Of a stretch of DNA of 36,151 bases, positions 1 through 36,151 are shown in pieces (the stretch's first letter is position 1; every line of letters starts with the position of its first letter). The stretch lies in NCBI GenBank assembly GCA_017853315.1, contig JAFMJW010000011.1:1-36151 (forward strand), in the 5' to 3' direction. Under the pieces are notes generated by a model. The model worked only from the letters and a program-made list of their open reading frames with translations. It was not told the origin of the DNA and did not search any database. A program made the position numbers and the translations under genes. The stretch comes from Alphaproteobacteria bacterium. Its GTDB lineage: Bacteria; Desulfobacterota; Binatia; UBA12015.

Positions 1-629
1 TTGATCTTGCCGATCGCGTCGCGGCCGAGCTGCCGGATCCGCTGGTCGGTCGTCGCGGTGTCGAGTTTCTGCAGCTCCGGGATCGACTTCGGGTCGCCGA
101 TCTCGCCGAGCGCGAAGATCGCGGTGCCGACCAGGTCCTTGTTCGTGTCCCGGCCGACGAAGTCGGCGATCGGCTCGGAGGCACGGTTGTCGCCGATCTT
201 GCCGAGCGCCACCAGCACGTGCTGCTTGAGCCAGGGCTCGCTGTCGCGCAAGTACAGCATCTGGATCAGGGCCGGCGTCGCGTCGGTCGCACGCAGCGTC
301 CCCAGCGCGTCGATCGCCTTGATGCGCACGCGCGGATCGGCGTCGGCGGTCGCTTCGACGAGAAGCGGAACCGCTCCCTTCTCGGTCGAGGCCGAGAGGT
401 CCTTCACCCCCTCGAGGCGCATCAGCGGATCGGACTCGCGCAGCTTCTTGGCCGCCTCGGAAAGCTCGCCTGCGCCGGCGGCCTTCTTGCGCTCGGCCTC
501 CTTCGAGACGTTGCGCTCGGCGCCGCCGCCGAGGCTTCCGAGCTGGGCGCGCGCGGCCGAGGCCGAGCCCAGGACGAGGGCGAGAGCGAAGAGGACCGTC
601 GCGAAGCCGGGTCGGGCGGAGTTCGTCAC
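1..629 (-). CDS. HEAT-repeat exported protein (partial, C-terminus outside window)
   Basis: Reading leftward from a GTG at 629, the frame stays open to the window edge (about 209 codons), so the C-terminus is missing. The product opens with an export signal (hydrophobic stretch ATVLFALALVLGSASA, then ARA before Gln), followed by a charged helical region and tandem HEAT-like units of about 30 residues. Recognisable pieces are DADPRVRIKAIDALGTL, WLKQHVLVALGKIGD and TAIFALGEIGDPKSIPEL. HEAT repeats form protein-binding solenoids; after export it would act in the periplasm or at the outer membrane. No good Shine-Dalgarno precedes the GTG; it was chosen because it places the signal peptide at the N-terminus. 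The partner is unknown. Confidence 0.8.
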   Translation of the reverse strand, partial: MTNSARPGFATVLFALALVLGSASAARAQLGSLGGGAERNVSKEAERKKAAGAGELSEAAKKLRESDPLMRLEGVKDLSASTEKGAVPLLVEATADADPRVRIKAIDALGTLRATDATPALIQMLYLRDSEPWLKQHVLVALGKIGDNRASEPIADFVGRDTNKDLVGTAIFALGEIGDPKSIPELQKLDTATTDQRIRQLGRDAIGKI

Positions 630-726
630 GACAGGAGGATCGGGGAAAGGGCGGAGCCGCGCAAGGCGGGACCGCCTCCGGGCACCCCGGCCTCCTTCGT
701 CCGAAGGCGGCGATCGGCTCGGGGCC

Positions 727-760
727 AAGAAAAAGGGCGCCCGCTTTCGCGGGCGCCCTT
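727..760 (-). terminator. Rho-independent terminator of the secreted-protein gene
   Basis: Read on the minus strand, a perfect 10-bp GC stem (735-744 with 749-758, extended by two A-T pairs) closes a GAAA tetraloop and runs directly into TTTTTCTT (734 down to 727). It starts about 60 bases past the stop of the gene at 819-1769 and is the clearest intrinsic terminator in the window. Confidence 0.88.
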
Positions 761-818
761 CTCGACGTCGACGACCCTCGGACCGGCGACGATTCGATCG
801 AAGATCAGGCGAGGGCGA

Positions 819-1769
819 TTACTGCACCTTCGCCCGCGAGCTGAAGCCGAACTGGCCGATGGCCTGGCCGACGAGCGCGAAGAGGTACCCGTCGGAGGCC
901 TCCTTCGGCCACATCGACAGGATGCCCGAGCTGTTGATCGTCACGTAGTCCGGGATGAGCGGCTGCTTGCCCGCGCTCGCGATCGAGTTGAACTCCACGC
1001 AGCCCACCGACACGTCGGGCAGCGAGGTCTGGATCTCGAGGTTGTCGTGGTGGGTGAGCCAGAACTCCTCGCCCGCGTCCGACGGAACGGCGAGGCCGTT
1101 CTTGTCGATCGTCAGCCACGAGGTGATCACGAGGCTGCCGTACTCGATGCCCGGAGGAGGCGTCGGGTTGATGGTCTGGAGGACGTAGCGCGTCACGTCG
1201 CCCGAGGGCAGCTGCACCTGGTTGTTCACCGAGAACAGGCCCAGGGCGTCGTTGCCGAACGAGTAGCCGTAGGTCAGGTCGGCGATGGTGAAGGTGCCGA
1301 CGAGAGCGCCCTGCGCGAGCCGGCGTCCCGTGTTGTCCCACGAGCCGCAGTTCGAGTCGGTCTGGTAGGCGGTCACGGTCACGATGCCGCGCTGGCCCGA
1401 GAGATTCACGGTCGGGCCGGTCTTCTCGTTGTTCGGGCCGATGGCCGTCATGTTCGTCGGGTCGACGACGACGGTGTCGTTCGTGGTGAGGCAGATCGAC
1501 AGGTCGGCGAGCTCCTGGCAGTCCGCACCCCAGAACGTCCAGTGGGTCGTCACTGCGGCGAGCGAACCCGACGACGCGTAGGGATTGCTCACGAGCAGGT
1601 ACGACGCGCGGTTGTAGCTGTTGTCGAACGGCATCACGAGCTCGGTCGCGGGCTGCGTCAGCGACGAGTTGTCGTCCGCCAAGCCCATCTGGGCCGAAGC
1701 CGTGCCGGCAAGGCCGAGGCTCAGCATTCCCGCCGCCAGAAGCGACGCAAAGATTCTCCCCTCTCTCAC
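819..1769 (-). CDS. secreted protein of unknown family, 316 aa
   Basis: I do not recognise a named family. The product has a Sec signal peptide (residues 1-26, ending SLGLAGTASA before Gln) and a mature part rich in Thr, Val, Asn and aromatic residues with regular alternation, suggesting a beta-sandwich. There are few cysteines (CQELADLSIC, SNCGSW, VGCVEF) and no C-terminal membrane anchor or sorting signal. The GTG start at 1769 is supported by AAAGGAG eight bases upstream, and the gene ends in a strong terminator, so it is probably a single-gene transcript. It may be a periplasmic, surface or released protein. Confidence 0.8.
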   Translation of the reverse strand: MREGRIFASLLAAGMLSLGLAGTASAQMGLADDNSSLTQPATELVMPFDNSYNRASYLLVSNPYASSGSLAAVTTHWTFWGADCQELADLSICLTTNDTVVVDPTNMTAIGPNNEKTGPTVNLSGQRGIVTVTAYQTDSNCGSWDNTGRRLAQGALVGTFTIADLTYGYSFGNDALGLFSVNNQVQLPSGDVTRYVLQTINPTPPPGIEYGSLVITSWLTIDKNGLAVPSDAGEEFWLTHHDNLEIQTSLPDVSVGCVEFNSIASAGKQPLIPDYVTINSSGILSMWPKEASDGYLFALVGQAIGQFGFSSRAKVQ

Positions 1770-2127
1770 GATCCTGACTCCTTTCTCACCGCCGGCGCCT
1801 GGCCGACGGAAACGCCACCAGAGGTCGCCCGGAAGTCGCCTCGATCACGTGTCTCGTACGTCACCGAGAGAACCTCGCGGCTCCCCTTTTACCTTCCCTC
1901 GGTCGACTCCCCCCTCCGAACGGTGACCCCGGAAACGTATCCCCGGGGTCGGGACGGGGCCCGACCACCACCATCCACGTGTCTTCGCCTAACAAGATCG
2001 GCCGGACCTGACAACAACTGTAGCCGGCCATGCCGCGATGCGGCCGAGCACTCCCGGGATCTCCCCGGGCCGAGGTGACGGACGGGCGGGCCGCCCGGTT
2101 TCTTACAGGCCAGGCTCCGGACGCCGG
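1770..2127. other. 358-base intergenic region
   Basis: This lies between the start of the secreted-protein gene and the stop of the sigma-54 activator, both on the minus strand. I see no convincing gene. A weak minus-strand promoter candidate (TTGTTG, 17-base spacer, TGTTAG, about 2020-1981) could serve the secreted-protein gene, but the match is poor. No sigma-54-type GG/GC box pair was found by eye. Confidence 0.4.
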
Positions 2128-3393
<1,266 letters not shown>

Positions 3394-3510
3394 CGTCCCC
3401 ATCCTCCCCGTCGGCGCCTCCCGTCCGGGCCGCGCTCGACGCTCCGATGGGGCAGGAAGCAAGGAGGACGCCATAGTCCACGCCGGGTCGGCCCGGTCGG
3501 AAAAACGTCC

Positions 3511-3523
3511 GTCCTGTCAGGAC
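3511..3523. promoter_or_regulatory. perfect inverted repeat upstream of the sigma-54 activator (possible operator)
   Basis: GTCCTGTCAGGAC is a 5-bp perfect inverted repeat with a 3-base centre. It lies in the roughly 300-base divergent region between the activator gene (minus) and the PhaR-like regulator (plus). Position and symmetry suit a dimeric DNA-binding protein, possibly either neighbour. This rests on symmetry alone. Confidence 0.35.
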
Positions 3524-3691
3524 TTTGTCCCCCCGGCGGGTCGGGGACGCGCGTGGCCCGAATGGGGGTCGGGCCAACTTCGTACGTTCAATTCCGCACG
3601 GGCGTTCAGTCTTGAACGGCCCGAGCGGGGCTTCGACGCGGCGCAGAAAGACGCGTTGCCGGGCTGGGGGGAGGGTGCTAGCGACCTCCGG

Positions 3692-4273
3692 ATGCCGCGG
3701 GTCGTCAAGCGCTACTCCAATCGCAAACTCTACGACACGACCACGAGTCGTTACGTCGCGCTCGACGACATCGCCGCCATGGTGCGCCGCGGCGAAGAGG
3801 TCGAGGTGACGGACAACGAGACCGGCGCCGACCTGACGGCCGTCACGCTGGCCCAGATCATCCTGGAGGACGAGCGTCGCCGCTCGGGGGTGCTCTCGCT
3901 CTCGCTTCTGCGCGACCTCGTGCGCAACGGCGGGACCACCCTCGCGGACGCGACCGCTCGCGGCCTCGAGACGCTCGGCGAGATCCGGGAGGCGGCCGGC
4001 CGCCGGGTCGCCGAGATCGTGAACGAGTCGCCGGTCGGGCCCGCGATCGACGAGGTGCTCGCCGGCTCCCGCCGCCGCATCGACGATCTCCAGAAGCGCA
4101 TCGACAGCGGCATCAAGACCTCGCTCGACACGTTGCGCAATCACCCCTCGATCGGCCCCGAACTCGAGCGGGTCGAGGGGGGCCTGCGCGAGATCGAGGC
4201 GCGCCTGAAGACCCTCGTCTCCGACGCGAAGGACGGCAAGGGCGGCGACGACTCGGCGCGTCGCAATTCCTGA
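3692..4273 (+). CDS. PhaR-type polyhydroxyalkanoate synthesis regulator (DNA-binding domain protein)
   Basis: Residues 2-60 match the PHB/PHA accumulation regulator DNA-binding domain: RVVKRYSNRKLYDTTTSRYV, then LDDIAAMVRRGEEVEVTDNE and DLTAVTLAQIILEDE. In known PhaR proteins this domain represses phasin genes and also senses polymer granules. The remaining 130 residues are Arg/Glu-rich and probably coiled-coil (DEVLAGSRRRIDDLQKRID), not the usual PhaR C-terminal repeat, so target and ligand may differ. ATG 3692 is chosen because the family begins within a few residues of it; no good Shine-Dalgarno is present. No PHA synthase or phasin gene is in the window. Confidence 0.85.
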   Translation: MPRVVKRYSNRKLYDTTTSRYVALDDIAAMVRRGEEVEVTDNETGADLTAVTLAQIILEDERRRSGVLSLSLLRDLVRNGGTTLADATARGLETLGEIREAAGRRVAEIVNESPVGPAIDEVLAGSRRRIDDLQKRIDSGIKTSLDTLRNHPSIGPELERVEGGLREIEARLKTLVSDAKDGKGGDDSARRNS

Positions 4274-4322
4274 GTCCGGGCGATCCGCCCCGGCACCGGC
4301 TGTCTCTCGGCCGATCCCGGGC

Positions 4323-4342
4323 ACCCGGGGAAGCCCGGGTTT
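4323..4342 (+). terminator. candidate terminator hairpin between convergent genes
   Basis: ACCCGGG, loop GAAG, CCCGGGT, then TT. It sits 50 bases past the PhaR-like stop and a few bases before the end of the convergent universal stress gene. The U-run is short, so termination could be weak. Confidence 0.4.
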
Positions 4343-4348
4343 GCGTGC

Positions 4349-5185
4349 TCAGCGGTGAAGCAGGACCGGGCAGGCGACGTTGCGCAGCACGTACTCGGTC
4401 GTGCTGCCGAGCACGAGCTCGAGGATGCGCCCGTGCCCGTGCGACCCCATGAACACGAGGTCGTGCCCGCGCGACTTCACCTCGGCGGGGATCTGCTCGG
4501 CGGCGTGGCCCTCGACGATCACCGTCTCCAGCCGGAGCTTGTAGGGGTCGAGGTAGCGGCGGGCCTCCGCGAGCGTCCGCTCGCCCAGGTCCCGGTCGCG
4601 CTCGACCGTCATGACCTCGAGCGGCAGGTCGAGCTTCGAACACAGCTCGCCGGCGAAGTGCATCGCGAGGCTCGCCCGCTCGCTGCCGTCGTAGGCGAGC
4701 AGCGGCGAGCGGATCTCGGCGAACTCGATCGGCGTGACCAGCACCGGCTCGTTGCACTGGCGCGTCACGCTCTCGGCGACGCCGCCGAGCAGGCCGGTCG
4801 AGAACTTCTGGTTGGTCCCGCGGTGTCCGATGACGACCAGGTCGGCCTCGCGCGCGCGCTCGCAGATCTCCGAGGGGATGATGCCGAACTGGAGCGCCGT
4901 GTCCGAGCGGACGCCTTCCTTCGCGCACGAGGCGGTGAATTCCTCGAGGACGATCTTCCCGCGCTCGGCGAGCGCCTCGCGCACCTTCGAGGTGAAGTCG
5001 AGGTAGGGCTCGAAGCCGAGCGAGCCCGAGATGTCGTGGAAGAACGGGCCCTCGACCGAGACGATGTCGACGACGTGGAGGCCCACGACCCTCGCGTCGA
5101 GTCGCTTGGCGAACCACTGCGCGTAGCGGACGGCGGTGCGGCCGTGCTCGGATCCGTCGACGCCGACGAGGATGTTCTTGATCAT
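4349..5185 (-). CDS. universal stress protein, two tandem Usp domains, 278 aa
   Basis: Two Usp alpha/beta domains are joined head to tail. The first begins at residue 3 (KNILVGVDGSEHGRTAVRYA) and ends at ITPIE. The second starts near PLLAYDGSERASLAM and ends with the ATP-binding motif GSHGHGRILELVLGSTTEYV and CPVLLHR. The first domain keeps a shorter form (VVIGHRGTNQKFSTGLLGGV). Such proteins bind ATP and support survival under starvation, oxidative or respiratory stress, often as dimers; the tandem form mimics a dimer. ATG 5185 has AGGGAG six bases upstream. It is transcribed divergently from 5294 and probably alone. Confidence 0.92.
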   Translation of the reverse strand: MIKNILVGVDGSEHGRTAVRYAQWFAKRLDARVVGLHVVDIVSVEGPFFHDISGSLGFEPYLDFTSKVREALAERGKIVLEEFTASCAKEGVRSDTALQFGIIPSEICERAREADLVVIGHRGTNQKFSTGLLGGVAESVTRQCNEPVLVTPIEFAEIRSPLLAYDGSERASLAMHFAGELCSKLDLPLEVMTVERDRDLGERTLAEARRYLDPYKLRLETVIVEGHAAEQIPAEVKSRGHDLVFMGSHGHGRILELVLGSTTEYVLRNVACPVLLHR

Positions 5186-5255
5186 TCGCTGCTCCCTGGG
5201 GCCGGTCCCGTGCGCGTCGCGGTGCTCGCCGCGGCGTGCGGCGGGCGCGGCGATC

Positions 5256-5284
5256 TTTACAGGAACCGAGCCAACGGATAGTAA
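5256..5284 (+). promoter_or_regulatory. candidate sigma-70-type promoter, possibly bidirectional
   Basis: TTTACA, 17 bases, TAGTAA reads toward the small hypothetical gene and fur-like gene. Its reverse complement (TTACTA, 17 bases, TGTAAA) also fits the box spacing and reads toward the universal stress gene. The plus-strand start site would fall near 5291, almost on the ATG at 5294. Match quality is moderate (5/6 and 3/6 on plus; 3/6 and 4/6 on minus). Confidence 0.4.
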
Positions 5285-5293
5285 CGCGTGCGG

Positions 5294-5743
5294 ATGGCCA
5301 CGGGAAGCGAGCAGCGCGCGCTTCGGGGCAGGGGGAGGGGAGGACGTCGCAAGGCCGGCGCCCACGCCGCTTCGGGACGCGCGGGAGGAGGACGCCGGTC
5401 GGCGTCCGCATCCGACAAGCGGATCGAGGCGCTCGTCGCCGAGCTCGGCGACCTCGCCGAGGGCCTCGGCATCCAGGTCCGGCGCGAGAAGCTGCTGCGC
5501 GAGGTCGGCTACCACGTTCGCAGCGGCTTCTGCCGGGTCGAGGGCAAGCCCCTGCTCATCCTCGACTCCGAGAGCCCCGGCGAGTCGCGCATCGAACTGC
5601 TGCTCGACGTGCTCGCGGACCGGGACCTCTCGGACGCGGAGATCTCCGACGAGGCCCGCGAGCTGCTCGAGAAGGCGCGGCGTCGCCCGGGCGACGCGAC
5701 GTCGCAGGAGGCCGCCCCGCCCCCCGCGGAGACCGGCGTTTGA
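5294..5743 (+). CDS. small hypothetical protein upstream of the Fur-family gene
   Basis: Not assignable to a named family. The first 40 residues are Arg/Gly/Ala-rich and probably disordered. Residues 41-130 form a compact alpha/beta segment: a helix KRIEALVAELGDLAEGLGI, basic helix VRREKLLREVGYHV, a strand KPLLILDSE and an acidic helix IELLLDVLADRDL. The tail is Pro/Ala-rich. ATG 5294 is given; a GTG at 5288 is also possible. The proposed promoter would start transcription at about 5291, so the mRNA may be leaderless. It ends 32 bases before the Fur-family start, suggesting co-transcription. A role in that regulator's circuit is only inferred from position. Confidence 0.72.
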   Translation: MATGSEQRALRGRGRGGRRKAGAHAASGRAGGGRRSASASDKRIEALVAELGDLAEGLGIQVRREKLLREVGYHVRSGFCRVEGKPLLILDSESPGESRIELLLDVLADRDLSDAEISDEARELLEKARRRPGDATSQEAAPPPAETGV

Positions 5744-5775
5744 CAGGCCCCCCGGGCCCTCTCTAACGCAGGTCC

Positions 5776-6264
5776 ATGTCGACGCGCGCGGAGCGGTTCT
5801 CGGCCTTCCGCCGCGCCCTGAAGGACAAGGGGCTCAAGTCGACCGCCCAGCGCGACGACATCGCGCACGTCTTCTTCGGCAGCCAGCGCCACCTGAGCAT
5901 CGACGAGCTCTACCGCGAGGTCCGCAAGCTGAACCCTCGCGTCGGCTACGCGACCGTCTACCGCACGATCAAGTTGCTGAAGGAGTGCGGACTCGCCGAC
6001 GAGCAGCACTTCGCCGACGGCCAGACGCGCTACGAGAGCGCGAAGGGCGACGACCACCACCACGACCACATCCTCTGCGACCGCTGCGGCAAGATCGTCG
6101 AGTTCGCCGACGACGACCTCGAGCGCCTGCAGGAGGAGATCGCGACGCGGCTCGGCTTCGTGCTCGCGCGCCACCGCATGGAGCTCTACGGGATCTGCCG
6201 CGAGTGCCGCGAGGGCGTGCGCACGCCCTCGGCGGAGGCGACGGCGGCGCGCAACCGCAGCTGA
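5776..6264 (+). CDS. Fur-family metalloregulator, 162 aa
   Basis: A winged-helix DNA-binding domain (residues 1-85: LKSTAQRDDIAHVFF, LSIDELYREV, GYATVYRTIKLLKECGL) is followed by the metal-binding dimerisation domain. Visible ligands are the His-rich segment DDHHHDHILC, CDRCGK and CRECRE (two CxxC pairs, the structural zinc site) plus the acidic EFADDDLE segment. The pattern is closest to Fur (Fe2+) rather than PerR or Zur, but metal choice cannot be settled from sequence. It would repress iron uptake or oxidative genes when metal-loaded. No Fur box was recognised here, although heme genes lie just beyond. It is about 15-20 residues longer than typical Fur, with an extra C-terminal tail. Confidence 0.93.
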   Translation: MSTRAERFSAFRRALKDKGLKSTAQRDDIAHVFFGSQRHLSIDELYREVRKLNPRVGYATVYRTIKLLKECGLADEQHFADGQTRYESAKGDDHHHDHILCDRCGKIVEFADDDLERLQEEIATRLGFVLARHRMELYGICRECREGVRTPSAEATAARNRS

Positions 6265-6269
6265 GGACG

Positions 6270-6292
6270 GTCGCGCGGTCGGCCGCCGCGAC
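6270..6292. terminator. hairpin between convergent fur-like and metG genes
   Basis: GTCGCGCGG pairs with CCGCCGCGAC (one bulged C) around a TCGG loop, between the convergent stops at 6264 and 6320. There is no U-run on either side, so it may only mark an RNA 3' end or assist Rho-dependent ends. Confidence 0.3.
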
Positions 6293-6319
6293 GGCACGGC
6301 CCCGGCGCGAGGATCGCGC

Positions 6320-7891
<1,572 letters not shown>

Positions 7892-7907
7892 CGCTGGCTC
7901 CGTCGCT

Positions 7908-9233
7908 TCAGGACTTGTCGGAGGTCCCGGGACCGTCCGGACGAGGTCCGCGGGAGCGCGACCGCGAGCGACGCCCGCGGCCTCCACGGCTGGAGCGACC
8001 GCGCTGCTCGCCGTCGCGCGGGGCCTCCGTGCCGCCTTCGGCGGCCCCGGCCGCGGCCGCGGCCTGCGGCGAGGGGCCGGACGCGGATCGCGGCGGACGG
8101 GAGCGCCGGGGCCCTCCGTCGCGGGGAGAGTCGGACCGGCGCTCGCGGGCCCCGTCGGGCCGGCGCTCGCGTGCTCCCTCGGGCCGACGTTCGCGGGGCT
8201 GGACGGGCGGGCGCGGGCGCGGTGCGCCCGCGTCGCGCGCTTCCATGTCCGGGGCGGCGTCCTCGACCCCGGGCGCCGACGCCTCCGCTCCCTCGCCCGC
8301 CTCCGCCTGCGCGGTCCCCGTACCGCCCGCGTCCGCGCGGCGCTCGACCAGGTCCTCGAGCGAGCACTCGACGGTGACGCCGTCCTCCTCGCGCTGCAGC
8401 AGGACGCGCTGCTTCAGCGTGAGGTGCTTCACCACCGTGCCCTCGCCCTTCACGCTGGTCACCCGCGCGCCGACGCGCGGCAGGCTGCGCCGCAGCGAGA
8501 CGTAGGTGTCGTACTCGTAGCGCAGGCAGCACTTCAGGCGGCCGCAGAGCCCGGCGAGCTTGGTCGGGTTCAGCGAGAGCCCCTGCTCCTTCGCCATCTT
8601 GACGGACACGGCCTCGAAGTCGCGCATCCACGAGCTGCAGCACAGCTCGCGCCCGCAGGGGCCGACGGCGCCGACGAGCCTGGTCTCGTCGCGCTCGCCG
8701 ATCTGGCGCATCTCGATGCGCGTGTGGAGCGCCTGCGAGAGGTCGCGGGCGAGCCCGCGGAAGTCCCCGCGGTCCGCGGCGACGAACCAGAACGTCGCCT
8801 TGCCGCCGTCGAAGCGGTAGTCGACGCGAATCAGCTTCGCCGGCAGCCCGAGGCGCTCGACGCGGTCGAGAAAGATGCGTCGCGCGATCTTCTCCTGTCC
8901 GCGGTTGTGCTCGGCCCGCGCGAGGTCGCGGGTGTCGGCGCGGCGCACCACGCGCGGGATCCGCTGCGACTCCTCCGCGGGCCAGCGCGGTCGGGGCAGG
9001 CTCGCGACGTGCCCCAGTTCCTGTCCGCGGTCGGAGTCCACGACGACGGGCTCGCCGGGACGGAGCCCCTCGATCGCCCCCGCATCGAAGGAGCGGGCGC
9101 GTCCGGAGACGCGGAAGCGGACGTCGACGGTCGTCGCCGGCGCGGCGGGCGGGAGGTCGGCCGCTCCGCCGACGAACGGCACGGAGTCGTCGTCGGCCGG
9201 GCTGGCGGCGTTGTTCTCGATGTCCTCTTGCAC
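7908..9233 (-). CDS. ricT: RicT/PSP1-family protein with long Arg-rich tail, 441 aa
   Basis: The PSP1 C-terminal domain (about residues 75-285) carries the hallmark cysteines of RicT/YaaT: GPCGRELCCSSW and LAGLCGRLKCCLRYE, plus TKLAGLCGRLKCC context. In Bacillus RicT joins RicA and RicF in an Fe-S complex that acts with RNase Y on mRNA maturation; the role in Gram-negatives is unclear. The last 150 residues are low-complexity, rich in Arg, Pro, Ser, Gly and Glu, and include 8-residue repeats RERRPEGA, RERRPDGA, RERRSDSP. Such a tail resembles RNA-binding disordered tails and is not part of the family core. GTG 9233 lies 18 bases past the holB stop. The tmk-holB-ricT-metG order is a known conserved neighbourhood. 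Confidence 0.9.
   Translation of the reverse strand: MQEDIENNAASPADDDSVPFVGGAADLPPAAPATTVDVRFRVSGRARSFDAGAIEGLRPGEPVVVDSDRGQELGHVASLPRPRWPAEESQRIPRVVRRADTRDLARAEHNRGQEKIARRIFLDRVERLGLPAKLIRVDYRFDGGKATFWFVAADRGDFRGLARDLSQALHTRIEMRQIGERDETRLVGAVGPCGRELCCSSWMRDFEAVSVKMAKEQGLSLNPTKLAGLCGRLKCCLRYEYDTYVSLRRSLPRVGARVTSVKGEGTVVKHLTLKQRVLLQREEDGVTVECSLEDLVERRADAGGTGTAQAEAGEGAEASAPGVEDAAPDMEARDAGAPRPRPPVQPRERRPEGARERRPDGARERRSDSPRDGGPRRSRPPRSASGPSPQAAAAAGAAEGGTEAPRDGEQRGRSSRGGRGRRSRSRSRGPRPDGPGTSDKS
8132..8202 (-). repeat. three 24-base in-frame repeats in the ricT tail
   Basis: Near-identical units encode RERR(P/S)(E/D)(G/S)(A/P) three times. They lie in the low-complexity Arg-rich tail and probably arose by slippage. 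Confidence 0.6.
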
Positions 9234-9251
9234 GGCGTCGGTTCCGCAGGG

Positions 9252-10235
9252 TCAGGCGATCGGCCCGGCGCGGCGCAGTTCGAGGAGCAGGACGTCCCAC
9301 GAGAGGTGCGCGTTGGCGTGGCGATCGAGGTCCCGGCTCGTAGCATAGGCGCGCTCGAGCTGACGAACGGCGCGCCGGACCGCGTCCCGCCCCCCGGGCC
9401 CGGCGGCCGACGAAGCGACGGCGTCGCGGACCCGCCGCCGGCACCAGTCGAGGACCGTGGCGACCAGCGCCGACTGCTCGGCCCGGGCCGTGCGGGACGC
9501 CGTCATCTCCGAGGCCAGGTCGAGGACCTCGGTGACGGGCGACTCGTGGATGCGGTCGAGCCGGTCGCGCAGGTCGCGGCAGCGCTCGGCGAGTTCGCCC
9601 GAGGCGAGCTCGCGGCCCCGGACGAGGCTCCCCTCGGCCAGGGGGGCCGCGGTGGCCGCGTCGGCGGGCTCGGCGCCCCCCGCCACGAGAAGCCGCTCGA
9701 TCACGGCGTCCTCGAGCGGCGCGAAGCGGACCTGCTGGCAGCGCGAGCGGATCGTGGGGAGCAGCACCGCCGCGTTGGTCGCGACCAGCACCAGCGTCGT
9801 CCGCCCCGGCGGCTCCTCGAGCGTCTTCAGCAGCGCGTTCTGGGCGTCGGCGGTCATCCGCTCGGCGTCGTCGACCACGGCGATCTTGCGGGGTCCGCGC
9901 ACCGGGCGCAGCGCGAGGTGACCGCGCACCCGACGGACCTGCTCGATCGAGACCTGCGAGGCGGTCGCGCGCTCCGCCTGCGCGCGCTCGAGGTCCTCCA
10001 GGAAGAGGTCGGGATGCGAGAGCGCTTCGACCAGGCGGCACTCCGGGCAGGCTCCGCAGCCCTCGCCGGGGCGCGCGGTGCACAGGCACGCCGCGGCCAG
10101 GGCGAGCGCGGTCGCTCGCTTGCCGACACCCGGCGGGCCGGTGAACACGTAGGCATGCGCGAGCCGGCCCGCCGCGAGCGACCGGCGCAGCAGGTCGACC
10201 GCGCGCTCCTGCCCGAGGATGCCGTCGAGCTTCAC
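9252..10235 (-). CDS. holB: DNA polymerase III delta' subunit (clamp loader), 327 aa
   Basis: Delta' is the stator subunit of the clamp loader that places the beta sliding clamp on DNA. The AAA+ fold opens with GQERAVDLLRRSL and the P-loop GPPGVGK at residues 33-39. A zinc module follows (CLCTARPGEGCGACPEC), then the Walker B-like VVDDAERM, the conserved ALLKTLEEPP and the SRC motif IRSRCQ. The C-terminal collar region is divergent and Arg/Ala-rich. The intact P-loop is unusual compared with E. coli delta' but common elsewhere. ATG 10235 overlaps the tmk stop by four bases (ATGA), indicating translational coupling. Function is essential in replication. Confidence 0.92.
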   Translation of the reverse strand: MKLDGILGQERAVDLLRRSLAAGRLAHAYVFTGPPGVGKRATALALAAACLCTARPGEGCGACPECRLVEALSHPDLFLEDLERAQAERATASQVSIEQVRRVRGHLALRPVRGPRKIAVVDDAERMTADAQNALLKTLEEPPGRTTLVLVATNAAVLLPTIRSRCQQVRFAPLEDAVIERLLVAGGAEPADAATAAPLAEGSLVRGRELASGELAERCRDLRDRLDRIHESPVTEVLDLASEMTASRTARAEQSALVATVLDWCRRRVRDAVASSAAGPGGRDAVRRAVRQLERAYATSRDLDRHANAHLSWDVLLLELRRAGPIA

Positions 10236-10873
10236 GCACCCTCCAGCCGGCGCATCGCGGTCGAGGCGATCTCGCGCGCGATCTCGTCCACCGGGCGGGA
10301 GGCGTCGAGCACGACGACGCGGCCCGGGGAGGCCGCGGCGATCGCCCGGAAGCCCTCGCGCACGCGGCGGTGGAAGGCGATCTCCTCGGACTCCAGCCGG
10401 TCCGCGGGGCCGGTGGCGCGCGCGCGCGCGAGCCCGGCCTCGGGATCGAGGTCGAGCACGAAGGTGAGCAGCGGGGCCACGCCCCCGCGTGCGAAGTCGT
10501 CGATCACGCGCACCGTCTCGAGCGGGAGGCCGCGCCCGTGCGCCTGGTAGGCGATCGTCGAGTCGGAGAAGCGGTCGGCGACGACGATCGCGCCACGCTC
10601 GATCGCGGGGCCGACGAGGCGGCGCACGTGCTGGGCCCGGTCGGCGAGGTAGAGCAGGAGCTCGGCCTCCGGCGCCGGCACCTCCCCGTCGAGCGCGAGC
10701 AGCATGCGACGGATGTCGCGGCCGAGCGCGGTGCCGCCCGGCTCGCGGGTGAGCAGGGCCTCGCGGCCCGAGGCCGCGAGCGCCTCGACGAGGCGCGCCG
10801 CCTGCGTCGTCTTGCCCGCGCCTTCCACCCCCTCGACCGTGAGGAGGGCGCCCCGCGCCCGCCGCGCGCTCAC
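10232..10873 (-). CDS. tmk: thymidylate kinase, 213 aa
   Basis: Phosphorylates dTMP to dTDP using ATP. The P-loop is TVEGVEGAGKTTQ (residues 12-24), followed by TREPGGTALG, DRFSDSTIAYQ (the DR(Y/F)xxS motif) and the lid region DRLESEEIAFHRRVREGF. The length suits the family. GTG 10873 overlaps the hemG stop as GTGA, and the 3' end overlaps holB as ATGA, so hemG, tmk and holB are almost certainly read from one mRNA with coupled translation. A much longer open frame upstream lies inside hemG and is not used. Confidence 0.95.
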   Translation of the reverse strand: MSARRARGALLTVEGVEGAGKTTQAARLVEALAASGREALLTREPGGTALGRDIRRMLLALDGEVPAPEAELLLYLADRAQHVRRLVGPAIERGAIVVADRFSDSTIAYQAHGRGLPLETVRVIDDFARGGVAPLLTFVLDLDPEAGLARARATGPADRLESEEIAFHRRVREGFRAIAAASPGRVVVLDASRPVDEIAREIASTAMRRLEGA

Positions 10874-12396
10874 GCCGTCGCCGTCGCGCGCGCTCTCGGC
10901 GCGCCGCCCGCCGGGGCGGCCGCCGGGGACCGCTTCGCCGCCGGGTCCGAGAGGACTGCGGCGACCGCGGCCTCCGCGCTGCGCACGCAGTCCGAGAGCC
11001 CGACGCCGTCGTAGGCGTTGCCGGCGAGCGCGAGCCCGGGGAGATCCGCCTCGAGCCCGCGGATGCGCGCGACGCGCGACTGGTGGCCGACGTGGTACTG
11101 CGGCATCGACTCCGGCCAGCGGCCGACCCGCTGCAGCACGGGCTCGGCCGTGATGCCGAGCAGGTCGCGCAGCTCGGCGCGAGCGGTCGCGAGCATCTCG
11201 GCGTCGCCCGCGGCGACGGCCTCGGGGTGCATCGCTCCGCCGAGGAAGACGCGGACGAGCACGTGGTCGCCGGGAGCGCGCCCGTCGTACTTCACGCTCG
11301 AGAACGAGGCCGCGATGATGCGACGCCGCTCGACCTCCGGCACGACCAGCCCGAAGGCGTCGAGCGGACGAGGCACGTCGGCTCGACGCCACCCGAGGAG
11401 CACGATCGCCGACGACGCGTAGGGGATCGCCGCGAGCTCGTCCGCGAGAGCTGTGGACTCGCCGCGCAGCACGCCGGCCGCGCGGGGCGCGGGCAGGCCC
11501 ACGATCACCGCGTCGACCGTCTCCGTCCCGCCGCCGTCGACGTCGACCTGCCAGCGCCCGGCGGCCCGGCGCACCGCGACGACCTTCGCCCCGGTGCGGA
11601 TCGACCCCGCGGGGAGGCTGCGGGCGAGGGCGTCGACCAGGCTCTCGAGACCGTCGCGCAGGGTCACGAAGAGGCCGAAACGGGCGCCGCTCGTTCCCGA
11701 GGGCGTCTCCTGCGCGCCCCGCATGAGGCCGAGGATCAGGCTCCGGTGGCGCCGCTCGAGCTCGATGAAGCGCGGCATCGTCGCCGCGAGCGAGAGTCGC
11801 TCGGGGTCCGCCGTGTAGATGCCTCCCACCATCGGCTGCGCGATGCGGTCGAGCACCTCCCGGCCGAGCCGGCGTCGCACGAACGACGCGAGGCTCTCGT
11901 CCTCGCCGGGGGCCGGCCCGCCGCGCGGTGCGACCAGGTCGCGGAGCGCCGCGAGCTTGCCCGCGACGCTCAGGATCGGCGTCCGCAGGAAGGGCAGCAG
12001 GCGCGCGGGCGCGAGCAGCTGGAAGGCCTCGGGCAGCGCCTCGAGGCGTCCGTCGTGCACGATCAGCGTGCGCCGGAACCGGTCGTTCGTCGGGATCAGC
12101 GCGTCGCCGAGCCCCAGGCGGCGGGAGAGTTCGGCCGCCTGCGGCTTGTCGGTCACGAACGAGTCTGGTCCGAGTTCCAGCACCCAGCCGTCGCGGCGCT
12201 CGGTCGCGATCACGCCGCCCAGGCGGTCGGAGGCCTCGAGGAGCAGGACGTCCGCGCCGAGCTCGGATGCGCGATGCGCGGCCGCGAGCCCGGTGATGCC
12301 GCCGCCCAGCACGGCGACCCGCCGTCGCGCGCCGCTTCCGGCCGCCGCCGCGCCGCCCGATGCAGGTCCGCGGCTCGCGAGCGGCGACTCGCTCAC
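10870..12396 (-). CDS. hemG: protoporphyrinogen oxidase (HemY-type flavoprotein), 508 aa
   Basis: Oxidises protoporphyrinogen IX (or coproporphyrinogen III) with FAD and oxygen in late heme synthesis. The FAD-binding motif VAVLGGGITGLAAAHRA is at residues 27-43, followed by LLLEASDRLGG and the GPDSF segment typical of the family. The C-terminal FAD motif is LALAGNAYDGVGLSDCVRSA. A 26-residue Ala/Gly-rich lead precedes the Rossmann strand. The GTG at 12396 overlaps the hemE stop as GTGA. The oxygen-dependent type suggests an aerobic host. Membership of the HemY/PPOX family is clear; whether substrate is copro- or protoporphyrinogen is not. Confidence 0.93.
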   Translation of the reverse strand: MSESPLASRGPASGGAAAAGSGARRRVAVLGGGITGLAAAHRASELGADVLLLEASDRLGGVIATERRDGWVLELGPDSFVTDKPQAAELSRRLGLGDALIPTNDRFRRTLIVHDGRLEALPEAFQLLAPARLLPFLRTPILSVAGKLAALRDLVAPRGGPAPGEDESLASFVRRRLGREVLDRIAQPMVGGIYTADPERLSLAATMPRFIELERRHRSLILGLMRGAQETPSGTSGARFGLFVTLRDGLESLVDALARSLPAGSIRTGAKVVAVRRAAGRWQVDVDGGGTETVDAVIVGLPAPRAAGVLRGESTALADELAAIPYASSAIVLLGWRRADVPRPLDAFGLVVPEVERRRIIAASFSSVKYDGRAPGDHVLVRVFLGGAMHPEAVAAGDAEMLATARAELRDLLGITAEPVLQRVGRWPESMPQYHVGHQSRVARIRGLEADLPGLALAGNAYDGVGLSDCVRSAEAAVAAVLSDPAAKRSPAAAPAGGAPRARATATA

Positions 12397-13427
12397 CGCA
12401 CGCTCCACTCGTGGACCGCGTCGACGAGCGCGCGGACGTTGTCGACCGGCGTCTCGGGCAGGACGCCGTGACCGAGGTTGAAGACGTGGCCGCGGCGGCC
12501 GCCCGCGGCCGCGAGCACCTGCCGCGCGCGCTCGACCACCTTCTCGCGCGGCCCGAGGAGCGTGACCGGGTCGAGGTTGCCCTGGATGGCGTGGTCGTAC
12601 CCGATGCGGCGCCACGCGTCGTCGAGCGGCACCCGCCAGTCGACGCCGACGACGTCGCCGCCCGCGTCGCGCACGAGCTCCAGGTAGCCGCCGGTGCCCG
12701 TGCTGAAGTGGATCGCGGGCACGGACCGGTCGAGCCGCGCGAACAGGTCCCGCATGTGGGGCAGCACCGCCTCCGAGTAGTCCGCCGGGGCGAGATGGCC
12801 CACCCAGCTGTCGAACACCTGCACCGCCTGCGCGCCCGCCGCGACCTGCGCGTTCAGGTAGTCGGCCGTGACGTCGACGAGGCGCGACATGAGGTCGCTC
12901 CAGGCCGCGGGGTGCTCGAGCAGGAAGCGCTTGGTGCGCTCGTGGTTGCGCGACGAGCCACCCTCGATCGCGTAGGAGGCGAGCGTGAACGGCGCGCCCG
13001 CGAACCCGATCAGCGGAACGCGACCGGCGAGCCCGCTCCTCACCCGGCGCACGGTCTCGAAGACGTAAGCGAGGGAATCCGCCACGTCGACGCGCGGCAG
13101 GCTCTTCACCTGCTCGGGGCTGCGGACGGGGTGCGCGAGCGACGGTCCGTCGCCGGGCGAGAAGGAGAGGCCGAGACCGAGCGGCTCGAGCACGAGCAGG
13201 ATGTCGGCGAACAGGATCGCCGCGTCGACGCCGAGGATGTCGACCGGTTGCAGGGTGACCTCGGCGGCGGCGTCGGGGTTCCTGCACAACTCGAGGAAGC
13301 TCATGCGCGAGCGGATCGCGCGGTACTCCGGAAGGAAGCGGCCGGCCTGGCGCATGAGCCAGACGGGCGTGTGGGGGACGGGCTCGCGACGACAGGCGAG
13401 GAGGAAGGGAGCTTCGGCCGCGGGCAT
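12393..13427 (-). CDS. hemE: uroporphyrinogen decarboxylase, 344 aa
   Basis: Converts uroporphyrinogen III to coproporphyrinogen III by removing four carboxyls, without cofactor. The N-terminal signature VWLMRQAGRFLPEYR (22-36) includes the substrate-binding Arg pair. ILFADILLVLEPLGL carries the conserved Asp. IGFAGAPFTLASYAIEG, HFSTGTGGYL and FNLGHGVLPETPVDNV follow in order, the last with the conserved His. It starts nine bases after the hemD stop and overlaps hemG by four bases. It uses the hemD product directly, so gene order follows pathway order. Confidence 0.96.
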   Translation of the reverse strand: MPAAEAPFLLACRREPVPHTPVWLMRQAGRFLPEYRAIRSRMSFLELCRNPDAAAEVTLQPVDILGVDAAILFADILLVLEPLGLGLSFSPGDGPSLAHPVRSPEQVKSLPRVDVADSLAYVFETVRRVRSGLAGRVPLIGFAGAPFTLASYAIEGGSSRNHERTKRFLLEHPAAWSDLMSRLVDVTADYLNAQVAAGAQAVQVFDSWVGHLAPADYSEAVLPHMRDLFARLDRSVPAIHFSTGTGGYLELVRDAGGDVVGVDWRVPLDDAWRRIGYDHAIQGNLDPVTLLGPREKVVERARQVLAAAGGRRGHVFNLGHGVLPETPVDNVRALVDAVHEWSVR

Positions 13428-13436
13428 GCCCCGAGC

Positions 13437-14339
13437 CTAGCCATCGCGGCGGGGCCGCGGCAAAGGATCCCGCGCCGCCGGCCCCGCGCGCTTGGCCGCG
13501 ATCGCCCCCCGCGCCCGCGCGGCGATCGCCGCCGCGAGCCAGCCGAGCTTGGGATGCTCGGGCAGCACGTCGGCACGGAGCCCCGCCTCCCGCAGCGCCT
13601 CCTGCACGGTCGGCCCGACGGCCGCCACGACGACGCGGTCCCGCAACGCGGACAGGACGGCGTCGCGGATCCCCTCCCCGCCCGCGACCTCCAGCAGGTG
13701 CTCGAGTTGCACCGCGGTGGTGAAGGTTGCGACGTCCACCTCTGCGGACGCGATCGTCCGGGCGGCCGCGCGCAGCGGCCCGGTGTCCTCCGGGAGCGCC
13801 CACCGGTAGACGGGGACGCGCACGAGCCGGGCGCCGCGGGCCTCGATCGCGCCCAGCAGGTCCCGGTTCGGCCGGCCGTACTCCTGCACCGCGACCGTCC
13901 GGCCCTCCAGGGGACCCGCGACGTCGATCGCCGCGAGAAGCTCTCGCCAGGTGTTGGGCTCGGCGGCGACGGCGAGCGGCGCGAGCCCGATCTCGCGAAG
14001 AGCCTGCACCGGCTTCGGCCCGCGCGCGACGATCGAGGTGCGAGAGAGCAGCGCGGCCGCACTCGCGGCGTCGACCCGGCCCGCCCACGCCGCGAGCAGC
14101 AGCCGGAACCCGACCCCGGTGGTCGCGACGAAGACGTCGATCGCGCCGCGACGCAGCAGGTCGAGGCACTCGATCGCCTCCGGGTTCTCCTCGAGCGGCA
14201 CCTCGCGCATCGCCGGGGCCGCGATCACGACCGCTCCGTGTCGCTCGATCAGTCGCGCCGTCTCCACGGCTCGCCGCGCCTCGAAGACGACGACGCGAAC
14301 GCCGTCGAGCGCTCCCTCGCCGTCGCTTCCGGCCGGCAT
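13437..14339 (-). CDS. hemD: uroporphyrinogen-III synthase, 300 aa
   Basis: Closes hydroxymethylbilane to uroporphyrinogen III with ring-D inversion. The family is divergent; support comes from two alpha/beta lobes, the motif VVVFEARRAVETARLIERHG with AAPAMREVPL near the N-terminus, DVFVATTGVGFRLLL, VQEYGRPNRDLLGAIEARGA in the hinge and VDVATFTTAVQLEHLLEVAG late in the chain. The position between ppk1 and hemE adds weight. ATG 14339 lies four bases beyond the ppk1 stop. An upstream start at 14369 would overlap ppk1 and is less likely. A 30-residue basic Ala/Arg/Pro tail is extra. Confidence 0.88.
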   Translation of the reverse strand: MPAGSDGEGALDGVRVVVFEARRAVETARLIERHGAVVIAAPAMREVPLEENPEAIECLDLLRRGAIDVFVATTGVGFRLLLAAWAGRVDAASAAALLSRTSIVARGPKPVQALREIGLAPLAVAAEPNTWRELLAAIDVAGPLEGRTVAVQEYGRPNRDLLGAIEARGARLVRVPVYRWALPEDTGPLRAAARTIASAEVDVATFTTAVQLEHLLEVAGGEGIRDAVLSALRDRVVVAAVGPTVQEALREAGLRADVLPEHPKLGWLAAAIAARARGAIAAKRAGPAARDPLPRPRRDG

Positions 14340-14343
14340 GGGA

Positions 14344-16581
14344 TCAGGCGTTGTCGGCGGCCGGCCCACCGGGCCGCAGCGGCGCGGCGGGCGCCGCGCG
14401 ACGCGGCTCGATCATCGGCCTTCGCTCGATCTCGGTGTCCGCCCGCGGCGCCCCGGGCTGCCGGGCCACGGGGCCGTCGGTGGGCCGCACCGGCACGTCC
14501 GCGAAGGCGTCGGGGAACTCGAGCGACTCGCCGCGCGCGATGCGCATGAAGGATGCCTGCGCGTCGATCGGCGGCTCGCCCTCGGCCGCCCGGACGCGGA
14601 ACTCCGTGCCGTCGGCGCGCAGCTCGCGCGCCTTCACGTTGTCGGCGAGGTAGAGCGACAGCACCTCGCGGCGCAGACGCCTGCGGATCTCGGGGTCGTC
14701 GATCGGGAAGAGGACCTCGACGCGCTTGCGCAGGTTGCGGGGCATCCAGTCCGCGCTCCCGAGCCAGACCTCCGGTTCGCCGCCGTTGTCGAACGAGTAG
14801 ATGCGGGAGTGCTCGAGGAAGCGCCCGACCACGCTGCGGACCCGCACGTTCTCGCTCAGTCCGGGGAGTCCCGGGCGGATCGCGCAGATCCCGCGCACGA
14901 CGAGGTCGATGCGGACGCCCGCGGCCGAGGCGTCGTAGAGCGCGTCGATCACGTCCGCGTCGAGCAACGCGTTCATCTTCGCGACGATGCGCGCGGGCCG
15001 CCCGGCGCGCGCATGGTCGGCCTCGCGGCGGATCAGGGAGAGCATGCCGTCGAGCATGCCCGTCGGCGCGAGCAGGATGCGGCGCAGGCGGGGCTCGGGC
15101 GAGAGCGAGGTCAGCACGTTGAAGACCTCGGCCACGTCGGCGGTCACGTCCGGGCGGGCGGTGAGGAGCCCGAGGTCGTCGTAGAGGCGCGCGGTCGAGT
15201 GGTGGTAGTTGCCGGTGCCGAGGTGCGCGTAGCGCACCAGCGTCCCGTGCTCCGAGCGCACGAGAAGCGAGAGCTTGCAGTGCGTCTTCAGGCCGACGAG
15301 CCCGTAGACCACCTGCACGCCCGCGTCCTCGAGCCGGCGAGCCCAGCGGATGTTGGCCTCTTCGTCGAAGCGCGCCATGAGCTCGACGACGACCGTGACC
15401 TCCTTGCCCGCCCCGGCGGCGGCGATCAGCGCCTTCACGACCGCGGAGTCGTCGCCGGTGCGGTAGAGCGTCTGCTTGATCGCGAGCACGTCGGGATCGC
15501 GAGCCGCCATCGACACGAAGTCCACGACCGCCGAGAAGCTGTCGTAGGGATGGTGCAGCAGCACGTCGGCGCGGCGAATCGAGTCGAAGAAGGCCGCGGG
15601 ATCCAGCGTCGGGCGCTCGACCGGGTTCCAGGGCTCGTCCTTCAGGTCGGGGCGCGGGGTGTCGAGGTGGATGCGCATGATGCGCGCGAGGTTCACCGGG
15701 CCGTCGAGGCGGTAGACCTGCTCGTCGGAGAGGTCGAAGTTGCGCTGGAGGAGTCCGACCAGTTCGGCGGAGGCGTCCTGCTCGACCTCGAGCCGCACCG
15801 CCTCGCCCTTGCGCCGGTTGTGGAGCTCGGCCTCGACGGCGGACATGAGGTCGTCCGCCTCTTCCTCGTCGACGTAGAGGTTCGAGTTCCGCGTCACGCG
15901 GAAGGACGAGGCCTCGACGACCTCGAGCCCGTGGAAGAGCACGGGCGCGAGCGCCTGCACGAGGTCGGCGAGGAAGACGTAGCTGATCTCGCGTCCCTCG
16001 GAGGGGAGTCGCAGGAGACGGGGCAGCACGCTCGGGACGGTGACGACTCCCAGCCGTCGGGTCGGGGTACCGTCGGCGTCGTTCGCGACCACGAGCGCCG
16101 CGATGCAGAGCGCCGTGTTGCGGACGTACGGAAACGGATGCGCCGGGTCGACGGTGATCGGCGTGAGCACCGGCAGCAGCGAGGCCTCGGCCCACCGGTC
16201 GAGCGCGGAGCGGGCCACCGCGTCGAGTTCCTCGAGCTTCCGCACGTGGACGCCCGCCCGCGCGAGCTGGGGAAGCAGGACGTCGTTCCAGCAGCGGTTC
16301 TGGTCCTCGACGAGCCGGTGCGCTTCGGGCGCGATCGCACGCAGCTGCTCGGCCGGCGTGAGCCCGTCCTGGCCGCGCTCCTCGAGCCCGGACTCGACCT
16401 GCTGGAGCAGGCCGCCGACCCGGATCTCGAAGAACTCGTCGAGGTTGCTCGCCGAGATCGCGAGGAACTTGACCCGCTCGAGCAGGGGCTGCGAGGGATC
16501 GAAGGCCTCCTCGAGGACGCGCCGGTCGAAGGCGAGCCAGGACAGCTCGCGGTTGATGAAGAACTGCGGCGGTCGGTGCAT
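14344..16581 (-). CDS. ppk1: polyphosphate kinase 1, 745 aa
   Basis: Reversibly makes inorganic polyphosphate from ATP. The N-terminal helical domain begins FINRELSWLAFDRRVLEEA with FLAISASNLDEFFEIRV; the head domain holds LLHHPYDSF. The two PLD-like catalytic domains carry the phospho-accepting His in GLKTHCKLSLLVR (about residue 430) and the second catalytic His in FLEHSRIYSF (about residue 588). MARFDEEANIRWARRLE and GTGNYHHSTARLYDDLGLLT are also present. The length is slightly above the E. coli enzyme owing to a 40-residue Pro-rich tail. First gene of the minus-strand run. Confidence 0.97.
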   Translation of the reverse strand: MHRPPQFFINRELSWLAFDRRVLEEAFDPSQPLLERVKFLAISASNLDEFFEIRVGGLLQQVESGLEERGQDGLTPAEQLRAIAPEAHRLVEDQNRCWNDVLLPQLARAGVHVRKLEELDAVARSALDRWAEASLLPVLTPITVDPAHPFPYVRNTALCIAALVVANDADGTPTRRLGVVTVPSVLPRLLRLPSEGREISYVFLADLVQALAPVLFHGLEVVEASSFRVTRNSNLYVDEEEADDLMSAVEAELHNRRKGEAVRLEVEQDASAELVGLLQRNFDLSDEQVYRLDGPVNLARIMRIHLDTPRPDLKDEPWNPVERPTLDPAAFFDSIRRADVLLHHPYDSFSAVVDFVSMAARDPDVLAIKQTLYRTGDDSAVVKALIAAAGAGKEVTVVVELMARFDEEANIRWARRLEDAGVQVVYGLVGLKTHCKLSLLVRSEHGTLVRYAHLGTGNYHHSTARLYDDLGLLTARPDVTADVAEVFNVLTSLSPEPRLRRILLAPTGMLDGMLSLIRREADHARAGRPARIVAKMNALLDADVIDALYDASAAGVRIDLVVRGICAIRPGLPGLSENVRVRSVVGRFLEHSRIYSFDNGGEPEVWLGSADWMPRNLRKRVEVLFPIDDPEIRRRLRREVLSLYLADNVKARELRADGTEFRVRAAEGEPPIDAQASFMRIARGESLEFPDAFADVPVRPTDGPVARQPGAPRADTEIERRPMIEPRRAAPAAPLRPGGPAADNA

Positions 16582-16695
16582 GGTGGGATGGCCCGGAACC
16601 GAGGCCTAGCCGCGCCCGACCGGCCCCGCAAACCGCGACCGGCGCGGTGCTCGCAAGCGTGGAACCCCGGCGTGCCGGACGATATGGAAGACGGC

Positions 16696-16926
16696 ATGGC
16701 GCAGCGACGTTGCCCCCGGTGCGGCGACGCGACGGCCTGGGAGGGGAATCCCCACCGGCCGTTCTGCTCGGCCCGCTGTCGCCTGGTCGACCTCGAGGGC
16801 TGGCTCGGCGAGCGCTACGCGATCCCCGGCGAACCGGCTCCCGAGGGCGCCGTCGAGGCGGGGGGCGTCGCGGGGGCGGCCGGCCCGGAGGCGGATTCGC
16901 GCGCCGGCGCGAGGTCCCGGCGATGA
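16696..16926 (+). CDS. yacG: YacG-type zinc-finger protein (DNA gyrase inhibitor family)
   Basis: A short protein (76 aa) with one zinc site of four cysteines: RCPRCG at residues 5-10 and FCSARCRLVDLEGWLGERY afterwards, then IPGEP. This is the full YacG signature, including the W and the Y/IPG motif. In E. coli YacG binds GyrB and inhibits DNA gyrase. The last 25 residues are Ala/Gly-rich filler. ATG 16696 is preferred since GGAAG lies five bases upstream; ATG 16684 is an alternative adding four residues. The stop overlaps the lpxA start as ATGA. It is divergent from ppk1 and first in the yacG-lpxA-YfhO-GT2 run. Confidence 0.88.
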   Translation: MAQRRCPRCGDATAWEGNPHRPFCSARCRLVDLEGWLGERYAIPGEPAPEGAVEAGGVAGAAGPEADSRAGARSRR

Positions 16927-17744
16927 TCGATCCCCGCGCCGTGGTGAGCCCCCGGGCGCGCATCGCGCCCGACGTCGAGATCGGCCCGTTCGCGATCGTC
17001 GAGGACGACGTCGAGATCGGGGCGGGCACGCGGATCGGCGCCTTCACCCAGGTGTGCAGCGGGACCCGCATCGGCCGCGACAACCGCGTCCACATGCACG
17101 TCGTGCTGGGCAACGAGCCGCAGGACCTCGCCTGGCGCGGGCAGCCGACTCGCCTCGAGATCGGCGACCGCAACGTGATCCGCGAGGGCTCCCACCTGCA
17201 CCGCGGCTCCAAGCAGGAGGCCACGGTCGTCGGCGACGACTGCTACTTCATGACGAACTCCCACGTCGGGCACGACTGCCGGGTGAGCGACGGCGTCATC
17301 CTCGCGACCGGTGCGACGCTCGGCGGCCACGCGACGGTGGGCCCGAAGGCCTTCGTGTCCGGCTACTCGCTCGTGCACCAGTTCGTGCGCGTCGGCCGAC
17401 TCGCGATGATGCAGGGAGGAGCCGCCGCCTCTCGCGACGTGCCCCCGTTCACGATCGCGGTGCGTCCGCAGAACATCCTGGTCGGCGTGAACGTCGTCGG
17501 CCTGCGGCGGGCCGGGCTCGACCGGGCGGCGATCGCCGCGATCCGGCGCGCCTACCGGACGCTCTTCCTCACCCGCCGCGATCTCCGGCGGGCGCGCGAG
17601 GAGCTGCTCGCGGAGGAGGCGGTCCACGGCGGGCCCACGGCCGAGGTGCGCGAGTTGCTCGACTTCATCGACTCCTCGCGCCGGGGAGTCTGCTTCGGCC
17701 GCCGCCGGGCGGGCGGCGCCCCGCTCGACGATGCCGGGGACTGA
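16923..17744 (+). CDS. lpxA: UDP-N-acetylglucosamine acyltransferase (LpxA-like), 273 aa
   Basis: Transfers an R-3-hydroxyacyl chain from ACP to UDP-GlcNAc, the first step of lipid A synthesis. The N-terminal two-thirds is a left-handed beta-helix of hexapeptide repeats (VSPRARIAPDVEIGPFAIV onward). SHVGHDCRV aligns with the E. coli motif holding catalytic His125, with both His kept here (H114, H117). HRGS, VHQFVRVGRLAMMQGG and the C-terminal helical domain from GVNVVGLRRAGL also match. Unusually it is not next to lpxD, fabZ or lpxB, so it may be a second copy or an acyltransferase with another sugar. It overlaps yacG by four bases and the next gene by 14. Confidence 0.9.
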   Translation: MIDPRAVVSPRARIAPDVEIGPFAIVEDDVEIGAGTRIGAFTQVCSGTRIGRDNRVHMHVVLGNEPQDLAWRGQPTRLEIGDRNVIREGSHLHRGSKQEATVVGDDCYFMTNSHVGHDCRVSDGVILATGATLGGHATVGPKAFVSGYSLVHQFVRVGRLAMMQGGAAASRDVPPFTIAVRPQNILVGVNVVGLRRAGLDRAAIAAIRRAYRTLFLTRRDLRRAREELLAEEAVHGGPTAEVRELLDFIDSSRRGVCFGRRRAGGAPLDDAGD

Positions 17745-20145
17745 GCCCGCCGGGGATCCGTCGGCCCGACCCGGCGCGGGACGCTGGCCCTCGGCGCGAG
17801 AGACGGCGCGCGCGACCGCGATCCTGGCACTCTTCGTCGGACTCTTCGCGTGGCCGGTCTTCACGGGGCGCGCTCTCTCGCAGACGGGGGCGCTGCGCGA
17901 GATGTCGCCGTGGCGGGGCGAGGTCGCGCCGTCCGCGCCCCCCCTCCCCGGCACCCGCGCGGTGAACCGGGTGCTCGACGACCAGTCGCGGGAGTTCCTG
18001 CCGTTCTTCCTCGTCGCCCGCGAGTCGATCCGCCGCGGCGAGCTTCCGCTCTGGAACCCGACCATCTTCACGGGCACGCCGCTGCTCGCCGACGCGCAGT
18101 CGGCGGTGCTCTTCCCGCTGAACGCGGGCCACTACCTGCTGCCGCCGCCGTGGGGCTTCACCGCGAGCGCGCTCGCGAAGCTCCTGCTCGCGGGGCTCGC
18201 CGCCTGGATCCTCGGACGCCGCCTCGGGCAGTCGCCCGAAGCCGCGATCGTCTCGGGACTCGCCTGGGCGTTCTGCTCGTTCGGGGTGTTCTGGCTGTCG
18301 CACCCGCACACGAACGCGACTGCTCTCTTCCCGCTGCTGATTGCCGCCGCCGGGGATGCGGTCGACCGCCCCGGGGGGCGCGTGCGCGCGGCGATCGGCG
18401 TCCTCGTCGCGCTGCAGCTCCTCGGCGGCCACGTCGAGATCGCGTTCCTCGAGGCCGTCGCGGGCGCGGCCTGGGTCGCGATGCGCTGCTTCGCGTCCGG
18501 ACGATCGACGGGTCGCGCGTTCGCGACCTGGATCGGGGGCCACCTGCTGGGGGCCGCGATGGGCGCGATCGTCCTCTTCCCGTTCGTCGAGTTCCTGCTC
18601 GACAGCGCGACCTGGCGGATCCGCTCGGGCGCGAACCCGTTCTTCCTGCCGCAGGTCGCGTGGTGGGCGCTGCTCTCGCCGGGCCTCTTCTCGCTCCCGG
18701 GGTGGGGAGCCGGCCCGAACCTGCTCCACGCGCTCGCACCGAACGTCGGACTCGCCGCGCTCCTGCTCGCCGCGACGGCGCTCCTCGCGCGGCCCTCGGG
18801 GTCCCGGCTCGCGCTGGCGGCGATCGCCGCCCTCGGGTGGGTGATCGCGACCGGCCCGGGGCCGGTCGCCGGGCTCCTCGTGCGCCTGCCGCTGTTTCGG
18901 CAGAACCCGAACTACTACGCGGTGCTCTTCCCGCTGCTCGCGCTCGCGATGCTCGCGGGCTTCGGCGTCGATGCGCTGCTCGACCCTCGTCGTCGCGGGG
19001 ATCCGCTCGCGCCCACGCTCGCTGCCGCACGCGCACGTCGCTCGCTCGCGATCGCGGCCGTGGCGCTGGCGCTCCCCCTCGCGTGGCTCGCGGCGGGAGG
19101 CGCGCGCGCGCTCGAGCCGTCGTTCGCGTCGCTCGGCGCGGCGGCGCCGGCCGGGGTCGCGGAGGGGCTCGCGCACGCCGCCCGCCGATCGCTCGTGGTC
19201 CTCGCGCTCTGCTGGGGCGCGTGCGCATCACTCGCGTCGCAGCGGCACCGCCTCGCGCTGCCCGCGGTCGCCGGCCTCGTCTTCACGGAGCTCTGGTTCG
19301 CGGGCGTGTCCTGGAACCCCTGGGTGCGCGCCGACGAGGCGCTGCCGCCGCGGCCTCGCTCGATCGCCGCGATCTCGGCCGAGGGAGCGGCACCGCCACG
19401 CGTCGCGGCCGCGGGAGACGTGCTGCCGCCCGGCACGGGGATCTTCGCGGACCTCCACGACGTGCGCGGCTACGACGTCCCGGTGCTCGCGACCTTCCAC
19501 GCCTGGTTCGGACGCGCGCTCGGCGGCCGCGACACCTTTTGGGTCTACGAGCTGCCGGAGATCCGGCCGGAAGCGGGCCCCTTCCTCGATGCGGCCGCGG
19601 TGGGGTGGACGCTCGAGCCCGGGACGGACGTCGGGACGGGCGGCTCGGTCGAGGCTTCCGCGCGGCCAGGCGCGTTCCCGCGCGCCTACCTCGTGTCCTC
19701 GGCCGAGGCGGCTCCGGACGCGGACGCGGCGCTCGAGCGAGTGCTCGCCCTCGGGCCGCGCCTGCGCGAGACGGTCGTGATCGAGGGCGAGCCCGGACTC
19801 CCGGGCAAGGCCCCGGCCGCGTCACCGTCGGGAGACGACGTCGCGACCCTGCCGCGCGCGGCCCGGATCGTGCGCCACGAGCCCCGGCGCGTCGAGATCG
19901 AGGTCGACTCCGATGGCGACGGCTGGCTCGTCCTCGCCGACGCCCACGCCGCCGGCTGGTCGGCGACCGTCGACGGCGTCGAGACGCCGGTGCGCCGCGC
20001 GAACGCCCTGTTTCGCGCGGTGCGCGTCGGGCGCGGCTCGCACCGCGTGCGATTCGACTACGACCCCGCCAGCGCGCGCCTCGGGGCCGTCGCGGGCCTC
20101 GCCGCGGTCGGTTACGCTCTGTCGCGATGGCTCCGGGGAAGGTGA
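17731..20145 (+). CDS. YfhO-family polytopic membrane protein (putative GT-C-like glycosyltransferase), 804 aa
   Basis: A large membrane protein with a first transmembrane segment near residue 30 (ATAILALFVGLFAWPVF) and a long loop ending NRVLDDQSREFLPFFLVARE and LPLWNPTIFTGTPLLAD, the pattern of YfhO-type proteins. About ten more hydrophobic segments follow to residue 530. The extracytoplasmic C-terminal domain ends DGWLVLADAHAAGWSATVDG, VETPVRRANALFRAVRV and a final transmembrane helix. In Bacillus YfhO works with the GT2 enzyme CsbB in modifying lipoteichoic acid with GlcNAc. It overlaps lpxA and the GT2 gene next door, which supports a shared envelope-sugar task. Substrate is unknown. Confidence 0.82.
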   Translation: MPGTEPAGDPSARPGAGRWPSARETARATAILALFVGLFAWPVFTGRALSQTGALREMSPWRGEVAPSAPPLPGTRAVNRVLDDQSREFLPFFLVARESIRRGELPLWNPTIFTGTPLLADAQSAVLFPLNAGHYLLPPPWGFTASALAKLLLAGLAAWILGRRLGQSPEAAIVSGLAWAFCSFGVFWLSHPHTNATALFPLLIAAAGDAVDRPGGRVRAAIGVLVALQLLGGHVEIAFLEAVAGAAWVAMRCFASGRSTGRAFATWIGGHLLGAAMGAIVLFPFVEFLLDSATWRIRSGANPFFLPQVAWWALLSPGLFSLPGWGAGPNLLHALAPNVGLAALLLAATALLARPSGSRLALAAIAALGWVIATGPGPVAGLLVRLPLFRQNPNYYAVLFPLLALAMLAGFGVDALLDPRRRGDPLAPTLAAARARRSLAIAAVALALPLAWLAAGGARALEPSFASLGAAAPAGVAEGLAHAARRSLVVLALCWGACASLASQRHRLALPAVAGLVFTELWFAGVSWNPWVRADEALPPRPRSIAAISAEGAAPPRVAAAGDVLPPGTGIFADLHDVRGYDVPVLATFHAWFGRALGGRDTFWVYELPEIRPEAGPFLDAAAVGWTLEPGTDVGTGGSVEASARPGAFPRAYLVSSAEAAPDADAALERVLALGPRLRETVVIEGEPGLPGKAPAASPSGDDVATLPRAARIVRHEPRRVEIEVDSDGDGWLVLADAHAAGWSATVDGVETPVRRANALFRAVRVGRGSHRVRFDYDPASARLGAVAGLAAVGYALSRWLRGR

Positions 20146-20897
20146 TCCTGGTCATGCCGGCCTACAACGCCGAGCAGACCCTCGAGAGGACGCTCGCCGA
20201 CGTCCCGCCCGGCACCGCCGACGAGATCGTGCTCGTCGACGACGCGAGTCGCGACGGAACGGCGGACCTCGCCGAGAAGCTCGGGCTCGTGGTCGTGCGT
20301 CACGAGCGCAACCGCGGCTACGGGGGCAACCAGAAGACCTGCTACCGGACCGCGCTCGACCGCGGTGCCGACATCGTCGTCATGCTCCACCCCGACTGGC
20401 AGTACGACGCGCGGCTGGTGCCGAACTTCGTCGGCTTCCTGCGCGAGGGCGTCTGCGACGTGATCCTCGGCGCGCGCATCCGGACCCGCCGCGAGGCCCT
20501 GCGCGGGGGCATGCCCGCCTACAAGTACCTGATGAACCGGATCCTCACGCTGCTCATGAACGTGGTGCTCGGCCAGAACCTCGCGGAAGGCCACTCGGGC
20601 TTTCGCGCCTACCGCCGCGAGGTGCTCGAGACGGTGGCCTTCGAGTCCAACTCGGAGGACTTCGGCTTCGACGCGGAATTCCTCGCGCAGGCCGCCTACC
20701 ACGGCTTCATTCTCGGCGATGCGCCGATGCCGGTCCGGTACTTCCCGGAGGCCTCGAGCATCAGCTTCCGGGACAGCGTCGTCTACGGGAACAAGATCCT
20801 GAGGATTCTCGCCGCGTTTCTCCTCCAGAAGGCGGGGATCGCCCGGTTCGAGATCTTCGAGCGGGCGGCGGGAAAGACGCAGCGCGCCGCCCCCTAG
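20127..20897 (+). CDS. GT2-family glycosyltransferase (polyprenyl-phosphate sugar synthase-like), 256 aa
   Basis: The GT-A fold begins VILVMPAYNAEQTLERTL, with VDDASRDGTAD as the nucleotide-binding motif, NRGYGGNQKTCYRTAL and the metal/acceptor segment MLHPDWQYD. GHSGFRAYRREVL and a PVRYFPEASSI segment follow. This is the dolichol-phosphate-mannose-synthase-like branch, which usually loads a sugar on a polyprenyl phosphate carrier. It has no C-terminal transmembrane anchor, unlike CsbB. ATG 20127 overlaps the YfhO-like gene by 19 bases; a GTG at 20142 would give a GTGA overlap like others in the window. Probably supplies a lipid-linked sugar for the YfhO-like partner (inference). Confidence 0.9.
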   Translation: MAPGKVILVMPAYNAEQTLERTLADVPPGTADEIVLVDDASRDGTADLAEKLGLVVVRHERNRGYGGNQKTCYRTALDRGADIVVMLHPDWQYDARLVPNFVGFLREGVCDVILGARIRTRREALRGGMPAYKYLMNRILTLLMNVVLGQNLAEGHSGFRAYRREVLETVAFESNSEDFGFDAEFLAQAAYHGFILGDAPMPVRYFPEASSISFRDSVVYGNKILRILAAFLLQKAGIARFEIFERAAGKTQRAAP

Positions 20898-20901
20898 GGG
20901 G
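20890..20901. promoter_or_regulatory. 12-bp palindrome CCCCCTAGGGGG at the GT2 stop
   Basis: A perfect palindrome spanning the GT2 stop codon, 57 bases before the preferred start of the next regulator. It shares the CCCTA/TAGGG half-site with the inverted repeat at 20918-20932. It could be an operator for that regulator, or part of a terminator stem. Confidence 0.4.
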
Positions 20902-20917
20902 GATTCCGAGTGATTCG

Positions 20918-20932
20918 TAGGGTTGCGCCCTA
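20918..20932. promoter_or_regulatory. inverted repeat TAGGG-N5-CCCTA upstream of the regulator
   Basis: TAGGG, TTGCG, CCCTA, followed by GG. Its half-sites match the palindrome 17 bases upstream. A dimeric Fis-type HTH protein such as the adjacent product could bind here. The TTG inside it is a less likely start codon for that gene. Confidence 0.4.
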
Positions 20933-20958
20933 GGAACAGGCGTGATTTCCCTCACCCC

Positions 20959-21990
20959 GTGACGATCGGCACCGGAATCAGGTCCCGTCCCGCGAAGGGT
21001 GACCGGACGGTGGAAGGACATCGCTCGCTCGCCGAGCGCCGGCTCGCAACGCAGCTCCAGGCCGCCGCCCGAACCGACCTCCCCGTGCTCATCGAGGGCG
21101 AGACCGGGACGGGCAAGGGGGCGGTCGCTCGTCGCCTTCACGATCTCGGGCCGAACGCGGGCGAGCCGTTCGTCGTCCTTCGTTGCGCGTCGTTGCCCGA
21201 GGAGATGATCGAGAGCGAACTGTTCGGCAGGGCGCGATCCGCCTCCCAGCCCGAGCATGCGGGCCTGCTCGACTCCGCCGGGCGAGGAACCGTCTTCCTC
21301 GACGAGGTCGGCGACCTGCCGGCGAGCCTGCAGACGAGGATCGTCGGCATGCTCGAGTGCTCGGAGTACGTCCGGATCGGGGAGTCGACGCCCCGGCGCC
21401 TCGAGGCTCGCGTCGTGGCCTCGACGCACCGCGACCTCCAGGCGGAGGCGCGAGCGGGACGCTTCCGGTCGGACTTCTATTTCCGCATTGCAGCCTTCCC
21501 GATCCGGGTTCCGCCCCTGCGCGAGCGCGTCGAAGACCTGCCGGCGATCGCGGCGCGGCTCGCCGCCGAGGCCCAGGAACGCCTCGGTCACCGGTCGGCG
21601 GGCATCGCCCCCGAGGCGGTGGAGCTGCTCGCGACCGGACGCTGGCCCGGCAACCTGCGCCAGCTCGAGCACGCCCTCGTGCGCGCGGCGGCCCTCGCGC
21701 CCGACGGCGATCCGATCGGCATCGAGCACCTCGACCCGGAGCTCTTCGCGCCGGAGCCGGAGGCCGAGCCGGCCGCCATCGCCGCGGGATCCTCGAACGG
21801 GGCCGACCGCGGCCGGAGCGGCGCGACCGCCCCCCGCAAGCCTCTGCGCAGCGCCCGGGCCGAGTTCGAGGCGGCCTACATCGCGGAGTCGCTCGCCGAG
21901 CAGCGCGGGAACGTGAGCCGCACGGCGCGACTGCTCGGGGTGTCTCGCGTGGCGCTCCACAAGAAGATCGTCGCCTACGGGCTTCGCTGA
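20959..21990 (+). CDS. sigma-54-activator-like AAA+ regulator lacking GAFTGA
   Basis: The AAA+ domain is intact in its ATP sites: Walker A EGETGTGKGAVARRL, Walker B GTVFLDEVGDLP, arginine-finger region RFRSDFYFRIAAFPIRVPPL and WPGNLRQLEHAL. The segment that should read GAFTGA is replaced: after ESELFGR comes ARSASQPEHAGLLDSAG. A Fis-type HTH ends the protein (NVSRTARLLGVSRVALHKK). NtrC-like proteins without GAFTGA (TyrR-type) regulate sigma-70 promoters by direct binding, so the same is likely here. No receiver domain. GTG 20959 is my choice; a TTG at 20923 in frame lies inside an inverted repeat. The cupin starts three bases past its stop. Confidence 0.88.
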   Translation: MTIGTGIRSRPAKGDRTVEGHRSLAERRLATQLQAAARTDLPVLIEGETGTGKGAVARRLHDLGPNAGEPFVVLRCASLPEEMIESELFGRARSASQPEHAGLLDSAGRGTVFLDEVGDLPASLQTRIVGMLECSEYVRIGESTPRRLEARVVASTHRDLQAEARAGRFRSDFYFRIAAFPIRVPPLRERVEDLPAIAARLAAEAQERLGHRSAGIAPEAVELLATGRWPGNLRQLEHALVRAAALAPDGDPIGIEHLDPELFAPEPEAEPAAIAAGSSNGADRGRSGATAPRKPLRSARAEFEAAYIAESLAEQRGNVSRTARLLGVSRVALHKKIVAYGLR

Positions 21991-21993
21991 ACG

Positions 21994-22365
21994 ATGGCAG
22001 CCGCCACGGGCCGATCCTCGCGCGCGCGGCCGGCGTCGTCGCGCTCGCCGCGAGACGTCCCGATCCGCAGCCTCGCGACCGGCCGCCGCGCCGTGTTCGG
22101 GCTCGCGCCGGACCTCCTGCTCGTGTTCAAGCCCCGGGGCCACGCCGAGCCGCCCCATGCCCACCCGCACGGGCAGGTCCTGCGCGTGCTCCGCGGCCGA
22201 CTGCTGTTCGAGAGCGGCGGGAAGAAGCGTCGGCTCGGGCCGTCGTCGCCCGCGTATCGCGTTCGTGCCGGCGCCGAGCACGCGACGCTCGCGCTCGAGG
22301 ACACCTGGCTCGCCGTCGAACGAAAGCCGCGCCGAAGCCGCTCGGCCTCCGGTCGCTCGTCGTGA
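21994..22365 (+). CDS. small cupin-domain protein, 123 aa
   Basis: A single cupin barrel. Metal ligands are likely the His residues in PPHAHPHGQVLRVLRGRLLF and the later His in VRAGAEHATLALED. The first 25 residues are Ser/Arg-rich and the last 15 basic, both probably disordered. The gene starts three bases after the regulator's stop and its own stop overlaps rlmJ as GTGA, so the three genes form one unit. Single-domain cupins range from enzymes to sugar- or metal-sensing proteins; it may be the ligand-sensing partner of the adjacent regulator, but that is only inference. Confidence 0.8.
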   Translation: MAAATGRSSRARPASSRSPRDVPIRSLATGRRAVFGLAPDLLLVFKPRGHAEPPHAHPHGQVLRVLRGRLLFESGGKKRRLGPSSPAYRVRAGAEHATLALEDTWLAVERKPRRSRSASGRSS

Positions 22366-23264
22366 GCGACGGCGCTTCGCGCTACCGGGACTCCGCGGCG
22401 CCCGACTACGGCCACGGCTTCCATGCCGGCAACGTCGGGGACGCCTGGAAGCACCTCGGGCTCGTCGAAGCCCTGCGCCTCGCGCGCCCCGCGTCCGGCG
22501 CGATGCACTACCTCGAGAGCCATGCCGGCGAGGGGCGCTATCGTCTCGGCTCGACCGGCGAGTGGAGCGCCGGCATCGAGCGCGTCGTCGCGGCCGCGGA
22601 CGCCCAGCCCCGGGCGGTGCCCGAACCCGTCGCCCGCTGGATCGGGCTCTGTCGTCGGCTCGGCTACGCCGGACGCTCGAGTTCCTGGGCGGGCTCGCCC
22701 GACGTCGCGCGCGCGCTGCTCGAGCCCGACGACCGGCTCTCGCTCTGGGAACGCGACGCTGCGGCGAACGCGGCTCTCGCCCGGCTCTTCGACGGCGATT
22801 CGCGCGCGCGCATCGTGTCCGGGGACGGGCTCGCGGGCCTCGCCCGGGAGGTGCATGCGGCCGAGGCCTCCGCGAGCGCGGTGGTCGTGCTGGTCGATCC
22901 GCCCTGGAGCGCGAAGGACGACTGGCTCCGCGTTCCCGACGCGCTCGCCGACGCGGTCGCGGCGACCGATCGCGCGACCTTCCTGCTCTGGTACCCGGTG
23001 AAGAGCCTCACCCGCCCGAACGCGATGCTCGCGCGACTCGCCGCGCGCGGCGTGCGATCGACCGTCGCCGAGCTCGTGACGACGCCGCTCGATTTGCGGC
23101 GCGGACGCCTGAACGGGAGCGGGCTGCTCGCGGTGCGGCCGCCCGCGGGCTGGGCGGGGTCGATGGCCGGCTCGGCGCCGTTTCTCGGCGCGGCCTGCGC
23201 CACCCATCGCGGCGCCTGGTCGTTGCGGCTGCTGGACTCGGGGGACCCCGCGCCCCGCGCGTGA
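22362..23264 (+). CDS. rlmJ: RlmJ-family 23S rRNA adenine-N6 methyltransferase, 300 aa
   Basis: In E. coli RlmJ methylates A2030 of 23S rRNA using S-adenosylmethionine. The N-terminal signature is present: GFHAGNVGDAWKHLGLVEAL (Lys30 matching the essential family Lys), then HYLESHAGEGRYRLG. The catalytic motif is DPPW at residues 179-182 (the family has DPPY), within VVVLVDPPWSAKDDW. LLWYPVKS and RLNGSGLLAVRPPAGW close the fold. The tail includes 15 extra residues. GTG 22362 overlaps the cupin stop (GTGA). Substitution of Tyr by Trp in DPPW is seen in other N6-adenine methylases and should be compatible with activity. Confidence 0.9.
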   Translation: MSDGASRYRDSAAPDYGHGFHAGNVGDAWKHLGLVEALRLARPASGAMHYLESHAGEGRYRLGSTGEWSAGIERVVAAADAQPRAVPEPVARWIGLCRRLGYAGRSSSWAGSPDVARALLEPDDRLSLWERDAAANAALARLFDGDSRARIVSGDGLAGLAREVHAAEASASAVVVLVDPPWSAKDDWLRVPDALADAVAATDRATFLLWYPVKSLTRPNAMLARLAARGVRSTVAELVTTPLDLRRGRLNGSGLLAVRPPAGWAGSMAGSAPFLGAACATHRGAWSLRLLDSGDPAPRA

Positions 23265-23315
23265 CGCGCCCTCGCGCGTTCGTCGCCCGATCTTCGCGAA
23301 GTCCGCGCGTCGGGC

Positions 23316-24419
23316 TCAGCGGAACCGCGGGATGACGAAGCGGCCCATGAGCTCGATCGTCTGCATCACCTTGGCGTGCGGGATCCTGTAGGGATTCACG
23401 AGGCAGAGCAGCAGGTCGACGCCCGCCGCGCGGTAGCGCTCGCAGGTCTCGACGCACTCCTCCGGCGTCCCGAGCACGCAGGCGCCCGCCCCGGTCAGGT
23501 CGTCGAGGCTCATCAGGTCGAGCGCGCCGGAGTCGTCGACCGAGCGCATGTCGCCCGCGTAGGCGTAGTTCCCGAGGTCGCGCCCCTGCTCGTCCATCCA
23601 CCGGGCGAGCGAGCCGATGATGCGCGCCCCCGCCTTGGGGTACCACTCGAAGGACTCGCGCGCGGTTTCGATCGCCTCCGCGCGCGTCGGCGCGCACAGG
23701 GTCATCGTGAAGGTCGCGGCGCGCGAGTTCACGAAGCGGCCGATCGGCGAGGCGCAGCCGGCGATCGCCTCGCGGTAGAGGTCGATCTTCTCCTTCACCG
23801 ACTCGGGCGGGATGCCGACGGCGAACGAGCACAGGCCGAGCCCGAGCGCGCCGATCTGCCGGTGCCCCTCGTCGGACGAGGTCGCCCCCCAGATCGGCGG
23901 GTGCGGATCCTGCAGCGGCTTCGGCAGCACGCGTCGCTTCGCCGTCCGCCAGGTCGGCCCGTCGAGCGCGACCTCGTCGTTGGTCCAGCACTCGACCACG
24001 TGGCCGATCGCCTCCTGCCACATCGCGCGCGTCGCGTGCGGGTCGATGCCGAAACCCTCGAGCTCGGCCCGCGAGGAGGAGCGACCGGTGCCGAAGTCGA
24101 CCCGACCGTCGGAGAGCAGGTCGAGCACGGCGACCGACTCGGCGGTGCGCACCGGGTGATTGTAGGGACTCGGCATGAGTCGCACGCCGTAGCCGAGTCG
24201 CATGCGGCTCGTGCGCGCGGCGATCGCGCCGTAGAGAATCTCGGGGTTGGAGCAGTGCGAGTACTCCTCGAGGAAGTGGTGCTCCACCGACCAGAACGCG
24301 TCCCAGCCCCACCTCTCGCCCGCGAGCGCCTGCTCCAGCGTTTCCTTGTAGGCGCGGTGCTCCGCCCCCGGCGTCCACGGGCGCGGGACCGGGATCTCGT
24401 AGAACAGTGCGAACTGCAT
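23316..24419 (-). CDS. LLM-class flavin-dependent oxidoreductase (luciferase-like), 367 aa
   Basis: A bacterial-luciferase-type TIM barrel. It begins MQFALFYEIPVPRPW and shows WDAFWSVEHHFLEEYSHCSNP, RLGYGVRLMPSPYNHPVRTAE, LDLLSDGRVDFGTGRSSSR and PIWGATSSDE in family order. These enzymes use FMNH2 and oxygen, or F420, on substrates such as alkanes, hydrocarbon degradation products or sulfonates; the substrate cannot be told here. The WSVEHHFL motif and GTGRSSS phosphate-site loop fit the alkanal-monooxygenase-like class. It lies 57 bases after the large cytochrome/propeller gene on the same strand, separated by a strong hairpin. No Shine-Dalgarno is evident. Confidence 0.9.
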   Translation of the reverse strand: MQFALFYEIPVPRPWTPGAEHRAYKETLEQALAGERWGWDAFWSVEHHFLEEYSHCSNPEILYGAIAARTSRMRLGYGVRLMPSPYNHPVRTAESVAVLDLLSDGRVDFGTGRSSSRAELEGFGIDPHATRAMWQEAIGHVVECWTNDEVALDGPTWRTAKRRVLPKPLQDPHPPIWGATSSDEGHRQIGALGLGLCSFAVGIPPESVKEKIDLYREAIAGCASPIGRFVNSRAATFTMTLCAPTRAEAIETARESFEWYPKAGARIIGSLARWMDEQGRDLGNYAYAGDMRSVDDSGALDLMSLDDLTGAGACVLGTPEECVETCERYRAAGVDLLLCLVNPYRIPHAKVMQTIELMGRFVIPRFR

Positions 24420-24429
24420 GTCCGGGTTC

Positions 24430-24469
24430 GTCGGCGGCCGCGACCGGGAGACCCCGGGCGGCCGCCGAC
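24430..24469 (-). promoter_or_regulatory. strong 40-base hairpin between the cytochrome/propeller gene and the LLM gene
   Basis: GTCGGCGGCCGC (24430-24441) pairs perfectly with GCGGCCGCCGAC (24458-24469), and an inner CCGGG/CCCGG stem closes a four-base loop. It fills most of the 57-base gap and ends ten bases before the LLM start. There is no U-run, so it may be an mRNA-stabilising end, a partial terminator or a block on the LLM ribosome site. Confidence 0.55.
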
Positions 24470-24476
24470 CGCGTTC

Positions 24477-27400
24477 TCAGGGAACCGGCGGGCAGGAGGC
24501 CGGGATCGGTGCGCCCTTCACGGAGTCGAAGCGAGCGGTCGTGTCCACGGTCGGGCTCGCCGCCGGCGCCTTCGCGCAGAGCGGCGGCGTGAAGCCGGTC
24601 CGCAGGCGGACCGCGACGGAGCCTTGCGGGGCGTTCGCGAGCGGCAGCAGCCCGGCGCCCTTGCCCTTCACCTGCAGCAGGCCGTTCTTCAGGACGATCG
24701 AGGAGATCGGCCCGGTCTTGCTCGCGAACTTGTAGCTCGGGGCGTCCGTCGTCCCGGCGCGCAGCCAGCCGCTCGCCGGCAGGTCGATCACCACCTTGTT
24801 CGTCTTTCCCTCGCCGTTGTAGATCGTGATCGATCCACCGTGGATCGACGGGTCGCCCGTGCCGAGAAGCGCGGGTGCGACCACGCCGCTCGCCACCGTG
24901 CCCGCGTTCTTCGACTTGAAGAGGAACGTCCGGGTCGACGGGTCGATCGGGGGAAGCGCGTCGTCGCGCAGCGCCATCGAGCCGGTCATGATGCGAATCG
25001 GCGGGACCGGCGTCGGCGTCGGCACGGCGGTCGGCGTCGGCGTCGCCGGCGGCACGGGCGTGGGTGTCGGCGTGGGGACCGGCGTCGGGGTCGGGGTCGG
25101 CGTCGCCGAGGGGGCCGGGGTGGGCGTCGGCGTCGCGGTCGGGGCCGGCGTGGGCGTTCCCGTGGGCACGGCCGTCGGCGTCGCGGTGGGTACCGGCGTC
25201 GCCGTCGGGGTGGGCGTCGGGGTGGGCGTCGGGGTGGGCGAAGGCGTCGCCGTCGGCACCGGGGTGGGCGACGGCGTCGCGGTGGGCTCGGGCGTCGGCG
25301 ACGGCGTGGGCGTCGGCGACGCGGCCGGGTTCGCGCCGGCGTCGAGCTCGTCGCGGTCGAGCACGCCGTCCTGGTCGCGGTCGGCGCCCGCGCGCGGCCC
25401 CGACCCGATCGGGACGGCCGTGTAGGTCAGCTCCTGCCCGGCCGTCGCCGCGAGTGCGCGGACCTGCGCCTCGGTGCGCACGTCGCCCGTGCGGTCCATC
25501 TGGAAACTGCCGTTCGCGAGACGGTAGCCGCCGCGCTGGACGCCGCCCACCACGCCCTTCACGATCACGTCGCACTCGCCCGCGGCGGCGCGCGCGACGA
25601 GCAGGTCGATGCGCGTTCCGACCGTGCCCGAGTTCGTCGAGTTGATCGTGATCTGCTGGCCCACGACCGGTGCCACGTTCGAGTCGATCGCGAACATGAA
25701 GTCCTGGAGCTGCGTGCGCTGGCTGGCCGTCAGCGAGAACACGGGAGCCTGGAGGAAGCGGATCAGCGTCGAGGTGCTGCCGTCGTGCATGAACCCGAAG
25801 CCGCGGATCTGGTCCCCCTGGTTCGTCTCGGCGCCCTGGGTCGACGTCGGGCCGACCATCCCGAACATGCCCACCTTGGTGTACATGTTGCGCAGGTGGG
25901 CGATCTTGAACTCCTGCGTCTCGCCCTCGAAGGAAGCCTTGCCGTTCGCGCCGAAGTGCTTGTTCGCCGGGTCGAGCTCGTGGCAGGCGTTGCAGGTGAT
26001 CCCGACGCCGGTTCCGAGCCCGCCTCCGTCGGCCAGCGTGTTGAAGTACACGGTGCGGCCGTTGGCCTGCGACGTGGTGAGGCTGTTGTCGAGGTTGCGG
26101 ATGGGATTCGGCGGGTAGACCGTCGTCAGGATGAAGTCCGTGTAGGCCTGCATCTCCGACGTCGCGAGCGTCGTTCCGCGGCCGAGCAGGCTCACGAACG
26201 CGCCGTTGAACTGCTTGAACGCGAGGTCCTCGTCCATCGGCGCGTCGAAGCCGCCGTTGCGGTCGCCGCGCCAGTGCATCGGGCCCGCGCCGACCATGCC
26301 GCGCAGGCTCTGCGTGGTCATGGGACCCTTCAGCGGGTTGAACTCCGCGGGGCTCGTGAACGGCGGGATCGTGAAGACGGCGGGATTCAGGTCCGTGCCG
26401 GTCGCGTCGGGGTTGCCGAGGTCCCAGGCGAGGCTGTCGAGGTCGCCGAAGACGTGGCAACTCGCGCACGACGCCTCGCCGTTCGCCGAGGAGACGGTCG
26501 CGTCGTAGAGGAACGGACGGCCGTTCACGATCTTCGCCGGCTCCGGGTTGTGCAGGACGACCTTCTGCTGCTCGACGAAGGTCTGCAGGTTCACGACCGA
26601 GATCGAGTCGTCGAGCCGGTTCATCACGTAGAGGCGCTGGCGCGACTCGTCGAGCGCGAGGCCGGTCGGTCCCTTGCCCGAGATCGGCAGGTGGTCGGTC
26701 GCCGACGGCGTGAAGGTGTCGCCTTCGAGTTGCGACGCCGAGAACACGCCGACCGTGTTCGAGCTGAAGGCCGCCACGTAGACGGTCGTGCCGTCGGAGG
26801 AGACGGCGATCCCGACCGGCGTCGAGAGGCTCTTCTCCTTCGTGTCCGCGGGGAAGGGGTCGCCGCGGTTCGGCAGCTTGGAATAGTCGATGTGCTTGTT
26901 GAGCCGCCGCGGCAGCACGTTCGTGCCCGACAGGACGGTCACGCGCGCCTCGTGGAGGTGACCTTGCACGGTGGTCGCGGTCGCGCCGTCGCGGTTGAGC
27001 GTGCCGTCGCCCTCGAAGCGCACCTCGTTGTGGGCCTCGGTGTTCGTGACGTAGATCTTCCCGCTCACCGGGTTCACGGCCATGTTGAAGAGGATCGTGC
27101 CCACGTGGGCGAAGCGGGTCGATACGCCGCCCTCGACCGGAGTGGTCGCCGAGGCGTCGATCTTGAAGACGTCGTAGTCGGGCAGCGTGAACCGGACGGC
27201 GTTGCTCCAGTTGCGGCCGAGCTGGTCCTCGAAGCGGCCGTTCGCGCGGTTCAAGCGGACGATCAGGCCGGTCTCCGGGCCGCCGAGCCCGAGCGACCCG
27301 TCGTCGATCGAGTTGGGCGCGGGCAGGCCGCCGGGGACGGAGACGCCGAACACGGAGCAGGAGGAGGCACCGGCGCCGCCGTCGCAGACCGCGTTCTCCG

Positions 27401-28085
27401 GCACCGTCGTGGTCTCGTTGCCGGAGTGGAAGATCGCGGCGTAGACGGTGTTGCCGTCCGCGCTCTTCGCGAGCGCGCGCGGCGTGTCGCCGAACAGGAA
27501 GACGTTCGTGATCGGGCGCACGACCAGCGTGCTGCCGAGGTTGGCCGCGTCGTACACCTGCACGACCGCGCGCGGCGTACCCGCCGTGGCCCCGTTGAAG
27601 GCGACCGCGGTGCCGCTCTGGTCGACGCAGTTCTGCCCGCGTCGAGCGGTGCTGACGAAGGCCCGGTTGCCGCCGGTGCCGGCGAAGACGATGTCGCGAG
27701 GCTCGTCGCAGGTGAGGATCGTGCGCACGACGCGGGGTGGGCTCGAGGAGACGTCGACCACGCTGATCGAGTCGGAGAGGTGGTTCACCACCCAGACTTC
27801 CGACGCGTTGCGTGCGGCGACCGCGACCGGGTCGAGCCCGACCTGCACCGACGAGCTCCAGGTGAGGGCGCCGTCGGAGCCGATCGTGAAGATCTCGAGG
27901 CGGGAGTCCGGGGTATTGACGGCGAAGAGCTTCGAGCCGTCGGGCGAGAGCGCGATCGGGCGGACGTGCCCGGTGGTCTCGAAGTTCGTGTAGCTCTCGG
28001 CGGCCCGGGTCGATTTCGGCAGCGACGCCAGCGCGAGAACGGCGAGCAGCGTCGGCAGGACGACGCGAGATCCGAGACGTCGCAT
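24477..28085 (-). CDS. exported YVTN beta-propeller / di-heme cytochrome-peroxidase-like fusion protein, 1202 aa
   Basis: Signal peptide (residues 1-29, ending PKSTRA). Residues 30-530 form a beta-propeller of YVTN/SMP-30-like blades ([56 protein letters not shown]). Then a cytochrome region with two heme-binding CxxCH sites, CASCH at about 540 and CNACH at 698, followed by [13 protein letters not shown] and [15 protein letters not shown], the pattern of the MauG/cytochrome c peroxidase family. A Thr/Pro-rich linker (about 920-1028) leads to a 170-residue C-terminal module. It should act in the periplasm or at the surface in electron transfer, peroxide handling or oxidative maturation. ATG 28085 has AGGAGA ten bases upstream. 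Confidence 0.9.
25002..25330 (-). repeat. low-complexity Thr/Pro linker-coding repeat
   Basis: About 108 codons are almost only Thr, Pro, Ala, Val, Ser (units such as [12 protein letters not shown]), giving a short-period GC repeat. It separates the cytochrome region from the C-terminal module and would form an extended, protease-resistant linker. Such a tract is prone to slippage. Confidence 0.9.
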
Positions 28086-28270
28086 GACGGGGTCTTCTCC
28101 TGCGCCCGGGTGGATCCCCCCCGGATGCCACGCGGGACGCATGGGACGAGACGTAACCCCGCAATCCCGGCCTGCACAAGATGGATTCGGACGGTCGCCC
28201 GACCCGTCGGTCGGCGTCTTCCCCGGGCCGGTCGCGCCCGGCCGGGCCGGCCCGGGCTCGATCCCCGGCA

Positions 28271-28293
28271 GGGCGGGCGGTATACCCCCGCCC
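28271..28293. promoter_or_regulatory. inverted repeat upstream of the SDR gene (possible operator)
   Basis: GGGCGGG, one bulged C, then the palindrome GGTATACC, then CCCGCCC. It ends five bases before the SDR ribosome site and has no loop, so it suits a DNA-bound dimer better than an RNA hairpin. It lies in the 229-base divergent region between the cytochrome/propeller and SDR genes. Confidence 0.45.
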
Positions 28294-28297
28294 CTAG

Positions 28298-28305
28298 AAG
28301 GAGGA
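28298..28305 (+). promoter_or_regulatory. strong ribosome binding site of the SDR gene
   Basis: AAGGAGGA with a nine-base spacer to ATG 28315. It is the best Shine-Dalgarno in the window and fixes the start. Confidence 0.85.
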
Positions 28306-28314
28306 ACCCAGACC

Positions 28315-29220
28315 ATGTCCGACATTCGATTCGACGGCCGCGTGGCCCTGATCACCGGCGCTGGCGGCGGCCTCGGCAAGACCTACGCTCTCGAGCTCGC
28401 CCGCCGCGGCGCCCGCATCGTCGTGAACGACCTCGGCGGCAAGCCCGACGGCACCGGGGCGAGCCACAGCATGGCCGACCAGGTGGTCGCCGAGATCGAG
28501 AAGGCCGGCGGCCAGGCGATCGCCAACCACGACTCGGTCGCGACCCCCGAGGGCGGCGAGGCGATGGTCAAGGCCGCGATCGACAAGTGGGGCCAGATCG
28601 ACATCGTCATCAACAACGCGGGCATCCTGCGCGACAAGACGTTCGCGAAGCTCACGCCCGAGGATCTCGGGCTCGTCCTCGACGTCCACCTGAAGGGCGC
28701 GTTCTACGTCTCGCAGCCGGCCTTCCGCGCGATGAAGGACAAGGGCTACGGCCGCTTCGTCTTCACCTCGTCGGGCGCGGGCATCTTCGGCAACTTCGGC
28801 CAGACCAACTACGGCGCGGCGAAGATGGGTCTCGTCGGGCTCATGCACGTGCTCGCGGTCGAGGGCCAGAAGTACAACATCCGCTCGAACGCGATCGCGC
28901 CGACCGCGCGCACGCGCATGACCGAGGACCTGCTCGGCCCGCTGGCGCCGCTGCTCGAGCCGGAGACCGTCACGCCGCTCGTCGTCTACCTGTGCTCCGA
29001 GGGCTGCGAGGTGAACCACGAGATCTTCTCGGTCGGCGGCGGGCGCTACGCGCGCGTCTTCCTCGGGCTCGCCCCGGGCTGGATCGCCGATCGCGGCGCG
29101 AAGGTCGCGGCCGAGGACATCGCCTCGCACCTCGGCCAGATCCGCGACCCGAACGGCTACGTGATCCCCGAGAACATCGGCGACGAGCTGCGGATTCTCG
29201 CCAAGGCCCTCAAGGCTTGA
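28315..29220 (+). CDS. short-chain dehydrogenase, 17beta-HSD4/MFE-2-like, 301 aa
   Basis: A Rossmann-fold oxidoreductase. Cofactor motif [20 protein letters not shown] at 14-33, VVNDLGG, then [19 protein letters not shown]. The catalytic set is Ser152/153 in [20 protein letters not shown], Tyr166 and Lys170. NDLGG and GILRD together with [12 protein letters not shown] and [20 protein letters not shown] mark the (3R)-hydroxyacyl-CoA dehydrogenase branch related to peroxisomal multifunctional enzyme 2. It likely oxidises a hydroxyacyl-CoA or steroid side-chain intermediate with NAD. It is not fused to a hydratase domain and none is adjacent. The next gene starts as TTGA over its stop. Confidence 0.93.
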
Positions 29221-29666
29221 ACGGCCCGGGCTTTCGTTCGCGGGTCGCGGCGCTCCTCGGCGCCGCGACCCTGTTCGCCCTCGCGATCGCCGGGCCGGCC
29301 CGCGCCGACTCGGCGGGGGACGCCGCCGTGAAGGCCTCCACGCCCGAGCAGCGGGCGACGCTCCAGACCGACTGGATGCGCGGCAAGCTCGGGCTCTCGC
29401 CCGACGTCGCGGCGAAGGTGGCCGAGATCAACCTCGACACCGCCCGCAAGATGGACCCCGTCCTCAAGGGCGACGGAAACGTGCTGTCGCGCTACGCGCA
29501 GGGCGAGTCCATCCAGAAGGGGCGGGACGCGGCGCTTCGAGCCGTCCTCGCCCCGGAGCAATTCCAGGCCTTCGAGTCGTCGAAGGACGAGATGAAGCAG
29601 AAGGTCGAGGCCGCTCTCGAGGCGAAGGCGGCGTCGGCCGGCGGATCCGCTCCCGCGACGAAGTGA
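29217..29666 (+). CDS. small exported Spy/CpxP-like protein, 149 aa
   Basis: A signal peptide (SRVAALLGAATLFALAIAG, ending ARA before Asp) precedes a roughly 120-residue helical protein. The segment LGLSPDVAAKVAEINLDTARK with RDAALRAVLAPEQFQAFES resembles the paired helices of Spy/CpxP-like and related periplasmic proteins (LTxxQ-type: first helix ...L.LSP..A.KV..I, later ...L.PEQ). The similarity is weak and the function is open; a chaperone or envelope-stress role would fit. The start is a TTG at 29217 overlapping the SDR stop (TTGA); no other start would retain the signal peptide. Confidence 0.75.
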   Translation: MNGPGFRSRVAALLGAATLFALAIAGPARADSAGDAAVKASTPEQRATLQTDWMRGKLGLSPDVAAKVAEINLDTARKMDPVLKGDGNVLSRYAQGESIQKGRDAALRAVLAPEQFQAFESSKDEMKQKVEAALEAKAASAGGSAPATK

Positions 29667-29679
29667 GCGGCCGCTCTCC

Positions 29680-29943
29680 TCAGGACGAGGAGTCGATCCC
29701 GTCGCAGCGGGCGCAGGCCTGGAGCCCGCAGCTCGGGCCCGTCGCGTCGAACGAGGCGCAGCCGAACTTCTCGGCGATCCGGCGGCACTCCTCCGGGCTC
29801 GCGTTGATCGAGATGTAGCCGGCGCAGCCGTTTCCGTTGCCGCAGCCGGCGAGGGCGACGAGCAACGCCGCGATCGCGAGGATCCGGGGGAAGTTCGGGG
29901 CCGGCGCTCCGGCCGTGTCGAAGGGGGTCATGGCGCGAGCCAT
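29680..29943 (-). CDS. small Cys-rich lipoprotein, 87 aa
   Basis: The N-terminal signal ends in a lipobox, ALLVALAGC, so the protein should be lipidated and membrane-anchored. The mature part of about 50 residues holds six cysteines (GCAGYISINASPEEC, KFGCASF, PSCGLQACARC), probably disulfide-bonded. CGLQACARC could also bind a metal. ATG 29943 gives the longer N-terminus; ATG 29931 is possible. I recognise no family. It is convergent with the Spy-like gene (13 bases between stops) and divergent from the TerB-like gene. Confidence 0.7.
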   Translation of the reverse strand: MARAMTPFDTAGAPAPNFPRILAIAALLVALAGCGNGNGCAGYISINASPEECRRIAEKFGCASFDATGPSCGLQACARCDGIDSSS

Positions 29944-30009
29944 AGCACCCCGCCGCGGGCTTGTTCCCGTCGCGCCCGCCTGCGAACATCCTCGCCTCGG
30001 GAGGACACC

Positions 30010-30576
30010 ATGAGCGACTCGTTCGAACGCCGCCGGCAGGCCCTGGAAGAGGAATTCTTCAAGAAGCAGAACCAGGCTCTGCTGGAGAAGCTGCGCGACC
30101 AGATGGAGACGTCGCAGCCGAAGGCCGTCCTCTCCAAAATCACCGGCATCTCCGACGCCAAGGTCCTCGACACGCTGGTCGCCCTCCACGTGAACCACGA
30201 GACGCTGGCGGCCTTCGCCCTCTACCCGCTGGTCGAGGTGGCCTGGGCCGACGGGCGCGTCGACGACCGCGAGCGGGAAGCACTGCTCGCGGCCGCGGCC
30301 GAGCAGGGGATCGAGCCCGGGACCGCCGTGCACGACGCCTTCGAGCGGCTGCTCCGCGACGAGCCGACGCCCGCGGTCCGCGAAGCGTGGCACGCGTGGG
30401 CCAGGGCGCTGCGCGAGCGGGTCGAGCCGGCCGACGCGGCGAAGATCGCGACCAGCCTCTCGTCCCAGGCGCGCGCGGTCGCCGAGGCGAGCGGCGGGTT
30501 CCTCGGCATCGGGCGACGGGTGAACGACCGCGAGCAGGTCGTGATCGACGGGATCGACAAGGCCTTCCGCGCCTGA
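30010..30576 (+). CDS. TerB-like helical protein, 188 aa
   Basis: All-helical, acidic and basic charged. The middle (residues 65-120) holds LYPLVEVAWADGRVDDREREALLAAAAEQG, the TerB-type signature in which an acidic loop (ADGRVDDRE) can bind a divalent metal. The N-terminal 40 residues are probably coiled-coil (RRRQALEEEFFKKQNQALLEKL). No signal peptide or membrane helix, so cytoplasmic. TerB-domain proteins appear in tellurite and stress-related loci, often with membrane partners; the adjacent membrane protein gene at 30604 is convergent. GGGAGG lies five bases before the ATG, giving a clear start. Confidence 0.75.
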   Translation: MSDSFERRRQALEEEFFKKQNQALLEKLRDQMETSQPKAVLSKITGISDAKVLDTLVALHVNHETLAAFALYPLVEVAWADGRVDDREREALLAAAAEQGIEPGTAVHDAFERLLRDEPTPAVREAWHAWARALRERVEPADAAKIATSLSSQARAVAEASGGFLGIGRRVNDREQVVIDGIDKAFRA

Positions 30577-30603
30577 GGGTGCGGCGTCTCCCGTCGCCGG
30601 CCG

Positions 30604-31215
30604 TCAGCTGCCCCGGGCCTTCGCCTCGGACCGCTCCTGCCAGCGTCGCACGATCGACGGCAGGACCATCATGAAGACGAGCATGCCGCCCACCGTCCAG
30701 CGCTCGTCGCCCAGCACGTCGTTCAGCCAGAGCGTCGAGACCATCAGCACCGCGAAGTAGAACATGTCGCCGGTGATGGCGATCGCCCATCCCGGGAGGA
30801 AGCCGTGCCCCGCGGCGTGCGCGGCCGCGCGGCCCGTCATCGGGTCGACGCCGAAGGCGATCAGGATGAGCGCGAGCGGTCCGCCCCTGGTCCCGTAGCG
30901 CGCGGTCGTCTGGCGGATCACCTGGCGGATCGCGGCCGAGACCCGGCCGAGCAGCGGGATCGAGCGTCCCGCGAGCAGCACGAACCGGAGGATCGGCTCG
31001 AAGGTGCACGCGAGGATCACGTCCGACACGAAGTAGAGCGCCATCATCGCCGGCCAGGCGATGCCGCGGTCCCGCGCGAGCAGGACCCCGGCCGGGATGC
31101 CGCCCCCGATCGGGACGAGGAAGAGCAGGAGCACCCCCGAGGCCCCGGCGGGCCAGCCGTGGGGGATCGGGGCGGTCGGGTCGAGCAGGGCTCGCTGGAG
31201 CTCGTCGGGGTTCAT
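30604..31215 (-). CDS. integral membrane protein of unknown function, 203 aa
   Basis: About four to five hydrophobic helices: SGVLLLFLVPIGGGIPAGVLL, WPAMMALYFVSDVILACTF, GPLALILIAFGVDPM, WAIAITGDMFYFAVLMVSTLWL and GGMLVFMMVLPSIV. The short cytosolic loop is basic (RQVIRQTTARYGTRG) and the C-terminus charged (RRWQERSEAKARG). The layout recalls small multidrug-export-like or DedA-like proteins but I cannot assign it. ATG 31215 is preferred; a start at 31299 would add 28 Ser/Pro-rich residues into the divergent promoter region. Confidence 0.72.
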   Translation of the reverse strand: MNPDELQRALLDPTAPIPHGWPAGASGVLLLFLVPIGGGIPAGVLLARDRGIAWPAMMALYFVSDVILACTFEPILRFVLLAGRSIPLLGRVSAAIRQVIRQTTARYGTRGGPLALILIAFGVDPMTGRAAAHAAGHGFLPGWAIAITGDMFYFAVLMVSTLWLNDVLGDERWTVGGMLVFMMVLPSIVRRWQERSEAKARGS

Positions 31216-31228
31216 CGGGATCCGGATC

Positions 31229-31245
31229 GGTCCCGAAACGGGACC
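31229..31245. promoter_or_regulatory. inverted repeat in the divergent region (possible operator)
   Basis: GGTCCCG, AAA, CGGGACC: 7-bp perfect arms. It lies just upstream of the membrane-protein ATG and 105 bases upstream of the repeat-protein gene. It could be an operator for either gene. Confidence 0.4.
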
Positions 31246-31349
31246 TGCCGATCCTACAGGGCTCGAAGAGGGCCCGCGACCGGACGGGCGAGAGGGCAAC
31301 CGTTGGCTGCGGCGTCTGTTTCAACGGGTCAGCCGAAAGGAGCCGATCG

Positions 31350-31784
31350 ATGGAAGTCTCGAAGATCCTCCGCGCGGGTGCGCTCGCGGCCGCCTTGCTC
31401 TCCGCCGTCGCGGTTCCCTGCCCCGCGCGGGCCGGGGACTCCTGCCGTCCGAACGTGTTCGGCGGCGAGGACTGCCGCTCGAGCGACGGCAAGCAAAGCT
31501 GGAGCTCGCGACCGAACGTGTTCGGCGGCCGCGACACCACCTACTCGGACGGCACCCGCACGACGTCTCGGCCGAACGTGTTCGGCGGCGAGAACGTCGA
31601 GGGGCCTCGCGGCCAGATCTCCTCGAGCCGCCCCAACGTGTTCGGCGGCCGGGACTACACGCTGCCGAACGGCAAGAGCGCGAGCTCGCGACCCAACGTC
31701 TTCGGCGGGCAGGACTACCGGGGGCCCGGCGGGCACACGGTCACCTGCCGCCCGAACGTGTTCGGCGGCCAGGACTGCAACTAG
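31350..31784 (+). CDS. secreted RPNVFGG-repeat protein, 144 aa
   Basis: A signal peptide (residues 1-28, ending PARA) is followed by six units starting RPNVFGG at residues 33, 54, 74, 94, 114 and 134, so the period is 20 residues after a first one of 21. Each full unit reads RPNVFGGx(D/N) followed by a Gly-containing turn 14 residues in (SDG, SDG, PRG, PNG, PGG) and Ser/Thr. The first and last units are bracketed by cysteines: CRPNVFGGEDC and CRPNVFGGQDC. Likely a repetitive beta-hairpin or beta-solenoid in the periplasm or on the surface. AAAGGAG lies seven bases before ATG 31350. Function unknown. Confidence 0.85.
   Translation: MEVSKILRAGALAAALLSAVAVPCPARAGDSCRPNVFGGEDCRSSDGKQSWSSRPNVFGGRDTTYSDGTRTTSRPNVFGGENVEGPRGQISSSRPNVFGGRDYTLPNGKSASSRPNVFGGQDYRGPGGHTVTCRPNVFGGQDCN
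31446..31781 (+). repeat. six tandem 60-base coding repeats (RPNVFGG units)
   Basis: A core of about 20 bases, cgnCCGAACGTGTTCGGCGG, recurs every 60 bases (first interval 63). Spacers between differ in sequence but keep the reading frame and the Gly turn. Near-identity of the cores at third positions suggests recent expansion or gene conversion. Confidence 0.85.
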
Positions 31785-31822
31785 GCCGAAGCCCGCGGGC
31801 ACGGCCGTCGTCGGGCCCGCGG

Positions 31823-31851
31823 TTGACATCGCGGCCGCGTGCGCCTTCGAT
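31823..31851 (+). promoter_or_regulatory. sigma-70-type promoter, likely leaderless
   Basis: A perfect TTGACA, 17-base spacer and TTCGAT (3/6 at -10). The start site would be near 31858, next to GTG 31859. Best -35 box in the window. Confidence 0.55.
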
Positions 31852-31858
31852 CCGGTGC

Positions 31859-32590
31859 GTGGCGGGTGTGCGCGCCGACGCGGAGGCAGTGACGACGGAG
31901 GTGCCCGGGCGCACGCCCTGGCACGCGCGGCTCCTGCTCGTGCGCCCCGCGCGGGTGCGGTCCACGCTTTCGGCGCTGCGCCGGTCGGGCCTCGTCGAGG
32001 AGGTGCCGAACCTCTGGCAGGTCGAAGTCGGCGTGATCCGCATGCTCCACCGCATCGCGTTCCGGCCCGGCACGATCGGCACCGCGGTCGAAGGCTCGGT
32101 GCGTGACGACCGGTGGGCGCGGCTGCTCGAGAATCGGCTCCTGCGGCTTCCGTTCCTGCTGCGGGAGGGCTCGATCGCGCCGTGGGACCTCTCGGGGCTC
32201 GCGAGCAGCCCCGATCGGATCGAGCGCCACCTGCTCGGAACCCACCACGACCGCAGCCAGTCGTCGTACGACCTCGAGCTCCTGTCGATCCACCCGGGAC
32301 GACTCGAACGGCTGGCTCGCCGGGTGCGCGCGGTGGTCGACGGCAGCGATCCGCGGCACCGGCTCCTGCGCAACCTCTGCGTCTACGACGGCTACCACGA
32401 GCGGCTGCTCTCGAACGTGGAGGGCTGGCTCCGCGGGCGTCCGCTCGGGACCGCGGAGGCGAGCGATCCCGACGTGTGCTTCGCCGCGCACCTGCGCTGG
32501 TGCGCGCGCCAGCCGGCCACGCCTCGCGAGACCTGGCGCGCGTGGCGCGAGGGGCGTCTCGACCTGGGAGCGACCTCCGTCCCGGCGTGA
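31859..32590 (+). CDS. conserved-looking protein of unknown function, 243 aa
   Basis: Unrecognised. It is soluble, without a signal peptide, rich in Arg, Leu and His. Visible pieces are WHARLLLVRPARVRSTLSAL, VPNLWQVEVGVIRMLHRIAF, LLENRLLRLPFLLREGSIA, YDLELLSIHPGRLERLARRV and WCARQPATPRETWRAW. The pattern is mostly helical. GTG 31859 is chosen since a TTGACA promoter would start transcription at about 31858 (leaderless); GTG 31868, 31889 and 31901 are also in frame, and the first residues before TPWHARL are not needed for any motif. The 3' end meets a long hairpin shared with the convergent gene. Confidence 0.65.
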   Translation: MAGVRADAEAVTTEVPGRTPWHARLLLVRPARVRSTLSALRRSGLVEEVPNLWQVEVGVIRMLHRIAFRPGTIGTAVEGSVRDDRWARLLENRLLRLPFLLREGSIAPWDLSGLASSPDRIERHLLGTHHDRSQSSYDLELLSIHPGRLERLARRVRAVVDGSDPRHRLLRNLCVYDGYHERLLSNVEGWLRGRPLGTAEASDPDVCFAAHLRWCARQPATPRETWRAWREGRLDLGATSVPA

Positions 32591-32602
32591 TCCCCGGGCC
32601 GC

Positions 32603-32648
32603 TCCCGCGATGCCGCGGCTCTCTCGCGGAGAGCCGCCGTTCGCGGGA
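32603..32648. terminator. nested hairpin between convergent genes
   Basis: Outer TCCCGCGA/TCGCGGGA (8 bp) encloses an inner perfect 9-bp stem GCGGCTCTC/GAGAGCCGC with loop TCGCG. It lies between stops at 32590 (plus) and 32655 (minus) and reads as a hairpin on both strands. It lacks U-runs, so a two-way transcript end is plausible but not canonical. Confidence 0.5.
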
Positions 32649-32654
32649 TCCCGG

Positions 32655-33875
32655 CTACTTCTTGCGTCCGCTCTTGCGAGTCGGTCCGGAAGGCTTCTCC
32701 CGCTCCGAGTCCTTCGGCTTCTTCGACTTCTCGCCGGGCGACGCCGCGGCGAGCTTGCCGACCTTGCCGACCTTGCCGGCCTTCGGCTTGCGCGCCTTCT
32801 CGCCGCGCTTCTCCGATTCGGACTTCTTCGCCTCGTCCTTCTTCTTCGACTTCTTCGCGGGCTTCGTGGACCTGGCGTCGGAGGCGCGCTTCTTCTTCCC
32901 TTTCGCGGAATCCTCTCCCGTCGCGAAAAGCCGCTCTCCCGCGAGCGGCGCGATCGAGGCGCCGCCGAACGCGCGTCGTGCGCGCGCGGACTCGAAGGTG
33001 CTGCGCGCGGCATCGAGCGCTGCCGCGATGCGGTCGCGAGTGCCGGGTCGCGGGACGGACTCCGGCTCGATCGACTCGAAACGCCCGCGGTCCGGAGCCG
33101 GCGCGAGCGAGCCGCGGGAGCGGAAGGCTTCGCCGAAGCTGTTCGCGGAGGTGCCCGCACGAGTGCCGGGAGCTTCGGCCCGGCTGCCTTCCCCGCGCTC
33201 GCCCTCCGCGGCGGGGATCGCCGGTGGCGCCGAGTCGAGGCCGTCGGGTGCCGCGACCGCGGTCGCCGGGCGGGGTGCAATCTCTCTCTCGCCCGCGCTC
33301 GTCGGCGCGAGGCTCTCTTCCTTGGCGGCTTCGAGCTCCGGCTCCTCGTCGACCTCGAAGGCGTCGTCGATCTCGACGTCTTCCCCGTCGTCGCCGGCCC
33401 CGACCCCGTTCTCGGCCTCGTCCGAATCCTCTTCTTCCTCTTCCGCCGCGAAGTCGTCGTCGCCGAGGCCTTCGTCCTCCGAGTCCTCGTCGTCCGCGAA
33501 CTCCTCGTCCGACACGGAGTCTGCCTCGACCTCCTCGAGGTCCTCTTCGGAGAGCCCGTCGGCCAGCGGCCGGTCGTCCCCGGCACGCTCGGTCTCGCGG
33601 GCGGCCTCGGGCCAGCTCGGTTGCCCGGGCGCTGCGCCGGTGCGTCCGACGAAGGAGTCCGCGGCACTGCGCGCGGCGGCAGACGCCCGGAAGCGCTCGA
33701 AGGGATCGACGGCGTCTTCGCCCGGGTCCGCCCAGGACGCGGCCTCGGGATCCCCCGAGGCGTCGAGACCCGCGTCGATCAGGCCGACCAGGCCTTCCAC
33801 CACGTCGGCGGCGCCGCGCAGCACGCGCGCCGCGATCCGCCCTCCCCAGGCGAACACACCCATGATGACCGCCAT
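32655..33875 (-). CDS. disordered protein with acidic middle and Lys-rich tail, 406 aa
   Basis: Three regions. The first 35 residues are an amphipathic/hydrophobic helix (MAVIMGVFAWGGRIAARVLR, ADVVEGLVGLIDAGL). Residues about 110-190 are a dense acidic block (EEDLEEVEADSVSDEEFADD, AAEEEEEDSDEAE). The last 80 residues are Lys/Ser/Ala-rich like histone H1 or AlgP tails (KGKKKRASDARSTKPAKKSK, KPKAGKVGKVGKLAAAS). In between lie Pro/Arg stretches and a short helical patch (RIAAALDAARSTFESARARR). No enzymatic domain. GGAGGA nine bases before ATG 33875 fixes the start. It could bind membrane or a granule by its N-terminus and nucleic acid or polyphosphate by its tail; both ideas are inference. Confidence 0.75.
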   Translation of the reverse strand: MAVIMGVFAWGGRIAARVLRGAADVVEGLVGLIDAGLDASGDPEAASWADPGEDAVDPFERFRASAAARSAADSFVGRTGAAPGQPSWPEAARETERAGDDRPLADGLSEEDLEEVEADSVSDEEFADDEDSEDEGLGDDDFAAEEEEEDSDEAENGVGAGDDGEDVEIDDAFEVDEEPELEAAKEESLAPTSAGEREIAPRPATAVAAPDGLDSAPPAIPAAEGERGEGSRAEAPGTRAGTSANSFGEAFRSRGSLAPAPDRGRFESIEPESVPRPGTRDRIAAALDAARSTFESARARRAFGGASIAPLAGERLFATGEDSAKGKKKRASDARSTKPAKKSKKKDEAKKSESEKRGEKARKPKAGKVGKVGKLAAASPGEKSKKPKDSEREKPSGPTRKSGRKK

Positions 33876-33994
33876 CTCGTCCGTTCCTCCAGGCAAGACC
33901 GGGAAGTTACCCGCACCCCGGCGGTCCCGCCAGCCGCGGGTGGCCGCGGAGACGGCACCTTCCGCGGCCTCGGGCGGCGGCGTACAAACCGATC

Positions 33995-35920
33995 GTGAGG
34001 CCGAGGGAGACGGTGGGCCGAGCGGCCCGGCTACCTGCTGCGGGGCGTCCCGCCTCGAGCCGGGCGTCGCGGTTCGTGCGCCGTCGCTTCGCCGTGATCG
34101 CCGCGGCGATCGCCCTCGCCGTGGCGGGGCCGGCTCGGGCCGCGTGGACCGACCTGCCCGTCGCCCGGCCGTTCGGCTCGCACCCGATGACCTACGCCGC
34201 AGGGTCGATCCGGCCGAGCCACGTCTCGCAGCCGGCGCTCGACCAGGCGGTGCGCGATTCTTGGGACGAGTGGAGGGCCGAGTACGTGGCGGAGGCCTGC
34301 GGGGCGGGTCGGTTCGTCGTGCTCGCGGGCGCCGGCAGCGGCAACCTCACGGTCTCCGAGGCGCACGGCTACGGCATGATGCTCGCAGCCCTCATGGCGG
34401 GCCACGATCCCGACGCGCAGGCGATCTTCGACGGCATGTTCGCCTTCTACCGCGAGCACCCGTCGAGCCTGACGCCGGGGCTCATGGCCTGGAACCAGTC
34501 CCGCTCCTGCCAGGACGCGCAGGGTTCCGACTCCGCCTCCGACGGCGACCTCGACATCGCCTTCGCGCTGCTGCTCGCCGACCGCCAGTGGGGCAGCTGC
34601 GGGGTCGTCGACTACCGAGAGGCCGCGAACACGATCATCGCCGCGATCCGCTCGGGCGACCTCGACCCGTCGGGCCGCATCGTGAAGCTCGGCGACTGGG
34701 TCGGGAACGACGGCAGCGCCTTCGCGACCGCGACACGCACCTCGGATTTCATGCCGGATCACGCGCGCGCCTTCGGCGCCGCGACCTCGGATGCTTCGTG
34801 GTCCGACCTCGTCGAGCACACCTGGGACGTCGTGGACGCGCTGCAGTCCGGCTCGAGCCCCGCGACCGGGCTCCTGCCCGACTTCGTCGTGAACGCGCTC
34901 TCGTCGCCTTCGCCCGCGCCCGCCGGATTCCTCGAGGGCGCGAACGATGGCGCCTACGACTACAATGCCTGCCGCGACCCCTGGCGGCTCGCGACCGACT
35001 GGATCGTGAACGGAGAGCCCCGCGCCCGCACCGCGGTCGGCCGGATCGAGACGTGGATCCGGGGCGCGACCGGCGGCGACCCGTCGAAGATCCGCAGCGG
35101 CTACCGGCTCTCCGGCACGCCGAGCGCGAACAGCGACTACCTCTCGATGGCCTTCGTCGCGCCGATCGGCGCCGGCGCGACCGTGGACGCGGCCCACCAG
35201 GGGTGGCTGAACGACGTCTGGGACCTCGTCGTCGCGACGCCGCTCGCCGACGGCGGCTACTACGAGAACACGCTCGAGCTGCTCTCGATGATCGTGATGT
35301 CGGGCAACTGGTGGTCGCCCGAGAAGGTGTCCGCGCCTTCGTGCACGCCGCCCGCGACCGCGCTCTGCACGGCCGGCGGCTCGGTCTTCGGTGCCCGCGT
35401 CGACGTGGCCGGGCTCGGCCGCACGCCCGGCGCGCAGTCGATCAAGCTCGATGGCACGCTCGCGTGGCCGCAGGGACGCCCCGACGGTCACCCGCTCGAC
35501 GGCGGGGCGCAGGTCCTCGTCGAAGATCTCGGGCCGGGCGGCTCGTCGCTGCTCGAGCTCACGGCGGCGACGCACCCGGTTCCCGGGTCGTCGACGGCCG
35601 CGTGCAACCCGCGCAAGGATCGCTGGAAGGTCTCGGGGCCGAAGGCGCTCTACGTGAACGGCTCGGGCGCGATCGACCCGCCGTCCTGCACGGCCGGCAG
35701 CGCGAGCGGGCTCTCCAAGCTCCAGTACAAGCAGCTCTGGAACGGCGACGTCTCCGTGCAGCTGCAGACCAAGAAGCAGGCGCTCGCGGGGCCGGTGGTC
35801 GGGCCGCTGCGGGTGACGCTCGTGCTCGGGCCGGGAGCATCGGCCGGCGCGGACGGCGCCTGCGCCGTCTCGGCGTCGCTCGCCTGCCGGCCGGTCGGCA
35901 GCAAGCTGCGCTGCGAGTGA
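33995..35920 (+). CDS. exported GH8-family glycoside hydrolase with C-terminal module, 641 aa
   Basis: A family-8 glycosidase (endoglucanase/chitosanase type). A Tat- or Sec-like signal occupies residues 25-49 (RFVRRRFAVIAAAIALAVAG, ARA). The inverting (alpha/alpha)6 barrel shows the acid Glu in SEAHGYGMMLAAL, WNQ, and the Asp motif SASDGDLDIAFALLLADRQW, then YDYNACRDPWRLATDWIVNG. After residue 445 comes a Cys-containing linker and a 170-residue beta-rich module (SIKLDGTLAWPQG, SGLSKLQYKQLWNGDVSVQL). It should cut beta-1,4-glucan or chitosan outside the cell. No cellulose synthase genes are nearby. GTG 33995 has no good ribosome site; GTG 34076 just before the signal (VRRRFAV) is an alternative. 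Confidence 0.9.
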   Translation: MRPRETVGRAARLPAAGRPASSRASRFVRRRFAVIAAAIALAVAGPARAAWTDLPVARPFGSHPMTYAAGSIRPSHVSQPALDQAVRDSWDEWRAEYVAEACGAGRFVVLAGAGSGNLTVSEAHGYGMMLAALMAGHDPDAQAIFDGMFAFYREHPSSLTPGLMAWNQSRSCQDAQGSDSASDGDLDIAFALLLADRQWGSCGVVDYREAANTIIAAIRSGDLDPSGRIVKLGDWVGNDGSAFATATRTSDFMPDHARAFGAATSDASWSDLVEHTWDVVDALQSGSSPATGLLPDFVVNALSSPSPAPAGFLEGANDGAYDYNACRDPWRLATDWIVNGEPRARTAVGRIETWIRGATGGDPSKIRSGYRLSGTPSANSDYLSMAFVAPIGAGATVDAAHQGWLNDVWDLVVATPLADGGYYENTLELLSMIVMSGNWWSPEKVSAPSCTPPATALCTAGGSVFGARVDVAGLGRTPGAQSIKLDGTLAWPQGRPDGHPLDGGAQVLVEDLGPGGSSLLELTAATHPVPGSSTAACNPRKDRWKVSGPKALYVNGSGAIDPPSCTAGSASGLSKLQYKQLWNGDVSVQLQTKKQALAGPVVGPLRVTLVLGPGASAGADGACAVSASLACRPVGSKLRCE

Positions 35921-36023
35921 CTCGCCCCGTGCGCACGGCCTGACCCGGGCCGGGCACGGTCGGCCGAACGGCCTCCCACGATCGCGGAGCGGCGCGCGCT
36001 TTCGCCGGGCGGTTCGTTCGCGC

Positions 36024-36151
36024 ATGATCCGCGTCGTGGCGTCCGCACCGAGTGACCGGGTCCGGGTCCGCAGGCTTCCCGCGAGGGGCGCCTACGATCG
36101 CGCGACGATCGACGCGATCCTCGACGCGGCGCCGATCTGCCACCTGGGGCT
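36024..36151 (+). CDS. pyridoxamine 5'-phosphate oxidase-like FMN-binding protein (partial, N-terminus)
   Basis: The open frame runs off the window after 42 codons. RVRVRRLPARGAYDRATIDA followed by ILDAAPICHLG matches the start of the FMN split-barrel family often annotated as pyridoxamine 5'-phosphate oxidase-like, where this stretch is highly conserved (R.RV.R...RG.YDR.TI.AILD...CH). ATG 36024 is the only start that gives the usual short lead. The rest of the protein lies outside. Confidence 0.75.
   Translation, partial: MIRVVASAPSDRVRVRRLPARGAYDRATIDAILDAAPICHLG

Follow-up and report, generated by a model that had tools for sequence, protein, structure and literature searches.

The stretch of DNA analyzed here, 36,151 nucleotides in all and called the window below, carries a gene for an exported protein that contains six units built on the heptapeptide RPNVFGG (Table 1). 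The units are 21, 20, 20, 20, 20, and 11 residues long, and their cores start 21, 20, 20, 20, and 20 residues apart, in agreement with a preliminary description of the locus that had noted six repeats with an almost perfect 20-residue period. The same description placed a Gly turn 14 residues into each unit; we found this second turn as SDG, RG, NG, or GG, with the Gly at residue 15 in every full unit. Its third claim on the layout, that Cys pairs flank only the first and last repeats, was also borne out: two CX9C pairs, C32/C42 and C133/C143, lie in the first and last units and in no other, and the fifth Cys of the protein, C24, lies within the signal peptide. The mature protein (about 116 residues, about 12 kDa, pI about 8.9, GRAVY about -1.07) contains a single Trp and is hydrophilic, with very low hydrophobicity and a composition rich in Gly, Ser, Asn, and Pro. 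The hydropathy of the signal peptide reaches a maximum of 2.0 over 15 residues, and in related proteins, too, the leader closes with A-x-A or A-x-G, which places this site two or three residues ahead of the first Cys. Secretion, as proposed earlier, is thus supported at the level of the export signal, by the AxA leader and by the leaders of relatives that end just before the first Cys.

Table 1. Features of the repeat gene and its surroundings in the window.
Feature	Position	Strand	Remarks
Left neighbor gene	30604-31215	-	Divergent from the repeat gene; 84% identity in G001, the same-genus relative; no Pfam match
Upstream stretch GGCAACCGTTGGCNNNGGCGTCTGTTTCA	31295..31323	+	29 bases, nearly identical in G001; possible promoter or 5' leader
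Ribosome-binding site AAAGGAG	31336..31342	+	7 nt 5' of the ATG; read from sequence
Exported repeat protein gene	31350..31784	+	144 aa; ATG start; stop codon within the coordinates; based on homologs and codon-position pattern
Signal peptide, residues 1-28	31350..31433	+	AxA site PARA/GDSC; based on sequence, hydropathy, and relatives
First hairpin with proposed staple, C32-RPNVFGGED-C42	31443..31475	+	
Core 1, RPNVFGG	31446..31466	+	Read from sequence
Core 2, RPNVFGG	31509..31529	+	Read from sequence
Core 3, RPNVFGG	31569..31589	+	Read from sequence
Core 4, RPNVFGG	31629..31649	+	Read from sequence
Core 5, RPNVFGG	31689..31709	+	Read from sequence
Last hairpin with proposed staple, C133-RPNVFGGQD-C143	31746..31778	+	
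Core 6, RPNVFGG	31749..31769	+	Read from sequence
Right neighbor ORF, ~240 aa	ends 32590	+	No Pfam match
Next gene on the right	32655-33896	-	Partial match in G001
GH8 glycosidase	33995-35920		Right of the 32655-33896 gene

The repeat gene is single-copy in the source genome (3.98 Mb, 398 contigs searched). No sigma-70 site was found in the stretch upstream of it, and this stretch is itself single-copy in the genome, so that no regulon can be read from it. The gene order is common to the genus only, and no conserved neighbor or operon partner was found outside the genus; the neighborhood therefore gives no hint of a partner.

The ORF is a real gene under protein-level purifying selection. The six cores in the window are all distinct as DNA and encode one heptapeptide, and all 31 of the base differences found among them in pairwise comparison fall at codon position 3. 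Between the window and its same-genus relative, the 42 core codons differ by 19 synonymous and no amino-acid changes, whereas the 74 linker codons differ by 27 amino-acid and 17 synonymous changes. These results uphold the earlier claim that the core motif is under selection. The statement that the DNA cores are nearly identical was also correct, but the confinement of the differences to position 3 indicates that the constraint acts on the peptide and not on the DNA. ORFs in the antisense and other frames over the gene were set aside as shadows of the repeat, since the codon-position pattern supports the frame that starts at 31350.

Relatives were sought in genomes, plasmids, and viral contigs. 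The same layout was present in a metagenome-assembled genome (MAG) of the same genus (G001/L015, eight units), in two further genera of the same family (G003 and G008/L016), in another family of the same class (G050), and in Pseudomonas-type genomes and a plasmid (L021, L029, L036, and L045). It was also seen in a MAG titled Gemmatimonadetes (L017), which we set apart because its start codon and signal peptide are unconfirmed, although the repeat units and Cys pairs are present. We define the family by a signal peptide, about six 20-residue units of the form [SC][RS]xNxxGGxD[TYC]...G, and a Cys pair in the first unit; this definition covers the window protein, G001 (with eight units), G003, G008, G050, L036, L045, L029, and L021. 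The last of these, WP_024767793.1, a 'hypothetical protein' encoded by plasmid pPniHBP1_1 of Pseudomonas nitroreducens, shares with the window protein the signal peptide, six 20-residue units, the first-unit Cys pair, and 42% identity, but differs from it in having NIKGG instead of NVFGG turns, no C-terminal Cys pair, and an added C-terminal tail. In the Pseudomonas-type proteins generally, the position of the turn Phe is occupied by Phe, Asn, or Lys, fairly uniformly within each protein (for example NVNGG or NIKGG). The family was found in at least 6 of 148 genomes of the class, at least 2 of 395 in a phylum sample, at least 1 of 399 in a phylum sample around G479, and at least 2 of 249 in one family; all of these are lower bounds, as the first look scored a limited number of candidates. 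The family is rare, patchy, and widely scattered among bacteria. One database record of the same-genus relative, CAMBZJ010000007.1 (L015), is titled Klebsiella pneumoniae; its contig is G001:C7, which shows about 80-90% protein identity to the window in synteny, so that the title probably belongs to a mislabeled MAG.

Sequence searches against Pfam, NCBIfam, PHROGs, PADLOC, and the PDB gave no credible match; a CSN7 match at 3.9e-6, obtained with one of seven members only, was taken as chance. The RPNVFGG motif could thus be assigned to no described repeat family in Pfam, NCBIfam, PADLOC, or the PDB. Among the seven members, no profile match was obtained to RHS_repeat (Rhs/YD), to MORN or MORN_2, or, with E-values up to 10, to Tcp10_C (the CPAP TCP10/G-box domain), and the PDB sequence search gave one chance hit and no match to the CPAP TCP10/G-box domain family. 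Profiles of curlin (CsgA/CsgB) and of choline or cell-wall-binding repeats (CW_binding_1) were likewise without a match. We found no paper with the motif RPNVFGG; the shorter NVFGG occurred in a single paper, on plants and unrelated. The family is new to Pfam and NCBIfam, and its members are annotated only as 'hypothetical protein'.

Copy number, which had been proposed for checking, varies little: of ten proteins, representing three lineages, nine have six units and one (G001) has eight. Units 4-7 of this eight-unit relative are near-identical, so that it seems to have gained two units recently. Among five window-type proteins, 78% of comparisons matched the linker of a given unit best to that of the same unit in another protein, against 20% by chance and at most 41% in 2000 shuffles, and in the same test with nine proteins the value was 45% (chance 20%, shuffle maximum 29%). 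Because units hold their positional identity between species, the six-unit array is old and not a recent expansion.

We then aligned the cross-strand positions 0 (before the R) and +10 in 62 hairpins from the ten proteins. Sixteen hairpins had Cys at both positions, 46 had no Cys, and none had a single Cys. This perfect covariation strongly, if indirectly, supports a disulfide inside the hairpin, and we regard its formation as probable. The pairs without Cys were mostly Ser-Thr (27) or Ser-Tyr (11), and the adjacent cross-strand pair was Arg-Asp (the R of RPN and the D of GGxD) in 46 of the 62. The Pseudomonas-type relatives have the N-terminal Cys pair only and often lack the turn Phe, indicating that neither the second staple nor the Phe is essential to the family. 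The suggestion that the structure is capped fits the Cys pairs at both ends of the window protein and their covariation, but holds only for the N-terminal end in the Pseudomonas-type proteins. Several ice-binding proteins typically combine a flat repetitive beta-sheet with Ser/Thr ladders and disulfides. Ser-Thr as the commonest cross-strand pair would be in keeping with a protein that is soluble and surface-active, for instance a sheet that binds ice or minerals through regular Ser/Thr arrays on a flat face; however, no T-x-T regularity runs across the units, the linkers vary while the turn core alone is constant, and the relatives belong to soil, lake, and Pseudomonas genomes. We consider this alternative very unlikely.

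AlphaFold2, with an input alignment of five sequences for the window protein, predicted 12 regular short strands with block-mean pLDDT values of 80-92 over the units (about 90), and 16 strands in the same rhythm for the eight-unit relative. The predicted strands pair through the NVFGG turn within a hairpin and through the second Gly turn between hairpins. Structure prediction, another of the proposed checks, thus returned ordered and not disordered models for both the six-unit and the eight-unit protein. The very low hydrophobicity and plentiful Gly, Ser, and Pro would also be expected of a largely disordered exported peptide with two isolated disulfide loops, serving for example in metal or wall binding, but the high model confidence across all units in two separate predictions, the positional identity of the linkers, and the covariation of cross-strand positions make such a peptide very unlikely.

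When the six-unit model was compared with the PDB by Foldseek, the TCP10/G-box domain of CPAP ranked first (E 4.5e-3); the eight-unit model matched Rhs shells (2.3e-4), the CPAP G-box (6.0e-4), and then the single-layer sheets of OspA/PSAM. These fold matches are weak to modest. Their TM-scores are low (0.2-0.4), which is what sheets that are long, thin, and twisted and differ in curvature should give. The predictions point to a free-standing single-layer antiparallel sheet of hairpins as the probable fold, and we infer its openness from the same models: eight units give 16 strands with unchanged rhythm, and a sheet that is open and can be extended should behave in this way. Of the earlier wording 'beta-solenoid or hairpin stack', the hairpin repeat is retained and the solenoid is not, since the predicted strands and the nearest folds correspond to an antiparallel meander in a single sheet.

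In the CPAP TCP domain, ~20 strands meander through PDG hairpin turns to form a free-standing single layer that has no hydrophobic core; the domain is monomeric with both faces exposed, and aromatic residues along one of its edges bind a proline-rich peptide (PMC3776556). CPAP/SAS-4 TCP10 (PDB 4bxp, 4by2, and 4ld1), the best or near-best fold match, resembles the predicted fold of the window protein in its single-layer antiparallel hairpin sheet, its often PDG hairpin turns, and its Gly/Pro-rich repeats, but it is a domain of a larger, eukaryotic centriole protein, has no Cys staples, and shows no sequence match. The proline-rich motif bound at the edge by this domain family is PRxxPxP. The central sheet of OspA and engineered OspA/PSAM proteins are likewise single layers with both faces exposed, extendable by added hairpins and without a sequence match; there, globular domains hold both ends (PMC3776556), whereas the window protein would be capped by the proposed disulfide-stapled hairpins. 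Strips of ~20-residue hairpins with Gly turns are found also in the Rhs/YD-repeat shells (8qja, 7q97) and in teneurins, which rank high among the fold matches; those, however, are large shells of 1000 or more residues compared with ~116 in the mature window protein. A small relative of such shells, or another closed beta structure (a small barrel, a ring, or a six-hairpin propeller), could account for the rank of the Rhs cores and for the constancy of six units in nine of ten proteins. We regard it as unlikely, given the eight-unit relative with its same predicted strand rhythm, fold matches that are pieces of a large sheet, and the absence of a conserved cargo gene nearby and of an RHS_repeat Pfam match.

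Taken together, these data favor, at about even strength, a model in which the protein is exported, stands free as a sheet of hairpins whose ends are stapled by disulfides, and may serve as a multivalent binding scaffold. The protein would be exported by the Sec pathway and oxidized outside the cytoplasm. Its mature part would consist of six beta-hairpins and nothing else, each unit contributing two short antiparallel strands with the NVFGG turn between them and being joined to the next by another Gly turn, such as SDG or PNG, so that the chain would form one open, twisted, single-layer sheet without a hydrophobic core, similar to CPAP TCP10. Interior hairpins would be held by the cross-strand Arg-Asp and Ser-Thr/Tyr pairs; in the first and last hairpins, Cys-Cys would replace Ser-Thr/Tyr, and oxidation would staple ends that would otherwise fray or stick to others. 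By analogy, the Cys staples may be an answer to the sheet-end problem that globular domains solve in OspA-type sheets. One long edge of the sheet would present the identical NVFGG turn once per hairpin at regular spacing, and with a Phe in each hairpin this edge could act as a multivalent binding edge, as the aromatic edge of CPAP does. Binding by this edge or by one face, with a polymer or an extended or proline-rich peptide as partner, is a speculative part of the model and rather unlikely as specified. The uniformity of Phe, Asn, or Lys within each Pseudomonas-type protein would fit a different repeating partner.

The sheet edges, free at both ends in the model, raise the question of self-assembly. 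Exported hairpin repeats rich in Gly, Ser, and Asn and of hydrophilic character could associate edge to edge outside the cell and build a fiber or a biofilm matrix, as curli and other functional amyloids do, and the TCP sheet has been likened to amyloid sheets (PMC3776556). Nevertheless, the TCP domain itself is monomeric (PMC3776556), the terminal hairpins bear Cys pairs instead of being left free, and the unit number is conserved. No Pfam match to curlin or another fiber protein was obtained, the scanned neighbors include no fiber secretion family, and no neighbor is conserved beyond the genus. We regard a fiber subunit as unlikely.

The proposed free-standing sheet would represent a structurally known but rare kind, the single-layer sheet, which few natural proteins are known to have, in a new exported and apparently disulfide-stapled form. 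The full proposal is that these proteins make up a rare bacterial family, so far undescribed, whose mature members consist entirely of such a sheet with disulfide-stapled terminal hairpins; it is put forward tentatively, at somewhat less than even likelihood. If true, the architecture that was reported in 2013 to be unique to the CPAP TCP domain would have another natural example, and a very small one. It would also offer a natural test bed for beta-sheet stability without a hydrophobic core and for the ways in which free sheet ends avoid fraying and aggregation, with staples at the ends and Arg-Asp and Ser-Thr pairs inside. The natural variants (six or eight units, one or two staples, and F, N, or K turns) make these rules directly testable, and naming the family would allow its annotation in further genomes.

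Several associations with mobile elements and other genes were noted among the relatives. A phage origin was rejected, as no convincing relative appeared among phage records; the sole relative on a viral contig, L045, is located where the contig ends, and a gene that by eye resembles a CI-like repressor lies a few genes away. In G050 (L040:2610-5489) the repeat gene directly follows IS21 istA/istB (PF22483, PF01695), and L022:803-1171 follows an apparent IS21 remnant. The idea of an IS21 passenger was dismissed, because this proximity was not seen for the other members and is possibly due to chance. Two Bacilli MAGs encode distant repeat relatives without a signal peptide (L018:4974-5384 and L020:4998-5414, with the repeat PNVFGGENxYxxNGxxIGST), and 220 sampled genomes of that phylum yielded no further copy. 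Both genes lie directly 3' of genes for Dynamin_N/LeoA-like GTPases; in L020 the repeat gene lies between two dynamin genes and overlaps the end of the first, and in L018 a 1292-aa protein (1075-4953) has both a Dynamin_N GTPase domain and a region of right-handed beta-helix.
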